Shown in pieces: positions 1-61,581 of a stretch of DNA of 61,581 nt. The DNA comes from an uncultured Oscillospiraceae bacterium (lineage in GTDB: Bacteria; Bacillota; Clostridia; Oscillospirales; Oscillospiraceae): assembly GCA_934573935.1 (NCBI GenBank), contig CAKTMO010000009.1, positions 1 through 61,581 of the forward strand. Reading direction: 5' to 3'. The notes beneath the pieces were generated by a model, which was not told the DNA's origin, did not search any database, and saw only the letters and a list, made by a program, of their open reading frames with translations. The first letter of the stretch is position 1; each line of letters begins with the position of its first letter. A program made the position numbers and the translations under genes.

Positions 1-226
1 CGACTTTTTTCATTGGCTCGCGGCTTCCTGATAAGTGCTGTCCTGACGGACAGCTTTGTTAGATTACCACACCTTTCTGCCATTGTCAACGCTTTTTTCC
101 CTTGTTTTTCCATGTTTACGGACGGCTCGTTTTTCATAAGTGGTGCTTATGTGAGTTTTCCGTATCTGACGGATAATTGCACAACCTGTTGCTTTTCCGC
201 GGGGCATATCTTGGTGAAATTGGCTA
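1..226. other. Window edge, no gene recognised
   Basis: This T-rich segment precedes the T-box leader. Short open frames cross it on both strands, but none has a convincing ribosome binding site or a recognisable protein, and the minus-strand frame at 64-483 runs through the T-box. It probably holds the end of an upstream unit and spacer. I see no confident element here. Confidence 0.4.
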
Positions 227-255
227 TTTACTTTCGCCCCACAAAGTAGTAAAGT
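227..255 (+). promoter_or_regulatory. Candidate promoter of the T-box leader
   Basis: TTTACT (227-232), 17 bases, TAAAGT (250-255). Each box matches the sigma-A consensus at four of six positions. The predicted start falls just before the T-box stem I, which supports the call, but the boxes are weak. Confidence 0.35.
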
Positions 256-261
256 ATCGGC

Positions 262-557
262 AACATCATTTGAAAGCGATGAAGGACACTCAGTAAGACG
301 CCGTGGAGATCTTCCACAGAGAGTAGCCGGTGGTGCAAGGCTGCGGAGATGCGGCGTCCCAATTACCGTCCTGAGCCGCGCCCCGAAGCTCTGATGAGTG
401 GTAGGCGGCGACGGGTGCGCCCGATACAGCGCTGCGGATATATCACCATTCCCTTGATGGCTGTATCCTATGAGGCCGCGCAAGCGGTAAACTGAGGTGG
501 TACCACGGGTTCAAGCTCGTCCTCTGTGTCCTTTCGGACATAGGGGGCGTTTTTTTA
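262..557 (+). promoter_or_regulatory. T-box riboswitch leader
   Basis: A T-box leader senses uncharged tRNA and prevents transcription termination. The sequence shows a stem I with a 5' AGTA element (about 281-284), an AGAGAG element near 349, the T-box core GAGGTGGTACCACGGG (494-509) whose bulge pairs with the tRNA acceptor end, and then a terminator hairpin. The 3' side of the specifier loop reads about 358-367, between strands that pair with GACGCC and GGAC. It contains UAC (364-366), which would specify tyrosine, but the exact triplet frame is not certain. The leader ends about 150 bases before the lyase gene at 709, with no other gene between. Confidence 0.9.
519..557 (+). terminator. 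T-box-controlled terminator
   Basis: GTCCTCTGTGTCC pairs with GGACATAGGGGGC across a TTTC loop, followed by seven T residues. This is the regulated terminator that competes with the antiterminator containing the T-box core. Confidence 0.85.
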
Positions 558-708
558 TTGCCCATCACGCGAAGGAGCGCCGACATATGACAACTTTCCT
601 GAACAGCAAACGATACCCGCGGCGGCGGGATGACAGATCACACCACACGCCGCCGCTGCGCCGGCAAAAGACGCGGCAACTACTATTTTGACCAAGGAGG
701 AGCGCATT

Positions 709-2157
709 ATGCCCGCCATTACATTTTACAAACATGAACCCATCCCCATGGAGATGCACAAGGTAAAGATCGTCCAGCAGCTGCACCTGCTGCCCACGGA
801 GCAGCGGCTGCACAAGATGCGGGAGGCGGGGTTCAACACCTTCCAGCTGCACAACGGGGATATTTTCCTGGACATGCTGACGGATTCCGGCGTCAACGCC
901 ATGTCCGACCGGCAGCAGGCCGCCATGCTGATGGCGGACGACGCCTATGCCGGATCGGAGACCTTTTTCAAGATGCGTGCCAAGCTGCAGGAGCTGTTCG
1001 GCATCGAGAACTGCCTGCCCGCCCATCAGGGCCGCGCCTGCGAAAATATTCTGGCCACGCGCTTCGTCAAACCCGGCAGCTGCGTCATCATGAACTACCA
1101 CTTCACCACCGCCAAGGCCCACATCACCCGTCTGGGCGGCCATGTGGCGGAGCTGGTGAAAAAAGAAGGACTGGAGAGCCGCAGCACCCTGCCCTTCAAA
1201 GGCGACATTGATCTGGAGGCGCTGGAGGCCTGCATCCGACAGGAGACGCCGGAGAACATCCCCTTCGTCCGGCTGGAGGCGGGCACCAACCTGATCGGCG
1301 GACAGCCTATCTCCTACGCCAACATGAAGGCGGCCACGGACATCTCCCGGAAGCACGGACTGCTGACGGTGCTGGACGCCTCGCTTTTGCAGGATAACCT
1401 GTACTTCATCAAGACCCGCGAGGCGGGCATGCAGGATAAGAGCGTGCGGGAGATCACCCGCATGGTGGCCGATCTGTTCGACATCATCTACTTCTCCGCG
1501 CGGAAGTTCGGTTTTGCCCGCGGCGGGGCGGTCCTGGTGCGGGACAAGGCGCTGTTCCACTCCATGGAGGATCTGATCCCCATGTTCGAGGGCTTCCTCA
1601 CCTACGGCGGCATGTCGGTGAAGGAGATGGAGGCCATGACGGTGGGCTTTGAGGAGAGCATGGATATGGATGTGATCTCTCAGGGGCCGCAGTTCATCGA
1701 CTACTGCGTGAAGCGGCTGGACGAGTACGGCGTGCCGGTCATCACCCCCGGCGGCGGTCTGGGCGCCCACATCGACGTGAAGGAATTCCTGCCCCATGTG
1801 CCCCAGAGCCAGTACTCCGCCGGCGCCCTGTCCTGCGCGCTGTACATCTGCGGCGGCATCCGCGGCATGGAGCGGGGCACGCTCTCCGAGGAGCGGGAGC
1901 CGGACGGCAGCGAGCGCATCGCCAGCATGGAGCTGCTGCGGCTGGCCTTCCCCCGTCGGGTCTTCACCCTGTCCCAGACGGAATACGTCATCGACCGCGT
2001 CAAGTGGCTGTTCGACCACCGCCATCTGGTGGGCGGCCTGCGGTTCGTCCACGAGCCCGCCACCCTGCGGTTCTTCACCGGCGTGCTGGAGCCCATCGGC
2101 GACTGGCCGGAACAGCTGGCCGCGGCGTACAGGGCGGATTTCGGTGAGGAGCAGTAA
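709..2157 (+). CDS. Tryptophanase / tyrosine phenol-lyase family (PLP beta-eliminating lyase)
   Basis: A 482-residue PLP enzyme of the tryptophanase and tyrosine phenol-lyase family, which splits aromatic amino acids to pyruvate, ammonia and indole or phenol. The reaction is reversible. Family landmarks include LTDSG near residue 60, DEAYSGS-like DDAYAGS, the HQGR motif, GGQP, and SARKFGF with the Schiff-base lysine at about residue 266. Length matches the family (about 460-490). The ATG at 709 is chosen because AAGGAGG (694-700) lies 8 bases upstream; a TTG at 688 would overlap that site. It is a single-gene unit under a T-box leader and ends at a bidirectional terminator. Substrate (Trp or Tyr) cannot be decided from sequence alone. 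Control by a T-box is unexpected for a catabolic enzyme. Confidence 0.88.
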   Translation: MPAITFYKHEPIPMEMHKVKIVQQLHLLPTEQRLHKMREAGFNTFQLHNGDIFLDMLTDSGVNAMSDRQQAAMLMADDAYAGSETFFKMRAKLQELFGIENCLPAHQGRACENILATRFVKPGSCVIMNYHFTTAKAHITRLGGHVAELVKKEGLESRSTLPFKGDIDLEALEACIRQETPENIPFVRLEAGTNLIGGQPISYANMKAATDISRKHGLLTVLDASLLQDNLYFIKTREAGMQDKSVREITRMVADLFDIIYFSARKFGFARGGAVLVRDKALFHSMEDLIPMFEGFLTYGGMSVKEMEAMTVGFEESMDMDVISQGPQFIDYCVKRLDEYGVPVITPGGGLGAHIDVKEFLPHVPQSQYSAGALSCALYICGGIRGMERGTLSEEREPDGSERIASMELLRLAFPRRVFTLSQTEYVIDRVKWLFDHRHLVGGLRFVHEPATLRFFTGVLEPIGDWPEQLAAAYRADFGEEQ

Positions 2158-2174
2158 CAGGGTTTTGCGTCTAC

Positions 2175-2205
2175 CGCGCGGCGGGGTGAGGGCACCCCGC
2201 CCTAC
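2175..2205. repeat. Family A palindromic repeat (single copy)
   Basis: GGCGGGGTGAGGGCACCCCGCC-type palindrome followed by CTAC. The same unit occurs near 7571, 7619, 17598, 17648, 40210 and 40262. It lies between the lyase stop and its terminator. Confidence 0.75.
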
Positions 2206-2221
2206 GCGCCGACCGCTGAAT

Positions 2222-2257
2222 AAAAAATGATGCAGCCAAAGGGCTGCATCATTTTTT
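2222..2257. terminator. Bidirectional terminator
   Basis: AAAAAATGATGCAGCC pairs with GGCTGCATCATTTTTT. A- and T-runs on both sides allow it to serve the convergent lyase (+) and the GNAT-nitroreductase gene (-). Confidence 0.92.
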
Positions 2258-3308
2258 ACTCCGTATACTCATTGAACCACGAACGGGTCTCAAAGGGCTT
2301 TTTCACCTTCAGCTTCACCGGCTCGTCCGCCGGTACACCCACAGGCAGCAGGCCTTTCAGCCGATAGCGCTCCGGCATGTTCACCACTGCCGCCAGCGCT
2401 TCCGCGCAGTCCCGCACGTTGCCCTGATACCAGCAGCTCTCATACCCCAGCGCCTTGATGGCCAGCAGCATGTTCTCCATGGCGGCAGCAAAATCCTCCA
2501 CATGGTAGAAGTGTCCGTCGGCAGCCATTACCTCCTGCGCAAACACCATAACGAAGGCCGGTGCGCTCTGGCAGGAGGGACGCTGGAAGATCGCCCTGAC
2601 CGCCTGTACCTTTTCCGGATCGTCCACCGCCACAAAAGCGGTGGTCTGACGGTTGCAGCCGGAGGGCGCGGCAACGCCCGCTTTCAGGATCAGCTCCAGA
2701 TCAGAGCGCGGCACGGGAATATCGCGGAACGTGCCCCGATAGCTGGATCGGTCGAAGATCGTATTGAGTACAGCATTGCCGCAGTCAGTCTTTTCGGCGT
2801 TCTCCGCTGCCGGCAGTGTCTTTTCCCTGCGATTGCCCTTGTAGGGGCCGTCCTCGCAGGTTCCGTCGGGCTGATAGCCCATCCCCTCATAATAGCGGTT
2901 CAAAAAGGCGTTGTCCTCGGCGCAGTCCAGCCGCATGAAGCGCTTGCCGTGCCCCACGGCAAGCTTCTCCGCCTGCGCCAGCAGCTCACGGCCCGCACCC
3001 CTTGCTGCCGGATCGGTGACAAGGTTATGGACATAGTAGGCGGGAGAACCGGCCCGATCCAGCCAGCGGTCGTCGCTTTGCAGCAAGACGACGGCGCCCG
3101 CCACAGCGCCATCCGTATTGTCCGTCAGCACATAGAGATTGCCCAGTTCCCGCTGCTGCTGATAGTATGTTTTGGGATATTCGTTCAGGTAGTCCGTATC
3201 ATTCCACTGGTGGATGTCTCGTTGGTTCATCCAGCTCACCCGCTGTTCAAACAGGGCGAATACGGCGTCGATCTCACCGGCCACCGCAGGACGAAGTGTA
3301 TAGGCCAT
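2256..3308 (-). CDS. GNAT acetyltransferase - nitroreductase fusion
   Basis: A 350-residue two-domain protein. Residues about 1-165 resemble a GNAT N-acetyltransferase, with the acetyl-CoA loop region VTDPAARGAGRELL and a C-terminal YYEGMGY strand-turn. Residues about 175-350 resemble an FMN nitroreductase, with an N-terminal RSSYRGTF basic motif, APSGCNRQ for flavin binding and GLLPVGVPADEP near the end. Both domains look complete, and no stop or frameshift separates them. An AGGAGG-rich site lies upstream of the ATG. The gene appears to stand alone between two terminators. The substrate is unknown; joining acetyl transfer to flavin-dependent reduction could suit detoxification of nitro- or amino-aromatic compounds, but that is inference. 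Confidence 0.85.
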   Translation of the reverse strand: MAYTLRPAVAGEIDAVFALFEQRVSWMNQRDIHQWNDTDYLNEYPKTYYQQQRELGNLYVLTDNTDGAVAGAVVLLQSDDRWLDRAGSPAYYVHNLVTDPAARGAGRELLAQAEKLAVGHGKRFMRLDCAEDNAFLNRYYEGMGYQPDGTCEDGPYKGNRREKTLPAAENAEKTDCGNAVLNTIFDRSSYRGTFRDIPVPRSDLELILKAGVAAPSGCNRQTTAFVAVDDPEKVQAVRAIFQRPSCQSAPAFVMVFAQEVMAADGHFYHVEDFAAAMENMLLAIKALGYESCWYQGNVRDCAEALAAVVNMPERYRLKGLLPVGVPADEPVKLKVKKPFETRSWFNEYTE

Positions 3309-3336
3309 GAGCGTCCCCTCCTCCTCTTTCTTTTTA

Positions 3337-3370
3337 TAAAAAGGCCATCCTCCGCGGGATGGCCTTTTTA
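3337..3370 (-). terminator. Terminator of the HAD gene
   Basis: AAAAGGCCATCC pairs with GGATGGCCTTTT and overlaps the stop codon of the HAD phosphatase gene. It is symmetric enough to act in both directions. Confidence 0.88.
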
Positions 3371-4048
3371 TACAATGTCATACAGCGCCCGCAGGTCGTC
3401 GATCTGGTAGTCGATGCGCACGTCGGCAGGCCGCGGGGTGTGTTTGGGATTGTACCAGCAGCAGGACAGGCCGTAGTTGTTGGCGCCGCGGATGTCGCTG
3501 GAGATGCTGTCGCCGATCACCAGGCAGTTGTCCTTTGTAATGCCGTCGATATGGGCGAATACGTAGTCAAAATACGCCGCGGAGGGCTTGGCGGCCCCCG
3601 CCTCTTCGCTGATAAAGGCGGCGGTGATATCGGGGACGATGGGGCTCTTCGCCAGACGGCCCCGCTGGACGGAGGCCACCGCGTTGGTGACCAGATACAG
3701 CTTGTGGCGGCGGGCCAGGGTATGGCACACCTCCTGGGCATAGGGCAGCATAAAGGCGCACTGGCTCAGGGTATGGAGATGCAGGGCGTTGCAGCCCTCC
3801 GCGTCCCGCTCCAGCCCCATGGCCGACAGGAAGTTGCGGAAGCGCTGCACCACCAGAAACTCCTTGGTGCACTCGCCCCGATCAAAGGCGGCCCACATCT
3901 CGTTATTGCAGCGCTCGTACAGCGCAAACGTCTCGTCACTGTCGGGGATATCGTACTGGGCACACACGGCGTGAAATGCCTCACGGTTGGCCTGGTCGAA
4001 GTTGAACAGGGTATTGTCCGCGTCGAAGAGTAAGTAAGGGTACTTCAT
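3368..4048 (-). CDS. HAD-family hydrolase, YjjG-like nucleotidase
   Basis: A 226-residue HAD-superfamily phosphatase resembling YjjG, which dephosphorylates non-canonical pyrimidine nucleoside monophosphates. Motif I is DADNTL (residues 9-14), motif II is LVTNA, and the C-terminal motif is IGDSISSDIRGANNYG, which holds the metal-binding aspartates. The alpha-helical cap lies between motifs I and II. Length matches the family (about 225). The ATG has an AAAGGA site about 10 bases upstream and follows the ferredoxin gene by 15 bases, so the two are probably co-transcribed. The exact substrate is not shown by the sequence. Confidence 0.88.
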   Translation of the reverse strand: MKYPYLLFDADNTLFNFDQANREAFHAVCAQYDIPDSDETFALYERCNNEMWAAFDRGECTKEFLVVQRFRNFLSAMGLERDAEGCNALHLHTLSQCAFMLPYAQEVCHTLARRHKLYLVTNAVASVQRGRLAKSPIVPDITAAFISEEAGAAKPSAAYFDYVFAHIDGITKDNCLVIGDSISSDIRGANNYGLSCCWYNPKHTPRPADVRIDYQIDDLRALYDIV

Positions 4049-4063
4049 AGGGGATCGGTTCCT

Positions 4064-4882
4064 TTACACAAACAAATCGTTTTTTGCCGGAGAGACGTAG
4101 ACCTCCTCCAGCTCGCTTTTGTGATAGAGATAGCCCGGGTCGTCGTAGTACTTGGCGCCGGTGGGACAGCCTTTGACGCAGGCGCAGCACTTGATGCACA
4201 CGCCGGTCACCTGGGCGGGGTCGCTGGGGTCGATGCTGCCCATGGGGCAGTGGGCGGCGCACCAGCCGCAATTGCCGCATTTGGTCCTATCCGTTTTGGG
4301 CTTCACCTTCAGGATATTGATGGGGTTCCCGTGGCGGTCGCGGGGCGTGTAATAGGGACGGAGGGGATCGCAGCCGCCCACGGTGACGGGGGCGGTATCC
4401 CCCGCCGCCAGCCTGGCGGCGATACGGTCGGCAAAGCCGTCCATCTCCGCCATGTCGGCGTCATTGGGGCGGCCGGCGCCCAGCGTGCGGGAAAAGCTGT
4501 GCTCCCCCACAAAGGCCGCGCCTGCCGCGCAGGTAAAGCCGTTGGCGGTCAGCAGCTTCGATAGCTCCATCAGGGCGTCGTCATAATTCCGGTTGCCGAA
4601 CAGCACCACAGGGACGGCCAGCGCGCCCGCGCCATGGACCATATCCCGCAGATACGGCATCAGCAGATTGGGCACCCGCCCCGCATAGGTGGGGCAGCCC
4701 ACCACCGCCAGATCACCGGTGGGGATGGTCAGCTCCCTCCCGCGCGCGTCCGGCAGAGTATAGCTGTACTCGACATACTGGGCCCCCAGCCTGTCCGCCA
4801 GACGGCGGGCAATGCGGCGCACGGTCTTCTCCGTGGTGCCGGTGCCGCTGAACCAGACGGCGTGAACGGTGGAAACGGACAT
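4064..4882 (-). CDS. EFR1-type flavodoxin-ferredoxin protein
   Basis: A 272-residue redox protein. The N-terminal half is flavodoxin-like, with the FMN phosphate loop WFSGTGTTEK (about residues 9-18) and GCPTYAGRVP. The C-terminal third carries two 4Fe-4S clusters, CGNCGWCAAHCP and CIKCCACVKGCP. Such proteins move electrons between flavin and iron-sulfur partners in anaerobes. The start at 4882 is preferred over the longer frame to 5008 because AAGGAGGGG lies about 6 bases before it, and because the flavodoxin fold begins immediately. It is followed by the HAD gene 15 bases later. The partner protein is unknown. Confidence 0.88.
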   Translation of the reverse strand: MSVSTVHAVWFSGTGTTEKTVRRIARRLADRLGAQYVEYSYTLPDARGRELTIPTGDLAVVGCPTYAGRVPNLLMPYLRDMVHGAGALAVPVVLFGNRNYDDALMELSKLLTANGFTCAAGAAFVGEHSFSRTLGAGRPNDADMAEMDGFADRIAARLAAGDTAPVTVGGCDPLRPYYTPRDRHGNPINILKVKPKTDRTKCGNCGWCAAHCPMGSIDPSDPAQVTGVCIKCCACVKGCPTGAKYYDDPGYLYHKSELEEVYVSPAKNDLFV

Positions 4883-4911
4883 TGTGACCCCTCCTTCTTT
4901 TGTATGGCCTG

Positions 4912-5121
4912 TCAGACCTGGAAATCCTCCGGCGACAGACGGGATGTGTTCAGCTCCGCGGGCCGTGGCGGCACACGGCGCATGGGATCGTAGCGGAAGG
5001 CGGGGCACTTGTCCCCTTCCGCCACCACGCCCCGCTTGACGCAGACCACATGGCCGTCGTCAATGCGCGCCCCCCGGGCGCAATAGGCACAGCGGGGTTC
5101 GATATTCTTCCGGAACAGCAC
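4912..5121 (-). CDS. Small four-cysteine protein
   Basis: A 69-residue protein with CAYCARG near the N-terminus, then VVCVKRG and DKCPAFRYDP. This gives four cysteines that could bind a metal. It starts at GTG (5121) after AAAGGAGAGG and ends 29 bases before the flavodoxin-ferredoxin gene, so both probably share a transcript. I recognise the C...C...KFRYDP pattern as a recurring small protein of unknown function in Oscillospiraceae. No enzymatic motif is visible. Confidence 0.72.
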   Translation of the reverse strand: MLFRKNIEPRCAYCARGARIDDGHVVCVKRGVVAEGDKCPAFRYDPMRRVPPRPAELNTSRLSPEDFQV

Positions 5122-5150
5122 GATCTCTCACCTCTCCTTTATCGGTCATA

Positions 5151-7481
5151 TTACAGGCTGTAGAGCTTGATCTCCCCATCCTCGGCGGTGGCCTTCAGCT
5201 GGGTGACGGGATGCTCGAAGGCATCGATGATCTGGTTGGCCATGGGGTCCTCCAGCTCCTTCTGGATGCAGCGGCGGAGATTCCGCGCGCCGTAGGCGGC
5301 GGAATAGGACTTTTTCACCAGCGCATCCACCACGGCGTCGTCATACATGAAGCCGAAGCCCTTGTCCGCCAGCGAAGCCTTCAGCTCCTCCAGCATGATG
5401 CGGGCGATGGCGCGGAAATTCTCCTCGGTGAGCTGGTGGAAGTAGATGACCTCGTCCACGCGGTTGATAAACTCCGGCCGCAGGAACTCCCGCAGGGCCT
5501 TCATGACCCGCTCCTTCCCCTGCTCGCTGCCGGACTTGCCGAAGCCCACCGCGCCGACGGCCTTGTCGGAACCGGCGTTGGAGGTCATGACGATGACGGT
5601 ATTCTCAAAATTCACTTTGCGGCCGTGGGCGTCGGTGATCTGGCCGTCGTCCAGGATCTGCAGCAGCACGTTCAGCACGTCGGGGTGGGCCTTTTCGATC
5701 TCGTCGAACAGCACCACAGAGTAGGGCTTGCGGCGGATCTTCTCCGTCAGCTGGCCCGCCTCGTCATAGCCCACGTAGCCAGGAGGGCTGCCCACGATGC
5801 GGGAGACGGAGTGCTTCTCCATGAATTCGGACATATCCAGCCGGATCAGGCTCTCCGGCGCGTTGAACAGGTCGTCGGCCAGCTGCTTCACCAGCTCGGT
5901 CTTGCCCACGCCGGTGCTGCCCACGAAGATGAAGCTGACGGGCTTATGCTTGGGGCTGATGCCCACGCGGTTGCGGCGGATGGCGGCAGCCACGGCGGCC
6001 ACAGCCTCGTCCTGGCCCACGATATGCTTTTTCAGACGGTTCTCCAGCTGGCTCAGCCGCTGGAACTCCTCTTCCTTGATCTTGCTGGCGGGGATCTTCG
6101 TCCACATCTCGATGACCCGGGCGATGTTGTCCATGGTCAGGGTGGGGGTGCCCTTCGCCTTGATGGCCTCCAGCTCCTGCTGCAAGCGGATCTGCTCGCT
6201 GCGCAGTTGGGCGATGCGGGCGTAGCGCTGATCCATCTGCTCGGGGCTCTGCTCCTCCTCCGGCGTTTCGGAGGACAGGGTCTCCTGCTCGGTGGCGATG
6301 GCGGAGAGCTGCTGCTCCAGCTCCATGCGGCGGTTGATGTCCGCGTCGTGCAGGTTCATGTCGGAGCAGGCTTCGTCGATCAGGTCGATGGCCTTGTCGG
6401 GCAGATACCGGTCGGTGATATACCGCTCGGACAGCTGCACCGCCTGGCGCAGCACACCGTCGGGGATGGACACGCCGTGGAACTGCTCGTAGTAGTGGGC
6501 AATGCCGCGGAGGATCTTCAGGGTATCCTCGATATTGGGCTCGTTGACGGTGACGGGCTGGAAACGGCGCTCCAGCGCAGTGTCCTTTTCGATATGCTTG
6601 CGGTATTCGTTGAAGGTGGTGGCGCCGATCACCTGGATCTCGCCGCGGCTCAGGGCGGGCTTGAGGATATTGGCGGCGTTCATGCTGCCCTCGGCGTCTC
6701 CCGCGCCCACAATGTTGTGTACCTCGTCAATGACCAGGATGATGTTGCCGGCCTTGCGGATCTCTTCGATCAGGCCCTTCATGCGGCTTTCAAACTGGCC
6801 GCGGAACTGGGTGCCCGCCACCAGCGCCGTCAGGTCCAGCAGATAGACCTCCTTGTCCCGCAGCTTGAAGGGCACTTCCCCCGCGGCGATGCGCTGGGCC
6901 AGGCCCTCGGCAATGGCGGTCTTGCCCACGCCGGGCTCACCGATGAGGCAGGGGTTGTTCTTCTGGCGGCGGTTCAGGATCTGCACCACCCGCTCGATCT
7001 CCTGCTCGCGGCCGATAACGGCGTCCAGCTTGCCCTGACGGGCCCGTTGGGAGAGATTGATGCAGTAGTTATCCAGAAACTTCCGCTTTTTCTCGGTCTT
7101 GCGGCCGCCGTTGTTGGGAGCGGTATTCCCCTCAACAGGCTGCTGGGGCTGGGCGGGGGTATTGCCGTTATTGCCGAACAGGCGGTTCAGGAAGGGGAAG
7201 GTGGCGGTCTTGCCGCTCTCCTCATCGTCGTCGCCGTCGTCCTCGGTCTCCGGCAGTTCTTCCGCGCCGCCGAAGGCCTGCATCATTTCGTTGGAGATGT
7301 TGTCCAGGTCCTCCGGCGTGATGCCCATGCGTTTCATCATCTCGTCCACCTGGGGCAGACCCAGCTGGGCGGCGCATTTCAGGCACAGGCCCTCGTTGAC
7401 CTGTTCGTTCTTCTCGTTGAGGCGGGAGATGAATACCACCGCCACGTTTTTCTTACATCTGGAACAAAGAGTAGGCTGCAT
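5151..7481 (-). CDS. clpE: ClpE-like ATP-dependent Clp unfoldase with N-terminal zinc finger
   Basis: A 776-residue Hsp100 unfoldase that feeds damaged proteins to ClpP. The N-terminus has a four-cysteine zinc finger, CSRC and CLKC (residues 6-36), instead of the usual Clp_N repeat domain, which is the ClpE arrangement. AAA domain 1 has Walker A GEPGVGKT (about residue 181) and LVIDEVHN. A coiled middle region follows (about 410-480). AAA domain 2 has Walker A GSTGVGKT (about 520) and [10 protein letters not shown]. The loop GAVGFG in domain 2 matches the hydrophobic tripeptide that docks ClpP. The start at 7481 has GGAGG 7 bases upstream; the longer frame to 7532 lacks one. I see no CtsR-like operator. 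The acidic, Pro/Gln-rich stretch after the zinc finger (about 60-115) is variable in this family. Confidence 0.9.
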
Positions 7482-7864
7482 ATGGTTCCTCCAATTAGAA
7501 ACTGGCGTGAGGGGTTTTGCGCTCACAGCCAATAGAATTGCGGTTTTCAGGGTAGTTTTGCATTATTTCGCGGCGGCCTGAGGGCAGGCCGCCCTACAAC
7601 GGTCTATCGCGCCTATTTCGTAGGACGGGTTGCCCTCACCCCGCCGTCAAAAATATGACGGGTTATCGGTATCCATTCCGTAGGGGGCGGACGACGAGCG
7701 CTGTGAAGCGCAGCGGAACGAGTGCCCTTGGGGTATCCGCCCTGACGATGACAATACGATTTCCGATAGGGCGGGCAGAGTCGTCCGCCCCTACACCCAA
7801 TTACTGATACCTCGCCCCTCCCCCACACACGATAGCAGGGATCGCGGCTAAATATCGACATCCA
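7482..7864. other. Repeat-filled intergenic region
   Basis: No gene is supported. The region holds a family A inverted doublet (7571-7648) and a second inverted pair, GTAGGGGGCGGACGACGAGC (about 7680) against CGTCCGCCCCTACAC (about 7781). A CACGATAGCAGGGATCGCGGCTAAA segment near 7837 resembles the family C repeat. I could not find a clear promoter for clpE. Confidence 0.7.
7571..7648. repeat. Family A inverted repeat doublet
   Basis: Two palindromic units in opposite orientation, 7571-7597 and 7619-7648, are separated by about 20 bases. The second unit is degenerate. The same doublet plan occurs at 17598-17680 and 40210-40289. Confidence 0.8.
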
Positions 7865-8536
7865 TCACCCCAGCATGGCGATGAGGTCCATGGGGCTGTG
7901 CCGGGTGAAATAATTCAGCAGGTATGTGTGGCGCACGGTGGCGGCGTCCACCAGTCCCGTCCACTCCACCACACTGGCGGCGGCAAACATCAGCAAAAGG
8001 CCCAGGCACAGGCCCAGTGCCGCACCGGCCAGCCGGTTCAGCGTGCCCAGCACCAGCGCCTGCTCCGTCAGCCGCAGGGGGCTGGTAATCAGCCGCAGCA
8101 GCAGCGTCAGCACCAGAAACGACAGCAAAAACAGCACGCCGTATACCAGCGAGCGCACCATGCCGGTCACAGCGCCCTCCAGCAGATCCTTGCCTGCCTC
8201 CACGGCGCTGTCCATGGCTTTTTTGGCAATGCCGGTGATGGCGTCAAAGTCCACCAGCTGGCTCAGCGCCGCGTTGTCGGACGCGGCCGCCGCGCTGATG
8301 GCCTCTTCGCTGCGGCCGTCCGTCAGGCGATCCATCATGTACTGCTGCACCCGCGGCGCCACCCATTCGGTGACCGGATCGGCCAGCACATTGGCCAGCA
8401 CGCCGCTGCCCAGCAGGGCGCCCGCCAGGATCGCCACGCTCAGCAGCATGCTGATAAAGCCCCGCACGCCGCCCACGATCAGGCACAGCAGCAGAACCGC
8501 CGCCACAATGATATCCATCATAAGAGCTGTGGTCAT
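7865..8536 (-). CDS. CvpA-like membrane protein
   Basis: A 223-residue integral membrane protein. Four hydrophobic segments are visible: about residues 5-25, 30-50, 128-150 and 165-190. A soluble loop rich in Ala, Asp and Ser lies between the second and third. The start IIVAAVLLLCLIVGGVRGF and the overall plan match the CvpA family (colicin V production-like), whose role in Clostridia is not well established. The ATG has AGGAG 8 bases upstream. It follows the DUF5711-like gene by 19 bases, so the two are probably co-transcribed. Confidence 0.75.
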   Translation of the reverse strand: MTTALMMDIIVAAVLLLCLIVGGVRGFISMLLSVAILAGALLGSGVLANVLADPVTEWVAPRVQQYMMDRLTDGRSEEAISAAAASDNAALSQLVDFDAITGIAKKAMDSAVEAGKDLLEGAVTGMVRSLVYGVLFLLSFLVLTLLLRLITSPLRLTEQALVLGTLNRLAGAALGLCLGLLLMFAAASVVEWTGLVDAATVRHTYLLNYFTRHSPMDLIAMLG

Positions 8537-8555
8537 AGAATCTTCTCCTCTTGCC

Positions 8556-9758
8556 TTACGGCAAATACAGCGACGCGCCGGTGGCGCCCGCCAGAACGGC
8601 GCTGCCGTCCTGGCGCATCAAAACGGCGCGGGCATCGCTGACGTCCGGCAGCGATGCCACCTCCGTCAGATGCTTGTCATAGATCACCAGCCGGTCGCTC
8701 AGCAGCACGGCCACATAGCGGCCCGCGGTGGACATGTCCAGCACCTCGCCGTCAATGTCCTTTCCGCCCAACTCGTTGCCCTGGTCGTCCACGGTGATCA
8801 GGCTGGCGTAGCCGCCGGATTTATAGCGGCTCAGCAGCAGAGCGGCCCAGCCGCCCTCGCCCGGCTCGCAGCGGCGCAGGAACTGGCTGCCGTAGGAATA
8901 GGACGCCTTTTGCGTGCCGCCGGTGTCCAGAAAATACAGTGCCTGCTCCGTCACGGCGCAAAAGCCGCGCTGCGCCGGCTCCAGCGCGTAGACCACGCCG
9001 CCGTCCATGGCGGCGGTGGCGATCTCCTTTTCACTGTTGGTATGGTACAGCACCAGAAAGCTGCGGAACTTGCCGTCCTCCTGCCCCATGGTGACGGTGG
9101 CCAGCGTGCGGTCGTCCCGTCCCAGGGCGGCGGTCATCACAAAGCGCTGGGCGGAAAGGTAGGTGAACACCGGCTCGCCCTTGCTGTCCCATACGGTGAC
9201 GGCGGCCTTGGCGCCGCTCTTGTTATAGGCTGCGGTCACGTAGCCGTGGGGGTTGACGGTGACGGAGATCAGGTCGCCCTCCGTCTCCTGCTGCCAGCGC
9301 AGGCCCTTGCTGTCCAGCACGTACAGGGTGGTGCCGCCGATGTCATAGGCCACGGCCACATCGCCGCCGGACACCAGATCGGCGTGCAGGAAGCGGACGC
9401 TGTTCTGATACAGCACCTGGCTGCGCTCGTCCAGCACTCGCACCTGATTGTCGGCCACTGTCACCAGGCTGCCGTTCAGGGCGATGAAGCGGCTGGTGGC
9501 GTCGTTTTCATAGTAATAGAGCTTGGCACAGCCCGTCTCGTCCTTTTCGGCGCGGGCGTAGATCAGCTTGCGGCGCAGGCCGTCAAAGCTGTTGGCGTCC
9601 CACAAAACGGCGGCGGCCACCACGCCCAGCACCACCAGCACCGTCAATGTCAGCCACAGCCATTTGCGGGGCTTTTTCTTCCGGCGCAGGCGGCGGGGCT
9701 GCTCCTCCTGCAGATCTCCAAGAGGCAGATCATAGATGCTCTGTGTATCCTTTTTCAC
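8556..9758 (-). CDS. DUF5711-like membrane-anchored beta-propeller protein
   Basis: A 400-residue protein with a short cytoplasmic N-terminus rich in Arg and Lys (RRLRRKKKPRK, about residues 22-32), one membrane segment (about 36-54) and a large outer domain. The outer domain is a series of beta-strand repeats of the kind seen in beta-propellers, and the arrangement matches DUF5711. The GTG at 9758 is preferred because a GGGGGCG site lies 8 bases upstream. The first ATG, at 9854, would overlap the end of truA and has no good site. It sits directly after truA and before the CvpA-like gene. No catalytic motif is visible; a role at the cell surface is inference. Confidence 0.72.
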   Translation of the reverse strand: MKKDTQSIYDLPLGDLQEEQPRRLRRKKKPRKWLWLTLTVLVVLGVVAAAVLWDANSFDGLRRKLIYARAEKDETGCAKLYYYENDATSRFIALNGSLVTVADNQVRVLDERSQVLYQNSVRFLHADLVSGGDVAVAYDIGGTTLYVLDSKGLRWQQETEGDLISVTVNPHGYVTAAYNKSGAKAAVTVWDSKGEPVFTYLSAQRFVMTAALGRDDRTLATVTMGQEDGKFRSFLVLYHTNSEKEIATAAMDGGVVYALEPAQRGFCAVTEQALYFLDTGGTQKASYSYGSQFLRRCEPGEGGWAALLLSRYKSGGYASLITVDDQGNELGGKDIDGEVLDMSTAGRYVAVLLSDRLVIYDKHLTEVASLPDVSDARAVLMRQDGSAVLAGATGASLYLP

Positions 9759-9816
9759 GGTCTTTTCGCCCCCTTTATCCGCTGTTATTGTACCAATTAT
9801 GTACCTTATTCGTGGC

Positions 9817-10575
9817 TTATTCCCGCTCCAGACGTGGGTCATTATACCACACACGGGTCAGATATAATCCGCCCGGCGGCGCGGTGGGACCGGCCAGGGT
9901 GCGGTTGCCGCTGTCAAGAATGACGGGGATATCCTCCGGCGTCAATTTCCCCTCGGCAGCGTACAGCACCGTGCCGGTGATGGCACGTACCATATTATAC
10001 AGAAATCCATCGGCGCATACCTTCAGCTCCAGCAGCTCTCCGCTGCGGGTGACGCGGCAATAGTGGATGGTGCGCACCGTGCTGCGGACATTGGTGCCCA
10101 CAGAGCGGACGGCGGCGAAATCGTGGGTGCCCTCAAACATGCGGGCGGTGCGGTCCATGACGGTTTCATCCAGCTTTTTGGGATAGAAATAGGCGCGGTT
10201 CACGTAAAAGGGGTTTTTGATGCGGGAGTTATAAATACGGTAGGTGTATTCCTTTTTGATGCAGGAGCCGATGGCATTGAAATCGTCCGCCACTTCAAAG
10301 GCGGCCTTGACGGCGATATCCTCGGGGATATGGGTATTGACGGCGAAGGGCAGGCGATCCAGGGGGATGCGGGAATCGGTGCGGAAGTTCGCCACGTAAT
10401 GCTCGGCGTGGACGCCGGCGTCGGTGCGGCCGCAGCCGGTGAGCTTGACGCCGTGGCCGCAGACCATGCTGAGGCCACGCTCCAGCGTCTGGGCCACGGA
10501 GATCTCCGTTTTCTGCACCTGCCAGCCGTGGTAGGCGCTGCCGTTATACATCAATGTCAGGGCGATGTTGCGCAT
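9817..10575 (-). CDS. truA: tRNA pseudouridine synthase A
   Basis: A 252-residue enzyme that makes pseudouridine at positions 38-40 of tRNA anticodon arms. The catalytic aspartate lies in GRTDAGVHA (about residues 48-56). Other landmarks are YHGWQ near the N-terminus, a KKEYTYRI strand, GTHDFAA, and FLYNMVRAI. Length matches the family. It lies downstream of ecfA1-ecfA2-ecfT, as in many Firmicutes, where it is the last gene of the ribosomal-protein/ECF cluster. Here a repeat element (10616-10745) separates it from ecfT. Confidence 0.95.
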   Translation of the reverse strand: MRNIALTLMYNGSAYHGWQVQKTEISVAQTLERGLSMVCGHGVKLTGCGRTDAGVHAEHYVANFRTDSRIPLDRLPFAVNTHIPEDIAVKAAFEVADDFNAIGSCIKKEYTYRIYNSRIKNPFYVNRAYFYPKKLDETVMDRTARMFEGTHDFAAVRSVGTNVRSTVRTIHYCRVTRSGELLELKVCADGFLYNMVRAITGTVLYAAEGKLTPEDIPVILDSGNRTLAGPTAPPGGLYLTRVWYNDPRLERE

Positions 10576-10615
10576 AGGTTCTCCTTATGGGGGTGGGCAA
10601 AGGTAATGGTTCATT

Positions 10616-10745
10616 GCCTCCCTCTGACGAGGGAGGTGTCGAGCGCAAGCGAGACGGAGGGAGAGACAGAAATGCAAGAAGTCTAACAAACGCCGGTCTC
10701 TCCCCCAGTCACCTTCGGTGACAGCCCCCTCGTCAGAGGGGGCCT
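10616..10745. repeat. Family B composite inverted repeat
   Basis: CCTCCCTCTGACGAGGGAGG at the left is matched by CCCCCTCGTCAGAGGGGGCC at the right. Inner short hairpins (GTCGAGCGCAAGCGAGAC; GTCACCTTCGGTGAC) and GGAGGGAGAGA / TCTCTCCCCC blocks lie between. Related composites occur at 12528-12650 and 17732-17850. Confidence 0.8.
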
Positions 10746-10813
10746 TTGAAGTGCGCAGCGCATTATCGATAGCCGGTGTGCAGAGGTTCATTAAGGCACT
10801 GCGCTTCCCTGCT

Positions 10814-11620
10814 TTACAGTCCCAGGTGCTTCAGGACGATGATGCCTGCGGCAAGGAACAGGAACGTAATAAGCGCCAGATAGTCGGCGGGCTTGTAGCG
10901 CAGGACGTGGAGGGCGGTGCGGCCCTCGCCGCCGTGGTAGCAGCGGCACTCCATGGCGGTGGCCAACTCGTCGGCGCGGCGAAAGGCGCTGATGAACAGG
11001 GGCACCAGGATGGGCACCAGGGCTTTGGCCCGTTGGAAGATATTGCCGGACTCGAAGTCCGCGCCGCGGGCCTTCTGGGCGGACATGATCTTGTCCGTCT
11101 CCTCGATGAGCGTGGGGATGAAGCGCAGGGCGATGGACATCATCATGGACAGCTCGTGAATGGGCATTTTCAGCTTCTTCAAGGGGGAGAGCAGATGCTC
11201 CAGGCCGTCCGTCAGGCTGATGGGGCTGGTGGTGTAGGTCAGGAGGAAGGTGCCCATGATCAGCATGACGATGCGCAGCACCATGGCAATGGCGGAACGG
11301 ATGCCCTCGTAGGTGATGTGGCGCAGGAGCCACACGTCCGCCACCGGCGTGCCGCCGGAGAAGAACAGGTTCATGATGGCGGTGAAGGCCACGATGATAT
11401 AGACAGGCTTTAATCCGCGGGTCAGGGCCTTATACTGCACACGGGAGATCAGGATGCAGGCGGCCAGCATCACCGCCACGACGGCATAGGTCAGGACGCT
11501 TTTGGCGTTGAACAGGGCCACGATATAGAGGATGACGCACAGCAGCTTGGTGCGGGGGTCAAGACGGTGGATGAGGGTCTCACCGGGAAAATATTGGCCC
11601 AGGGTGATATCCTTCAGCAT
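10814..11620 (-). CDS. ecfT: Energy-coupling factor transporter membrane subunit
   Basis: A 268-residue EcfT protein, the membrane scaffold that couples the EcfA ATPases to substrate-binding S components for vitamins and other micronutrients. It has about five membrane segments. The two coupling motifs contain Ala-Arg-Gly-type cores: SAQKARGADFE and TAMECRCYHGG (the second is a variant). An early HRLDPRTKLL motif is also typical. It overlaps the end of ecfA2 by 7 bases, so the pair is translationally linked. No S component lies in the window, so it probably serves several S components as a group II ECF system. Confidence 0.93.
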   Translation of the reverse strand: MLKDITLGQYFPGETLIHRLDPRTKLLCVILYIVALFNAKSVLTYAVVAVMLAACILISRVQYKALTRGLKPVYIIVAFTAIMNLFFSGGTPVADVWLLRHITYEGIRSAIAMVLRIVMLIMGTFLLTYTTSPISLTDGLEHLLSPLKKLKMPIHELSMMMSIALRFIPTLIEETDKIMSAQKARGADFESGNIFQRAKALVPILVPLFISAFRRADELATAMECRCYHGGEGRTALHVLRYKPADYLALITFLFLAAGIIVLKHLGL

Positions 11621-12480
11621 ACGGCATGTCCCCCTTTCAAGGCCAGCAGCTGCTCCTGCAGCGCCTGCACCGTATAGACGGCCGGATCGATGGCCACGCC
11701 CTTTTCATAGAGGGTATGGGCGATCTTGGTGACCTGGGGCACATCAAGGCCGATGGATTCCAGCTCGCGGGCGCGGGCGAACACTTTGGCGGGAGCGCCC
11801 TGCATGCGGACGGCGCCGCGGTCCAGCACGATGATGCGCTGGGCGTTGCGGGCGATCTCCTCCATACTGTGACTGACCAGCACCACAGTGCTGTGGCGCT
11901 GGGTGTGATAGGCCCGCAGCAGGGAGAGGATATCCTCGCACCCGCGGGGGTCGAGACCGGCGGTGGGCTCGTCCAGGATCAGCACCTCCGGCTCCATAGC
12001 CATGACGCCGGCGATGGCCACGCGGCGCTTCTGGCCGCCGGACAGGGCAAAGGGGGATTTTTCCAGCACATCGGCGCTGAGTCCCACGGCCTGCACCGAC
12101 TGGCGGACACGGCGGTCGATCTCGGCTTCGTTCAGGCCCATGTTTTTGGGGCCGAAGGCCACATCCTTATAGACCGTCTCCTCGAAGAGCTGGTACTCCG
12201 GATACTGGAACACCAGCCCCACCTGAAAGCGCACCTGGCGGATCTTTTTGGGATCGGCCCAGATGTCCTGGCCGTTGAGGTAAATGTGGCCGTCGGTGGG
12301 CTTCAGGAGGCCGTTGAGGTGCTGGATGAGGGTGGATTTGCCGCTGCCGGTATGGCCGATGACGCCCAGGAACTCGCCCCGCAGGATATCCAGGGACATG
12401 TCCTTGACGGCACTGCGCTGGAAGGGGGTGCCGGCGCTATAGGTATGTGTCAGATGCTCGACACGAATGATGGGTTCCAA
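11614..12480 (-). CDS. ecfA2: Energy-coupling factor ATPase EcfA2
   Basis: A 288-residue ABC ATPase of the ECF module. Walker A is GHTGSGKST, the Q-loop lies in VFQYPEYQLFEET, the signature is LSGGQKRR, and Walker B is ILDEPTAGLDP. The PEYQLF segment is typical of EcfA2. The likely start is TTG at 12480, 8 bases after GAGGA, because it puts EPIIRVEHLTHTY at the N-terminus as in homologues. An ATG at 12543 would add 21 residues, reading through repeat DNA. It overlaps ecfT, and is separated from ecfA1 by about 210 bases of inserted repeat. Confidence 0.92.
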   Translation of the reverse strand: MEPIIRVEHLTHTYSAGTPFQRSAVKDMSLDILRGEFLGVIGHTGSGKSTLIQHLNGLLKPTDGHIYLNGQDIWADPKKIRQVRFQVGLVFQYPEYQLFEETVYKDVAFGPKNMGLNEAEIDRRVRQSVQAVGLSADVLEKSPFALSGGQKRRVAIAGVMAMEPEVLILDEPTAGLDPRGCEDILSLLRAYHTQRHSTVVLVSHSMEEIARNAQRIIVLDRGAVRMQGAPAKVFARARELESIGLDVPQVTKIAHTLYEKGVAIDPAVYTVQALQEQLLALKGGHAVC

Positions 12481-12527
12481 TGTTGGGTTCCTCGTTTCAT
12501 TATTTTTGGCTGAAAGCCGCACTCCAA

Positions 12528-12650
12528 AGGCTCCCCTGTGCAAGGGGAGCTGTCAGCCGCAAGGCTGACTGAGGGGTTGTAAGCTTCTTTGCTGCAGACA
12601 ATCCCTCCGTCAACGCTTCGCGTTGCCACCTCCCTTTACACAAGGGAGGC
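12528..12650. repeat. Family B composite inverted repeat between ecfA1 and ecfA2
   Basis: GGCTCCCCTGTGCAAGGGGAGC on the left and CCTCCCTTTACACAAGGGAGG on the right flank inner hairpins (GTCAGCCGCAAGGCTGAC; CAACGCTTCGCGTTG) and a CTGAGGGG / ATCCCTCCG pair. It splits what is usually a tightly packed gene pair. Confidence 0.85.
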
Positions 12651-12690
12651 ATTAAATGCGCGGCCGCCGGAAAAGCGTGGTTTACCGCGA

Positions 12691-13536
12691 TTATTGCAAT
12701 GCTTTGCAAATGGCGGCGGCGCAGGCGTCTACGGTGAGGGCGTCCAGGGGGACGTCGAGGCCGTTCCGGCGCAGGGCGTACAGCAGCTCCACCGTGTCGG
12801 GGGCGGCGAGGCCCATGGCCCGCAGCTCCTCCACCCGTGTGAACACCTGGGCGGGAGCGCCGTCCATCACCAGTCTGCCGTCATTCATGACGATGAGACG
12901 GTCGGCGTCCATGGCCTCGTCCATATGGTGGGTGATGAGGACCACGGTGATGTTCCGCTCTTTATTTAAGGCGCGGATAGCGGAGAGCACCTCGCGCCGT
13001 CCGGCGGGGTCCAGCATGGCGGTGGCTTCGTCCAGGACGATGCACTCCGGCGCCATGGCGATGACGCCGGCGATGGCCACCCGCTGCTTCTGTCCGCCGG
13101 AGAGAAGATGGGGCGCATGGCGGGTAAATTCCGACATGCCCACCGCCGCCAGAGCGTCGTCCACACGGCGGCGGATCTCGTCGCTGGGGACGCCCAGATT
13201 TTCCGGTGCGAATGCCACGTCCTCCTCCACCACGTTGGCGACGATCTGGTTATCGGGGTTCTGAAACACCATGCCCACGCGGCGGCGGATCTCCAGCAGC
13301 AGGGTCTCGTCCTTCGTGTCCATACCCTCTACATACACCGCGCCGCCGCTGGGCAGCAGCACGGCGTTCATATGCTTGGCCAGGGTGGATTTGCCGGAGC
13401 CGTTATGGCCCAGCACCACCACAAAGCTGCCCTTTTCAATGGACAGCGACACATCCTCCAGGGCGGCGGTGGCCGCCTGGGTCTCCTCCGCCGGATAGGT
13501 GAAGGAGAGGTGCTCGGTTTGCAGCATTGTTGACAT
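12691..13536 (-). CDS. ecfA1: Energy-coupling factor ATPase EcfA1
   Basis: A 281-residue ABC ATPase that pairs with EcfA2. Walker A is GHNGSGKST, the Q-loop region is VFQNPDNQIV (typical of EcfA1), the signature is LLSGGQKQRVA, and Walker B is CIVLDEATAMLDP, where Glu-Ala-Thr replaces Glu-Pro-Thr. The ATG at 13536 follows an AAAGGA site by about 12 bases. A second ATG three codons downstream is possible. A much longer open frame upstream is rejected because it runs through the methyltransferase gene in another frame. It lies 22 bases after that methyltransferase gene. Confidence 0.93.
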   Translation of the reverse strand: MSTMLQTEHLSFTYPAEETQAATAALEDVSLSIEKGSFVVVLGHNGSGKSTLAKHMNAVLLPSGGAVYVEGMDTKDETLLLEIRRRVGMVFQNPDNQIVANVVEEDVAFAPENLGVPSDEIRRRVDDALAAVGMSEFTRHAPHLLSGGQKQRVAIAGVIAMAPECIVLDEATAMLDPAGRREVLSAIRALNKERNITVVLITHHMDEAMDADRLIVMNDGRLVMDGAPAQVFTRVEELRAMGLAAPDTVELLYALRRNGLDVPLDALTVDACAAAICKALQ

Positions 13537-13558
13537 AGTTGCGATCGTTTCCTTTATG

Positions 13559-14422
13559 TTATTCGCTGACCCAGCGGCCTGTGGCGCCGCAGGGCAGGGC
13601 CATACCGGACTCGGTACAGGGCAGGCCCAACTCGTCCCACGTAACACGGCCGCCGAAGCGCCGGCAGGCCAGCAGGTGCAGGATGTAGCCCAGCACTGAG
13701 GGGGCCAGACCGGTGGTATAGCTGTTGATGATGATGAACAGGGGCTTGTCGGACAGCACCTGCATGCACAGCTTGACGAAGGGGAAGAGGTTGTCCTCCA
13801 GCTTCCACACCTCGCCGGAGGGGCCACGGCCATAGCTGGGGGGGTCCATGATGATGGCGTCGTAGGTCTTGCCGCGGCGGATCTCCCGCTCCACAAACTT
13901 GGCGCAGTCATCCACGATCCAGCGGATGGGGGCGTCGGCCAGGCCGGAGAGCCTGGCGTTCTCCTTGGCCCAGGCCACCATGCCCTTGGCCGCGTCCACG
14001 TGGCAGACGCTGGCGCCGGCCTTGGCGCAGGCCACGGTGGCGCCGCCGGTATAAGCGAACAGGTTCAGCACACGGATGGGGCGGCCCGCACGGCGGATGG
14101 CGTCCATGGCAAAGTCCCAGTTGGCGGCCTGCTCGGGAAAGAGGCCGGTATGCTTGAAGTTCATGGGCTTGACCTGGAAGGTCAGCTCCTTATAGCGGAT
14201 GGGCCAGCTCTGGGGCAGATCGTTCTTCTCCCAATGGCCGCCGCCGGTGGCGCTGCGGCTATAGCGGGCGTTGGCCTGCCGCCACAGCTTTGAGCGCTTG
14301 TCCACCTCCCAGATGGCCTGGGGGTCGGGGCGTACCAGGATCTGGCGACCCCAGCGCTCTAATTTTTCTCCACCGCCGCAGGAGAGCAATTCGTAATCCT
14401 GCCAGCCGTCCGCGATCCACAT
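13559..14422 (-). CDS. Class I SAM-dependent methyltransferase (RNA type)
   Basis: A 287-residue methyltransferase. The SAM-binding motif is VLNLFAYTGGATVACAKAG, followed by VCHVDAAKGMV. A DPPSYGRGPSG catalytic-type motif (Asp-Pro-Pro-Ser/Asn-Tyr) comes next, as in RlmI/RlmK-type rRNA cytosine or guanine methyltransferases. An N-terminal strand-rich region (residues 1-90) precedes the catalytic domain. The ATG at 14422 has GGAGG 10 bases upstream and begins MWIADGW; an ATG two codons earlier (14428) is an alternative with only 4 bases of spacing. The gene is upstream of ecfA1. The RNA site modified cannot be read from the sequence. Confidence 0.85.
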   Translation of the reverse strand: MWIADGWQDYELLSCGGGEKLERWGRQILVRPDPQAIWEVDKRSKLWRQANARYSRSATGGGHWEKNDLPQSWPIRYKELTFQVKPMNFKHTGLFPEQAANWDFAMDAIRRAGRPIRVLNLFAYTGGATVACAKAGASVCHVDAAKGMVAWAKENARLSGLADAPIRWIVDDCAKFVEREIRRGKTYDAIIMDPPSYGRGPSGEVWKLEDNLFPFVKLCMQVLSDKPLFIIINSYTTGLAPSVLGYILHLLACRRFGGRVTWDELGLPCTESGMALPCGATGRWVSE

Positions 14423-14652
14423 AACCATTTGTCCTCCATACAGATAATAAATCAGTTTATTATACAACGCCGCGCCGTCGCCGTCAAGGTGACAAAGGGG
14501 GCGAAGTGCTGCCATTTCCCGCCTGGGATGGGGATGTTACAAAAAATTTACGGTTTTTTCCGCGCGGTTGCCTGCGGCGGGGCAACAGGTCGGACACGGC
14601 GGGGTAAGGGTGTGAAGGCATTCACGCCAGCCCATTTTTCAAGGAGGTACTT

Positions 14653-16620
14653 ATGGAACACAACGACACGGCCCAGTCCGTTATCGCCAGGGACGCGGCG
14701 GCGGCCATGGCGGCCACCGACGCCGCCGCCATCCTGACGCGCCTCAGGATCGGTCCCGAGGAGTTGCGCAGGGCCAACGGCATCCTGAAGCGGTACAAGC
14801 AGGGCAAGCTCCGGCTGGAGCAGCGGATCATCGACAACGAGCAGTTCTGGAAGCTGCGCCACTGGGAGCAGATGGAGAAGGAGGGGCACGGTGGCAACAG
14901 CGACGATCCCCAGCCCGCCAGCGGATGGCTGGTAAACTGCATTTTGTCCAAGCATGCCGACGCCATGGACTGCTATCCCTCCCCCACCGTGCTGCCCCGT
15001 GAACCGGACGACAGGACGGAGGCCCAGACGCTGAGCCGCATCCTGCCAGCGGTGCTGAAAAAGAATCAGTTCAAGCGGACGTATTCCTCCGCCTGGTGGT
15101 ACAAGCTGAAATCCGGCTGCGCCGTGTACGGCGTGTTCTGGGACGGCACGAAGCTGGGCGGGCTGGGGGACATCAGCGTAAAGCGGATGGATCTGCTGAA
15201 CCTGTTCTGGGAGCCGGGCGTCACGGACATTCAGGACAGCGCACACTTTTTCTCCACGGAGCTGGTGGACAATGAAAAGCTGCTGGCGGACTATCCCCAG
15301 CTGGAGGGGAAGCTGGGACGGGGCGGCTTTACGCTGAGCCGCTATCTCTATGACGACACGGTGGACACCAGCAGCAAGTCACTGGTGGTGGACTGGTACT
15401 ATCACACCACCGTGGAGGGACGGAAGGTGCTGCAATACTGTAAATACGTGGGAGAGACGGTGCTGTATGCCACGGAGAACGACACGGCGCAGCCCACGGA
15501 GACGCGGTTTCTGGGGACAGACGAGGAGGGACGGCCCGTGATGGGACAGGTCCCCTGCGGCCTCAGCATGGCCCAGCGGGGCTGGTACGACCACGGAAAA
15601 TATCCCTTTGTGTTCGACGTGCTGTTTCCGGAGGAGGGCACGCCCTGCGGGTATGGGTACATCGACCTGTGCAAGAGTCCCCAGAAGCAGATCGACCTGA
15701 TGAATCAGGCGATCCTGAAGAACACGCTGGCCAACGCCACGCCGCGCTTTTTCATCCGCTCCGACGGGGCGGTGAATGAAAACGAGTACGCCGACTGGAC
15801 GCGGCCCTTCGTCCACACCAACGGCAATCTGGGGGCGGACTCCATTGCGCCCATCCGCGCGGGGAGTCTGGACAGCGTATATGTGGCGATCCTGAACAAC
15901 AAGATCGGCGAGATGAAGGAGACGGCGGGCAACCGCGACGTGGCCAACGGCGGCACCGCCGCCGGTGTGACGGCGGGCACCGCCATCGCCGCCCTACAGG
16001 AGAGCGGCGGCAAGCTGAGCCGCAACATGATCGACGACGGGTACGAGGCCTTTGCCGACGTGGTGACGCTGTGCATCGAGCTGATCCGGCAGTTTTATGA
16101 GCTGCCCCGCCAGTTCCGGCTGCTGGGGGCCATGGGAGTAGAGGAGTTCGTCAGCTATGACCGCAGCGGCCTGCAGCCCAGGGCCATGGACGATGGCGGG
16201 AACGTATCCTACCGCGTGCCGGAGTTTGATCTGGAGATCGGCGCGGAGCGGGAGAGCCCCTATCGCACGGCGGAGGCCAATCAGCTGGCGCTGCAGCTGT
16301 TCCAGATGGGGTTTTTCCGCGAGGAGCTGGCGGATCAGGCGCTGCGGTGTCTGGAGCTGATGGAGTTCAAGAACAAGGATCAGCTGGCACGGATCATCTC
16401 CGGCGGGCAGACCCAGGCCAGGGAGATCGCCGCCCTACGGCAGCAGCTTTTGCAGCTGGCTCAGGTAGTGGACGCGGCCAAGGGCACCCGTCTGGCAGAG
16501 AGCCTGACGGCGGAACAGGGCATGGCCTCCGCCGCACCCGACACGGCCCGCGGGGCAGAGAGCGCCGACGCCATGGAGCGCAGCAGAAGGCTGTCACGAG
16601 AGGTGGTGCGGCCCCGATGA
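14653..16620 (+). CDS. Phage-type portal protein
   Basis: A 655-residue protein resembling podovirus (P22-like) portals, the dodecameric ring through which DNA enters a capsid. Evidence is the size, the position before a protease, scaffold and capsid, an N-terminal helical segment, a YYHTTVEGRKVLQYCKYVG beta region, and a long helical C-terminus with Gln-rich repeats (about 590-655). The ATG follows AAGGAGG (14641-14647) by 5 bases. It is the first gene of a plus-strand block that breaks the minus-strand run of housekeeping genes. No terminase gene lies before it; the upstream neighbour is a divergent chromosomal methyltransferase. The portal call rests on context and pattern, with no diagnostic residue to cite. 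Confidence 0.78.
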   Translation: MEHNDTAQSVIARDAAAAMAATDAAAILTRLRIGPEELRRANGILKRYKQGKLRLEQRIIDNEQFWKLRHWEQMEKEGHGGNSDDPQPASGWLVNCILSKHADAMDCYPSPTVLPREPDDRTEAQTLSRILPAVLKKNQFKRTYSSAWWYKLKSGCAVYGVFWDGTKLGGLGDISVKRMDLLNLFWEPGVTDIQDSAHFFSTELVDNEKLLADYPQLEGKLGRGGFTLSRYLYDDTVDTSSKSLVVDWYYHTTVEGRKVLQYCKYVGETVLYATENDTAQPTETRFLGTDEEGRPVMGQVPCGLSMAQRGWYDHGKYPFVFDVLFPEEGTPCGYGYIDLCKSPQKQIDLMNQAILKNTLANATPRFFIRSDGAVNENEYADWTRPFVHTNGNLGADSIAPIRAGSLDSVYVAILNNKIGEMKETAGNRDVANGGTAAGVTAGTAIAALQESGGKLSRNMIDDGYEAFADVVTLCIELIRQFYELPRQFRLLGAMGVEEFVSYDRSGLQPRAMDDGGNVSYRVPEFDLEIGAERESPYRTAEANQLALQLFQMGFFREELADQALRCLELMEFKNKDQLARIISGGQTQAREIAALRQQLLQLAQVVDAAKGTRLAESLTAEQGMASAAPDTARGAESADAMERSRRLSREVVRPR

Positions 16621-16919
16621 TCCAGGTGGTCATGCGTGAAAACGCCGTGTGGGCCTATGGCCACAGCAGCCGCGGCCCCAAGGGGCGGGACGTGGTGTGC
16701 GCCGCCGTCAGCATGCTGATGGAGGCCACTGCCGCCGCGCTGGAACAGCAGGACCGGCTGGCGCTGTGCTATTTCAGCAGCGGCTTCGGCTCCATCATCG
16801 CGACGGAGGACTGCGAAACGCTGGAGGTGGCGCGGCAGGGCTTTTTGCTGCTGGCGCAGCACTGCGGAAACGACGTGAAGGTAAGGGACCTTCGGACAAG
16901 GAGGATACAGCATGCATGA
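16617..16919 (+). CDS. Prp-like cysteine protease in the capsid module
   Basis: A 100-residue protein that resembles Prp (YsxB), the cysteine protease that trims the N-terminus of ribosomal protein L27 in Firmicutes. It begins MIQVVMRENAV, as Prp does, and carries GHSSRGPKGRDVVCAAVS. His16 and Cys28 are 12 residues apart, matching the His/Cys dyad spacing of Prp. The C-terminal NDVKVRD also fits. Its ATG overlaps the portal stop (ATGA), and its end overlaps the scaffold start by 8 bases, so it is translationally coupled within the structural operon. In staphylococcal phage 80alpha the host Prp cuts scaffold and capsid. Here a Prp-type protein sits in the prohead-protease position, so a role in capsid maturation is inferred. 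Confidence 0.8.
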   Translation: MIQVVMRENAVWAYGHSSRGPKGRDVVCAAVSMLMEATAAALEQQDRLALCYFSSGFGSIIATEDCETLEVARQGFLLLAQHCGNDVKVRDLRTRRIQHA

Positions 16920-17484
16920 GGAACAGAAAGTGACCACCGCGCCGGAAGCGGCGGGCACGCCGGAGACGGACTGCGCGGCGGAATTTGAGACGCTGATCCA
17001 GGGGCGGTGCAGGCAGCCCTTTCAGCAGCGGGTGCAGAAGATCCTGGAGGGGCGGCTGCGTTCGCTGCGGCAGGAGAATGAGGCGCTGCGCCGTCAGGCG
17101 GCGGAGCAGCGGGAATTTGAGATCGGCTGCGTGGAGCGTCTGGCCCGCGAGGCGGAGGACATCCGCCGCGCCTACGGCGGCTTTGACTGGCAGCAGGAGA
17201 TGCGGGATCCGGCCTTTGGCCGCCTGATCGCGGCAGGGGTGGGCGGCCGCACCGCCTATGAGGTGATCCACAGCCGCGAGCTGCTGGCGCAGGCCGTGCG
17301 CTACGGCGCGCAGCGGGCGGCGGAACAGCTGAGCCGCTCTATCGCCAGCGGCGGACGGCGGGTGGCGGAAAACGGCGGCCGCGGCAGCAGCGCCGTGACC
17401 CGCACCGATCCCAAGTCGCTGAACACCGCGGAGTTGGCGGAGATCCGGAAGCGGGTGCAGCGGGGGGAGAAGATCCGGTTTTAA
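16912..17484 (+). CDS. Scaffolding-like protein
   Basis: A 190-residue protein that is largely helical. A coiled-coil stretch (about residues 40-80) has many Arg, Gln and Glu. The C-terminus is strongly basic (RTDPKSLNTAELAEIRKRV and on to the end), a property shared with phage scaffolds that dock on capsid subunits through a basic helical tail. AAGGAGG lies 7 bases before the ATG. It follows the protease gene and would precede the capsid, which is the normal scaffold position. No LQxF-A site is visible in it. The call is from context and composition only. Confidence 0.65.
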   Translation: MHEEQKVTTAPEAAGTPETDCAAEFETLIQGRCRQPFQQRVQKILEGRLRSLRQENEALRRQAAEQREFEIGCVERLAREAEDIRRAYGGFDWQQEMRDPAFGRLIAAGVGGRTAYEVIHSRELLAQAVRYGAQRAAEQLSRSIASGGRRVAENGGRGSSAVTRTDPKSLNTAELAEIRKRVQRGEKIRF

Positions 17485-17597
17485 GGGGATGTTTCGTGGC
17501 TGCGGCCACGAGGACGGCCTCCGGCGGGTGAAATGCCCCTGTGCGCTCTACCGCAAGGGTCGCCCCTACCGGCAACAACAAGAACTCGCCGCGTAAA

Positions 17598-17680
17598 CGG
17601 CGGCCTGAGGGCAGGCCGCCCTACGGAATGGCCACCGATAGAATTTTGTAGGGCGCGATGCCCTCATCGCGCCGCCGTAC
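17598..17680. repeat. Family A inverted repeat doublet
   Basis: CGGCGGCCTGAGGGCAGGCC (17598 onward) and, about 23 bases later in the opposite sense, GTAGGGCGCGATGCCCTCAT (17648 onward). Same plan as the doublets at 7571 and 40210. Confidence 0.85.
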
Positions 17681-17731
17681 AACGATTCATTTTCCCCCGT
17701 TGATGCGCGTGAGCGGCAGCGACACATCAAC

Positions 17732-17850
17732 GGCCCCCTCTGTGATGGGGCTGTCACCGAAGGTGACTGGGGGAGAGAATTTTGGATTTTCACTCTCTCC
17801 CTCCGTCATGACCTGCGGTCATGCCACCTCCCTCACAGAGGGAGGCAAAA
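17732..17850. repeat. Family B composite inverted repeat
   Basis: GCCCCCTCTGTGATGGGGCT on the left and ACCTCCCTCACAGAGGGAGG on the right flank inner hairpins GTCACCGAAGGTGAC and CATGACCTGCGGTCATG and a GGGGGAGAGA / TCTCTCCCTCC pair. It closely matches the plan of 10616-10745. Confidence 0.85.
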
Positions 17851-18054
17851 ATACGAATTTCCACGCCAGTGACATCGGTCACTGACTCGGAATGACAGGG
17901 CAGACGGCCACAGCGGGGGTTTGATATAGATGTCCGGATAGCCGGACGGGGTCGCGGGCTACCGCGGACAACACTTTTTCGGGCGCGGAGGCGCTCCTGA
18001 CGCCGGGGAGCAGAGGGTAATTGGACAAATGATTTGACAAAGGAGAGCTTTATC

Positions 18055-19290
18055 ATGACTTTTGAACACACTTTTGACCTGCAGCGCTTTGCTGAGGGCA
18101 ATGTGCAGACCACCGGCACTCAGGGTCTGAGCGCCGAAATGAAAACGTACTACGGCATGGAGCTGCTGGAAAACGCCAAGCCCGCGCTGGTACACAACCA
18201 GTTCGCCGCCACCAAGCCCCTGCCTGTGGGCGGCGGCAAGACGGTGGAGTGGCGCAAGTTCGGCAGCTTTGACAAGGCGCTGACGCCGCTGACTGAGGGC
18301 GTGACCCCCGACGGCAGTGGCATCACCGTCAGCTACATCACCAAGGAGCTGAGCCAGTACGGCGACTACACCACCGTGTCCGACATGCTGGATCTGACGG
18401 CCATCGACGACGTGGTGCTGGAGATCACCGACCGCCACGGCGCCAACATGGGTCTGACCCTGGACACCGTGACCCGCAATGAGATCCAGCAGGGCACCCA
18501 CGTGATCTATGCCCCCGGCAGGGACGCCGACGGCAAGAAGGTGGAGGTGCTGTACCGCCGCGAGCTGGACAAGAGCTGCGTGATGACCGCCGAGCTGGTG
18601 GCCCGCGCCGCCACGGAACTGAAGAAGATGAACGCCCCCACCTTTGACGGCAAGTATGTGTGCATTATCCATCCCAGCGTGGCCTTTGACCTGCGCAACG
18701 ACCCCGACTGGGTGGCCGCCCACCAGTACGCCGCCGCCACGGAGCTGTTCTCCGGTGAGATCGGCGAGCTGCACGGCGTGCGCTTTGTGGAGACCACAGA
18801 GGCCAAGATCTTCCGCGGCGACGATCTGGCCAGCGACAGCCGCACCCTGACCGCCAGCGCCGCCGCCAGCAATTCCACCACCGTCAGCTTTGACGGCGGC
18901 ACTGTGGCCGCAGGCGCGCTGGCGGGCCGCTATGTGCTGTGCGGCGGCAAGCGGGTGAAGGTGCTGTCCAACACCGCCAGCCAGCTGACGCTGGAGGAGG
19001 CCGTCACCGTGGCGGACGACGCGGTGATCTATCCCGGCGAGGGCGGCAAGGAGGGTCTGGCGGTGTACGGCTGCCTGTTCGTGGGCAAGGGCGCCTACGG
19101 CGTGGTGGATCTGAGCGAGGGCACCGAGGTCATCGTGAAGCCCCGCGGCTCCTCCGGCACCGCCGATCCTCTGGATCAGCGCTCCAGCGTGGGCTGGAAG
19201 GGCATCCACGCCGCCGCTATCCTGTACGACGAGTACATCGTCCGCGTGGAGTGCGGCAGCAGCTATTCCGCGGAAGACAAGAGCAACTGA
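18055..19290 (+). CDS. Major capsid protein, N4-gp56-like
   Basis: A 411-residue protein with the pattern of N4-gp56-family major capsid proteins (HK97 fold). Features include VEWRKFGSFDKALTPLTEG, ITKELSQYGDYTTVSDML, a long helix with DVVLEITDRHG, and the late CIIHPSVAFDLR segment. AAAGGAG lies about 9 bases before the ATG at 18055. The N-terminus reads MTFEHTFDLQRFAEG. DLQRF-A matches the LNLQ(F/H)F-A cleavage pattern of Prp substrates, which predicts cutting between Phe12 and Ala13. It is separated from the scaffold by repeat DNA but keeps the same strand and base composition. Confidence 0.85.
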   Translation: MTFEHTFDLQRFAEGNVQTTGTQGLSAEMKTYYGMELLENAKPALVHNQFAATKPLPVGGGKTVEWRKFGSFDKALTPLTEGVTPDGSGITVSYITKELSQYGDYTTVSDMLDLTAIDDVVLEITDRHGANMGLTLDTVTRNEIQQGTHVIYAPGRDADGKKVEVLYRRELDKSCVMTAELVARAATELKKMNAPTFDGKYVCIIHPSVAFDLRNDPDWVAAHQYAAATELFSGEIGELHGVRFVETTEAKIFRGDDLASDSRTLTASAAASNSTTVSFDGGTVAAGALAGRYVLCGGKRVKVLSNTASQLTLEEAVTVADDAVIYPGEGGKEGLAVYGCLFVGKGAYGVVDLSEGTEVIVKPRGSSGTADPLDQRSSVGWKGIHAAAILYDEYIVRVECGSSYSAEDKSN

Positions 19291-19308
19291 CGCAAGGAGG
19301 AACGTGAT

Positions 19309-19530
19309 ATGGTGAAGAAGCAGGAGGCGGCTGAGGGAATGGTCAGCGTGATCATCCCCAGGGGGCGCAAGCAGGAGGAGAACTTTGTGATCGTCTCGAT
19401 CAACGGACACAGCTGGAAGATCATGAAGGGCGTGCAGGTGGAGGTGCCTGATTACGTCCGCGAGGTGCTGGTGAACAGCCGCATGATGGCGGATGAGGCC
19501 CGCCGCTATGTGGACAGAATGGCGGACTGA
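19309..19530 (+). CDS. Small protein after the capsid gene
   Basis: A 73-residue protein with a short, charged N-terminus and a VSINGHSWKIMKGVQVEVPD core, then a helical C-terminus (YVREVLVNSRMMADEARRYV). AAGGAGG lies upstream of the ATG, and the gene sits 18 bases after the capsid. The position suggests a decoration, head-completion or fibre-docking protein. I do not recognise the family. Confidence 0.6.
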   Translation: MVKKQEAAEGMVSVIIPRGRKQEENFVIVSINGHSWKIMKGVQVEVPDYVREVLVNSRMMADEARRYVDRMAD

Positions 19531-19543
19531 GGAGGTGACGCCC

Positions 19544-19903
19544 ATGGCGAACATCACAGCCGGTCAGGTACTGGCCCAGGTGGACGCGCTGACGCCCAAC
19601 CAGTACACCCGCACGGAAAAGCTGCGGTGGCTCTCGCAGGCGGAGGGCTTCGTGCTGCGGGAGATCCGCGGGGTGACGGGGCCGCTGGCGGAGCTGACGG
19701 AGGGCTCTTCCCTGTCGGCGGAGCCGCCCTATGACGAGCTGTACCGGCACTATGTGGAGGCGCAGATCCACTACTGCAACGGCGAGATGGCGCGGTACAA
19801 CGCCGCAGCGGCCAACTGGAACAACGGCTTTTTGACCTACCGCGACTACGTATGCCGCACGGTCATGCCGCGGCGGAGCGTCAGGGCGCTGAAAGTATGC
19901 TAA
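19544..19903 (+). CDS. Head-tail adaptor-like protein
   Basis: A 119-residue protein: MANITAGQVLAQVDALTPNQ, then LRWLSQAEGFVLREI, then a helical YHVEAQIHYCNGEMARYNAA-type segment. The size, helical make-up and place between capsid and tail hub fit the adaptor (gp4/gp6-like) proteins of tailed phages, which sit under the portal. The ATG has GGAGGTGA 8 bases upstream and begins 13 bases after the previous stop. Function is inferred from position. Confidence 0.6.
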   Translation: MANITAGQVLAQVDALTPNQYTRTEKLRWLSQAEGFVLREIRGVTGPLAELTEGSSLSAEPPYDELYRHYVEAQIHYCNGEMARYNAAAANWNNGFLTYRDYVCRTVMPRRSVRALKVC

Positions 19904-19907
19904 CGCG

Positions 19908-19943
19908 GCGGGGCGGGAGAGACGGCTCTCTCCCGCCCCGTTT
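19908..19943 (+). terminator. Strong GC-rich hairpin between adaptor and tail hub genes
   Basis: GGGGCGGGAGAGA pairs perfectly with TCTCTCCCGCCCC over a 4-base loop, followed by GTTTC. The T-run is short, so it may slow or partly terminate transcription, or mark an RNA processing site, and is probably not a full stop. Confidence 0.55.
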
Positions 19944-19960
19944 CAGGAAGGAGGAACGCG

Positions 19961-21673
19961 ATGTTTCTATCGCAATTTGCCGCGCCCCGGCAGCAGCGGC
20001 TGACCGTCAGCAAATTCGGCGGGTATGACGCCCGTCCCAGGGCGCCGCTGGGTGCCTTTTCCCGCATGGAGAATCTGAGCGGAGACGGGTATCCCACGCT
20101 GAGCACCCGCGAAAAGCGCAAGCGGATCGCCGCGCTGGACAAGCCCAACGGGCTGGCGGCCAAGGACTGCCTGATCTGGGTGGACGGGCGCACGCTGTAC
20201 ATCAACGGCGCGGCCATCGACCTGACGCTGACGGAGGGGGAAAAGCAACTGGTCAGTATGGGGGCGTATCTGCTGATCTGGCCCGACAAGAAGTACGTCA
20301 ACACCCAGGATCTCAGTGACAGGGGCAGTCTGGAGAACACGGTGCAGACCACCGGCACCGTCACCTTTACGCTGTGCCGCACGGACGGTACGGCGTATGA
20401 GGGATACACCACCGGCGCGGCGGCGCCCGCCAGCGCCGAAAGCGGCGACCTGTGGCTGGACACCAGCTCCGTCGCAGCGCTGCTGCGCTATGACGGCGTC
20501 ATGTGGGAGACGGTGGACGACCTGGCTATGAAGCTGTCCGCCGCCAACATCGGCAGGGGCTTTTCCGCGGGAGACGGCGTGACCATCTCCGGCTGCACGG
20601 GGGCGACGGTGGACGGCACGTGGACGCTGCTGCAATGCGCGGACAACGCCATCGTCATCGGCACGGCGGCGGCCATTGAGGGCGACCAGAGCGCCGCGGT
20701 GACGGTGCGGCGCTATGTGCCGGACATGGACTTCGTGGTGGAGTGCGGCAACCGGCTGTGGGGCTGCAAATACGGCATTGTGGACGGGCAGAGCGTCAAC
20801 GCCGTATACGGCAGCGCACTGGGGGACTTCCGCAACTGGAACGCCTTTGCGGGGCTGGCCACCGACAGCTATGCCGCCGCCCGGGGCAGCGACGGTGTGT
20901 TCACCGGCGCGGCGGCGTATCTGGGGACGGTGCTGTTTTTCAAAGAGCACAGCGTGGAGCGGCTGTACATCAGCGCCGCGGGCGCACACCAGATCACATC
21001 GCTGCAATGCCCCGGCGTGAAGCAGGGCAGCGGCCGCTCGCCGGTGGTGGCGGACGGCGTGCTGTACTATCACGGCGCGGGAGGCGTGTACGCCTTTGAC
21101 GGCAGCATGCCGCAGCTGGTGTCCGCCGCCTTTGGCGACGAGCGGTATGAAAACGCGGTGGGCGGCGCGTCGGAGGGGCACTACTGGCTATCGGCCCAAC
21201 GAAATGGCGAGAGCCATCTGCTGATCTATGACACCGCCCGCGGGTTGTGGTACCGGCAGGACGGTCTGCGGGTCCGGCAGTTCGCCCGCAGCGGCGGCGT
21301 GCTGTACGCGATGACGGCGGACGGCATCACGGCGCTGCAGGGCGGCGATGCGGCGGATGAGACGGACATTGACTGGTACGCCGAGACCGGTGAGCTGGGG
21401 CTGGACACACCGGAGCAGAAGTATGTGCAGCGCGTAGAGCTGCGGCTCTTGCCGGAGGACGGCGCGTGGGTGCGGGCGTATCTCAGCTATGACGAGGGCC
21501 GCCACTGGCAGTATGCCGGTGAGATGCGGGGCGGCCCCCAGCGGATGCGGTGGGGATCGATGGTGGTGCGGCCGGTGCGGTGCGCCCAGCTGCGGCTACG
21601 GCTGGTGGGACACGGCGGGTGCCGTATCTACAGCATCAGCGCCGTGTATGAGAAAGGGAGTGACCTGCCGTGA
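19961..21673 (+). CDS. Tail hub / stopper-like protein (P22 gp10-like plan)
   Basis: A 570-residue beta-rich protein. It opens with FLSQFAAPRQQRLTVSKFGG and a PRAPLGAFSRMENLS segment, then repeated strand motifs (LIWVDGRTLYINGA, VECGNRLWGCKYG, LFFKEHSVERLYIS, VVADGVLYYHGAGGVYAFDG). This resembles the beta-propeller-like tail hubs of podoviruses that plug the portal. AAGGAGG lies 7 bases before the ATG, after a strong hairpin. The next gene starts at a GTG overlapping its stop. The assignment rests on fold pattern and order. Confidence 0.65.
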   Translation: MFLSQFAAPRQQRLTVSKFGGYDARPRAPLGAFSRMENLSGDGYPTLSTREKRKRIAALDKPNGLAAKDCLIWVDGRTLYINGAAIDLTLTEGEKQLVSMGAYLLIWPDKKYVNTQDLSDRGSLENTVQTTGTVTFTLCRTDGTAYEGYTTGAAAPASAESGDLWLDTSSVAALLRYDGVMWETVDDLAMKLSAANIGRGFSAGDGVTISGCTGATVDGTWTLLQCADNAIVIGTAAAIEGDQSAAVTVRRYVPDMDFVVECGNRLWGCKYGIVDGQSVNAVYGSALGDFRNWNAFAGLATDSYAAARGSDGVFTGAAAYLGTVLFFKEHSVERLYISAAGAHQITSLQCPGVKQGSGRSPVVADGVLYYHGAGGVYAFDGSMPQLVSAAFGDERYENAVGGASEGHYWLSAQRNGESHLLIYDTARGLWYRQDGLRVRQFARSGGVLYAMTADGITALQGGDAADETDIDWYAETGELGLDTPEQKYVQRVELRLLPEDGAWVRAYLSYDEGRHWQYAGEMRGGPQRMRWGSMVVRPVRCAQLRLRLVGHGGCRIYSISAVYEKGSDLP

Positions 21674-22434
21674 GCGATTTCCCCATGCCGCCGTATCCCA
21701 ACGGATCGGTACAGCAGCAGCTGACACAGCAGTATTCCTATCTCTTCCAGATGGCTCAGCAGCTGAACATGGCGCTGTCGGCGCTGGAGGGCGGGCAGAC
21801 CGGCATTGCCGGCAGCACCGGCGTGCAGCGGAAGACCGGCACCGCGGCCAGCGCCGCCGGAAAAGCAGCGCTGGAAAACCGTGAGCAGTTTCAGAATCTG
21901 CGGGCCATGATCATCAAGACCGCCAAACAGGTGACGCGCAGCATGGAGCAGCTGGAGGTGCGGCTGGGGGAGGAATACGTGGCCTCCTCCCAGTTTGGCA
22001 CCTACGTGCAGCGGTTGAGCGCCTATCTGGAGGCCAATCCGGAGGCGCTGACCCAGTATTACAGCTTTTGCAGCGACCTGGCCGCCAATGTGGCGGCGGT
22101 GGACGCCGCCTTTTCCACCTATAAGCTGGACACAGAGGGCTACATCCGCACAGGCATCGTCTACTACGACGGCCCCGCGCCGGTCTACGGCGTGGCGGTG
22201 GGGCAGAATCTGACCACCACAGAGGTGGATGGCCGTCAGGTGGTGGAGCAGAACAACTTCCGCGCCGTGTTCACCGCCCAGCGGCTGAGCTTCTGGCAGG
22301 ACAGCACGGAGATCGCCTATGTGTCCAACAACCGGCTGTACATCACCAACATCACGGTGCTGGACAGCGTCAGCATCGGCCCGTGGCGCATGGACAGCGC
22401 CAACGGACTGTCATTCAAATGGATCGGAGGATAA
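21670..22434 (+). CDS. Tail-associated protein with coiled coil, unrecognised
   Basis: A 254-residue protein that starts at GTG overlapping the hub stop (GTGA), with a GGGAG site 9 bases upstream. The N-terminal 60 residues are Gln/Ala/Gly-rich, residues about 70-150 are helical, and the C-terminal 90 residues are strand-rich (DTEGYIRTGIVYYDG, VSIGPWRMDSANGLSFKW). The final GPWRMDSANGLSFKWIGG region resembles attachment or assembly ends of tail proteins. I cannot name the family. Confidence 0.6.
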   Translation: MSDFPMPPYPNGSVQQQLTQQYSYLFQMAQQLNMALSALEGGQTGIAGSTGVQRKTGTAASAAGKAALENREQFQNLRAMIIKTAKQVTRSMEQLEVRLGEEYVASSQFGTYVQRLSAYLEANPEALTQYYSFCSDLAANVAAVDAAFSTYKLDTEGYIRTGIVYYDGPAPVYGVAVGQNLTTTEVDGRQVVEQNNFRAVFTAQRLSFWQDSTEIAYVSNNRLYITNITVLDSVSIGPWRMDSANGLSFKWIGG

Positions 22435-22436
22435 GC

Positions 22437-24011
22437 ATGGCCATCACAGAAAAAGATTTCACCCTGAGCTGGGGGGACATTACCATCGGCGCGGCCAATA
22501 CGCTGGTGGCGACGCGGCCCTCCTCTTTATACAGCTTCCGGTTCCGCTACAGCTTTCAGGGCATCTCCGCCGACATCTCCGCCGCACAGCTGACGGTCGT
22601 ATCCCAGGAGGAGACCCGCGTGGTGTTCCGCTGGATGCCGGAGGAGAGCCTGTGTCTGACCCTTCCCGACAGCGTGTCCGGCACCGGCGTGCTGACCATG
22701 ACGGTGGCCTATACCAGCCGGTTCGACCAGCTGAGCAACCCCAATTTCTGCACCAAGAGCTATCCCTTTACCGCCTATGTGCCGGACGCCATGCGCCCCA
22801 GCGCCACGCTGGCGGTGACGCTGGTGAATGACAACGCGCTGCTGGACCAGTGGGGACTGTGGGTGCGGGGCATGAGCCGACTGCAATACACGGTGGAGGC
22901 CGCCGCCGTGGGCGGTGCGCGGCTGACGGAGTGCCGCTTTACCTTTGCCGGACAGACGGTAAAGGGGTTCTCCGGCGTCACCGCTCCCATCGGCATGGCG
23001 GGCACGCTGACGCCCACGGCGGTGGTAACTGACTCCCGCGGCCGCACCGTTACGGTGACGGCCACGCCGGCGGCGGTATTCGACTATCAGACGCCGGCAT
23101 TGCAGACATCGGTGGCCTTCCGGTGCAACACCGCCGGTGTGGAGGACAGCGGCGGCGCCTGCCTGCGGGTAAAGGCCGCCGGTTCCTGCTGGCCGCTGGA
23201 CGGCCGCAACACCGTGACGCTGCGGGCCCGCTATCGCCCCGTAGGGGGCGAATACGGCGGCTACACCACATTGGTCAGCGGCCTGACCACCCAGATCGCC
23301 GAAACGCTGGACAAGGACACCACCTATGAGGTGGAGCTGTCCGCCGCAGACACGGTGGGCAACGTCCGCGCCGTCAGCTATACCTCCTCCAACGCGGCGG
23401 TGGCCTTTCACCTGCGCAGCGGCGGCGTGGGGGCCGCCTTCGGCAAGCTGGCGGACAGTCCTACCCTGCAATGCGCCTGGGACGCGGGGTTTGACGGCGA
23501 CGTGACCGTGGCGGGCAGGGTGGCGGCGGGCAGCCTTACCGTGGGCGGCAAAACGCTGGTGGACCTGCTCTACCCCGTGGGGTCGCTGTATCTGTCCACG
23601 GCGGAAACGGATCCCGCCGTCGCCCTGGGCGGCACATGGCAGCGGATCCGCGACCGGTTTCTGCTGGCGGCGGGCCAGACCTATGCCGCTGGCGCCACCG
23701 GCGGTCAGGCTGTCCAGACGCTGACCGAGCAGCAGCTGCCGCCCCATCTGCACCATGTGGAGGGCTTTACCAGCGTGGACTCCACCACTCACGACCACGG
23801 TATCCCCAACGTGGGACAGGGCGGCTCCGGCAGCGGCGTTTATGCCGAAAGCTGGAGCGGCGGCTCCGGCGGCCGCACGCTGAACACCGACGCACTGTGC
23901 ATCAATCACGACCACACGGTGGACATGGATTCCCAGTCCACCGGCGGAGGCCAGCCCTTCAGCATCCTGCCGCCCTATCTGGCGGTGTATGTCTGGCAGC
24001 GGCTGAGCTGA
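22437..24011 (+). CDS. Tail-tip protein with DUF859-like body and collar-like C-terminus
   Basis: A 524-residue beta-rich protein. The body resembles DUF859, a family found in phage tails, with VAFHLRSGGVGAAFGKLA near residue 325. The last 140 residues begin LLYPVGSLYLS and contain TWQRIRDRFLLAAG, as in phage collar or baseplate tip proteins. Three HxH motifs lie at about residues 437-439, 452-454 and 491-493. Such motifs coordinate metal in the trimeric tips of some tail fibres. CGGAGG lies 6 bases before the ATG at 22437. It is the best candidate for the cell-binding protein of the particle. Confidence 0.72.
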   Translation: MAITEKDFTLSWGDITIGAANTLVATRPSSLYSFRFRYSFQGISADISAAQLTVVSQEETRVVFRWMPEESLCLTLPDSVSGTGVLTMTVAYTSRFDQLSNPNFCTKSYPFTAYVPDAMRPSATLAVTLVNDNALLDQWGLWVRGMSRLQYTVEAAAVGGARLTECRFTFAGQTVKGFSGVTAPIGMAGTLTPTAVVTDSRGRTVTVTATPAAVFDYQTPALQTSVAFRCNTAGVEDSGGACLRVKAAGSCWPLDGRNTVTLRARYRPVGGEYGGYTTLVSGLTTQIAETLDKDTTYEVELSAADTVGNVRAVSYTSSNAAVAFHLRSGGVGAAFGKLADSPTLQCAWDAGFDGDVTVAGRVAAGSLTVGGKTLVDLLYPVGSLYLSTAETDPAVALGGTWQRIRDRFLLAAGQTYAAGATGGQAVQTLTEQQLPPHLHHVEGFTSVDSTTHDHGIPNVGQGGSGSGVYAESWSGGSGGRTLNTDALCINHDHTVDMDSQSTGGGQPFSILPPYLAVYVWQRLS

Positions 24012-24036
24012 CAACACACGACAGGAGGAACGATTT

Positions 24037-25206
24037 ATGGCATCTACATACCGTCAGGTGGGCTACGGCTCCACCGGCAGCGCAGTCAGCCAGCTGCAGA
24101 CCGTATTGAACCAGCACGGCTACGATCTGGCTGTGGACGGCATTTTCGGCGAAAAGACCCAGGCCGCTGTGCGGGACTATCAGAAAAAGAACAATCTGAA
24201 GCTGGACGGCATCGCCGGAAAGGAGACCTGGGGCAGTCTGATGGCCGTCCCCGACAGCTCCGGCAGCAGCAACGGCAGCGGCGCGGGCACAGCTTTCGGC
24301 GGTGGCCCTGCATCCGGCTCCGGCGGCAGCGTCAGCTCCGGCAGCGCGGCCACGGGCCGCGTATCCGCCGCCACTGCCGCCGCCCTGAAGCGGCTGGAGC
24401 AGGGCTATGCCCCCTCTGACGAGGCCAGCGAGGCCCGCAGCCGTCTGGACAGTCTGTCCGCCGGAAAGCCGGGGGACTACGCCTCCCGCTTCACGCAGCA
24501 GCTGGAGGAGCTGTATCAGGAGATCAGCGGCCGCCCGGGCTTTGCCTATGACCCCGCGGCAGATCCGGCGTATCAGTCCTATGCCCGCCAGTATGCCCGT
24601 CAGGGCAGCGCCGCCATGCGGGACACGCTGGGGCAGGCGGCCCATCTGACCGGCGGGTACGGCTCCAGCTATGCCCAGTCCGCCGCCCAGCAGGCGTATC
24701 ACAGCTATCTGCAGAAGCTCTCAGACGTGCTGCCCCAGCTGCAGTCCGCCGCCTACAGCCGCTATCGTGACGCGGGCGACGCGCTGCTGGACCGCTACAA
24801 GCTGCTGCAGGGGCAGGAGGCGGAGGAATACGACCACTGGCAGGATCAGGTGGCCGCGTGGCAGAAGGAGGTGTCCCAGGCCCAGAGCCGCTATGACCAG
24901 ATCAGCAGCCGCGACCTGAAAAACTATCAGCTTCTGCTGAACTACTACGCCGACAAGGCTGCCGCCGAACAGAAGGGCATGCGCTTCGCCGCCGAGACCA
25001 CCGAGGCCGTATCCAGCACCGGCAACACCGCCTCCCTCAGCTCCACCGCGGCGGACAGTCTGGAGCGGATCATGAACCGCTATCTCAAGCAGGGGAAAAC
25101 CCAGCAGGCCGACATATTACTCAAACAGTACAAAAGCCGCATGACACCGGCGCAAAAGAGCCGTTTTGAGACACTTTTTGCCGCAAAACGGCGCACTGTT
25201 GACTGA
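24037..25206 (+). CDS. Peptidoglycan-binding protein ending the particle block
   Basis: A 389-residue protein. Residues about 5-70 form a PG_binding_1 domain (GYGSTGSAVSQLQTVLNQHG; GIFGEKTQAAVRDYQKK; LDGIAGKETWGSL). A Gly/Ser linker follows (about 75-110). The remainder is helical, with GRPGFAYDPAADPAYQSYA and LTGGYGSSYAQSAAQQAYH, then a KLSDVLPQL helix and a Lys/Gln-rich C-terminus. AGGAGG lies 8 bases before the ATG. It could anchor or insert the particle at the cell wall or act as an internal ejection protein. No lytic catalytic motif is visible. Confidence 0.7.
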   Translation: MASTYRQVGYGSTGSAVSQLQTVLNQHGYDLAVDGIFGEKTQAAVRDYQKKNNLKLDGIAGKETWGSLMAVPDSSGSSNGSGAGTAFGGGPASGSGGSVSSGSAATGRVSAATAAALKRLEQGYAPSDEASEARSRLDSLSAGKPGDYASRFTQQLEELYQEISGRPGFAYDPAADPAYQSYARQYARQGSAAMRDTLGQAAHLTGGYGSSYAQSAAQQAYHSYLQKLSDVLPQLQSAAYSRYRDAGDALLDRYKLLQGQEAEEYDHWQDQVAAWQKEVSQAQSRYDQISSRDLKNYQLLLNYYADKAAAEQKGMRFAAETTEAVSSTGNTASLSSTAADSLERIMNRYLKQGKTQQADILLKQYKSRMTPAQKSRFETLFAAKRRTVD

Positions 25207-25363
25207 TCGTTGACCCCGTTTTCTCCCACAGGTCGAGAAAATTATGGTTGCTTTTAACGCCATAATATGATACCATTGCTTCAAGCGCTGTGTCCATTGG
25301 GCCGGTGCGGTTCCCCATGGGCCGGCAGTCATACGTTCCGGCCATGCGAAAGGAGAAGTAAGA

Positions 25364-26347
25364 ATGAAAGAAAAACTCGACCGCTTTTTTCAGGCTTTCC
25401 GTATGAACGGACGTACCGTCGTCCGCACCATGATCCTGGTTCTGTCCATGGTGCTGGTGCTGGCGCTGGTGGGCTGCGGCAATGACACGAACACCGACAA
25501 CCCTGACGACACCAACGATCCCGTTGTGGTGGACCCCAGCGTGGACATCGAAAACCGCGTGGAGCCGGAGCCCGTTGTGGAGCCCAAGGATATGGAGGCG
25601 ACCTTTGCCAAGTACAAGGATGTGTACGCCTGGCTGGAGGTTCCTGATTTCTCCAAGATCCTGAAGACCGATCACGAGCTGTCCTACCCTGTGGCGCAGC
25701 ATCCCTCTGACCGCGGCTACTACCTGCACCGCGATCTGGACGGCAACAACAACAAGGCCGGCACCATCTTCAGCGAGGCTACCTGCGAGGGCAAGACCAT
25801 CAACAGCCGCGACCTGAACGATCCCGTCACCGTGCTGTACGGCCATAATCAGGCCAACCGCACCATGTTCGGCGGCCTGCAGAGCATGATGAAGAACCTG
25901 GACTTCAGCGAGCAGCATCTGGTGTATATGTATCAGAAGGACCGCCGCGTGACCTATCAGATCGTGGGCGGCGTGCAGTATGATACCAGCCACATCATTT
26001 ACTATCACGACTTCAGCAACGCTGACGTGTTCAACAGCTTCTTTGACCAGCTGTGGAAGGAGACCGAGGCTTCCACCAATCTGGATAAGGACAACAAGCC
26101 TGTGGCCGGCGACAAGGTGCTGATCCTGTCCGTGTGCAAGAACGGCGACGATTATCACCGCTATCTGATCGTCTGCAAGATGATCGAGGATACCGCCGAT
26201 CCCTCCACCTGGCCCCTGAAGGACGACGCCGCGGCTGCCACCGGCACTACCGACACCACCGGAACTTCCTCCGGCACCAAGACGGACGCCAAGACCAACA
26301 CCACGGCAAAAACCGATACCAGCGCAAAGACCGACGCCAACAAGTAA
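25364..26347 (+). CDS. Class B sortase with N-terminal lipobox
   Basis: A 327-residue extracellular transpeptidase that links proteins to the cell wall or to each other. Catalytic residues are His161 (LYGHN), Cys258 (LSVCKN) and Arg266 (HRYLIV). The long insertions before the Cys fit class B. The N-terminus has Lys/Arg residues and a hydrophobic stretch ending LALVGC, a lipobox with Cys38, instead of a plain membrane anchor. A Pro/Glu/Asp linker follows. The C-terminus is a 45-residue Thr/Lys/Asp/Ala tail. AAAGGAG lies 8 bases before the ATG. It stands alone between the phage-like block and a terminator. The KTFD-type surface protein at 40573 is a possible substrate. Confidence 0.85.
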   Translation: MKEKLDRFFQAFRMNGRTVVRTMILVLSMVLVLALVGCGNDTNTDNPDDTNDPVVVDPSVDIENRVEPEPVVEPKDMEATFAKYKDVYAWLEVPDFSKILKTDHELSYPVAQHPSDRGYYLHRDLDGNNNKAGTIFSEATCEGKTINSRDLNDPVTVLYGHNQANRTMFGGLQSMMKNLDFSEQHLVYMYQKDRRVTYQIVGGVQYDTSHIIYYHDFSNADVFNSFFDQLWKETEASTNLDKDNKPVAGDKVLILSVCKNGDDYHRYLIVCKMIEDTADPSTWPLKDDAAAATGTTDTTGTSSGTKTDAKTNTTAKTDTSAKTDANK

Positions 26348-26362
26348 GGCATCGCAAAGCAC

Positions 26363-26397
26363 AAAAATCCCTGCTCTTTCGAGCAGGGATTTTTTTA
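26363..26397. terminator. Bidirectional terminator
   Basis: AAAAATCCCTGCTC pairs with GAGCAGGGATTTTTTT over TTTC. It separates the convergent sortase (+) and rhomboid-like (-) genes. Confidence 0.93.
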
Positions 26398-26412
26398 TGG
26401 GATCTGTCTTCT

Positions 26413-27282
26413 TTACTCCGTGAAATGCACGTGGGTGAAGATGTGATCCTGGCAGAAGCAGTGGTAGCCGGCGCACTTGCTGCAATAGCGGAACTGGAGG
26501 TCGGGATAATCGGTATCGGTGCGGCCGCAGACGGCACACTTGTGGTGATAGCCCTGCTGCTGTTCCTGCTTTTGCTGCTGTTGGGCGGCCCGCTTGAACT
26601 GCACCGTCTGGGGGCGGCGGCGATAGGCAGCGCGGTCGGCCATATAGTGAACCTCCGGCCAGATGAAAACGGCGAAGTTCAGCAAAGCGATGACCGGCAG
26701 CAGCGCGCCGCCCCAGTTGCCCGCCAGCACGGCCCGCACCACATCAAAGGCGAACAGCGCCGCGTCCAGATACGCCAGCCACTTCATCCGGATGGGGATG
26801 ATGAAGAACAGCAGCACCTGGGTATCGGGAAACAGGAAGGCAAAGGCGAAGAACATGGACAGGTTCACGTAATAGGAGCCCGCCACGGTGTAACTCTGGC
26901 CGGAGATGAGGCTGGCGATCAGCACGCCCGCGGCCGTCAGCAGCACGCCGCTGACGTAGTAGAGGGTGAATTTGGCGGTGCCCCACTGGCGCTCCAGCGT
27001 GGTGCCGATCCAGTAGTAGAAATACAGGCTGATCAGCAGCCAGAAGAGGCCGCTGCTGGTGGGCACGAACACATAGGTGACGATGCGCCACAGCTCGCCC
27101 TTCAGCACAGCGGCGGTGTTCAGGGTCAGGAAGGCCAGGGCGTTGGCGTCGTTGGCCTGGGTGAACATCATCAGAAGATACACGATGACGTTGCCGCCCA
27201 CGATGTAGAGCATCAGATTGGGGATGCCGAAACGGGGGTGCCGCGCACAGAACCGCTGCACCGCGTCATAGAGCTTTTTCAA
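26413..27282 (-). CDS. Rhomboid-like membrane protein with C-terminal zinc finger, catalytic Ser apparently lost
   Basis: A 289-residue protein with a rhomboid-like layout of about six membrane segments. GELWRIVTYVFVP is the usual loop 1 region. The expected GxSG catalytic motif in the following helix is absent; the segment reads YYVNLSMFFAFAF. The last 70 residues follow a Gln-rich linker and contain HKCAVCGRTD, then YCSKCAGYHC and CQDH, a treble-clef-like set of cysteines and histidines. The start is TTG (27282), 8 bases after AGGAGG. It is probably a pseudoprotease with a role in membrane protein handling, but that is inference. Confidence 0.75.
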   Translation of the reverse strand: MKKLYDAVQRFCARHPRFGIPNLMLYIVGGNVIVYLLMMFTQANDANALAFLTLNTAAVLKGELWRIVTYVFVPTSSGLFWLLISLYFYYWIGTTLERQWGTAKFTLYYVSGVLLTAAGVLIASLISGQSYTVAGSYYVNLSMFFAFAFLFPDTQVLLFFIIPIRMKWLAYLDAALFAFDVVRAVLAGNWGGALLPVIALLNFAVFIWPEVHYMADRAAYRRRPQTVQFKRAAQQQQKQEQQQGYHHKCAVCGRTDTDYPDLQFRYCSKCAGYHCFCQDHIFTHVHFTE

Positions 27283-27742
27283 GGAAGATTCCTCCTGTCG
27301 GTGAATTCGGTATTTCTACAGCATTGTACCCTATATGGCGGGAAAAGTCATTACTATTTTTTGAATAATTGGGGAATACCCCTCGCTCCGGCCCCAAAAG
27401 TGTCCAAAAGGGCCGCTTAAACCTGCGGTTTAAGAATCCGTGCACGCTGTTTTGCGTTGTAAATTTGCGGCCGTTTACCTCGCGTTCACGGAAAATGGTC
27501 GTTATCGTTGTGTATGGCGCATCGACTTTCTTCTCGCGCCGCTGCCGCTCACATTATCAACGGTAGAACCAACAGCATTGTTCGGCGTAGGCACCAGCGG
27601 CAGCGGCGCTGGTGCAGAAACGATCCTTTTTACGAATCGAAAAAGGAAATCCCCTGTGATCGTGCGGCAGACACTGACAATTTCGTACACGCTATAGCGC
27701 GCCCGGAAGTGAAGGAACCGGAGGTTCCTTCCGGTGCTTTTG

Positions 27743-27772
27743 CCTACTTTTGTCACTGTTGACAAAAGTAGG
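27743..27772. repeat. Perfect 13-bp inverted repeat
   Basis: CCTACTTTTGTCA (27743-27755), loop CTGT, TGACAAAAGTAGG (27760-27772). It is flanked by GGAACCGGAGGTTCC and CGCGCCGAAGCGCG, both also self-complementary. The element resembles short non-coding repeats and has no T-run. Confidence 0.7.
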
Positions 27773-27811
27773 TCGCGCCGAAGCGCGAAATTCCCCTATA
27801 TCGTCACACAC

Positions 27812-27849
27812 AAAAAAGGGCAGCCCGCCATCGGCGGGCTGTCCTTTTT
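27812..27849 (-). terminator. Terminator of buk-iorA-iorB
   Basis: AAAAAAGGGCAGCCCGCC pairs with GGCGGGCTGTCCTTTTT across ATC. It lies 33 bases downstream of the iorB stop in the minus-strand direction. Confidence 0.92.
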
Positions 27850-27881
27850 CAGAGATATGGTATAGAACTGAGGGATATCGC

Positions 27882-28469
27882 TTACTTACCGGCCTTGGCG
27901 GCCTCGCGGCCGGCGCGGAAGGCTTTCAGGTTCAGCTCCTTGACCTTGGCGGGGACGGTCTCGGCCACGATCTGCTCCCAGTCGATCTCGGGGCAGCCCA
28001 GAGAGTCGCACATGGCGCCGAACAGCACCACGTTCATGCACTTGGCGTTGCCCAGCTGGATGGCGATATCGCTGGCGGGAACGGCGATGGTCTTGAAATT
28101 CTTCTGCATGGCCTCGATGCAGCCCTCGGGATACTCCTCGGCACCGGAGGCGATGGTGGTGGACTTGATGGCGTAGTCATTGATGACGGCGACGCCGTTG
28201 GGATTCAGGAACTCCGCATAGCGGACAGCTTCCATCTTCTCCAGCGCCACCATGATGTCGGCCTCGCCCTTGCCGAACACGGGGCCGTACACCTTGTCGC
28301 CCCAGCGGACCTGAGTGGACACGGAGCCGCCGCGCTGGGCCATACCGTGGACCTCGCTCTGCTTGACATCATAACCGGCCTTCATAAAACCGTTGGACAT
28401 GATCTTGGAGATCAGGATAGCGCCCTGACCGCCGACGCCGACCAACAGACAGCTTTTGACGTTAGACAT
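27882..28469 (-). CDS. iorB: Indolepyruvate:ferredoxin oxidoreductase beta subunit
   Basis: A 195-residue gamma/beta-type subunit of 2-keto acid:ferredoxin oxidoreductases. The N-terminus reads LLVGVGGQGAILISKI (about 8-23), with a QSEVHGMAQRGGSVSTQVR segment that binds the phosphate/CoA site. Together with IorA it oxidatively decarboxylates aryl-pyruvates to aryl-acetyl-CoA and reduces ferredoxin. The ATG at 28469 lies 2 bases after the iorA stop, so it is translationally coupled. An AAGGAGGAG site in the end of iorA supports the start. Confidence 0.94.
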   Translation of the reverse strand: MSNVKSCLLVGVGGQGAILISKIMSNGFMKAGYDVKQSEVHGMAQRGGSVSTQVRWGDKVYGPVFGKGEADIMVALEKMEAVRYAEFLNPNGVAVINDYAIKSTTIASGAEEYPEGCIEAMQKNFKTIAVPASDIAIQLGNAKCMNVVLFGAMCDSLGCPEIDWEQIVAETVPAKVKELNLKAFRAGREAAKAGK

Positions 28470-28471
28470 GA

Positions 28472-30247
28472 TTATTTCTCCTCCTTTTCGATAGCACCAA
28501 CGGGGCAGGCCTGGGCGCAGACGGTGCAGCCCACGCACTGGGTACGATCCACAGCCGCCTTGCCGTTCTCCATGGAGATGGCGGGGCAGCCCACCTTCAG
28601 GCAGCTCTTGCAGCCCACGCACTTGTCGGTATTCACCACGCACATGCCGTTTTCATGCTTGATGCGCTTGATCAGCAGGCAGGGACGGCGGGTGACGATG
28701 GCGGGGTGCTTGCCCTCGTTCAGAGCGGCCACGGCGGTGTTCACGGTCTCCTTCATGGCGGCCAGATCCTGAGGATCCACCGTCAGGACGGGGTCAAAGC
28801 CGTAGGTCTTAAAGATGCTCTCCACGCTGAGCATGGGGGCTTCCTCGCCCATCAGGGTAAAGCCGGAGCCGGGGTTATCCTGGTGGCCGGTCATGCCGGT
28901 GATGCGGTTATCCAGCACGCAGGGGATCATGCGGCCGTTGTTGTAGATGATCTCAGCCGCGCCGGTCATGCCGGAGTGGAAGAACGTGGAGTCGCCCATA
29001 ACGCCGAACACTACCTTATCGGTGACGCCCTCGCGCTGGAAGGACTTGGACATACCCATACCGGCGGAGAAGCCGCCGCCCATGCAGATGCACACGTCCA
29101 TGCAGTTCAGAGGAGGCGCAAAGCCCAGCGTGTAGCAGCCGATATCGCCGGTGACCACGTAGTTCTTGTTCTTGGACAGGGTATAGAAGAAACCGCGGTG
29201 GGGGCAGCCGGGGCACAGGGCGGGAGGACGCTTGGCCACCTGCACGTCGGTGATGGTCTTATACTCCGGCTTGATGCCCAGCACGCGCTCGCGCACCAGC
29301 TGGGTATTCAGCTCGTACATCACGCCGGTCAGCTCCTTGCCGATGCAGTCGATACCGGCGGCCTTGATCTCGTCCTCCATGAAGGGATCCAGCTCTTCGA
29401 TGACGTACAGCTTCTCCACCTTGGCGGCGAAGTCGCGGATCAGGTTCATGGGCAGCGGATAGGTCAGGCCCAGCTTCAGGAAGGAGGTACCCTCGGGGAA
29501 CACTTCCTTGGCGTACTCATAGGAGATGGAGGCGGTGATGACGCCCACCTTGCCGTCGCCCATCTCCAGCTTGTTCAGGCCGTTCTCCAGGGCGGTGGTG
29601 CAGCCGTACTCGGCCAGCTTCACCAGACGATCCTCCACCAGAGGATGGTTCAGGTAAGCGTTGGCGGGGGCGCAGATGTACTTGCGGGTGTTGCGCGCAT
29701 AGGCGGGAGCGGTGTGCTCCACGCGCTCGCCGAACTCCACCAGACCCTTGGAATGGCAGACGCGGGTGGTGGTGCGGTACAGCACGGGGGTATCGAATGC
29801 CTCGGAGATCTCGCAGGCCAGTTTCACAAAATCCTTGCACTCCTGAGCGTCGGAGGGCTCCACCATGGCGATCTTGGCGGCGCGGGCATAGTGGCGGTTG
29901 TCCTGCTCGTTCTGGGAGGAATGGCAGGAGGGATCGTCAGCGGTGACCACCACGAAGGCGCCGTTGACGCCCATGTAACCGGCGGTGAACAGGGGATCGG
30001 CGGCCACGTTCAGGCCCACCATCTTCATGGTGCAGAAGGCGCGGGAACCGGCCACGGAAGCGCCGTAGGCCACCTCGGTAGCCACCTTCTCGTTGGGGGC
30101 CCACTCGCAGTACACGTCCTTGCCGTACTGGGGCATGTTCTCCAGGATCTCGGTGCTGGGGGTACCAGGATACGCGGAGCAGACTTTGATACCGGCTTCG
30201 TAGACGCCACGGGCGGTGGCCTCGTTACCGGACATCAGATGTTTCAT
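28472..30247 (-). CDS. iorA: Indolepyruvate:ferredoxin oxidoreductase alpha subunit
   Basis: A 591-residue TPP enzyme. The N-terminus reads MKHLMSGNEATARG, then SAYPGTPSTEIL. The TPP region has CPGCPHRGFFYTL, GDIGCYTLG and GDSTFFHSGM. The C-terminus carries two 4Fe-4S clusters, CVGCKSCLKVGCP and CVGCTVCAQACP. It oxidises aryl-pyruvates made from aromatic amino acids by transamination. AAAGGTGG lies before the ATG. It follows buk by about 70 bases without a hairpin, so buk-iorA-iorB look like one unit, linking acyl-CoA production to ATP formation. Confidence 0.95.
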   Translation of the reverse strand: MKHLMSGNEATARGVYEAGIKVCSAYPGTPSTEILENMPQYGKDVYCEWAPNEKVATEVAYGASVAGSRAFCTMKMVGLNVAADPLFTAGYMGVNGAFVVVTADDPSCHSSQNEQDNRHYARAAKIAMVEPSDAQECKDFVKLACEISEAFDTPVLYRTTTRVCHSKGLVEFGERVEHTAPAYARNTRKYICAPANAYLNHPLVEDRLVKLAEYGCTTALENGLNKLEMGDGKVGVITASISYEYAKEVFPEGTSFLKLGLTYPLPMNLIRDFAAKVEKLYVIEELDPFMEDEIKAAGIDCIGKELTGVMYELNTQLVRERVLGIKPEYKTITDVQVAKRPPALCPGCPHRGFFYTLSKNKNYVVTGDIGCYTLGFAPPLNCMDVCICMGGGFSAGMGMSKSFQREGVTDKVVFGVMGDSTFFHSGMTGAAEIIYNNGRMIPCVLDNRITGMTGHQDNPGSGFTLMGEEAPMLSVESIFKTYGFDPVLTVDPQDLAAMKETVNTAVAALNEGKHPAIVTRRPCLLIKRIKHENGMCVVNTDKCVGCKSCLKVGCPAISMENGKAAVDRTQCVGCTVCAQACPVGAIEKEEK

Positions 30248-30318
30248 AGTTTTCTTCCACCTTTCTTCTTTTTTGCTTACTCTTTCACTCTATTGTCACT
30301 TACTTTTGGAAAACGGGA

Positions 30319-31374
30319 TCAATATACGCTGGCTTCCTGCTCGCCGTGGAGCACCCGCAGGGCGCCTTCCGCCAGAGAACGCATCTCCTCCTCGCCGGGC
30401 AGGCGGATGGTCTGGGCGATCTTGCCCACATAGGCGGTGATATCGTCACAGAAAAACTGCTCGTAGGCCATGCCACCGGTGAAAACGATGGCGTCCACGT
30501 TGAAATGCAGAACGGCGGCCATGGCGCCGATATCCTTGCTGAGCTGATAGACCAGGGCCTGATAGGCCTCCACATACTTGGGATCGCCCTCCACCACCTT
30601 GGCGCAGATGACGCGGAAATCGGTGGTGCCCAGATAGGACAGCATACCGGCGCGGCGGCCGAAGGTCTTTTTCACCTCGTCCTTGGTCTTGCCGTTGAAG
30701 CAGTAGCTGATGAGCTGGTTGACAGGCAGGCCGCCGGCGCGATCCATACCCATGGAGCCCTCGTCCTTCACGTTGCACACGTCCACCACGCGGCCCTTTT
30801 CATGGGCGCCCACGCTGACGCCGCCGCCCAGGTGGCAGACGATCAGGTTCACATCCTCGTACTTCCTGCCCAGCTCCTTAGCGGCCTTGCGGCCGATGGA
30901 CTTGTGGTTCAGGGCGTGGAACTGGCACAGGCGGCGGAACTCGGCAAAGCCGGTGTAGTGGGCGATCTCGGTCATCTCGTCCACGCAGACAGGGTCCACG
31001 AAGAAGGCGGGAATGCCCACCATGTCGCCCAGCTTCTTGGCCAGATACGCACCCAGGTTGGAGGGATGCTCGCCATAGGGGGCGGTCTCCACGTCGTGCA
31101 TCACCTTGTCATTGACGGCGTAGGTGCCGCTGGGGATGGGGCGGTACAGGCCGCCGCGGCCGCACACCGCGTCAAAGTCCTTCAGCTGATAGCCTGCCGC
31201 GGTCACGGCGTTGAGAATGGCGTTTTTGCGGTAGTCCGCCTGGTCGATGACCCGCTCGAACTGATCCAGCTCCTCGGCGGAGTGGTCGATGCCCAGCTTA
31301 TAGAGCTGCTGGTCTTCGTCAAATACGGCGATCTTGGTACTGGTGGCGCCGGGGTTGATGACAAGGATCTTCAT
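30319..31374 (-). CDS. buk: Butyrate kinase
   Basis: A 351-residue acetokinase-family kinase that makes ATP from acyl phosphate in the last step of butyrate or branched-chain or aryl acid release. The N-terminus MKILVINPGATSTKIAVFDE and the later LIVCHLGGGVSVGAHEKGR and VDAIVFTGGMAYE are family signatures. The ATG at 31374 is chosen because it yields this N-terminus. No phosphotransacylase gene is in the window. The neighbouring iorAB genes suggest it could act on products of indolepyruvate or similar keto acids as well as on butyrate. A promoter with an operator-like motif lies about 80 bases upstream. Confidence 0.93.
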   Translation of the reverse strand: MKILVINPGATSTKIAVFDEDQQLYKLGIDHSAEELDQFERVIDQADYRKNAILNAVTAAGYQLKDFDAVCGRGGLYRPIPSGTYAVNDKVMHDVETAPYGEHPSNLGAYLAKKLGDMVGIPAFFVDPVCVDEMTEIAHYTGFAEFRRLCQFHALNHKSIGRKAAKELGRKYEDVNLIVCHLGGGVSVGAHEKGRVVDVCNVKDEGSMGMDRAGGLPVNQLISYCFNGKTKDEVKKTFGRRAGMLSYLGTTDFRVICAKVVEGDPKYVEAYQALVYQLSKDIGAMAAVLHFNVDAIVFTGGMAYEQFFCDDITAYVGKIAQTIRLPGEEEMRSLAEGALRVLHGEQEASVY

Positions 31375-31435
31375 ATGGGATTCCCTCTCTTTCTCCTGTT
31401 GCGTCGGATTCTTTGTCAAAAATTTCACCGAATCA

Positions 31436-31450
31436 CTTAATGAACTATTC
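31436..31450 (-). promoter_or_regulatory. Operator-like motif at the buk promoter
   Basis: On the minus strand this reads GAATAGTTCATTAAG, immediately downstream of the -10 box. A near-identical GAATAATTCATTGAG lies at the same place in the tetR promoter (32203-32217). The shared position and 13 of 15 identical bases suggest a common repressor site. Confidence 0.7.
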
Positions 31451-31452
31451 AC

Positions 31453-31481
31453 AGTATGGCACTTCCCCACCCGTTTGTCAA
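31453..31481 (-). promoter_or_regulatory. Promoter of buk-iorA-iorB
   Basis: TTGACA (31476-31481), 17 bases, CATACT (31453-31458) on the minus strand. The -35 is a perfect match and the -10 a 5 of 6 match to TATACT-type boxes. Confidence 0.75.
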
Positions 31482-31532
31482 CGGCGTTTTCCGCCCTGGA
31501 CCCGTGCGGGCGGAAATATCGTCATTCTTCAC

Positions 31533-31577
31533 AAAAAAAGAGGCGTCCGGCCGTGAAAACGACCAAACGCCTTTTTG
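31533..31577 (-). terminator. Terminator of the tetR gene
   Basis: On the minus strand AAAAAGGCGT pairs with ACGCCTCTTTTTTT, enclosing a second weaker stem. It lies between the tetR stop and the buk promoter. Confidence 0.75.
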
Positions 31578-31580
31578 CCG

Positions 31581-32189
31581 TTATGAGTGTTTTTCCAGAC
31601 CCCGCAGCAGCACCTTCGCCATGGCGGTGCCGTGCTGGGCAATGTCGAACTTCCCCTCGTAGATGCGCCACTCCAGCAGCGTGCCGCGGTGCAGGGTCAC
31701 CAGATACTCCACCACGGTGTCGTCGTCATACTGCGGGTCGATGCAGCCCTCCTGGCGGCACAGGGCCACCAGCTCCGCCAGCACGCGGAAATAGATCCGG
31801 TGCTCGTTGCGCTGCAGCGCCGCCTGCTCCGGATATTTCATGGCGTGGATAAACGCCTTGTACAGCACCGGATCGCTGCTGCTGATGCGCAGGGACTGGC
31901 CCACGAAGTCCAGCAGCTTTTCCCGCGCCGTGCGGGCGGCGTCCGCCAGATATTCGCTCTCCAGCGTCAGATACGCCGCGTCCACATGGCTGGTGACCTG
32001 GATGGCCAGCTCGTCCTTGCTTTTGAAGTAGTGATAGATATTGCCCACGGAGCATCCCGCCTTCTGGGCGATCTCCTCCACGGAGACATTTTTAAACCCC
32101 TCCCGATCAAACAGGTCCAGCGCCACATTCTGGATGCGGCCGCGCATCTCCAGCGCCTGCTGCTTGCGGGGGGTCAATCTTTCCGCCAT
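31581..32189 (-). CDS. TetR-family regulator
   Basis: A 202-residue repressor. The N-terminal helix-turn-helix is AQKAGCSVGNIYHYFKSKDE (about residues 38-57), preceded by a long basic helix. The ligand-binding domain is helical and ends at residue 202. The ATG at 32189 begins MAERLTPRKQQ. It has its own consensus promoter, and a GAATAATTCATTGAG element there is shared with the buk promoter. It therefore probably controls itself and the buk-ior operon. The inducer is unknown; an acyl-CoA or acid is a reasonable guess from the genes it adjoins. Confidence 0.88.
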   Translation of the reverse strand: MAERLTPRKQQALEMRGRIQNVALDLFDREGFKNVSVEEIAQKAGCSVGNIYHYFKSKDELAIQVTSHVDAAYLTLESEYLADAARTAREKLLDFVGQSLRISSSDPVLYKAFIHAMKYPEQAALQRNEHRIYFRVLAELVALCRQEGCIDPQYDDDTVVEYLVTLHRGTLLEWRIYEGKFDIAQHGTAMAKVLLRGLEKHS

Positions 32190-32190
32190 A

Positions 32191-32217
32191 CTCAATGAAC
32201 CCCTCAATGAATTATTC
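32191..32217 (-). promoter_or_regulatory. Operator-like repeats at the tetR promoter
   Basis: On the minus strand TTCATTGAG occurs twice as a direct repeat separated by GGG. The outer copy is extended as GAATAATTCATTGAG (32203-32217), matching the buk site. The repeats lie between the -10 box and the start codon. Confidence 0.7.
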
Positions 32218-32225
32218 TGTACAGT

Positions 32226-32254
32226 ATCATAGCGTGAAACGCTGAATGTGTCAA
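32226..32254 (-). promoter_or_regulatory. Promoter of the tetR gene
   Basis: TTGACA (32249-32254), 17 bases, TATGAT (32226-32231) on the minus strand. Near-perfect sigma-A boxes. Confidence 0.85.
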
Positions 32255-32364
32255 GAGTTTGTCTGTTTACATTGTGAAAGTTGGTAAAGATGTACGACAC
32301 TGTACCTATTCGCAGGGCGGCATGTTTTTGTAGGGGCGGACGACAACTGACCTATCTGCCCATG

Positions 32365-32394
32365 AAAAACGGCCGTCTTTCGACGGCCGTTTTT
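32365..32394 (-). terminator. Terminator of the feo operon
   Basis: AAAAACGGCCGTC pairs perfectly with GACGGCCGTTTTT over TTTC, immediately downstream of the small Cys-rich gene on the minus strand. Confidence 0.92.
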
Positions 32395-32395
32395 C

Positions 32396-32548
32396 TTATT
32401 TGTGGCTGCAATGGCCGCCGCAGTGTGCGCAGTTGCCAGTGCAGGCTCCGGAGCAGAGGCTCTTGCCCTGCTTTTTATTTTTAATGAGGGAATGGACAAT
32501 GGAAGTGACAATGGCAATCAGAACAAGACAAATCAGAATATCAGCCAT
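32396..32548 (-). CDS. FeoB-associated Cys-rich membrane protein
   Basis: A 50-residue protein beginning MADILICLVLIAIVTSIVHS, a single membrane segment. It is followed by a basic KNKKQGKS stretch and a C-terminus rich in Cys and His: CSGACTGNCAHCGGHCSHK. This matches the FeoB-associated Cys-rich membrane protein family, often found after feoB and proposed to aid iron uptake. AAGGAGCGC lies before the ATG (32548). It follows feoB by 52 bases and ends just before the operon terminator. Confidence 0.9.
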   Translation of the reverse strand: MADILICLVLIAIVTSIVHSLIKNKKQGKSLCSGACTGNCAHCGGHCSHK

Positions 32549-32600
32549 GGCAAGTGCGCTCCTTTCTCAGAATCAATAAGGTATGTCGTGTGCGCTGCGA

Positions 32601-35006
32601 TTACATTTTCACGCTCAGCTTGGTGGCGTCCTTGTAGGGACGGAACAGCATGTACAGCAGGCCCGCCAGAACGATGACGGCGGCGATGGTGCCGATGATG
32701 CTGCCGGCGCCCAGGAACCAGCTGCCGAACTGATTGATCATCAGGGCGATCAGGTAGGCAAAGCCGCACTGATAGCCGATGGCGAACCATGTCCACTTGC
32801 GGTTGTTCATCTCACGCTTGATAGCGCCGATGGCCGCGAAGCAGGGGGCGCACAGCAGGTTGAACACCATGAAGGAGTAGCCGGTGACACCGTTGAAGGC
32901 AGCACCCATAGCCTGATACACAGTGCCGTCGCCGCCGCCGAACAGGATGCCCAGCGTACCGACGATATTCTCCTTGGCGATCAGGCCGGTGATGGAGGCC
33001 ACCACGGCTTCCCAGTTGCCCCAGCCCAGAGGCGCGAAGATCCAGGCGATGGCGTTGCCGATCTTGGCCAGGATGGAGCCGTCGATCTGCTCCTCAGACA
33101 GCATCTGGAACTGGCCATCGACCCAGCCGAAGTAAGTAGTGAACCACACGAAGATGGTGGACAGCAGGATGATGGTACCCGCCTTCTTGATGAAGGACCA
33201 GCCGCGCTCCCACATGGAGCGGAGGACGTTGCCCAGAGTGGGCCAGTGATAGGCAGGCAGCTCCATAACGAAGGGAGCGGGGTCACCGGCGAACATCTTG
33301 GTCTTCTTCAGGATGATACCGGAGACGATGATGGCAGCCATGCCGATGAAGTAGGCGGAGGTGGCCACCAGAGCGCTGCCGCCGAAGATGGCGCCGGCGA
33401 TCATGGAGATAAAGGGCACCTTGGCGCCGCAGGGGATGAAGGTGGTGGTCATGATGGTCATACGGCGGTCGCGTTCATTCTCGATGGTACGGGAAGCCAT
33501 AACACCGGGGATGCCGCAGCCGGTACCGATCAGCATGGGGATGAAGGACTTGCCGGACAGACCGAACTTACGGAAGATACGGTCCAGCACGAAGGCGATA
33601 CGGGCCATATAGCCGCAGGCTTCCAGGAAGGCCAGCAGCAGGAACAGCACCAGCATCTGGGGAACGAAGCCCAGCACCGCGCCGACACCGGCCACGATAC
33701 CGTCCAGGATCAGGCCGCTGAGCCACTCGGACGCACCGGCGGCCTCCAAGCCGTTGCCGATGAGAACGGGGATACCAGGCACCCACACGCCGTAGTTGGC
33801 GGGATCGGGCTCTTCGCCGATCTCATCCAGGGTGGCCTTGGCCTCCTCATAATCGGCCAGGGTAGCGGTCTCGGTCTCGACGGCCAGGGTCTCCTCGTCC
33901 TCCACGTCATAGGTGAAGGTGCCGTCGGCGGCCAGCTGGCCGTTCTCTTCGATGTAGGCGTCGTAGCCGTCCACGATCAGGGAGGCCTCGCCGTAGGCGT
34001 CGGCCACCTCGCTGTACTCGCTGGAGCCGATGCCGAACAGGTGCCAGCCATCGCCGAACAGGCCGTCGTTGGCCCAGTCGGTGGCGGCGGAGCCCACGGT
34101 CATCATGGCGATGTAGTACACCAGGAACATGACGATGGCGAAGATGGGCAGGCCCAGCCAGCGGTTGGTGACGATGCGGTCGATCTTATCGGAGGTGGAC
34201 AGCTCGCCCTTGTTTTTCTTCTTATAGCAGCTCTTGATGACCTCGGCGATGTAGACGTAGCGCTCGTTGGTGATGATGGACTCGGCATCGTCGTCCAGCT
34301 CCTTCTCGGCGGCCTTGATGTCGGTCTCGATGTGCGCCATGGTCTCGGCGGGGATGTTCAGCTGCGCCAGCACCTTGTCGTCGCGCTCAAAGATCTTGAT
34401 GGCGTACCAGCGCTGCTGCTCCTCGGGCATGCTGTGGACGGCGGCCTCCTCGATGTGGGCGATGGCGTGCTCCACGGGGCCGGAGAAGGTGTGCATGGGA
34501 ACGGTCTTGGCACTCTTGGCGGCGGTGATGGCAGCCTCAGCGGCCTCCATGACGCCGGTGCCCTTCAGGGCGGAGATCTCCACGATCTGGCAGCCCAGCT
34601 GGCGGGACAGTTCGGGAACGTTGATCTGATCGCCGTTCTTCTTGACGATATCCATCATGTTGATGGCGATGACCACGGGGATGCCCAGCTCGGTCAGCTG
34701 GGTGGTCAGGTACAGGTTACGCTCCAGGTTCGTGCCATCGATGATGTTCAGGATGGCGTCGGGACGCTGATCGATCAGGTAGTTACGGGCCACCACTTCC
34801 TCCAGGGTGTAGGGGGACAGGGAGTAAATGCCGGGCAAGTCCATGATGGTCACGTCGTCGTGCTTCTTCAGCTTGCCTTCCTTCTTCTCCACCGTGACGC
34901 CGGGCCAGTTGCCCACGAACTGGTTGGAGCCGGTCAACGCATTGAACAGCGTGGTCTTACCGGAGTTCGGGTTGCCCGCAAGGGCAATTTTGATTTGCTT
35001 TTCCAT
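32601..35006 (-). CDS. feoB: Ferrous iron transporter FeoB
   Basis: An 801-residue Fe(II) uptake pump. The cytoplasmic G domain has GNPNSGKTT (G1), DLPGIYSLSP (G3) and NMMD (G4). The membrane part carries gate motifs with paired Cys and Gly, such as FIPCGAKVPF and CAPCFAAIGA. A roughly 100-residue acidic segment (about 315-415; contains EEDE- and ADYEEAKATL-like sequence) is inserted between the first and second membrane helices and is probably external. AAAGGAGCG lies before the ATG at 35006. It follows feoA by about 50 bases and precedes the Cys-rich small gene. Confidence 0.95.
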   Translation of the reverse strand: MEKQIKIALAGNPNSGKTTLFNALTGSNQFVGNWPGVTVEKKEGKLKKHDDVTIMDLPGIYSLSPYTLEEVVARNYLIDQRPDAILNIIDGTNLERNLYLTTQLTELGIPVVIAINMMDIVKKNGDQINVPELSRQLGCQIVEISALKGTGVMEAAEAAITAAKSAKTVPMHTFSGPVEHAIAHIEEAAVHSMPEEQQRWYAIKIFERDDKVLAQLNIPAETMAHIETDIKAAEKELDDDAESIITNERYVYIAEVIKSCYKKKNKGELSTSDKIDRIVTNRWLGLPIFAIVMFLVYYIAMMTVGSAATDWANDGLFGDGWHLFGIGSSEYSEVADAYGEASLIVDGYDAYIEENGQLAADGTFTYDVEDEETLAVETETATLADYEEAKATLDEIGEEPDPANYGVWVPGIPVLIGNGLEAAGASEWLSGLILDGIVAGVGAVLGFVPQMLVLFLLLAFLEACGYMARIAFVLDRIFRKFGLSGKSFIPMLIGTGCGIPGVMASRTIENERDRRMTIMTTTFIPCGAKVPFISMIAGAIFGGSALVATSAYFIGMAAIIVSGIILKKTKMFAGDPAPFVMELPAYHWPTLGNVLRSMWERGWSFIKKAGTIILLSTIFVWFTTYFGWVDGQFQMLSEEQIDGSILAKIGNAIAWIFAPLGWGNWEAVVASITGLIAKENIVGTLGILFGGGDGTVYQAMGAAFNGVTGYSFMVFNLLCAPCFAAIGAIKREMNNRKWTWFAIGYQCGFAYLIALMINQFGSWFLGAGSIIGTIAAVIVLAGLLYMLFRPYKDATKLSVKM

Positions 35007-35055
35007 ATACGCTCCTTTCGGATAGCTGATGCTAACCGTCACACAAAAATTTTTA

Positions 35056-35277
35056 TTACTCGACCTCGATCATTTCCGTGTCGGCTTTGCGCAGGGACAG
35101 CTCATAGCCGCGGACAGTGACCTCCATAGGATCGCCCAGGGGGGCTACCTTGCGGACATACACCTCGGTACCGCGGGTAATGCCCATGTCCATGATGCGG
35201 CGCTTGATGGGGCCTTCACCGTGGAGCTTGACGACCTTCACGGTCTGGCCGATCTTGGCCTCTTTCAATGTTTTCAT
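35056..35277 (-). CDS. feoA: FeoA-like protein (first copy upstream of feoB)
   Basis: A 73-residue SH3-like protein that supports FeoB. It has KTLKEAKIGQTVKVVKLHG, then IMDMGITRGTEV and VTVRGYELSLRK, the usual FeoA pattern. AAGGAGGAGACGT precedes the ATG at 35277. The sequence differs markedly from the second FeoA encoded at 35372, so the two copies may have separate roles. Confidence 0.93.
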   Translation of the reverse strand: MKTLKEAKIGQTVKVVKLHGEGPIKRRIMDMGITRGTEVYVRKVAPLGDPMEVTVRGYELSLRKADTEMIEVE

Positions 35278-35371
35278 ACGTCTCCTCCTTATCACACGAT
35301 AGTTATATAAAATTCAAAAAATAAAGACGCAGCAACTGGCTCAAAAGTCTTGCAGCGTTCGCCGCTTACTC

Positions 35372-35584
35372 TTACACCATGATCTTCCGCGCCATCTCTT
35401 CACTGATGGCCACGCGGGATTCCTTGACCTTGACGATGACGTTGCCGCCCAGCGAACTGATGAGCGTCACCTCGCCGCCTGCCACGAACCCCAGGTTTTC
35501 CAGGTGCCGGCGCACCTCGTCATTTCCGCCGATCCGGTGGATGATCTGCTCCGTTCCCACATCGGCCAATGTCAGCGGCATCAT
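35372..35584 (-). CDS. feoA: FeoA-like protein (promoter-proximal copy)
   Basis: A 70-residue FeoA-family protein: MMPLTLADVGTEQIIHRIGG, LENLGFVAGGEVTLISSL and KVKESRVAISEEMARKIMV. It is the first gene of the feo operon, downstream of three DtxR-like operators. The first of two adjacent ATGs is used here; either fits the AAGGGAAACAT site. A 94-base gap separates it from the second feoA. Confidence 0.93.
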   Translation of the reverse strand: MMPLTLADVGTEQIIHRIGGNDEVRRHLENLGFVAGGEVTLISSLGGNVIVKVKESRVAISEEMARKIMV

Positions 35585-35613
35585 ATGTTTCCCTTCTTTC
35601 TGACGGAACTTCT

Positions 35614-35629
35614 ATTAGCATGGGCTAAC
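35614..35629 (-). promoter_or_regulatory. DtxR-like inverted repeat O3
   Basis: TTAGCATGGGCTAACC, an imperfect inverted repeat of the TTAGC/GCTAA type, between the transcript start and the first feoA. Confidence 0.75.
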
Positions 35630-35647
35630 CATCTGTCTTAAAAAAGC

Positions 35648-35665
35648 GGTTAGCCCTTTCTAACC
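35648..35665 (-). promoter_or_regulatory. DtxR-like inverted repeat O2
   Basis: GGTTAGCCCTTTCTAACC, arms GGTTAG and CTAACC. It is just downstream of the -10 box. Confidence 0.8.
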
Positions 35666-35673
35666 ACGCCAAC

Positions 35674-35702
35674 ATTATAGTTAGCGCAAGCTAATTTGTC
35701 AA
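35674..35702 (-). promoter_or_regulatory. feo promoter with embedded operator O1
   Basis: TTGACA (35697-35702), 17 bases, TATAAT (35674-35679): both boxes are perfect. The spacer is filled by TTAGCGCAAGCTAA (35681-35694), a perfect 5-base inverted repeat. A bound metal-dependent repressor would directly block polymerase. Confidence 0.9.
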
Positions 35703-35802
35703 CAGAAAATTTGCATTTTTTTGTCGCAAAATGGATTTCATCCACTTGCCCACCGGCTGCCGCCCCCTGCCCGCCACGGTTTGTGCATTTTTCACGACAG
35801 CG

Positions 35803-35843
35803 CAAAAGAAGGACGGAAGCCTCCACTTCCGTCCTCCTTTTCC
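35803..35843 (-). terminator. Terminator of the YlmH-like gene
   Basis: AAGGACGGAAG pairs with CTTCCGTCCTCC across a 6-base loop, with A- and T-rich flanks. It lies just downstream of the minus-strand gene ending at 35846. Confidence 0.85.
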
Positions 35844-35845
35844 TT

Positions 35846-36631
35846 TTATATCCAGCGTGCCAGCGTGACCGACAGCCGCCCCTTGCGGGTGGCGCCGCCC
35901 ACCTGGGCCAGCTCCGCCTTGCCAAAGCCCCGCACGGCGATGCGGTCGCCCTCCTTCAGCTGCCGGTCGCCCTTCAGGCACACCAGGTCATTCACCGCCA
36001 CCTTTCCGGCAGCGATCAGCTGTCCGGCAGGGCCTCGTGCCATGGAGAACGCCGCCCCCACCAGGCAGTCCAGCCGCAGGGAGGGCACCGTGTCCCGTAT
36101 CTCCCGCTTCTCTGCCGCCGGACGCTGCACCTCCGCCAGCGGGATCTCCGCCAGGCGCAGCCTCGTGCGTCCGGCGCTGGTGAGATTCTCCAGCAGGTAG
36201 GGCAGCACCGGCCGCGTCACCAGAAAATCGCACTGCCCCGCGGAGACGTAGATGTCCCCTACCGTCTCCCGCTTGATGCCCGCGCCCATCAGGCTGCCCA
36301 AAAAGTCCCGATGGGTCAGGGCGTCCTTTTCATAATACACCGCCCGCACGGCGGCCAAAGGCCCCTCCGGCGCGGTCAGCTCGTCCTCCGTCAGATAGTC
36401 CGGCAGATAGCAGGCCACGCGGCGCTCCGCGCCCTCACAGCCGCCGAAGAACACCAGCGGCAGATGGGGCAGCATCCGCTGCGTCATCGCCTGTTCACGG
36501 GGCGAGAGAAACCCCGTGGCCGCGAAGATATTCCGTTCCTCGGCGCGGCTCAGCCTGTCATACAGCCGCGCCAGCAGCAGTCGGTCCTCCTCCGTCTCCG
36601 CCGCCGCAGCGATCGCCCGCTGCTTGTCCAT
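35846..36631 (-). CDS. YlmH-like S4-domain RNA-binding protein
   Basis: A 261-residue protein resembling YlmH, which binds stalled ribosomal subunits with peptidyl-tRNA and is linked to ribosome rescue and cell division clusters. The C-terminal S4 domain reads SLRLDCLVGAAF, then GKVAVND and KEGDRIAVRGFGK. The N-terminal half has the LSPREQAM and PVVFFGGCEG-like pattern (LPLVFFGGCEGAER) of the family. The start MDKQRAIAAAAE follows an AAGGAGG site. It is not within a division cluster here; its neighbours are fic and feo. Confidence 0.82.
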   Translation of the reverse strand: MDKQRAIAAAAETEEDRLLLARLYDRLSRAEERNIFAATGFLSPREQAMTQRMLPHLPLVFFGGCEGAERRVACYLPDYLTEDELTAPEGPLAAVRAVYYEKDALTHRDFLGSLMGAGIKRETVGDIYVSAGQCDFLVTRPVLPYLLENLTSAGRTRLRLAEIPLAEVQRPAAEKREIRDTVPSLRLDCLVGAAFSMARGPAGQLIAAGKVAVNDLVCLKGDRQLKEGDRIAVRGFGKAELAQVGGATRKGRLSVTLARWI

Positions 36632-36653
36632 GCTGTGCGCCCTCCTTTTTCTT

Positions 36654-37241
36654 CTATCGTATTGCGCTTCCCAATACCTGCCGCAGCAGGTCTGTCACAC
36701 CCTGCGCGGCCTGAATGGTGGCGATCATCAGCAGGTCGCCATCCACCTCAGACCAGTTGAGGTCATGTCCCGCGCTGCGAATGAGCTGCGTCAGGAACGC
36801 CCGCTGGGTGCGTCCGTTGCCCTCGCGGAAGGGGTGCAGGTAGTTGGTGGAGCAATAGAAGTCTGTGATTTCATCCACGAATGTGTCATGGGGCAAACCC
36901 TTGAAATAGTTTTGTTCTTTCAGCCGGTCAAAGATCAGCTTGGCCTGCGGTTCGATCTCCTCGGCAGGGCAGAAATCTGTTCCTTTCTTGCTGATGTTCA
37001 CCGTGCGGATCCGCCCCGCCCAATCGTACAGGTCAGAGAAAAGAAACTGATGGATCGCCTTGTAGTGGGCGAAGTCAAAAGCGCCTTCCAGCGGGCATTG
37101 TTCCAGCCTGGAGGCGTTGACATAGGTGGCGAGGGCCTCCGCCTCTTGCAGCGCGGCCTCGTCATGGATATGCAGTTTGTTCACCAGCACCGTTGTGCTG
37201 GGGTAGCAGTTGTCCTGAATAGGATCGATGCTGTACGCCAT
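36654..37241 (-). CDS. Fic-family toxin (AMP transferase)
   Basis: A 195-residue Fic protein that transfers AMP to target proteins. The catalytic motif is HPFREGNGRTQR (about residues 131-142), matching HxFx(D/E)GNGRxxR with the catalytic His. An N-terminal helical region and DLYDWAGRIR, the Fic flap-side motif, precede it. The self-inhibitory helix is not visible in the chain; an inhibitory motif lies in the small protein just upstream. The ATG at 37241 follows that gene by 7 bases. A class I toxin-antitoxin pair is therefore likely. Confidence 0.88.
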   Translation of the reverse strand: MAYSIDPIQDNCYPSTTVLVNKLHIHDEAALQEAEALATYVNASRLEQCPLEGAFDFAHYKAIHQFLFSDLYDWAGRIRTVNISKKGTDFCPAEEIEPQAKLIFDRLKEQNYFKGLPHDTFVDEITDFYCSTNYLHPFREGNGRTQRAFLTQLIRSAGHDLNWSEVDGDLLMIATIQAAQGVTDLLRQVLGSAIR

Positions 37242-37248
37242 ATCATCG

Positions 37249-37425
37249 TCACCTCTCGGCTGGTTTTGCAAAACGCCGCAGCAGCTCTGCCGTGGTCACC
37301 TCACCCCGCAGCACCCGCTGGCACTGTTCCCTCATTTGGGGAGTCACCTGACAGCCCTCCATGCGGACGGAGGCTTCTGCGTTCTTCATGGGAACCGTAT
37401 ATCGTTTGTCACTGTTCTTGTACAT
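37249..37425 (-). CDS. VbhA-like antitoxin of the Fic toxin
   Basis: A 58-residue protein containing SVRMEG (about residues 19-24), which fits the (S/T)xxxE(G/N) inhibitory motif that blocks the ATP site of Fic proteins. The downstream segment reads QRVLRGEVTTAELLRRF, as in VbhA-type antitoxins. The ATG at 37425 lies 6 bases after GAGGAG. That site is inside the 3' arm of the tRNA-Thr terminator hairpin. No separate promoter is evident, so expression may come from read-through of the tRNA transcript. Confidence 0.82.
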   Translation of the reverse strand: MYKNSDKRYTVPMKNAEASVRMEGCQVTPQMREQCQRVLRGEVTTAELLRRFAKPAER

Positions 37426-37430
37426 AGAAA

Positions 37431-37456
37431 AACTCCTCGCGGTATCCGCGAGGAGT
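37431..37456 (-). terminator. tRNA-Thr terminator overlapping the antitoxin RBS
   Basis: On the minus strand ACTCCTCGCGG pairs with CCGCGAGGAGT over ATA, then TTTTTC. Its 3' arm contains GAGGAG, the only ribosome binding site for the antitoxin ATG at 37425. Confidence 0.88.
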
Positions 37457-37457
37457 C

Positions 37458-37533
37458 TGGAGCTTGTGGCCGGATTCGAACCGGCGACCTGCTCATTACG
37501 AGTGAGCTGCTCTGCCAGCTGAGCCACACAAGC
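37458..37533 (-). tRNA. tRNA-Thr (CGT)
   Basis: A 76-base tRNA with acceptor arms GCTTGTG and CACAAGC, an encoded CCA, D-arm GCTCAGCTGGCAGAGC, anticodon loop CTCGTAA (anticodon CGT, decoding ACG) and T-arm with GGTTCGAATCC. A consensus promoter lies upstream (37610-37638) and a terminator directly downstream. Confidence 0.95.
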
Positions 37534-37609
37534 ATTCTATGAGATCCGGCTCCCCGCCGTACTCTGTTTGCGGTTCCGGCCTGTCAGCGCCGTCCGGAAA
37601 CCATTTGGT

Positions 37610-37638
37610 ATCATACCACAGATCCCGCCGCCCGTCAA
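37610..37638 (-). promoter_or_regulatory. Promoter of tRNA-Thr
   Basis: TTGACG (37633-37638), 17 bases, TATGAT (37610-37615) on the minus strand, about 75 bases upstream of the tRNA. Confidence 0.8.
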
Positions 37639-37662
37639 CTTTTATTTTTCATCAGCAGGCAG

Positions 37663-37690
37663 AAAAGAGACGGCATGCGCCGTCTCTTTT
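37663..37690 (-). terminator. Terminator of the sigma factor operon
   Basis: AAAAGAGACGGC pairs with GCCGTCTCTTTT over a 4-base loop, just after the stop of the membrane partner gene at 37702. Confidence 0.9.
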
Positions 37691-37701
37691 CGCAATTTCC
37701 G

Positions 37702-39228
37702 TTAAGCGCCCTGCTCCTCCAGCTCATACAGCCACACCTGGATTGACGGCTGGCGCCACGTCACCGCGTCGCTGCGCCTCTGCCGCCACAGATCCTCCGC
37801 CCCCTGGGCGGCGGGATAGACGGGCGCGTGCTGCCGCAGATAGTTCACCGTCTCCGTCAGCACATTGCCCTCCTCCTGCCGGAAGGCATCGTACAGCACG
37901 TACAGCCGCACATTTTCCCCGTGGGCGGGCTGCGTCCAGCGGGCGGTGATGGTAGATTGGGCAAACGATATCCCGAAGAAGTCCGACGACCAGTCGGCAT
38001 TACCGGTCAGCTCGTAGAGATCCGCCGTCAGCGCCTGACCGTCCCTGTCGCACAGCAGCCGTCCCTCGCAGACGCTGCCGGAGCGCCAGCCCGCCGACAT
38101 CTGCTCCACCTTCCACACCTCCAGCATCTCCGTGTACCGCGGCTCTGACAGCGGCAGCGTGTAATCCAGATAATGCAGCAGCCAGTACCGCTTTTCTCCG
38201 TACTGCTCCGGCAGCTCCACGGCAATGTGGGTCATGACGCTCTGGGGTGCCTCATAGACCCGATAGCGGTAGCACATCCGGCCGTCCGAGCGGTTGTACC
38301 AGCCGTCCAGCACCCAGCCCGGGTGGGCATCCTCCACCGGATCCTCCGTTTCGTATAGCTGATACGTCTCCCCATACAGGGGGTCCTCCTCCGTATAGAC
38401 CTTTACCGCGCCGGACATCCGCGCCACCTCCTCCGCCGTCAGGTCGTCCAATACCTGCTGCGGGAATCCCAGCTCCAGCAGCTGGGCGCGGACGGCCGCG
38501 TCCTGAGGGGCGTCGTCACGGGCCTGCCAGTCCATGGGCAGCCGCTGGCACAGGAACAGTGCCAACAGCAGCGCCGCCAGCGTCGCCCCCAGATAGCCCC
38601 ACAGCACCGCCGCCGAGGGCAACCGCACCGGCGCGGCGTGAATGGTGTAGCCCATATCCGCCAGCGAACGGGACAGCTTCACCAGATTCCGCAGGATCAC
38701 CAGATACACCACCAGCAGCGGCAGCACCGCCAGCCAGCCCTGCAGCTGCAGCATCGCCAGCAGGAACAGCGCCACATAGAAGTTCACCAGCGCACCGGCG
38801 GCAGGCGCAGCGGGCTTCTCCGCCCCCGCGGCGCGGGACACCCCCACCATGCCCCGCCACAGGCACACATACAGCGCCAGCGTCAGCGCCGCGATGACAT
38901 AGCCGGTGACGACCCCTGTGTCCACCGGCAGCGCCGGCAGCACGACGTTCAGGCTGCGCATCACCGCCAGGACAATGGACAGGCCATAGCAGGCCCTTAG
39001 CGCCCGATTCTCCCGCCGCAGTGTGCGGAAGCCCAGCACCATCAGAATCGCCCCCAGCAGAGGCAGGATCAGCGCCAGATACAGGAAGTTCAGTGTGATG
39101 GTGGTCAATCCGATGCCCCACAGCACCAGATCCATCGCGTCCCGCCAGGGGTTCACCACCGCCATGGCGGGGGGCAGTCCGGCGGCGTCCTCCCGCAGCA
39201 GCTGATCGAACCGCAGATCGTCACGCAT
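37702..39228 (-). CDS. Membrane protein encoded with an ECF sigma factor
   Basis: A 508-residue protein with about six membrane segments in the first half (residues about 30-235, including LVLWGIGLTTITLNFLYLAL and LYVALFLL-type helices) and a soluble, strand-rich second half (about 260-508). Its ATG lies inside the stop region of the sigma gene (8-base overlap), which suggests co-translation and a functional link. It does not resemble a classical ZAS or RsgI anti-sigma; it could be an unusual membrane regulator of the sigma factor or its target. Function unassigned. Confidence 0.65.
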   Translation of the reverse strand: MRDDLRFDQLLREDAAGLPPAMAVVNPWRDAMDLVLWGIGLTTITLNFLYLALILPLLGAILMVLGFRTLRRENRALRACYGLSIVLAVMRSLNVVLPALPVDTGVVTGYVIAALTLALYVCLWRGMVGVSRAAGAEKPAAPAAGALVNFYVALFLLAMLQLQGWLAVLPLLVVYLVILRNLVKLSRSLADMGYTIHAAPVRLPSAAVLWGYLGATLAALLLALFLCQRLPMDWQARDDAPQDAAVRAQLLELGFPQQVLDDLTAEEVARMSGAVKVYTEEDPLYGETYQLYETEDPVEDAHPGWVLDGWYNRSDGRMCYRYRVYEAPQSVMTHIAVELPEQYGEKRYWLLHYLDYTLPLSEPRYTEMLEVWKVEQMSAGWRSGSVCEGRLLCDRDGQALTADLYELTGNADWSSDFFGISFAQSTITARWTQPAHGENVRLYVLYDAFRQEEGNVLTETVNYLRQHAPVYPAAQGAEDLWRQRRSDAVTWRQPSIQVWLYELEEQGA

Positions 39229-39754
39229 CGAGATCACCCCCCAACTGTTGGCGCAGCCTCTGCCGCAGGCGGTATAGACGCCCCTCCACCGCCCGCTCCG
39301 TCAGGCACAGCTCGGCGGCGATCTGGGCGGTGGGCTGGCAGTAATAGTATTTCCGGTAGAAGAGGTTCCGCTCCGCCGGCAGCAGCCCCTTGATAGCCTC
39401 CTGCAGCCGCTGCTGCCGCTCACGGCGCAGCAGCTCCTCCTCGGCGCTGCCGCCGGTGTGGGGAACGGTCTCCTCCAGCGGTGTCTCCGGATGGAGGCGG
39501 CGGGCGTGGTTCAGGGCGGCGTTGCGGCTCAGAGCCGTCAGCCAGGCCCGCAGCGTGCCCTTCTCCTCGTCAAAGCTGCCCGCCGTCTGCCAGAGCTTCA
39601 GGGAGATATCGGCATAGCACTCCTCCTGATCCCGCTCGTCCGGCAGGATAGGCCGCAGGATATAGCGGATCAGCGGCCCGTACTGCCGCAGCAGCCCGTG
39701 CAGCGCCGCCTCGTCGCCGCCCGCGATCTGTTCCATCAGCTTCCCCTCGTCCAA
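39221..39754 (-). CDS. ECF-type RNA polymerase sigma factor
   Basis: A 177-residue sigma factor. Region 2 shows DQEECYADISLKLWQ and AWLTALSRNAALNHAR; region 4 shows IAAELCLTERAVEGRLYRLR, the DNA-recognition helix. The short linker fits the ECF class. It starts at TTG (39754) after GGAGGGAGAG; an ATG six codons later is an alternative. The downstream membrane gene overlaps it. The promoter it recognises is not evident. Confidence 0.88.
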   Translation of the reverse strand: MDEGKLMEQIAGGDEAALHGLLRQYGPLIRYILRPILPDERDQEECYADISLKLWQTAGSFDEEKGTLRAWLTALSRNAALNHARRLHPETPLEETVPHTGGSAEEELLRRERQQRLQEAIKGLLPAERNLFYRKYYYCQPTAQIAAELCLTERAVEGRLYRLRQRLRQQLGGDLDA

Positions 39755-39888
39755 CCGTCTCTCCCTCCTCTCCGGATGGTCATCTTACTCTATACTACAC
39801 CATTTCTGCCAAAAACCCACGGAAAATTTTTGCAGAGATAGAAAATGCCCTGACGTGATGCATCAGGGCGGCAATTCTTCTTTTCAAA

Positions 39889-39972
39889 GCCTCCCTTGTG
39901 CAAGGGCACCCCAGTGCGCGCCGCGAAGCAAGTGCCCTTGGGGTACACACTGGGGCGTGCACAGCTGAGGGG
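39889..39972. repeat. Family B unit (partial)
   Basis: GCCTCCCTTGTGCAAGGGCA at the left, then an inner GCGCGCCGCGAAGCAAG stretch and an AGTGCCCTTGGGGT segment also seen near 7719, ending CACAGCTGAGGGGGC. It is less symmetric than the other family B copies. Confidence 0.65.
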
Positions 39973-39978
39973 GCGGCT

Positions 39979-40125
39979 ACGGCAGCATAGCTGCCGAGAT
40001 CGCGGCTAAAAAGATAATGCGGTGGAAATCTGGATGGACGCTACAGCGGCATAGCCGCTGAGATCGACACTAAAAATATGCCACCGGCATATTTTTTTAA
40101 CGTGCCGACACCGGCATGTTTTCTT
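39979..40125. repeat. Family C palindromic repeats (two copies)
   Basis: GGCAGCATAGCTGCCGAGAT near 39980 and AGCGGCATAGCCGCTGAGAT near 40046, each followed by CGxxxCTAAAAA. The second continues into ATATGCCACCGGCATAT. A third copy lies at 40405. Confidence 0.75.
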
Positions 40126-40209
40126 TACGCCGCGACGGAGGGATTGACGCAAGATGGTGCGGTGTATACTTGCCGGATGCTGTGGCGCCGGAGGATAAAT
40201 CGTTGTACG

Positions 40210-40289
40210 CGGCGGCCTGAGGGCAGGCCGCCCTACAAACAAATGGTTACCGCACCATTTCGTAGGGCGGGGTGCCCTCACCCCGCCGT
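40210..40289. repeat. Family A inverted repeat doublet
   Basis: CGGCGGCCTGAGGGCAGGCC (40210 onward) and GTAGGGCGGGGTGCCCTCAC (40262 onward) in opposite orientation with about 25 bases between. It is the cleanest copy in the window. Confidence 0.88.
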
Positions 40290-40327
40290 GCAATGACCGC
40301 AAGCACTTTCGCTATGCACCGTACCAA

Positions 40328-40376
40328 AACCTCCCTTGTGTAAAGGGAGGTGGCGCGAAGCGCCGGAGGGATTGCT
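40328..40376. repeat. Family B unit
   Basis: CCTCCCTTGTGTAAAGGGAGG, then TGGCGCGAAGCGCC and GGAGGGATTG. A half-size copy: outer palindrome, inner palindrome, tail. Confidence 0.8.
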
Positions 40377-40404
40377 GCAAGCGGGTACGGTGAAAGTGAA
40401 GATG

Positions 40405-40475
40405 GATACTACGGCGGCATAGCCGCCGAGATCGGCACTAAAAACATGCCGCCGGCATGTTTTTAGTGCCGACGC
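40405..40475. repeat. Family C palindrome pair
   Basis: GGCGGCATAGCCGCC (40413-40427), followed by GGCACTAAAAACATGCCG paired with CCGGCATGTTTTTAGTGCC (40434-40470), an 18-base near-perfect palindrome. This is the longest perfect palindrome I saw in the window. Confidence 0.85.
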
Positions 40476-40501
40476 CCCTACGGACGTTCCCCGCACCATT
40501 A

Positions 40502-40539
40502 CGCAAAAAAGACATCCCAAACGGGATGTCTTTTTTGCA
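40502..40539 (-). terminator. Terminator of the surface protein gene
   Basis: GCAAAAAAGACATCCC pairs perfectly with GGGATGTCTTTTTTGC over AAAC. Confidence 0.93.
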
Positions 40540-40572
40540 CACGGCGCGGGGAGAGCGCCGCCGGATATCGGT

Positions 40573-41829
40573 TTACTGTGCGCGCTTCTTGCCCACCCAG
40601 GCCATGCCCAGGGTGGAGGTCAGGGCCATGCCCACATACAGGGCCACGCCGCCGTCAAAGGTCTTGGCGCTGGTGACGTCCGTACCGGCCGCGGGGGTCT
40701 CGGCAGTGGTGGTGGTCGTCGCGGGATAGCGGCGGTTGGTGTGGGCAGGCTGCTCCGGCTCCACAGGGGTGGGGTCCACGGGATCGGGATCGGTGTTGGA
40801 CCCGGTCACGGTGATCTTGCCGCTGCCGTCAACGCTCGCACGTTCGCCCTCGCCGATGGTGGCGGAGGCCAGCTTGCTCTCGTCCTTGCCGCCATTATCG
40901 GTATAGTAGCCAGGCTGCTGCACCTGGATCTCACCGGTGGTGCCGGAGATGCTCACGCCGACGGGATTAGAAGACTTGCCGTTGCGGCCATCGCCGATCA
41001 GGATATCGCCGTTGCTACCCACCGTACCGGTGATCGTCGTCCCGCTGATCTCAGCGGTCAAGGTGCCGCTGCCATTATTATTGACAAGGCGGATGGGAGC
41101 GGCATACTGATTCAGCGTATTCGTAGTGCTGGTGCTGCCGCAGCCGGTAAACGTGGAGCCTTCAATCTTCACTTTCATTGTGCCAGCCTGCTTGTGTGCA
41201 ACATTGATCGGTGCGCAGTTGTCCGTAAAGGTGCAGTTGATGATCGTGATGCTGCCATCAGCGGTAGTATGCACCGTAGAATCCGTATAGCCTGTTGCGT
41301 GACAGTTCTCCATTCTCAGATTGAGCTTCGCGGTCGCACCTTCACCACCGCGATACATCAGGAAGTTGCTGCCCTCGTTTACGCAGTCATAGAAGTTCAC
41401 ATTCCACACATCAGCGCGGCCATCAACCGGCTGGCCCCACACCACCAGATTTTTGGCGTTGTAAATATTGATGGTCGTGGTGGAATTCACCGGAGCCACA
41501 TACGTACCGATGGAAAGATCGTTGCCGCCAAAATCTGCATTGTTGGCATAAATGGTAAGATCCTTCGTCACGTTGATATGAGGATCGCTCTTCGCGATCG
41601 TCTCACTCGGCTTGCAATAAATCGTAATGCTGTTGCCATTGGCCTGATGTGCCGCCGTCAACGCTGCTTTCAGCGTCTCGGCATACCCGTCCGCTCCACC
41701 GGACACCCAATACACGGTATTGGCTCCCCCAAAGGTAACGCCATTGGGCAGGGTATCCTCCGCCCAAGCCAACGTGGTGACGCTCAGGCACATGACCAGC
41801 GCCAGTAAAACACTTACCAATTTTTTCAT
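40573..41829 (-). CDS. Exported beta-helix surface protein with KTFD-type C-terminal signal
   Basis: A 418-residue exported protein. The signal peptide is MKKLVSVLLALVMCLSVTTL and ends AWA. The body is built from short strands with many Asn, Thr and Gly (right-handed beta-helix-like). A Pro/Glu/Thr linker and RRYPATTTTT lead to the C-terminal SAKTFDGGVALYVGMALTST hydrophobic helix and KKRAQ tail. This layout resembles a sortase signal, but the LPxTG core is replaced by SAKTFDGG. The sortase encoded at 25364 is a possible partner. The ATG is preceded by GGGAGA. A strong promoter and an unusual inverted repeat lie upstream. Confidence 0.8.
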   Translation of the reverse strand: MKKLVSVLLALVMCLSVTTLAWAEDTLPNGVTFGGANTVYWVSGGADGYAETLKAALTAAHQANGNSITIYCKPSETIAKSDPHINVTKDLTIYANNADFGGNDLSIGTYVAPVNSTTTINIYNAKNLVVWGQPVDGRADVWNVNFYDCVNEGSNFLMYRGGEGATAKLNLRMENCHATGYTDSTVHTTADGSITIINCTFTDNCAPINVAHKQAGTMKVKIEGSTFTGCGSTSTTNTLNQYAAPIRLVNNNGSGTLTAEISGTTITGTVGSNGDILIGDGRNGKSSNPVGVSISGTTGEIQVQQPGYYTDNGGKDESKLASATIGEGERASVDGSGKITVTGSNTDPDPVDPTPVEPEQPAHTNRRYPATTTTTAETPAAGTDVTSAKTFDGGVALYVGMALTSTLGMAWVGKKRAQ

Positions 41830-41865
41830 GTTTCATTTCTCCCTTTTCTATTATTTTGGAATCCT

Positions 41866-41900
41866 TTTCCGTTTCAATAGAATCAGAATTGAAACGGAAA
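41866..41900 (-). repeat. Perfect 13-bp inverted repeat in the surface protein leader
   Basis: TTTCCGTTTCAAT (41866-41878) and ATTGAAACGGAAA (41888-41900) with a 9-base loop, between the promoter and the ATG. No T-run follows on the minus strand. A CCGCCCATGGGCGG palindrome (41901-41914) is next to it. It could be an RNA hairpin controlling translation or a protein site. Confidence 0.75.
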
Positions 41901-41931
41901 CCGCCCATGGGCGGTTGTAAAGACATGTTTG

Positions 41932-41940
41932 ATTATAGCA
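41932..41940 (-). promoter_or_regulatory. Extended -10 promoter of the surface protein gene
   Basis: TGCTATAAT on the minus strand: a perfect -10 with the TGn extension. A -35 of only moderate quality (GTGACT) lies 16 bases further upstream. Confidence 0.65.
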
Positions 41941-42001
41941 CTCAATGGCCAAAAGTCACGCTTTTCCGGATATTTTATTCGTTTTCTCCCTTTTGCACAA
42001 C

Positions 42002-42047
42002 AAAACGCCGTGACCCTTGTGCATTTTCCCAGCGGTCACGGCGTTTT
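42002..42047 (-). terminator. Terminator of rnc
   Basis: AACGCCGTGACC pairs with GGTCACGGCGTT, then TTT. The loop is long (18 bases). Confidence 0.85.
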
Positions 42048-42068
42048 TCGTATTCATCTGCGGCTCGA

Positions 42069-42755
42069 TTATTTCATCTGCTCCAGCGCGGAGCGGGCGG
42101 CGGACTGCTCCGCCTCTTTTTTGCTGTGGCCGGAGCCCAGGCCGATGGTCTGGCCATTCAGCGTCACCGCCACGGCGAACACCTTGGCGTGATCCGGCCC
42201 GCTTTCGGACACCAGCGCGTAGTGCAGCTCCTGATTGGGCTTGCGCTGCACCAGCTCCTGCAGCTCGGTCTTGCAGTCGCGGCGGCGGCTCTCCACCACC
42301 TGCTCCTGCTCCTTGTCCAGCAGCACGCGGTGAATCAGCTCACGGGCCTTGTCGATGCCCCCGTCCAGATACACCGCCGCCAGCACAGCCTCCACCGCGT
42401 CGGCCAGGATCGAGGGCCGGCGGCGGCCGCCGCCGCTCTCCTCCCCCTTGCCCAGCAGCAGGAAATCCCCCAGCTGCAGGCTCTGGGCCACCTCGTGCAG
42501 ACTCTCCTCACACACCAGCGCGGCGCGGATGCGGGTCAGCTCGCCCTCCGGCAGATCAGGATGCTTGCGGTACAGATGCTCCGCCGATACGAAGCCCAGC
42601 ACCGCGTCGCCCAGAAACTCCAGCCGCTCGTTGCTACTGATGCCCATGGTGCGGTGCTCGTTGGCGTAGGAGCTGTGATACAGCGCCCCCCGCAGCAGCG
42701 ACGGATCGTTGAACCGATAGCCCAACCGTTCTTCCAATTGATGTAACGATTCCAT
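42069..42755 (-). CDS. rnc: Ribonuclease III
   Basis: A 228-residue enzyme that cuts double-stranded RNA in rRNA and mRNA processing. The signature NERLEFLGDAVLG (about residues 41-53) has the metal-binding glutamate and aspartate; DAVEAVLAAVYLD is the second catalytic region. The C-terminal double-stranded RNA-binding domain ends GSGHSKKEAEQSAARSALE. Length is normal. It lies after acpP, as in many Firmicutes, but a terminator (42838-42866) separates them. Confidence 0.95.
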   Translation of the reverse strand: MESLHQLEERLGYRFNDPSLLRGALYHSSYANEHRTMGISSNERLEFLGDAVLGFVSAEHLYRKHPDLPEGELTRIRAALVCEESLHEVAQSLQLGDFLLLGKGEESGGGRRRPSILADAVEAVLAAVYLDGGIDKARELIHRVLLDKEQEQVVESRRRDCKTELQELVQRKPNQELHYALVSESGPDHAKVFAVAVTLNGQTIGLGSGHSKKEAEQSAARSALEQMK

Positions 42756-42837
42756 AGTTCATCCCTTCCGGATCGTCGCCCACACTATCCCGCCCCGCGG
42801 GATCCCATGGGCGGTGACCCAAAATCAGTTTTCGAAA

Positions 42838-42866
42838 AGAAAACCCCACAAAGTGGGGTTTTCTTT
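42838..42866 (-). terminator. Terminator after acpP
   Basis: AGAAAACCCCAC pairs perfectly with GTGGGGTTTTCT over AAA. Confidence 0.93.
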
Positions 42867-42878
42867 CTATGTAGTATA

Positions 42879-43124
42879 TCACTCAATATGGCGGCTGAGA
42901 TAGCGAACGCAGTCACCAACGGTCTTGAGGGATTGCAGATCATCTTCATCGATCTCGCCGATGTCGAATTCCTCCTCCATCGCCATCACCAGCTCCACCA
43001 GATCCACGGAATCCGCGCCCAGATCGTCCACAAAGGAACTCTCCAAGGTCACTTCGTCTGCGTCAATGGCAAACTGCTCCGCGATCAGATCCTGCATGGT
43101 TTTAAAGATCGTCTCCGGTGTCAT
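42879..43124 (-). CDS. acpP: Acyl carrier protein
   Basis: An 81-residue carrier for fatty acid synthesis. The phosphopantetheine site is [12 protein letters not shown] with Ser39. Acidic composition and four-helix length fit the family. AGGAGGAG precedes the ATG. A perfect -35/17/TATTAT promoter lies upstream, so it can be expressed apart from plsX. Confidence 0.96.
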
Positions 43125-43164
43125 AGGAAGTTACTCCTCCTTTCAGATTGCATTATCTTGGAAA

Positions 43165-43193
43165 ATAATACGGCAATCCGACCATGCTGTCAA
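43165..43193 (-). promoter_or_regulatory. Promoter of acpP
   Basis: TTGACA (43188-43193), 17 bases, TATTAT (43165-43170) on the minus strand. Confidence 0.85.
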
Positions 43194-43219
43194 TACCTTT
43201 TTCATAAAATTATCATGAA

Positions 43220-44230
43220 TTACGCGTGAATGGTCATTTCCTCCACGTGGGCGGCGATCTCGTCCACCAAACCGCTCATGGCCACCTCTCTGGCCTGGCC
43301 GATGGCGTTTTCGATGGCCTCGTCATTGGACGAGCCGTGGGCCTTGATCACCGGCTTGGAGATGCCGATAAAGGCGGTGCCGCCCACCTTGTTGGGATCC
43401 AGCTGGGCCTTGAAGGCGTTCAACCCCGGCAGCACCATGGCCGCCGCCAGCTTGGTCAGCAGGTTCTTCTTGAAGATCCCCTTCAGGGCGCTGCCGGCAA
43501 AGGAGCCCACGCCCTCGATGGTCTTCAGCATCACGTTGCCGGAGAAGCCGTCGGTCACCAGCACGTCGCAGCCGCCCTTGATGGCCTCCTTGGCCTCGAT
43601 GTTGCCGATGAAGTTCAGCCTGGGCTGCTGCAGCAGCAGTTCACGGGTCTGGCGCTGCAGGTCGGTGCCCTTCTCCGCCTCCACGCCGATGTTGAGAAGG
43701 CCCACGCGGGGGTTCTCGATACCCAGCACACGGTGGGCATAAAAGCTGCCCAGATAGGCGAACTGCACCAGATATTCCGGCGTGCACTCGGCGTTGGCGC
43801 CGCAGTCGATCAGCACACAGCGGCCGGTGGTGGTGGGCATGACGGGGGCCATGGCGGCGCGGCGGATGCCCCGCACCCGCTTGGTGATCAGGGTCGCTCC
43901 CGTCAGCAGTGCGCCGGTGGAACCGGCGGAGATGAAGGCGTCGCCCTCTCCGTCCCGCAGCAGCGTCAGGCCTACGCCCATGGAGCTGTCCTTTTTCCGG
44001 CGGAACACCGTAGCAGGATCGTCCTCCATGGTGACCTCCTCGGTGGTGGGAACGATGGTGATGCCCTCCGGCAGCTCCGTCACGCCGCACTGGGCCATGG
44101 CGGCGCGAATGGCGGCCTCGTCGCCGGCCAGGGTGATGTCCACGCCCCAGCGCTTCTGGCCCTGCAGCGCGCCCTTGACGATAGCCAGCGGTGCGTTGTC
44201 GCCGCCCATGGCGTCTACGATGATCCTCAT
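43220..44230 (-). CDS. plsX: Phosphate acyltransferase PlsX
   Basis: A 336-residue enzyme that converts acyl-ACP to acyl phosphate for phospholipid synthesis. It begins MRIIVDAMGGDNAPLAIVKG and has the central SAGSTGALLTGA motif and VTDGFSGNVMLKTIEG. Its ATG overlaps the trmFO stop (ATGA), so it is coupled to trmFO-topA upstream. acpP follows, placing the acyl donor next to the acyltransferase. Confidence 0.95.
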   Translation of the reverse strand: MRIIVDAMGGDNAPLAIVKGALQGQKRWGVDITLAGDEAAIRAAMAQCGVTELPEGITIVPTTEEVTMEDDPATVFRRKKDSSMGVGLTLLRDGEGDAFISAGSTGALLTGATLITKRVRGIRRAAMAPVMPTTTGRCVLIDCGANAECTPEYLVQFAYLGSFYAHRVLGIENPRVGLLNIGVEAEKGTDLQRQTRELLLQQPRLNFIGNIEAKEAIKGGCDVLVTDGFSGNVMLKTIEGVGSFAGSALKGIFKKNLLTKLAAAMVLPGLNAFKAQLDPNKVGGTAFIGISKPVIKAHGSSNDEAIENAIGQAREVAMSGLVDEIAAHVEEMTIHA

Positions 44231-45540
44231 TTGCTGAGCACCTCCTCCCGCAAGTCGTCGATGATGGCCAGCGAACGCTGGCTCAGCTCCGCGTTTTTGT
44301 TGCGCTTACCCTTCACCCAATGGTCAAGGGGCGGAATGATACCGAAATTGATGTTCATAGGCTGGAACTCCGCCACCGATCCGTTGCTGACGTACAGTCC
44401 CAGCGCGCCGATGGCCGTCTCCTGGGGGAAGTCGATAGGGGCCTTGCCCAGCAGCCGTCGGGCCAGCTCCACGCCCACCAGGAATCCGCTGGCGCAGGAC
44501 TCCACATAGCCCTCCACGCCGGTCATCTGTCCGGCAAAGGCAATGCGGGGATCGCTCTTAAGGCGGTAGTACCGGTCAAGAAGCCGCGGGGAATCCAGAT
44601 AGGTATTGCGGTGCATCACACCGTAGCGCAGGAACCGTGCCTCCCCCAGCGCAGGGATCATGGAGAACACCCGCTTCTGCTCCGGCCATTTCAGGTGGGT
44701 CTGAAAGCCCACCAGATTATAAATCGTGCCGTCGGCGTTGTCCTTGCGCAGCTGCACCACCGCGTAGGGATCCCGCCCCGTCTTGGGGTCCGGCAGGCCC
44801 TTGGGCTTCAGGGGGCCGAAGCGCAGGGTGTCCTCGCCCCGTCGGGCCATGACCTCCACCGGCATGCAGCCCTCGAACACGTTCTTGTCCTCAAAGCCGT
44901 GGACCTCCGCCTCCTGGGCGGCGGTCAGCGCCTGCCAGAAGGCCAGATACTGCTCCTTGTCCATGGGGCAGTTGATGTAGTCCGGCGTGCCCTTGTCATA
45001 ACGGCTGGCAAAATAGGCGCTGGTCATATCCACGCTGTCAAAGGCCACCAGCGGCGCGGCGGCATCGAAGAAATGCAGGGTATCGGTGTCGCCCAGCAGC
45101 GCCGTCAGCTTGTCCGCCAGCGCGTCGGAGGTCAGGGGGCCGGAGGCGATGACCACCTCCCCCTCGGGGATCTCCGTCACCTCCTCCGCCACCACGGTGA
45201 TGTTGGGGTGATTGCGGATGCGCTCCGTCACCATGGCGGCAAAGCCGTGGCGGTCCACCGCCAGTGCGCCGCCGGCGGGCACCGCCGTGGCGTCGGCACA
45301 CTGCAGGATCAGGCTGTCCAGCCGCCGCAGTTCCTCTTTCAAAAGTCCCACCGCGTTTTCCAGCCCCGCGCCCCGCAGAGAGTTGGAGCAGCACAGCTCG
45401 GCAAAATCATCCGTCACATGGGCGGGGGTGCGCTTGAGGGGCTTCATCTCCCGCAGGAGCACGGGGATGCCCCGCTGGGCCAGCTGCCACGCGCACTCGC
45501 TGCCGGCAAGGCCCGCGCCGATCACAGTTACTGGATTCAT
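44227..45540 (-). CDS. trmFO: tRNA m5U54 methyltransferase TrmFO
   Basis: A 437-residue folate- and FAD-dependent enzyme that makes ribothymidine at position 54 in tRNA. The FAD motif is VIGAGLAGSECAWQLAQRG at the N-terminus; ELCCSNSLRG and YVESCASGFLVGVE are further landmarks. The ATG at 45540 overlaps the topA stop, and the end overlaps plsX. topA-trmFO pairing is common in Firmicutes. Confidence 0.95.
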   Translation of the reverse strand: MNPVTVIGAGLAGSECAWQLAQRGIPVLLREMKPLKRTPAHVTDDFAELCCSNSLRGAGLENAVGLLKEELRRLDSLILQCADATAVPAGGALAVDRHGFAAMVTERIRNHPNITVVAEEVTEIPEGEVVIASGPLTSDALADKLTALLGDTDTLHFFDAAAPLVAFDSVDMTSAYFASRYDKGTPDYINCPMDKEQYLAFWQALTAAQEAEVHGFEDKNVFEGCMPVEVMARRGEDTLRFGPLKPKGLPDPKTGRDPYAVVQLRKDNADGTIYNLVGFQTHLKWPEQKRVFSMIPALGEARFLRYGVMHRNTYLDSPRLLDRYYRLKSDPRIAFAGQMTGVEGYVESCASGFLVGVELARRLLGKAPIDFPQETAIGALGLYVSNGSVAEFQPMNINFGIIPPLDHWVKGKRNKNAELSQRSLAIIDDLREEVLSK

Positions 45541-47936
45541 TCCGCGCCGCCTTTCTCCGCCTTTTTGGCGGCGGTCTTTTTGGTGGTCGTGGTCTTCTTG
45601 GCAGCGGTGGTCTTCTTCGCTGCCGCAGTCTTGGTGGTCTTTTTCGCGGTGGTCTTCTTGGCCGCTGTGGTCTTGGTGGTCGTCTTGGACGCCGCCTTCG
45701 CGGCGGTCTTCTTTGCCGCCGTCTTCCTGGCGGGCTTTTCCGCAGCGGGGGCCTCCACCGTCTCCGCGGCGGGCTCGCCGCCCTCGGCGGCGGTATCCTT
45801 CTTGCGGTGATAGCCCCGCTTGTCTTCCGGCAGGAAGTTGGCGCACGCTTCATTGATGCAGAAGGGCTTGCTGAAGCCCCGTCCCGCCCGCTTGAACATG
45901 GTCTGACCGCACAGGGGGCAGTCCTCCTTGGTGGGCACGTCCCAGGTCATGAAATCGCAGGTGCGCTCGCCCATCTTGTTGTTGGTAAACTCGCAGCAGT
46001 AATAGGTATACTGCTTGCCGGAGGTCTTGCTGGTGCCGCTGCGCTTCATCAGCCGGCCGCCGCACTTGGGACAACGGCCCGGCATCTCCACCACCAGCGG
46101 CATGGTAAAGGTGCACTCCGGATAGCCTGGACAGGCCAGGAACGGGCCAAACCGGCCCTCCCGCTCCACCAGATTGCGGCCGCACACGGGGCACAGCTCG
46201 TCGCTGATGGTGGGCTCGGGACGGATATAGTCGCCCTCCTCCGCCTCGGTCAGATGCTGGGCGAAGCCGTCGTCATAGAACTGGTGCAGCACCTGCTTCC
46301 AGGGCAGCTTGCCCTCCTCCACGTCGTCCAGCCGCTGCTCCATGTTGGCGGTGAACTTCAGGTCGGCGATATCGGAAAAATACTTCTCCATCCAGGTGGT
46401 CACCGCCTTGCCCAGATTGGTAATCAGCAGATACTTGCCCTCCTTCTTCACATAGCGGCGGTCCAGGATCGTGGACACCGTGGGGGCATAGGTGGAGGGA
46501 CGGCCGATGCCGTTTTCCTCCATGGCGCGGATCAGCGCCGCCTCGGTATAGTGGGCAGGCGGCGTGGTGAAGTGCTGGCTGGGGTCAAAGCTCCGCAGTC
46601 CCAGCGCCTCGCCCTCCCGCAGCTCCGGCAGGGCAGGCTCCTTCTCCTCCTTGTCGTCGTCATCCCGACTCTCCTCGTACACGGCGGTATAGCCGGAGAA
46701 TTTCAGGCGGCTGGCGGTGGCGCGGAAGCTGTGGCGTCCCGCGGTGATGTCCACGGACACGCTGTCATACACGGCGTTGGACATCTGGCTGGCCAGAAAA
46801 CGGCTCCAGATCAGCCGATACAGGCGGTACTGTTCCTGGGTCAGATCGCTCCGAATGGCATCGGGCGTCAGCTTCACATTGCTGGGGCGGATGGCCTCAT
46901 GGGCGTCCTGGGCCCCGGCCTTGGTCTTATACTGGCGGGGCGCCGCGGGCACGTAGCCCTTGCCGTAGCGGTCCTGAATAAAGCCGCGTGCCTCCGCCTG
47001 GGCCTCGTCGCTGATGCGCAGCGAGTCGGTACGCATGTAGGTGATCAGACCCACCGTTCCCTCGCCGGTGATGTCCACGCCCTCATACAGCTGCTGGGCG
47101 ATAGCCATGGTGCGGCGGGGGGTCATATTCAGCTTGCGGGAGGCGTCCTGCTGCATGGTGGAGGTGGTGAAGGGGGGCGAGGGAGAACGGTTCTTATCCG
47201 TGCGCTTCACCGCCTTGACGGCGAAGGCCTCCCCCTGCAGCTCGTCCATGATGGCCTGCACGTCCGCCTGGGTCTGGGGCTCGTATTTCTTGCCGTTCTG
47301 GCCGTAATAACGGGCCTTAAAGGCCGTTTTTTCCCCGTTTTCCAGCACCGCGTCCAGCGTCCAGTACTCCTGGGGCACAAAGGCGGCGATCTCCTGATCC
47401 CGATCGGCCACCATGCGGGTGGCCACGCTCTGCACCCGTCCGGCGGACAGGCCGCGGCGGATCTTCTTCCACATCACCGGCGAGATCTGATAGCCCACCA
47501 CACGGTCCAGCACGCGGCGGGCCTGCTGGGCATCCACCAGATCCTGGTCGATGGCGCGGGGATGGGCGATGCTCTCGCCCACCACCTTGCGGGTGATCTC
47601 GTTGAAGGTGACGCGCTTGGCCTTGTCGTCCGGCAGGTCCAGCAGATGCTGCAGATGCCAGGAGATGGCCTCTCCCTCGCGGTCGGGGTCGGTGGCCAGA
47701 TAGACGGTGTCGCTGGCGGCGGCATCCTTCTTCAGCTGGCGGATCAGCTCTTCCTTTCCGCGGATGGGTTTATATTCAGGTTCAAAATCGTGGGCAATAT
47801 CCACGCCAAGGGTACTTTTGGGCAGGTCCCGCAGGTGGCCCATGCAGGCCGTGACCTGATAGTCCGGTCCCAGATACTTGCCAATGGTCTTGGCCTTGGC
47901 GGGAGACTCCACGATCACCAGATGCTTCTTACTCAT
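45537..47936 (-). CDS. topA: DNA topoisomerase I with Lys/Thr/Ala-rich tail
   Basis: A 799-residue type IA topoisomerase that relaxes negative supercoils. The Toprim domain begins HLVIVESPAKAKTIGKYLG. The active-site Tyr lies in GLITYMRTDSLR. Three four-cysteine zinc modules follow (CPVCG, CPKCG and CPLCG starts). The last 75 residues are a low-complexity tail of Lys, Thr and Ala in KKTTAK-like repeats. Such a tail, common in actinobacterial TopA, helps bind DNA. It overlaps trmFO and follows dprA by 27 bases. Confidence 0.95.
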   Translation of the reverse strand: MSKKHLVIVESPAKAKTIGKYLGPDYQVTACMGHLRDLPKSTLGVDIAHDFEPEYKPIRGKEELIRQLKKDAAASDTVYLATDPDREGEAISWHLQHLLDLPDDKAKRVTFNEITRKVVGESIAHPRAIDQDLVDAQQARRVLDRVVGYQISPVMWKKIRRGLSAGRVQSVATRMVADRDQEIAAFVPQEYWTLDAVLENGEKTAFKARYYGQNGKKYEPQTQADVQAIMDELQGEAFAVKAVKRTDKNRSPSPPFTTSTMQQDASRKLNMTPRRTMAIAQQLYEGVDITGEGTVGLITYMRTDSLRISDEAQAEARGFIQDRYGKGYVPAAPRQYKTKAGAQDAHEAIRPSNVKLTPDAIRSDLTQEQYRLYRLIWSRFLASQMSNAVYDSVSVDITAGRHSFRATASRLKFSGYTAVYEESRDDDDKEEKEPALPELREGEALGLRSFDPSQHFTTPPAHYTEAALIRAMEENGIGRPSTYAPTVSTILDRRYVKKEGKYLLITNLGKAVTTWMEKYFSDIADLKFTANMEQRLDDVEEGKLPWKQVLHQFYDDGFAQHLTEAEEGDYIRPEPTISDELCPVCGRNLVEREGRFGPFLACPGYPECTFTMPLVVEMPGRCPKCGGRLMKRSGTSKTSGKQYTYYCCEFTNNKMGERTCDFMTWDVPTKEDCPLCGQTMFKRAGRGFSKPFCINEACANFLPEDKRGYHRKKDTAAEGGEPAAETVEAPAAEKPARKTAAKKTAAKAASKTTTKTTAAKKTTAKKTTKTAAAKKTTAAKKTTTTKKTAAKKAEKGGAE

Positions 47937-47963
47937 GCTTTCTATTTCCTCTTTGCTTCCTTC

Positions 47964-49196
47964 TTACTCGTTTTCCGGCGGTTCCGCCGTGCGCACGAAG
48001 CTGCGTGCGCCGTTCTGGGCCGCCCAGCCGCTGATCTCCAGCAGCGTCAGGGCCGGCAGCACCCGCTGGATGGGCAGGCCGCTGTCCTCCGCCAGCTGGT
48101 CGGTCAGCTGCGGCTTGTCGGGCCGCAGCACCCGCAGCACAGCCTGCTGCTCCGCAGACAGGCTGTCCCACTCCGCCGCCGTCAGCTGGGGCAAAGCGGG
48201 CGTCTGGGCCACTTCCGGCGCATCCTGCACTTCCTCTGTCTTTCGCTTTTCCGCCGTCTTAGGCTCGCCCGCCATGCGGGGCAGCGGCGGCATGGGCGGC
48301 GCGGTGCGCCGCAGCTTGTGGGGAAAGCGGCTCTCGTATTCCCCCAGGATGTCCCATCCGCAGGCGGCAAGGCCCGCGCCCTCGCGGATCAGGCGGTGGC
48401 AGCCCGCGCTGTTGGGCGCGTCGATGGGGCCAGGGACGGCGAACACATCCCGTCCCTGCTCTATGGCGTTTTCCGCGGTGATCAGTGCGCCGGAACGCTC
48501 CGGTGCCTCCACCACCGCCACGGCCACGCTCAGGCCGCTGAGGATCCGGTTGCGCACCGGAAAGTGCCACGCCTCCGGCTCCGTCTGGGGCGGATACTCC
48601 GACAGCAGCACGCCGGTGGCGGCAATATCCTCGTACAGTCTCCGGTTCTCCGCCGGATAGATCACGTCCACACCGCCGCCCAGCACGCCGCAGGTAAAGC
48701 CGCCGAACCGCAGCGCACCCCGCATGGCGGCAGCGTCGATGCCCTTTGCCATGCCGGACACCACCATGCCGCCCTGCTGGGTCAGCTCATAGCCCAGCTT
48801 TTCGGCGCAGTGGATGCCGTAGGGCGTGCATGACCGCGTGCCCACCACGGTCACTGCCGCCTCCTCGTCAAACAGGGGCATGGCCCCCTTGCCGTACAGC
48901 AGCAGCGGCGGCTGATAGATGTTGCGCAGCCGCTCGGGATACAGCGCGTCCGCCATGGTGACCAGAAAGATATCCTTTCGGGCGCAGTCCGACAGCACGC
49001 GATCCGCCGCCGACAGGGATTTGTTGTCCAGCAGCGCCGCCTGCTCCTTCCGCAGACCGTCCACCTGCCACAGCGCTTCCTCGTCCGCATAGTATATGTC
49101 CTCCGGCGAGGAAAAATGTGCCATCAGCAGCTGTTTGCTGTGATCCGTCAGGCCCGGCAGCGTGGTGAGCCAGACCCAGTATTTCAATGCCGCCAC
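47964..49196 (-). CDS. dprA: DNA processing protein DprA
   Basis: A 410-residue protein that loads RecA on incoming single-stranded DNA during transformation. The Rossmann core has VVGTRSCTPYG, SGMAKGIDAAAMRGAL, GVLGGGVDVIYPAEN and ALITAENAIEQGRDVFAVPG. A C-terminal segment after a variable linker resembles the DprA winged helix (AEWDSLSAEQQAVL, IQRVLPALTLLEISG). Upstream SpoU gene is 19 bases away; topA is 27 bases downstream. Confidence 0.94.
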   Translation of the reverse strand: MAALKYWVWLTTLPGLTDHSKQLLMAHFSSPEDIYYADEEALWQVDGLRKEQAALLDNKSLSAADRVLSDCARKDIFLVTMADALYPERLRNIYQPPLLLYGKGAMPLFDEEAAVTVVGTRSCTPYGIHCAEKLGYELTQQGGMVVSGMAKGIDAAAMRGALRFGGFTCGVLGGGVDVIYPAENRRLYEDIAATGVLLSEYPPQTEPEAWHFPVRNRILSGLSVAVAVVEAPERSGALITAENAIEQGRDVFAVPGPIDAPNSAGCHRLIREGAGLAACGWDILGEYESRFPHKLRRTAPPMPPLPRMAGEPKTAEKRKTEEVQDAPEVAQTPALPQLTAAEWDSLSAEQQAVLRVLRPDKPQLTDQLAEDSGLPIQRVLPALTLLEISGWAAQNGARSFVRTAEPPENE

Positions 49197-49215
49197 GGGC
49201 CGCGCCTCCTCTCTG

Positions 49216-49971
49216 TCAGCGATAACTCTCCCACAGCAGCACCGTCGCGGCGATGGCCGCGTTCAGGGATTCGCACCGCTGGGACATGGGAATCTTCAAA
49301 GTCTTCTGGCACATAGTCAATACGGTATCGCGGATGCCCTGTCCCTCGCTGCCGATCACGATGGCGCAGCGGTCAAGGGCCGCTGTGCGCACATCCTCCG
49401 TGTCCTGGCGCAGCGCCGTGCCGTACAGGGGCAGTCCGCTGCGCATCAGCAGCCCCGGCAGTGCCTCCGCCGTCAGGCACCACACCGGACGGCGGAACAC
49501 CGCCCCCATGGACGAGCGCACGGTCTTCACGCTCCAGGGGTCGGCGCAGCCCTCCAACAGCAGCAGGCCGTCAAAGTCAAAGGCGTCCAGCGTCCGCAGG
49601 ATGGTGCCCACGTTGCCTGGATCCTGCACGCCGTCCAGTACCAGATAGCGGCAGCCGCTCAGGGTCTCCGGTACCTCCGCGTCCGGCAGGGTCACGGTGA
49701 ACAGCGTCCCCTGGGGGGACTTCATGGGGGAGATGGAGGCCATCACATCCTCCGGCACCTGCACTGTCCGGACGCCCTCCGGCACCGGCGGCAGCGCCGT
49801 ACCGGCGTTGACCACGATCTCCCGCACGGAGGCATGCCATTTCAGCGCCTCCGCCAGCAGCTTGGGGCTGTCGCACAGGTACGCGCCCTGCTCCCGCCGG
49901 TAGGCGGCGGAGGCCGCCAGCTTTTTCATATGCACCAGCAGCGGATTGCTGCGGCTGGTGATCTTTTCCAT
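49216..49971 (-). CDS. SpoU/TrmH-family RNA 2'-O-methyltransferase
   Basis: A 251-residue SPOUT-fold enzyme. Motif 1 is LVLDGVQDPGNVGTILRT, motif 2 is IVIGSEGQGI, motif 3 is IPMSQRCESLNAAIAATVLL. The N-terminal ITSRSNPLLVHMKKL region is a substrate-binding domain as in RlmB-like proteins. The ATG at 49971 has AAGGAGG 8 bases upstream; a longer frame to 50016 runs into the lysS terminator. The rRNA or tRNA site is not evident. Confidence 0.9.
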   Translation of the reverse strand: MEKITSRSNPLLVHMKKLAASAAYRREQGAYLCDSPKLLAEALKWHASVREIVVNAGTALPPVPEGVRTVQVPEDVMASISPMKSPQGTLFTVTLPDAEVPETLSGCRYLVLDGVQDPGNVGTILRTLDAFDFDGLLLLEGCADPWSVKTVRSSMGAVFRRPVWCLTAEALPGLLMRSGLPLYGTALRQDTEDVRTAALDRCAIVIGSEGQGIRDTVLTMCQKTLKIPMSQRCESLNAAIAATVLLWESYR

Positions 49972-50003
49972 ATCGGCCGCCTCCTTTTCGTCGGAATGGA
50001 AAG

Positions 50004-50033
50004 GCTGACCCGACAAGCCTTTGTCGGGTCAGC
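50004..50033 (-). terminator. Hairpin after lysS
   Basis: GCTGACCCGACAA pairs perfectly with TTGTCGGGTCAGC over 4 bases. The tract after it (CTTTCC) is weak, and GTTTTTTG lies before the stem, so termination may be partial and some transcription may reach the SpoU gene. Confidence 0.75.
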
Positions 50034-50070
50034 GGGGTCAAAAAACGATGTGAACCGACTTCAGGCGCGA

Positions 50071-52011
50071 TCAATAGAGCTTTGCACCAGCCGGAATATG
50101 GGGATCGACCATCAGCAAATGCAGCTTTTCTTCTCCGTTTTCGTGGTGGACCGCGGAGATCAGCATACCGCAGGAATCAATGCCCATCATGGGTCTGGGG
50201 GGCAGGTTCGTGATGGCGATGCAGGTCTTGCCCACCAGCTCCTCCGGCTCGTAATACTCGTGAATGCCGCTCAGGATCACGCGATCCGTACCGGTCCCGT
50301 CGTCCAGAACGAACTTCAAAAGCTTCTGGGACTTCTTCACGGCCTCGCAGGCCTTGATCTTCACGGCGCGGAAATCGGACTTGGAGAAGGTATCAAAATC
50401 CACCAGATCCGCAAACAGCGGCTCGATCTGCACGTGAGAGAAGTCGATGGCTTCCTCCGCGGCGGGCGCAGCCGTCACGGCAGGCTTGTCGGTCTTCTTG
50501 TCGGTATCCAGGGGCTTCATAGTGGGGAACAGGATCACGTCGCGGATGGAATCGGTGCCGCACAGCATCATGGCGCAGCGGTCGATGCCGAAGCCCAGGC
50601 CGCCGGTGGGAGGCATGCCGTACTCCAGCGCCATGACGAAATCGTCGTCCATCATGTCGGCTTCCTCGTCGCCCTGGGCGCGCTTCTCCGCCTGGGCCTT
50701 GAAGCGCTCGTACTGGTCGATGGGGTCGTTCAGCTCGGAGAAGGCGTTGCCCATCTCGCAGCCGCAGATGAAGGCCTCATACCGCTCGGTCAGGTGGGGA
50801 TCGGCGGGGCTGCGCTTGGCCAGGGGGCTGACCTCCACGGGATACATGGTGATAAAGGTGGGCTGGGTCAGAGTCTCCTCCACCTTCTGGTCGAAGGTCT
50901 CGTACAGGGCGTTGCCCCAGGTGTGGGACACGCCGTCCATATCCACGCCCACGCTCTTGGCCAGCTCCACGGCGGCGTCGGCGTCGCCCTCGATGGCCAT
51001 AAAGTCCGCGCCAGTGACGTTCTTCACCGCGTCGGCCATGGTGACACGGGGCCAGCCGGGGGTCAGGTCGATCTCATTGCCCAGCCAGGTCACGCGGTAG
51101 GTGCCCAAAATCTCATTGGCCGCGCCGGAGAGGATGGCCTCTAAAATATCCATCATGCCGTCCAGGTTGGTATAGGCCTGATACAGCTCACAGGTGGTGA
51201 ATTCGGGGTTGTGCTTGGTGTCCATGCCCTCGTTGCGGAAGATGCGGCCCACCTCGTACACGCGCTCCAGACCGCCCACGATCAGCCGCTTCAGGTGCAG
51301 CTCGGTGGCGATGCGCATATACATGTCGATATCCAGGGTGTTGTGGTGGGTGATGAAGGGACGGGCGTTGGCGCCGCCGGCAATAGGACTGAGAACAGGC
51401 GTCTCCACCTCCATAAAGCCCAGCGAGTCCAGATAGCGGCGCAGATAGGCCACGAACTTGCTGCGGATCTCGAAATTCCGCTTGCTCTCGGGGTTCACGA
51501 TCAGGTCCACATAGCGCTGGCGATAGCGGGCCTCCTTGTCGGTCAGGCCGTGGAACTTCTCCGGCAGGGGGCGCAGGGACTTGCTCAGCAGGATGATCTC
51601 GTGGGCGCGGACGGACATCTCGCCCCGCTGGGTGCGGAACACCTCGCCGATGACGCCCACGATGTCACCGATGTCGTACTTCTTGAAGCGGTTATAGTTC
51701 TCCTCGTCCATCTCGTCCTTGCGGGCATAGATCTGGATGCGGCCGGACTTGTCCTGCATGTCGCAGAAAGACACCTTGCCCATGCCGCGCTTGCTCATCA
51801 GGCGGCCCGCCACGCGGACGGGGGTGCCCTCCAGGGCGTCGAAATTATCCTTGATATCCTGGGTGTGATGGGTCACGTCAAACTTGGTGATCTGGAAGGG
51901 ATCGCGGCCCTCGTCCTGCAATGCCTTCAGCTTGTCGCGGCGGATCTGCAGCAGCTCGCCCAGCTCCTGCTGTTCGGTGGTATTGGTCACGTTGGTATTT
52001 TGCTCTGCCAT
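50071..52011 (-). CDS. lysS: Lysyl-tRNA synthetase with C-terminal tRNA-binding domain
   Basis: A 646-residue class II synthetase. The N-terminal OB fold is about residues 55-160 (VRVAGRLMSKRGMGKVSFCD), followed by motif 2 region GRIFRNEGMDTKHNPEF and motif 3 GLGFGIDRCAMML. The usual enzyme ends near residue 500. Here about 125 residues follow; from 522 they resemble the Trbp111/EMAPII tRNA-binding OB fold known from methionyl-tRNA synthetase (FRAVKIKACEAVKKSQKLL; PRPMMGIDSCGMLISAV). It is downstream of greA by 45 bases, and the pair is probably one unit. Confidence 0.95.
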   Translation of the reverse strand: MAEQNTNVTNTTEQQELGELLQIRRDKLKALQDEGRDPFQITKFDVTHHTQDIKDNFDALEGTPVRVAGRLMSKRGMGKVSFCDMQDKSGRIQIYARKDEMDEENYNRFKKYDIGDIVGVIGEVFRTQRGEMSVRAHEIILLSKSLRPLPEKFHGLTDKEARYRQRYVDLIVNPESKRNFEIRSKFVAYLRRYLDSLGFMEVETPVLSPIAGGANARPFITHHNTLDIDMYMRIATELHLKRLIVGGLERVYEVGRIFRNEGMDTKHNPEFTTCELYQAYTNLDGMMDILEAILSGAANEILGTYRVTWLGNEIDLTPGWPRVTMADAVKNVTGADFMAIEGDADAAVELAKSVGVDMDGVSHTWGNALYETFDQKVEETLTQPTFITMYPVEVSPLAKRSPADPHLTERYEAFICGCEMGNAFSELNDPIDQYERFKAQAEKRAQGDEEADMMDDDFVMALEYGMPPTGGLGFGIDRCAMMLCGTDSIRDVILFPTMKPLDTDKKTDKPAVTAAPAAEEAIDFSHVQIEPLFADLVDFDTFSKSDFRAVKIKACEAVKKSQKLLKFVLDDGTGTDRVILSGIHEYYEPEELVGKTCIAITNLPPRPMMGIDSCGMLISAVHHENGEEKLHLLMVDPHIPAGAKLY

Positions 52012-52055
52012 AACGGCCTCCTTATCTCATCAGCCCACGATCGCTGATCGAGGGG

Positions 52056-52532
52056 TCATCGTTCAATACTGTCAACACGGTAGTGGATGGCGCCGCGGGG
52101 CGCCTCCACGATCACTTCATCGCCCGCCCTGCGGCCCATCAAGGCTTTGCCGAAGGGAGAGTCCTCGCTGACCGCGCGGCTCATCACATCGGCCTCCTGA
52201 GAACCGACGATTCGATAGGCGGGCAGCTGTTTTCGCGTGTCCAGATTGGTGACGATGACTTTGCAGCCGATGGAGATCTTGTCGGAGTCCATCTCCGCCT
52301 CGTCCACGATGACGGCGTGCAGCAGGATGTCCTCCAGCTCGGCAATACGGGAATAGAGCTTGCCCTGTTCGTTTTTCGCCTCGTCATACTCGCTGTTCTC
52401 GCTCAGGTCGCCGAAGCCGCGGGCCTCTTTAATAAGCTCCGCCACCTCGTCGGCGCGGGTGGTCTTGCTGTAATCCAGCTCCTGTTTCAGCTCGTCATAG
52501 CGGGCCTGGCTCATCTTGAATTCTTTTGCCAT
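52056..52532 (-). CDS. greA: Transcription elongation factor GreA
   Basis: A 158-residue factor that rescues backtracked RNA polymerase. The N-terminal coiled coil carries ARGFGDLSENSEYDEAK with the tip acidic residues; the C-terminal domain ends SPFGKALMGRRAGDEV and APRGAIHYRV. The ATG at 52532 fits AAAGGA 11 bases upstream. A perfect promoter lies at 52617-52645. Confidence 0.95.
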   Translation of the reverse strand: MAKEFKMSQARYDELKQELDYSKTTRADEVAELIKEARGFGDLSENSEYDEAKNEQGKLYSRIAELEDILLHAVIVDEAEMDSDKISIGCKVIVTNLDTRKQLPAYRIVGSQEADVMSRAVSEDSPFGKALMGRRAGDEVIVEAPRGAIHYRVDSIER

Positions 52533-52563
52533 GCTGCACATTCCTTTCTATTGCATCCCTATG

Positions 52564-52575
52564 CAGATATCTGCC
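52564..52575. repeat. 12-bp palindrome in the greA leader
   Basis: GCAGATATCTGC, a perfect palindrome between promoter and start codon. It could be a protein site; no known regulator is recognised. Confidence 0.5.
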
Positions 52576-52616
52576 ATCGGGTATACTTATATTATAATTA
52601 CAATGCGTCACGTTGC

Positions 52617-52645
52617 ATTATAGTGAGTTTCCGCCCGCCTGTCAA
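52617..52645 (-). promoter_or_regulatory. Promoter of greA-lysS
   Basis: TTGACA (52640-52645), 17 bases, TATAAT (52617-52622) on the minus strand: both boxes are perfect. The -35 overlaps the stop codon of the upstream gene at 52642. Confidence 0.9.
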
Positions 52646-53307
52646 GCGTTGGGCGCAATTGTTTTTACACGAATTTCCTCTTTTTTGATCTCTCCGGCCT
52701 GATACAGTGCCGCCAGCAGCTGTTCCGACGGCGGCCACGGCCCCAGCAGCTCCTCCGGCGCCCCATAGGTCAGCCGCTGATAGCGCCCGCAGTCCACCCC
52801 CAGACAGATGACCGCGCCCTGCTCCGGCGCACCGCCGAAGGAGACCGTCAGCGCCGCGCTCTCCACGCTGCCGGCGCACAGACCGAACCGCCGCCGCAGG
52901 GCCTCCGCCAGCGCCGCGCCCCCCGCCCCCACCTGCAAGATCACGTACCGCACCCGCGACGCCAGCACTGCGGCGGCACGAAATACGGCGGCGTCGGCGC
53001 AGTCGGCCCGCAGCACCGCCGTGGCGCGCCGCAGGTCCCCCTGCATGTCCAGCAGCTGGGGCAGCAGCGCCAGCCGCAGCTCCTGCACCGGCATGGCCCC
53101 CAAGCCCCACCGCGCCGCTTCCGCCGTCAGGCCGGACGGCAGCACACACGTCCGGACCCCCTGCCGCCGCAGCTTCCGCAGCACGCGGCCGCGGCGATAC
53201 CCCGCCAGCAGCCCCGACGACGGCACCGTGGCCACGGCGAACCACACGCCGCCGATCCGCTGTCGCGTCACACCGGCACGCTCTCCCTCCCGCACATAGC
53301 CGTACAT
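52642..53307 (-). CDS. Unrecognised 221-residue protein
   Basis: The protein begins MYGYVREGERAGVTRQRIGG and has alternating Arg-rich and Ala/Gly/Leu-rich stretches. A conserved-looking core includes VRTCVLPSGLTAEAARWGLG and GAVICLGVDCGRYQRLTYG. No enzyme motif, membrane helix or signal peptide is evident. The ATG at 53307 follows AGAGGTG (within a hairpin arm) by 7 bases. A competing frame (52598-53317) on the same strand is very Gly/Ala-rich and lacks a site. It lies between mepM-like and greA genes. I do not recognise the family. Confidence 0.6.
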   Translation of the reverse strand: MYGYVREGERAGVTRQRIGGVWFAVATVPSSGLLAGYRRGRVLRKLRRQGVRTCVLPSGLTAEAARWGLGAMPVQELRLALLPQLLDMQGDLRRATAVLRADCADAAVFRAAAVLASRVRYVILQVGAGGAALAEALRRRFGLCAGSVESAALTVSFGGAPEQGAVICLGVDCGRYQRLTYGAPEELLGPWPPSEQLLAALYQAGEIKKEEIRVKTIAPNA

Positions 53308-53314
53308 AAAAAGT

Positions 53315-53345
53315 CACCTCTGTACCAGTATATGGTACAGAGGTG
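53315..53345 (-). terminator. Hairpin whose 3' arm holds the next gene's RBS
   Basis: CACCTCTGTACC pairs perfectly with GGTACAGAGGTG over a 7-base loop, then ACTTTTT. On the minus strand the 3' arm carries AGAGGTG, the only site for the ATG at 53307. It can act as terminator of the M23 gene or mask the site. Confidence 0.78.
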
Positions 53346-53368
53346 CTCGTTATCCGTTTGTCCGCGGC

Positions 53369-54673
53369 TCAGCCGTAATACTGCCAGCCGGTCAGATAGG
53401 TCAGGGGATCCACCCACGTGTCGTTCTCCATCACACCGAAGTGCAGATGGGGCCCCGTGGAGTTGCCGGTGTTGCCGGAATAGGCCACCACCTGTCCCTG
53501 GGTCACCTGATCGCCCACCGAAACGTTATAGCCGCTCAGGTGGCCGTACAGCGTGGAATTGCCCTTGCCGTGGCTGATGATGACGCAGTTGCCGTAGCCG
53601 CCGTTCCAGCTGGCCCATGTGACCGTGCCGGACTTGGCCGCCAGCACCGGCGTGCCGGAGGGAGTTCCGATGTCCACGCCCTTGTGGTTGGTGCTGCCGA
53701 TGCCGCCGGGAGACTGTCGCCCACCGAACTTAGAGGTGATCCACCGGATGCCGTTGCAGGGCCAGGCATAACCGCCCACGGTGCCGGCAATGTCGTCCAT
53801 GCCCAGCTCGCGGGCCTTGGCCTCGGCCGCGGCGATCAGGTCGTCCAGCGCCTCCTCCTCGGCCTTGATGGCGTCATACTCCGCCTGCTTGCCCTCTTCG
53901 GTCTTGATGTACTCCGCCAGCAGCTTCATGCTCTCGGAGATCTCCCCCTGCAGCTCCTGCTTAGAGGCGGTAAGGGACTCGTTCTGCTCCTCCAGCGCGG
54001 CCTTGTCGGCGGCCAGCTCCTGGCGGATGGTCTGCAGGTCGCTGATGACCTTCTGGTTGTACCGGACGATCTCGTTGATAAAGTCAATACGGCTGACCAG
54101 ATCCGAGAAGCTGGTGGCCTTGAACAGTACCGACCAGTAGGAGATGTTCCCCTGCTCCTCCTCGGCGCGGATCTGCTTGTGGAACAGCTCCGTCTGGCGC
54201 TTTTCCAGTGCCTCGTTGGCGCTGATGCTGCGGTTGGTAATGTCGATCTGCTCCTCCAGCAGATTGATCTCCTCCTGCAGCGCGGCGTTGCGCTGGTCGA
54301 GCAGGTTCTTCTTCTGCTGGGTGTTGGCCTTCTGGCCCTTGATGCTCTCCAGCTGCTTTTTCAGGTCGTCCATCTCCTGGCGCTTGCCGTTGATCTCCTG
54401 CTGCAGCCGTTCATACTCCTCGCGGACGGCGTCCTTCTGGTCGCTGTTGCTGTCGGTCTCCGTGTCCGTGTCGGTCTTGGTGTCGGTTTTCGTATCCGTC
54501 TTCGTGTCAGTTTTGGTGTCGGTGGCCGTGGTGTCGCTGGCCTTGGCGCTGCCGTCTGCCGTGTCATCGCTGGCCTTGGCGCTGCCGAAGGCCGCCGTGG
54601 GCAGCAGCGTGCCCATCAGCAGCAGCGCGCACAACAGCGCCGCCGCCCGTTTTCCCATCGTGGAACGTTTCAT
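53369..54673 (-). CDS. M23 murein hydrolase with coiled coil (EnvC/RipC-like)
   Basis: A 434-residue exported protein. The signal peptide is MKRSTMGKRAAALLCALLLM, ending near AAFG. A TDTK-type repeat (about residues 48-72) follows. Residues 80-300 form a long coiled coil (NGKRQEMDDLKKQLESIKGQ). The C-terminal LytM/M23 domain has NHKGVDIG and GPHLHFG with the zinc histidines; both are intact, so this may be an active hydrolase. It is downstream of ftsE-ftsX. FtsEX controls such coiled-coil hydrolases at the division or elongation site. Confidence 0.9.
   Translation of the reverse strand: MKRSTMGKRAAALLCALLLMGTLLPTAAFGSAKASDDTADGSAKASDTTATDTKTDTKTDTKTDTKTDTDTETDSNSDQKDAVREEYERLQQEINGKRQEMDDLKKQLESIKGQKANTQQKKNLLDQRNAALQEEINLLEEQIDITNRSISANEALEKRQTELFHKQIRAEEEQGNISYWSVLFKATSFSDLVSRIDFINEIVRYNQKVISDLQTIRQELAADKAALEEQNESLTASKQELQGEISESMKLLAEYIKTEEGKQAEYDAIKAEEEALDDLIAAAEAKARELGMDDIAGTVGGYAWPCNGIRWITSKFGGRQSPGGIGSTNHKGVDIGTPSGTPVLAAKSGTVTWASWNGGYGNCVIISHGKGNSTLYGHLSGYNVSVGDQVTQGQVVAYSGNTGNSTGPHLHFGVMENDTWVDPLTYLTGWQYYG
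54460..54535. repeat. Short tandem coding repeat (TDTK)
   Basis: A 12-base unit encoding TDTK/TDTE repeats four to five times near the N-terminus of the M23 protein. Codons vary between units, so it has been present a long time or is under coding constraint. Confidence 0.75.
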
Positions 54674-54720
54674 GGTCTGTCCTTTCCTCCGGTGCGGAGC
54701 AGCCCTGCCCCGCGGGGTCG

Positions 54721-55602
54721 TTATACCTTCAAGAAGCGGCGGATCGCCATCAGACTGCCGCCCACGCCGATGAGGATGCCGGCGCCGGCGAAAATGCCCG
54801 CCACAGGCTGCCAGATGTTCTGGAACGGCACCACCTCCAGTAGCTGCATGGTGTCGGAGGTGCTGATGCCGTTGGCCATGGCGCTGTACAGCAGCCACTG
54901 CAGGCCGAAGGCGATGGCCGCGCCGAACAGGCCCAGCAGCAGCCCCTCGAACACGAAGGGCCAGCGGATGAAGCTGTCCGTGGCGCCCACCATTTTCATG
55001 ATGGCGATCTCGTCACGCCGGTCAAAGGTGGTCAGCTTGATGGTGTTGGAGATAATGAACAGCGACACCATCAGCAGCACGGCGATCAGGGCGATGGAGA
55101 TCACCCCCGCCACGTTGCGCACGGTGATAAAGCCGTTGGAGATTACCTCGTCGGCCCGCACCTCGTCGATGCCCTTCACCGCCTCCACCGCGGCCTTGGT
55201 CTGGGCCATCCGGTCCGGATCGGTCAGGTGGATCACATAGCGGTGGCGGAACACCTCCGGCGCCAGATCCTGATACATCTCATCCTCGTCATACTTGGCC
55301 ACATACTCGTCCCGCGCCTGCTGGCGGGAGACGAAGGTGCAGTCGGCCACGTTGTCCACCTTTTCCAGCTCGGACTGCAAGGCCTTGGCCCTGCTCTCCG
55401 TCAGGGATTCGTCCACAAAGGCCACCATGGCGTTCTCCTTTTGCAGATCCGCCAGGTTTTCGTTGGCGTTATAGGCCACCAGCGAGAACGTGCCCATGAT
55501 CAGCAGGCACGCCACCGTGACGCCGATGGCGGCAAAGGACATGAACCCGTGGGAGAACATGCTGCGGGCGCCCTCTTTGAAGAAATAGCCGAAGTTTTTC
55601 AC
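54721..55602 (-). CDS. ftsX: Cell division membrane protein FtsX
   Basis: A 293-residue membrane protein with FtsX architecture: an N-terminal helix ([18 protein letters not shown]; about 20-40 hydrophobic), a large external loop (about 50-175), and three membrane segments in the C-terminal half, including VLLMVSLFIISNTIKLT. It couples FtsE ATP use to external hydrolases. It overlaps the ftsE stop by 4 bases. The M23 gene follows after 47 bases. Confidence 0.94.
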   Translation of the reverse strand: MKNFGYFFKEGARSMFSHGFMSFAAIGVTVACLLIMGTFSLVAYNANENLADLQKENAMVAFVDESLTESRAKALQSELEKVDNVADCTFVSRQQARDEYVAKYDEDEMYQDLAPEVFRHRYVIHLTDPDRMAQTKAAVEAVKGIDEVRADEVISNGFITVRNVAGVISIALIAVLLMVSLFIISNTIKLTTFDRRDEIAIMKMVGATDSFIRWPFVFEGLLLGLFGAAIAFGLQWLLYSAMANGISTSDTMQLLEVVPFQNIWQPVAGIFAGAGILIGVGGSLMAIRRFLKV

Positions 55603-56288
55603 TGCTGGGTCACCCCCTCGTATGTACCGGTGGCGTCAGCCACCACGCAGCCGCTGTCCAGATAGATCACCCGCTTGTTGAAATGGTTCACCAGTCCCCG
55701 CTCGTGGGTCACCACGATCACGGTGGTGCCCAGGGCGTTGATGCGCTCCAAAAGCGTCATGATCTCCAGAGAGCGGGCGGGATCAAGGTTGCCGGTAGGC
55801 TCATCCGCCACGATGGTGCTGGGGTTGTTCACCAGCGCGCGGGCGATGGACACACGCTGCTGCTCGCCGCCGCTGAGCTCGTCGGGGAAATTGCTCTCCT
55901 TCCCCTTCAGGCCCACCAGCTCCAGCACATAGGGGATGCGGCTGCGGATCTCGCGGGGCGAAGCGCCCACGGCCCGCATGGCCAGCGCCAGATTGTCAAA
56001 CACCGTCCGCCCGGGGATCAGGCGGAAATCCTGAAAGATCACGCCGATGGTGCGGCGCATCAGAGGCAGCTGCCGCTCCTTGATGCGGCTCATGGAAAAG
56101 CCGTTGACCATCACGCGGCCGCCGGTGGGCACGATCTCGCCGGTCAGCAGCTTGATAATGGTGGACTTGCCGCTGCCGGAGGGGCCCACCAAAAATACAA
56201 ATTCTCCGTCATCTATTTGAAATGAAATGCCGCGAACAGCCTTTGTGCCGTTCTCATAGGTCTTTTCCGCGTCCGTCAGTCGAATCAT
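55599..56288 (-). CDS. ftsE: Cell division ATPase FtsE
   Basis: A 229-residue ABC ATPase. Walker A is [10 protein letters not shown], the Q-loop lies in [12 protein letters not shown], the signature is LSGGEQQRV, and Walker B is [13 protein letters not shown]. It starts the ftsE-ftsX-M23 unit, behind a consensus promoter at 56350-56378. Confidence 0.95.
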
Positions 56289-56349
56289 GGCACACCCTCA
56301 AATCCTTATAAAATGCAACATCTTGTGGCAAAAAGCCGTTGTCTGTTAC

Positions 56350-56378
56350 ATTATATATAAATCCGCGACAAATGGCAA
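56350..56378 (-). promoter_or_regulatory. Promoter of ftsE-ftsX-M23
   Basis: TTGCCA (56373-56378), 17 bases, TATAAT (56350-56355) on the minus strand. Confidence 0.82.
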
Positions 56379-56556
56379 CAGGAAAACGGTGAATTTTCGG
56401 TGAATCTGTCGGCCAAAATCTGCCTATACTGGATAAGACGCGCAAAAGGGGAAAATGTTCCCGTGAACAAGGAAAAAACTTCCTTGCGGGAGGAGGCAAG
56501 GCGGAGCGGTTTTCCGGCAGTCGCTGCCTTTTTTCGCCTTTTTTCCGGTGCAAAAA

Positions 56557-56610
56557 CGGTACATAAAGTGCCGTTATCGGTACATAAAACGCGGTTATAG
56601 GGACATAAAA
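56557..56610. repeat. 21-bp tandem direct repeats
   Basis: CGGTACATAAAGTGCCGTTAT (56557-56577) and CGGTACATAAAACGCGGTTAT (56578-56598) with a partial third copy AGGGACATAAAA (56599-56610). The 21-base period (two helical turns) would place copies on one face of DNA. Confidence 0.75.
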
Positions 56611-56637
56611 AGCCCTCCCGTGAGGGAGGGTTTTTTG
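56607..56637 (-). terminator. Terminator of the SipW-type gene
   Basis: CCCTCCC pairs with GGGAGGG over GTGA, then TTTTTT. A and T runs on both sides. Confidence 0.9.
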
Positions 56638-56650
56638 ATTGGTTGAATTA

Positions 56651-58498
56651 TTACTTGGTCAGCGCAACACCGTTATTGCCTGTGCAGTTATTCAGGGTAA
56701 GCGTGAGACCTTCCTTGTTTGCGTTGAAGATGTAATTCGTCAAAGCACCGCCATTCTTGGCCAGCAAGGAGCAATTCGTCATCGTCAGGTCAATGCTACT
56801 CCCCTTGGCCGCATCAACACCTACATAAATGGGATAGTTGCTACTACTGTTGGCGCAATCAAAAACGCAATCCGTAAAGCTGGCAACAATAACAGCATTA
56901 TCATAGGTCGCATACAGATGCACTGCATTTGCATTTGTTGTCGTGACATTCGCACCCTTCACAGTAATGTTGGACTTGGAGGGCGTGCTGGCATCAGCGC
57001 TGTAGGTGGGGTCAGCAGACAGGAATTTCCCGCTCGTTGTAAAGATGCCTCCGGTAATATTCAGGTAATGCTCCTGCAAATAGGGCTGCGTTCTGAACGC
57101 AGCTGCAGCATTAGTGGCATCCACCGTCACATTGGTAAAGTCCAGATTCACCGTATTCTTGCTTGCATTCCAGATATAAGCACTGCGGTTATTGATAACG
57201 ATCGTACCGTTGTGGAACTTCACGTTCGTTTCAGCCACATTGCTGTACTCAGACCAATAGCTGGAGGTAAAGGTCAGTGTATGACCATTCAGATCAACAT
57301 CCACGCCGTCGCTGAAAAACAGGCATTTGTTCACGGTAATGTCGTCCATCAGCTTATAGCTGCCAGAATAAACACCCCGCCACCAGTCATCATTTCCTCT
57401 TTTCGCCGCCAAGTCGTCCATTGAGGTCACCTTGACAGAACCGTCATACGTCAGCACGTATTCAGAGAAATGGATCGTCTTGAAGGTGGCAACGCCGGTC
57501 GCCGGATCGTAGGTGGCGTTCATATCAACAAGCGTATCGTTGTTGTTCCAATAGATGCTGACATTATTCAGATTCTTAGGCAGGTTATCAATTTTAACCG
57601 TCATCTCTGTGGTGTTCTCGTCGGCAGGCTTTACACCCTCCAGAGTAACATCGTAGGCCAGGGCAATTTTGCCGTCAGTGACATCAGCGGGTGCCTGAAT
57701 CTCCTTAACTACCAGATTCAAGTCGCCCGTATAGTTCTCTGCCACAGCACCGGCGGGCACCGTCACGGTAACACGGCCAGCGGTAAGAGTAGCCTCACCA
57801 TCAGTCGGTGCAGGAACAGACGCAGTCAGCGCAGCTTCATTCCATTCTGTGATGTGGTCAGGATTGCCATTTGCCAGAGCATCATAATCGGTGCCGAAGC
57901 TATCGGCCTCAACGGTATCCTGAGTAGCAACCACCGTGATGGTAATACCTTCAATCGTCATTCCCATATAGGTATTGCCAGCGGTCTCCTGCATATGACC
58001 CTTGATGGTCAGGATATCAGCAGACTTGGCACCCTCAGCCGCAACGGCCAGATGATGCTCACTGCCAAGAGCGGCAATACCATCATCCGTGGTCATCGTC
58101 CAGTCAATGACCTGATTCAGCTCAGCATCACCCTGAATACCATTGATGATGATCTTATACTTCAGTGCCAGATTGCCGTTATTGACGACCTTCAGTTCAG
58201 GCAGCACATATGTACAGCCGGGCTCCCAGAAGATCTTGTCCGCAGCACGGCCATCCGCAGTTCTGAAAGTCAGCTTGGTGTCCTTATCGACATCAGCCCA
58301 CTCGATAGGATTGCCATTATCCCATGCTTTTGCATACTGCAAACCCACATCCAGCGTACCGGACTGAATACTGTTCACGTTGGTACTTGCCGTGTCGGTG
58401 AACCAGGCGAAGGTGGAGCCAATCAGCATCACCAGGCACAGACAGATGGCCAGAATACTGGTCAACAGCGCGTGTTTTGTTGCTTTCTTGTTTGACAT
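56651..58498 (-). CDS. Exported protein with SipW-dependent-type signal
   Basis: A 615-residue exported protein. The N-terminus KHALLTSILAICLCLVMLIG followed by STFAWFTDT and SGTLDVGLQ is the SipW-dependent signal pattern of TasA/CalY-like proteins. The middle part has strand-rich domains with EPGCTYVLPELKVVNNGNLA, typical of TasA-like folds, then a beta-helix-like C-terminal half rich in Asn, Thr and Ser. No wall-anchor signal is visible. No sipW gene is in the window. The ATG is at 58498 after a GGGAGTACACC stretch. A strong palindrome overlaps its promoter. Confidence 0.82.
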   Translation of the reverse strand: MSNKKATKHALLTSILAICLCLVMLIGSTFAWFTDTASTNVNSIQSGTLDVGLQYAKAWDNGNPIEWADVDKDTKLTFRTADGRAADKIFWEPGCTYVLPELKVVNNGNLALKYKIIINGIQGDAELNQVIDWTMTTDDGIAALGSEHHLAVAAEGAKSADILTIKGHMQETAGNTYMGMTIEGITITVVATQDTVEADSFGTDYDALANGNPDHITEWNEAALTASVPAPTDGEATLTAGRVTVTVPAGAVAENYTGDLNLVVKEIQAPADVTDGKIALAYDVTLEGVKPADENTTEMTVKIDNLPKNLNNVSIYWNNNDTLVDMNATYDPATGVATFKTIHFSEYVLTYDGSVKVTSMDDLAAKRGNDDWWRGVYSGSYKLMDDITVNKCLFFSDGVDVDLNGHTLTFTSSYWSEYSNVAETNVKFHNGTIVINNRSAYIWNASKNTVNLDFTNVTVDATNAAAAFRTQPYLQEHYLNITGGIFTTSGKFLSADPTYSADASTPSKSNITVKGANVTTTNANAVHLYATYDNAVIVASFTDCVFDCANSSSNYPIYVGVDAAKGSSIDLTMTNCSLLAKNGGALTNYIFNANKEGLTLTLNNCTGNNGVALTK

Positions 58499-58707
58499 TG
58501 TTGGTGTACTCCCCGTTTCATAATGTATTTGCCGGTGGGGCCAAGCGCCGCCGTCCGGCATATCCGGCTGCACCCGCTTTTTATGTCCGCCCTCCGGTCT
58601 GATGGAGCAGGCAGAGCGGTCAACCAAAACGCCCTGCCTGCCCATATGGGGAGGTCAGACGCACAAAGACCGCAGGGTTGCCTCCACGGCCCGTATGCCG
58701 ATTTTGC

Positions 58708-58751
58708 GTTGTTTTTTCTTTCAGAAAAAACAACAATACCTATAGGTATTG
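58708..58751. promoter_or_regulatory. Tandem palindromes at the SipW-type promoter
   Basis: CAATACCTATAGGTATTG (58734-58751) is a perfect 18-base palindrome touching the -10 box. Next to it GTTGTTTTTTC and GAAAAAACAAC (58708-58734) form an 11-base inverted repeat with a 5-base loop. The first looks like an operator; the second may be an RNA hairpin in the leader. Confidence 0.75.
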
Positions 58752-58778
58752 TATATGATATATGTGTTTTGGGCACAA
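58750..58778 (-). promoter_or_regulatory. Candidate promoter of the SipW-type gene
   Basis: TTGTGC (58773-58778), 17 bases, TATACA (58750-58755) on the minus strand. The -10 overlaps the palindrome. Confidence 0.6.
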
Positions 58779-58897
58779 AGCGCCTATGCACAAATTCAGT
58801 TTAGCACTTTGCTCAGGAAATGCAACCCAATTTCCCCGTTTTTCGCCAATTTTGTCGAACCGCACAATTCCCGTCACTTTTTTTGTGGAATTGGTCA

Positions 58898-58934
58898 AGA
58901 AAAATCAGGGCACGCGCCGCGGCGCATGCCCTGA
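58898..58934 (-). terminator. Terminator of the CdaR-like gene
   Basis: On the minus strand CAGGGCATGCGCC pairs with GGCGCGTGCCCTG, then ATTTTTC. Confidence 0.9.
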
Positions 58935-58951
58935 TGAGTGAACGGATTCTG

Positions 58952-60046
58952 TTATGCCTCGATGCCGCGGCTGGTGAGATACTTCTTCACCATCAGCGCC
59001 ACCTTGAAGGTAATGGCGTCGTCAAACTCCCGCAGGTCCAGGCCGGTGAGCTTCTTGATCTTCTCCAGCCGGTACACCAGCGTGTTGCGGTGGACAAACA
59101 GCTTGCGGGCCGTCTCGGACACGTTCAGGTTGTTTTCGAAGAACTTATAGATGGTGAACAGGGTCTCCTGATCCAGCGCGTCAATGGGGTTCTTCTTGAA
59201 CACTTCCTGCAGGAACATCTCGCACAGGGTAGTGGGCAGCTGATAGATCAGACGGCCAATGCCCAGATTCTCGTAATTGATGACGTAGCGCTCGGTGTCA
59301 AACACCTTGCCCACCTCAATGGCAATCTGGGCCTCCTTATAGGCCTTGGCCAGCTCCCGCAGGTGCTGGGCCATGGTGCCGATGCCCACGAAGACGCTGC
59401 TCTCGCCATCGATGCGCAGGGCCTCCTCGATCCGCAGGGCCACCTTCTCCAAATCGCTGGAGGAGGCGTTTTTCTCCATCTGGTGGATCAGCACCACATC
59501 CTGCTCGCCCACGCTCAGCACGAAATCGTTCTGCCGGTCGGGGAACAGGCTCTGGATCAGCTCCAGCGGAGCGGATTCCAGCCGGTCGTCCACAGGGCGC
59601 ACCACGAACACGCCGCGGTTCACCTCCGCCGCCACGTGCAGCTCCTTGGCCCGCATGTAAATATCGCTGATGAGGATGTTGTCCGAAATGATATTCTTCA
59701 TGAAGGAGCCTTTGTCGTGCTTCTCTTCATAGTAGCTTTTGGCGGAATTCAGGGCCACCGCAGCCATGGCGCAGACAGTGCGGCCGATGCCGTCGTCGCC
59801 GCTGGCGAACACGGCGTAATCAAAATGGCCGCCCCAGCCGGGCAGGGCCTTGAAGGTCTTGCCCTCCAGCGTGACGCACTCGCCGTCCGCCTGCTGGATG
59901 ATCTCCACGTACTTGGTCCATTTCTTGCCGATCCCCGTCAGCTCGCTGCATGCGATCACGGTCCCCTCGGCGTCGATCACGCCGATGGTACGGTCGGTGG
60001 TCTCTTTGAATTGCAGCACTACATTTTGAAAAATTCTACCGGACAT
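58952..60046 (-). CDS. CdaR/PucR-type transcription regulator
   Basis: A 364-residue regulator. The C-terminus has a PucR-type helix-turn-helix, NLNVSETARKLFVHRNTLVY (about residues 310-330). The central part resembles a GGDEF-like/CdaR middle domain; the N-terminal part (VLQFKETTDRTIGVIDAEG; EIIQQADGECVTLEG) resembles a PAS- or sugar-diacid-type sensor. The ATG at 60046 follows GGAGGG by about 8 bases. Its own promoter is good. The ligand and target are unknown; no sugar-diacid genes are nearby. Confidence 0.82.
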   Translation of the reverse strand: MSGRIFQNVVLQFKETTDRTIGVIDAEGTVIACSELTGIGKKWTKYVEIIQQADGECVTLEGKTFKALPGWGGHFDYAVFASGDDGIGRTVCAMAAVALNSAKSYYEEKHDKGSFMKNIISDNILISDIYMRAKELHVAAEVNRGVFVVRPVDDRLESAPLELIQSLFPDRQNDFVLSVGEQDVVLIHQMEKNASSSDLEKVALRIEEALRIDGESSVFVGIGTMAQHLRELAKAYKEAQIAIEVGKVFDTERYVINYENLGIGRLIYQLPTTLCEMFLQEVFKKNPIDALDQETLFTIYKFFENNLNVSETARKLFVHRNTLVYRLEKIKKLTGLDLREFDDAITFKVALMVKKYLTSRGIEA

Positions 60047-60129
60047 GACGCGCCCTCCTGCTCTCTCTCGAAGCCCCACCGGACATTTTGTGCAAATTGC
60101 CTTGTGCAAACTGCCAAGTGGTTACCAGT

Positions 60130-60158
60130 ATTATATCGTCATAATCACGGTTTTGCAA
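60130..60158 (-). promoter_or_regulatory. Promoter of the CdaR-like gene
   Basis: TTGCAA (60153-60158), 17 bases, TATAAT (60130-60135) on the minus strand. Confidence 0.8.
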
Positions 60159-60218
60159 GCATTTTTTTATCTTTCTCACAAAAAATGCGGAAAATTTTTT
60201 GGCGCTTTGTCGATATGA

Positions 60219-60926
60219 TTATTGCCCGCAGGCCGCCCGCAGCGCCGAAAGCTCCTCCGGTGTCAAAAGCCGCCACTGACCTGTCTTCAGCGTGTCCTCC
60301 AGCCGCAGCGGGCCCATAGCCAGCCGTTTCAGATACCGCACCGGCTTGCCGCGGCTGGCCAGCATCCGCTTTACCTGGTGGAACTTCCCTTCCCGCAGGG
60401 TCACAAGGCAGGCGTCCCCGCCCAGCGGCTCCAGTCGGGCGGGCAGGCATTGCAGGCCGTCCCCCAGCAGCAGGCCCGCCGCGAAGGCCGCCGCGTCCGC
60501 CTGATCCGGCGTGCCCTCCACGCGGGCGTAATACACTTTGTCCACGTGGTATCGGGGGCTCAGCAGCCGGTGGGTCAGTTCGCCGTCGTCGGTCAGCAGC
60601 AGCAGGCCCTCCGTGTCCTTGTCCAGCCGCCCCACCGGCGCAAGGCGGCGGTACTGCTGCGGCAGCAGGTCCATCACCGTGGGCTGGCGCCGGTCCTCTG
60701 TGGCCGTCAGCACACCGGCGGGCTTGTGCAGCAGCAGATACGTGTACCGCTCTCCGCTGACCGCCACGCCATCCACGGTGACGGCTGCCGTTTCCAGCGA
60801 CACCTTCATGTCCGCTGCCGACGCCGGTACGCCGTCCACCAGCACGCGGCCCTGCCGCACCAGCTCCTTCACCTCACGGCGGGATGCTATCCCCCTGTTG
60901 GCGATGATCTTGTCCAACCGCTCCAT
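60219..60926 (-). CDS. RsuA/RluB-family pseudouridine synthase
   Basis: A 235-residue enzyme that makes pseudouridine in rRNA. An N-terminal S4 domain (MERLDKIIANRGIASRREVK, then GRVLVDG) precedes the catalytic domain with GRLDKDTEGLLLLT, where the catalytic Asp lies, and GKFHQVKRML. AGGAGG lies 5 bases before the ATG at 60926. The longer frame to 60995 lacks a site. The rRNA site (16S U516-type or 23S) is not determined. Confidence 0.92.
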   Translation of the reverse strand: MERLDKIIANRGIASRREVKELVRQGRVLVDGVPASAADMKVSLETAAVTVDGVAVSGERYTYLLLHKPAGVLTATEDRRQPTVMDLLPQQYRRLAPVGRLDKDTEGLLLLTDDGELTHRLLSPRYHVDKVYYARVEGTPDQADAAAFAAGLLLGDGLQCLPARLEPLGGDACLVTLREGKFHQVKRMLASRGKPVRYLKRLAMGPLRLEDTLKTGQWRLLTPEELSALRAACGQ

Positions 60927-61012
60927 AGCCGCCTCCTGCGTTCTTTTTGTCACAGTATAGCATATCTTTCCGTCCTTGGGAATATCCATCAACAAAGGAG
61001 TTGATGAGAAGC

Positions 61013-61471
61013 ATGCGTGTGATCCATATTACGCGGCGGCGACTGGTGCTGTTCTCGCTGGCGCTGGGACTGGTGATCGGCTCGGCGCTGATGCTGGCCG
61101 GCTGCTTTGACGGCGGTAAAACGGCGGAGGTCATCACCGCCGCCACCAACGAGGAGCGTGTGGCCTATCTGGAGGGCCTGGGCTGGCAGGTGCAGCCTGA
61201 TCCCATCGAAACGCTGGATCTTCAGCTGCCCGACAAGCTGGACGGCGAATGGAACGCCTACGCCAAGCTGCAAAAGGGGCAGGATCTGCCCTTCGGCGAG
61301 TTTGCCGGTCAGGCGGTGAAGCGCTACACCTACACCGTCACCAACTATCCAGAGATCCCCGAGGGTGTGCAGGCGAACCTGTACCTGTGGGGCGACCAGA
61401 TCATCGGCGGCGACGTGATCTTCACCGGTCAGGGCGGTTTCCAGACAGATCTGAAATTTCCCTCCACGTAA
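61013..61471 (+). CDS. DUF4830-like lipoprotein
   Basis: A 152-residue exported protein. The N-terminus MRVIHITRRRLVLFSLALGL ends in LMLAGC, a lipobox. The rest has EERVAYLEGLGWQVQPDP and YTYTVTNYPEIPEGVQANLY, which match DUF4830. ATGs at 61004 and 61013 are both possible; AAGGAG (60995-61000) lies 3 bases before the first and 12 before the second. It diverges from the pseudouridine synthase gene. Function unknown. Confidence 0.72.
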   Translation: MRVIHITRRRLVLFSLALGLVIGSALMLAGCFDGGKTAEVITAATNEERVAYLEGLGWQVQPDPIETLDLQLPDKLDGEWNAYAKLQKGQDLPFGEFAGQAVKRYTYTVTNYPEIPEGVQANLYLWGDQIIGGDVIFTGQGGFQTDLKFPST

Positions 61472-61537
61472 AGACATAAAAAAAGAAAGGCCTTCTGGCG
61501 TCTTTCATAGGTACACAAAGTGACCTGACCTTTGTAT

Positions 61538-61581
61538 GGGCAGGCAGTGGCGTGAGCCGCTGCCTGCCTGTTCTTTTTTCT
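61538..61581 (+). terminator. Terminator at the window end
   Basis: GGCAGGCAGTGGC pairs with GCCGCTGCCTGCC over GTGA, then TGTTCTTTTTTC. It follows the DUF4830-like gene by about 65 bases. Confidence 0.85.

What the first reader, a model, noticed from the sequence alone, without database searches (positions are those of the whole stretch)
16617..16919. Prp-type cysteine protease in the prohead-protease position
The 100-residue product has GHSSRGPKGRDVVCAAVS with His16 and Cys28, spaced as in Prp, the protease that trims L27. It overlaps portal and scaffold genes. In phage 80alpha, Prp of the host matures the capsid. A Prp-like enzyme carried in a capsid operon would be a self-encoded maturation protease. 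It was not evident as an independent frame, because a longer overlapping frame covers it.
Basis: partly seen in the sequence, partly recalled or inferred. Interest (0 to 1): 0.85.

Follow-up and report, generated by a model that had tools for sequence, protein, structure and literature searches.

The report
Capsid-trimming protease in phage-like gene cluster
A bacterial chromosome carries an inherited set of phage head and tail genes with its own small Prp-type protease, which probably trims the capsid protein of virus-like particles; whether such particles are made and what they carry is not known.

Summary
Window 16617-16919 is a 100-codon gene between portal and scaffold genes; its product is a Prp-family cysteine protease (PF04327 35.5 bits, cut-off 27; Prp fold). 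The motif is present in 27 of 29 related modules with their own Prp, against 1 of 5 genomes where no Prp was found; two contigs fuse Prp to scaffold with motif copies between. Cutting itself is untested. The arrangement is not new: Enterococcus and Oenococcus phages carry an annotated 'peptidase' there. More interesting is the setting. The module lies between ordinary host genes, with no terminase found in the window. Its close form occurs in 19 of 32 genomes of one genus, largely follows the host tree, and all its genes but Prp show dN/dS below 0.4. It resembles a domesticated podovirus-like gene transfer agent, as reported in 2026 from Faecalibacterium without mention of a protease. That part is about even odds: deep branches conflict, and other mobile genes lie within 5-15 kb in one genome.

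The parts
14653..16620 (+). Portal protein (P22-like), first phage gene of the module; no terminase upstream
   Evidence: PF16510 90.8 bits, phrog_156 241.8 bits; next gene upstream is a methyltransferase on the other strand
16617..16919 (+). Prp-family cysteine protease, dyad His16/Cys28, Asp25; the finding
   Evidence: PF04327 35.5 bits; phrog_4478; AF2 pLDDT 89.6, pTM 0.81; matches 1s12, 7kld, 7jvs, 2g0i, 2g0j, 2idl, 4peo
16912..17484 (+). Probable scaffold protein (no Prp motif at its own N-terminus; several relatives have one)
   Evidence: phrog_13908, unknown function, E 6.7e-32; position between portal and capsid; homologous to the C-terminal part of Prp-scaffold fusions
17485..18054 (+). 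Stretch between scaffold and capsid genes holding a repeat with a hairpin
   Evidence: inverted arms 17736-17756/17822-17842; same 23-base core at 10702-10724 on the other strand; the gap is about 135 bases in relative L005
18055..19290 (+). Major capsid protein, N4-gp56 family; proposed substrate
   Evidence: TIGR04387 248.7 bits, cut-off 60; phrog_1357
18055..18090 (+). Codons for MTFEHTFDLQRF, the 12 residues proposed to be removed; cut before Ala13 (codon at 18091)
   Evidence: match to the L27 and 80alpha capsid cut (F|A) in PMC9405229 and PMC5744158; motif in 61 of 1148 distinct predicted proteins, 60 of them capsid, scaffold or L27
19309..19530 (+). Small conserved module gene, unknown function
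   Evidence: phrog_15239; dN/dS 0.09
19547..19903 (+). Conserved module gene, unknown function
   Evidence: phrog_12105 E 8.6e-19 for the frame from 19493
19961..21673 (+). Internal virion type protein
   Evidence: phrog_511 'internal virion protein', 178 bits
21670..22434 (+). Conserved module gene, unknown function
   Evidence: weak phrog hits only; no Pfam hit at 0.01; kept in relatives
22437..24011 (+). Tail or collar protein with Gp10_C domain
   Evidence: PF21939 63.7 bits, PF05895 49.5 bits; phrog_372
24037..25206 (+). Protein with N-terminal peptidoglycan-binding domain, last module gene
   Evidence: PF01471 65.7 bits
13559..14515 (-). Host flank: methyltransferase gene (then ABC/cobalt-type transporter genes and truA)
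   Evidence: PF10672 52.3 bits; neighbours PF00005, PF02361, PF01416; 95% identical and in the same place in L005
25364..26347 (+). Flanking sortase-like gene
   Evidence: PF04203 25.3 bits, just under its cut-off of 26.6; same place in L005

Best explanation
The gene encodes a dedicated capsid-maturation protease of the Prp family, distinct from the host's L27 protease. It is made from the head operon with portal and scaffold, and cuts the major capsid protein after Phe12 (MTFEHTFDLQRF|AEGN), releasing a 12-residue N-terminal tag before or during procapsid maturation; in relatives whose scaffold carries the motif it would cut that too. Shown here: family, fold, active-site residues, operon position, substrate motif, co-occurrence across genomes, natural Prp-scaffold fusions. 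Inferred: that cutting happens, when, and that this enzyme rather than the host Prp does it. The operon belongs to a chromosomal module that I think most likely makes gene-transfer-agent-like podovirus particles, with terminase genes elsewhere in the genome (about 0.5 likely; separate from the protease claim, to which the confidence below refers).
For: Family and fold. Own-Prp modules with the motif 27 of 29, genomes with no Prp found 1 of 5, Fisher p 0.0015. Specificity of the motif: 60 of 61 motif-bearing proteins among 1148 are capsid, scaffold or L27. L27 is short (starts MAHKKG) in the three Prp-less genomes where it was found (G049, G094, G106). Fusion: two contigs carry Prp and scaffold in one frame with MMDLQLF|A between them. 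Separate lineage: the 13 rows that lie beside L27 form one branch, 95/85. In the close lineage the module Prp is present in 17 of 17 relatives whose portal-scaffold gap could be read. Module: same flanks in L005; 9 of 14 branches shared with the topA tree, permuted mean 0.21, maximum 3; dN/dS 0.09-0.39 for the other module genes, GC3 like the host; one TerL by PF03237 in 17 of 20 genomes.
Against: No biochemical data. A second, L27-type Prp is present in 19 of 20 module genomes and could do the cutting. The window's Prp evolves fast: 52% identity and dN/dS 0.64 against G001, when capsid is 92%; three other pairs give 0.27-0.34. G118 and G061 have a module Prp (G061 24.9 bits, under cut-off) and no strict motif; G106 has the motif and no Prp found. 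G077 and G097 show no L27 either, so their lack of Prp may be missing sequence. The co-occurrence test ignores kinship; some rows are near-copies (G004, G025, G027) or from one genome (G005, G030 twice). In 80alpha cleavage of the capsid protein is dispensable (PMC5744158, abstract and passages). For the module: three host branches at 90-100 are absent from the module tree, G013 carries another lineage, no terminase was found in the window, and in G008 integrase, RepA, Mob and recombinase genes lie 5-15 kb from the module.
Confidence: 0.78

Rival explanations
1. The host's own Prp (the L27 protease) cuts the capsid protein, as in phage 80alpha, and the module Prp has another job or no activity.
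For: An L27-type Prp (69.9-82.5 bits, whole model) is present in 19 of the 20 module genomes; only module-type hits were listed for G005. 80alpha uses host Prp. A contig with a related capsid but no Prp found (MT835607) still has a motif, GFQFF|A.
Against: The module Prp keeps its dyad in 78 of 78 sequences and is present in 17 of 17 readable close relatives. Module substrates have no Phe at P2 (0 of 35), host L27 has it in 13 of 13 genomes of this group, which suggests separate enzymes. Against that hint: the scaffold of phiFL3A, a phage with its own Prp, has LQFF|A, and L27 of two more distant Clostridia has IQLF|A.
Confidence: 0.13
2. On the carrier: a decaying prophage remnant, head and tail genes left after loss of terminase, integrase and replication genes, of no present use.
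For: No terminase match within the 61.6-kb window with 18 related TerL proteins (best E 0.21); a repeat lies between scaffold and capsid genes; Prp dN/dS 0.64.
Against: All ten frames are open; the module with the same flanks is open in L005 at 75-92% identity except Prp 52%; dN/dS of the nine other genes 0.09-0.39; G001 keeps an intact TerL on another contig; branching largely follows the host.
Confidence: 0.2
3. On the carrier: a functional temperate phage or satellite, with the remaining genes elsewhere.
For: A related contig looks more phage-like, with a weak Rep-like hit (20.5 bits, cut-off 27.8) and a gp3-type packaging protein (MT835607). The wider distribution is patchy, 41 of 300 genomes of the family. 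In G008 two integrase genes lie 8-15 kb upstream and RepA, Mob and recombinase genes 5-9 kb downstream of the module.
Against: In G008 uridine-kinase-like, cytidylate-kinase-like, dehydrogenase, thiamin pyrophosphokinase and acetyltransferase genes separate the integrases from the module. The ten flanking window genes scanned are ordinary host genes. No named phage among 50,697 records has this portal: 9 matches, all unannotated faecal scaffolds.
Confidence: 0.2

Closest known systems
Host Prp / YsxB (MEROPS C108, PF04327), e.g. S. aureus Prp 7kld/7jvs
   Different: 17-18% identity, shorter; lies in a capsid operon, not beside rpmA; far below cut-off in the ten NCBIfam 'ribosomal-processing' models listed (best 26.6 bits against 136); outside the branch of the 13 L27-linked rows
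Phage-borne Prp genes: Enterococcus phage phiFL3A gp45 (DUF464), Oenococcus phages phi9805 and Krappator27 'peptidase'
   Same: Same slot, overlapping the portal gene; scaffold and capsid proteins of these phages also carry the motif
   Different: A minor head protein gene comes next; whole phages with terminase; weak partial matches, 36-45% identity over 31-46% of the protein, E 0.01-0.9
Phage 80alpha of S. aureus
   Same: Capsid and scaffold cut by Prp at F|A
   Different: Uses host Prp; no phage protease of its own
FpGTA of Faecalibacterium (PMC12946183, 2026)
   Different: Words protease, Prp, peptidase absent from the main text; terminase in the operon; homology to this module not tested, since no Faecalibacterium sequence was reachable
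Phage-encoded prohead proteases, and the clan-CR protease of phage Cp-1 cited in PMC9405229
   Same: Small protease gene by, or fused to, the scaffold (fusion); Cp-1 enzyme trims a capsid N-terminus
   Different: Classical prohead proteases have other folds (recalled); the Cp-1 enzyme was not compared here

Membership tests
Prp family (PF04327 / MEROPS C108) | Profile match above curated cut-off | tested here: met
   35.5 bits, cut-off 27
Prp family (PF04327 / MEROPS C108) | His-Cys dyad 12 residues apart in the GH...D.VCA..S context | tested here: met
Prp family (PF04327 / MEROPS C108) | Prp fold | tested here: met
Prp family (PF04327 / MEROPS C108) | Proteolytic activity lost in the Cys mutant | not testable with these tools
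   needs bench work
L27-processing Prp (ribosomal equivalog) | Gene beside rpmA and NCBIfam equivalog score | tested here: not met
   capsid operon; best 26.6 bits against cut-off 136; relative G001 has a separate Prp beside L27
Prohead (capsid maturation) protease | Gene in the head operon next to scaffold and capsid genes | tested here: met
   kept in relatives
Prohead (capsid maturation) protease | Cleaves a capsid or scaffold protein | tested here: inconclusive
   matching site FDLQRF|A present; cutting not shown
Gene transfer agent | Head/packaging/tail cluster without integration or replication genes, among host genes | tested here: inconclusive
   true of the window module and its ten scanned flanking genes, but packaging (terminase) genes are absent from the window, and other mobile genes lie 5-15 kb away in G008
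Gene transfer agent | Vertical inheritance and purifying selection | tested here: inconclusive
   9 of 14 branches shared with topA, with well-supported conflicts; dN/dS below 0.4 except Prp 0.64
Gene transfer agent | Packages and transfers random host DNA | not testable with these tools
   needs particles

The most novel reading that the evidence does not exclude
A genus of Clostridia (probably Oscillospiraceae) carries, in most of its genomes, a podovirus-like gene transfer agent with its own Prp-family maturation protease. The protease and its capsid and scaffold substrates have parted from the host L27 system at the residue before the cut (P2 never Phe in module substrates, always Phe in host L27 of this group), so that two Prp enzymes in one cell read separate substrates; where a lineage lacks Prp and the L27 extension, the capsid motif is usually gone too.
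Probability: 0.36. Interest if true: 0.8.

Novelty: new variant of a known kind. Interest (0 to 1): 0.6.

Why it matters
It is a tractable case of a ribosomal-protein protease family turned into a dedicated capsid-maturation enzyme, possibly inside a bacterial DNA-transfer device. Few gene transfer agents are known outside Alphaproteobacteria; the 2026 study reports GTA-like packaging in Oscillospiraceae (Onthomonas) but gives an operon only for Faecalibacterium. This module is a candidate for the missing genes, if its host is of that family, which is suggested only by the source name of one related protein (P0238). The motif is a cheap marker for more members.

Tried and rejected
One viral-contig scan (of 8 allowed) with the 16-row Prp alignment: 24 stretches, none a relative; not taken further. 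The single protein against PDB sequences gave only E 0.089 for a Prp chain; the 22-row profile gave five Prp-family sequences at E 2.7e-12 to 1.3e-6. lysS as a second host marker gave many fragments and was not used, so the host tree rests on topA alone. Left out of the co-occurrence test: G003, G023, G100 (strict motif, module Prp not on the contig), G021 and G026b (no motif, Prp not readable), G076 and G118b (LNLRRF|D), and the four faecal contigs (motif and Prp in all four). The capsid stretches in that test were copied. Two rows labelled host (G100b, G100c) are not beside L27 and fall with module Prps; holding all 15 labelled rows as one clade was not rejected (p-AU 0.14). Trees used genomes with all genes (20, then 17 after leaving out G013, G049, G092, whose modules are distant). 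The regular expression for Prp missed G061, which PF04327 found at 24.9 bits. Faecal contigs MT836218 and MT837590 are 97.6-98.0% identical to chromosomal loci of G012 and G008; packaged or contaminant DNA cannot be told apart. Literature listings only, open-licence PMC: I saw no paper on phage-borne Prp as maturation protease in the listings, nor on such a protease in a GTA in those; most listed papers were not opened. On checking, the odds of the novel case were lowered from 0.42 to 0.36 because of the phiFL3A scaffold and the mobile genes near the G008 module.

Full report
WHAT IS THERE. The frame at 16617-16919 (+) is a 100-codon gene overlapping portal and scaffold genes. It scores 35.5 bits against Pfam Peptidase_Prp (cut-off 27) and 38.6 bits over residues 1-86 against PHROG 4478 'peptidase'. 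The ten NCBIfam Prp equivalog models listed score far below cut-off (best 26.6 of 136), so it is a Prp-family member but not the ribosomal equivalog. Fifteen close homologues (55-99% identity) came from the protein collection; a 22-row profile matched 7487 of the 8000 candidates scored, one named by its source as ribosomal-processing cysteine protease Prp of an Oscillospiraceae bacterium.

SUBSTRATE MOTIF. The capsid protein (TIGR04387, 248.7 bits) begins MTFEHTFDLQRF|AEGN. S. aureus L27 is cut as MLKLNLQFF|ASK, and 80alpha capsid and scaffold proteins between F and A (PMC9405229, parts of sections 1 and 3 read; PMC5744158, abstract and passages). The pattern [LIVY]QxF[AGS] in the first 25 residues occurs in 61 of 1148 distinct predicted proteins of the loci then held: 47 capsid proteins, 6 scaffolds, 6 L27, one capsid fragment and one unrelated protein (the loci are redundant, so counts are not independent). 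The window's own scaffold lacks the motif.

CO-OCCURRENCE. Of 29 modules with their own Prp on the same contig, 27 have the motif (exceptions G118, G061). Of five genomes with a related capsid gene and no PF04327 match (G049, G077, G094, G097, G106) only G106 has it; Fisher p 0.0015, kinship not corrected, near-copies included. L27 is short (MAHKKG) in G049, G094 and G106; no L27 was found in G077 and G097, which may be incomplete. In two faecal contigs, MT836159 and MT836324, Prp and scaffold are one frame of 317 and 365 residues; MMDLQLF|A lies between the halves, with a second LQLF|A in one. An internal start there would also give free scaffold, as recalled for lambda C/Nu3.

OWN ENZYME OR HOST ENZYME. 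G001, the nearest relative with the module among genomes held, has a second Prp beside L27. In a tree of 48 Prps the 13 rows that lie beside L27 form one branch (95/85) and module Prps lie elsewhere. At the residue before the cut Phe (P2), 27 module capsid and 8 module scaffold motifs have L, M, R, V, K or A, never F; L27 of the 13 genomes of this group that I read has F. MT835607, a related contig with no Prp found, has GFQFF|A. This hints at separate substrate reading, but is no rule: the scaffold of phiFL3A, a phage with its own Prp, has LQFF|A, and L27 of two more distant Clostridia reads IQLF|A.

THE CARRIER. The ten module genes lie in 14653-25206, between a methyltransferase gene and a sortase-like gene. 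Ten flanking window genes scanned are ordinary host genes: methyltransferase, transporter parts, truA, rhomboid, ferredoxin oxidoreductase pair, acetate/butyrate-kinase type, TetR, FeoB. Eighteen related TerL proteins find no terminase in the window (best E 0.21). L005 (uncultured Clostridia MAG, genome G001) has the same module with the same flanks, 52% (Prp) to 92% (capsid) identity; its portal gene ends nine codons early, so it no longer overlaps Prp. In G001 the only PF03237 terminase is on another contig, beyond iorA, kinase and TetR genes that in the window lie downstream of the module and are followed by FeoB instead. In G008, one 2.55-Mb contig, TerS-TerL-portal-Prp-scaffold-capsid-tail genes lie together; an acetyltransferase and thiamin pyrophosphokinase lie upstream, and a transglutaminase-like gene downstream that recurs beside the module in 6 of 26 mapped loci and may belong to it. 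Two integrase genes lie 8-15 kb upstream of that module, beyond kinase, dehydrogenase and other host genes, and RepA, Mob and recombinase genes 5-9 kb downstream; I take them for other elements, but did not show it. A gene clustering with a NUDIX protein lies near TerL in 10 of the 18 mapped loci that hold TerL.

INHERITANCE. Portal matches in 23 of 32 genomes of G001's genus; adding capsid matches, 25 of 32. Nineteen of the 32 hold the close lineage (portal 67-87% or, for G003 and G021, capsid 79-81% identity); six hold a more distant one at 53-57%. In the family, 41 of 300, nearly all at lower identity. The genomes are drafts of unknown completeness. PF03237 TerL: one in 17 of 20 module genomes, two in two, none in one. 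For 17 genomes the portal+capsid+g570 tree shares 9 of 14 branches with topA (permuted labels: mean 0.21, maximum 3 in 5000); Mantel r 0.63, 0 of 5000 as high. Three host branches with support 90-100 are absent from the module tree; its differing branches have 20-81. Three distant modules were left out beforehand; one, G013, clearly conflicts with its host's place. dN/dS window against G001: portal 0.19, capsid 0.34, scaffold 0.29, g570 0.24, g254 0.20, tail 0.39, Prp 0.64; four host genes 0.05-0.15, sortase-like 0.46. GC3 of module genes 0.82-0.89, of host genes 0.78-0.88; overall GC is a little higher in the module (0.65) than on either side (0.62, 0.60).

KNOWN RELATIVES. Prp-like genes after the portal are annotated in phiFL3A (gp45, DUF464) and Oenococcus phages, and their scaffold and capsid proteins, in Oenococcus also the major tail protein, carry the motif. 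So a phage-borne Prp in the prohead-protease slot is a known arrangement in the records, though I saw no paper on it in the listings. The portal matches 9 of 50,697 phage records, all unannotated faecal scaffolds; the best named capsid matches, Bacillus phages of the Page type, are 33-34% identical. The nearest published system is FpGTA of Faecalibacterium (PMC12946183: abstract, one results section, discussion, one methods section and passages read), whose main text names no protease.

VERDICT. Maturation protease for its own capsid: likely (0.78). Domesticated, GTA-like module: about even. Kind: new variant of a known kind.

Noticed in passing
L170:4835-5788 (+), L171:5404-6501 (-): Prp and scaffold fused in one frame, with Prp cleavage motifs between the two halves, in two faecal contigs filed as Bacteriophage sp.
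   Followed up: partly
L168 (MT836218), L169 (MT837590): Contigs filed as phages are 97.6-98.0% identical to chromosomal loci of genomes G012 and G008; L168 includes the sortase-like flank gene. Either misfiled or packaged host DNA.
   Followed up: partly
L062:6178-7542 (G001 contig 27): Intact large terminase gene apart from the module, near kinase and TetR genes; in the window FeoB follows TetR instead.
   Followed up: partly
window 17736-17842 and 10702-10724: A repeat with a hairpin, one copy inside the module between scaffold and capsid genes, its core also near truA.
   Followed up: partly
L220, L221, L222 (G094, G049, G106): Three genomes with no PF04327 match have short L27 starting MAHKKG; two of the three have a related capsid protein without the motif.
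   Followed up: yes
L204:11351-11710 (G076): A Prp-like gene upstream of the terminase instead of after the portal, in a module whose capsid reads LNLRRF|D.
   Followed up: no
L061:3259-6770 and L060:5590-13043 (G008): RepA, Mob and recombinase genes downstream and two integrase genes upstream of the G008 module: probably other mobile elements close by.
   Followed up: partly
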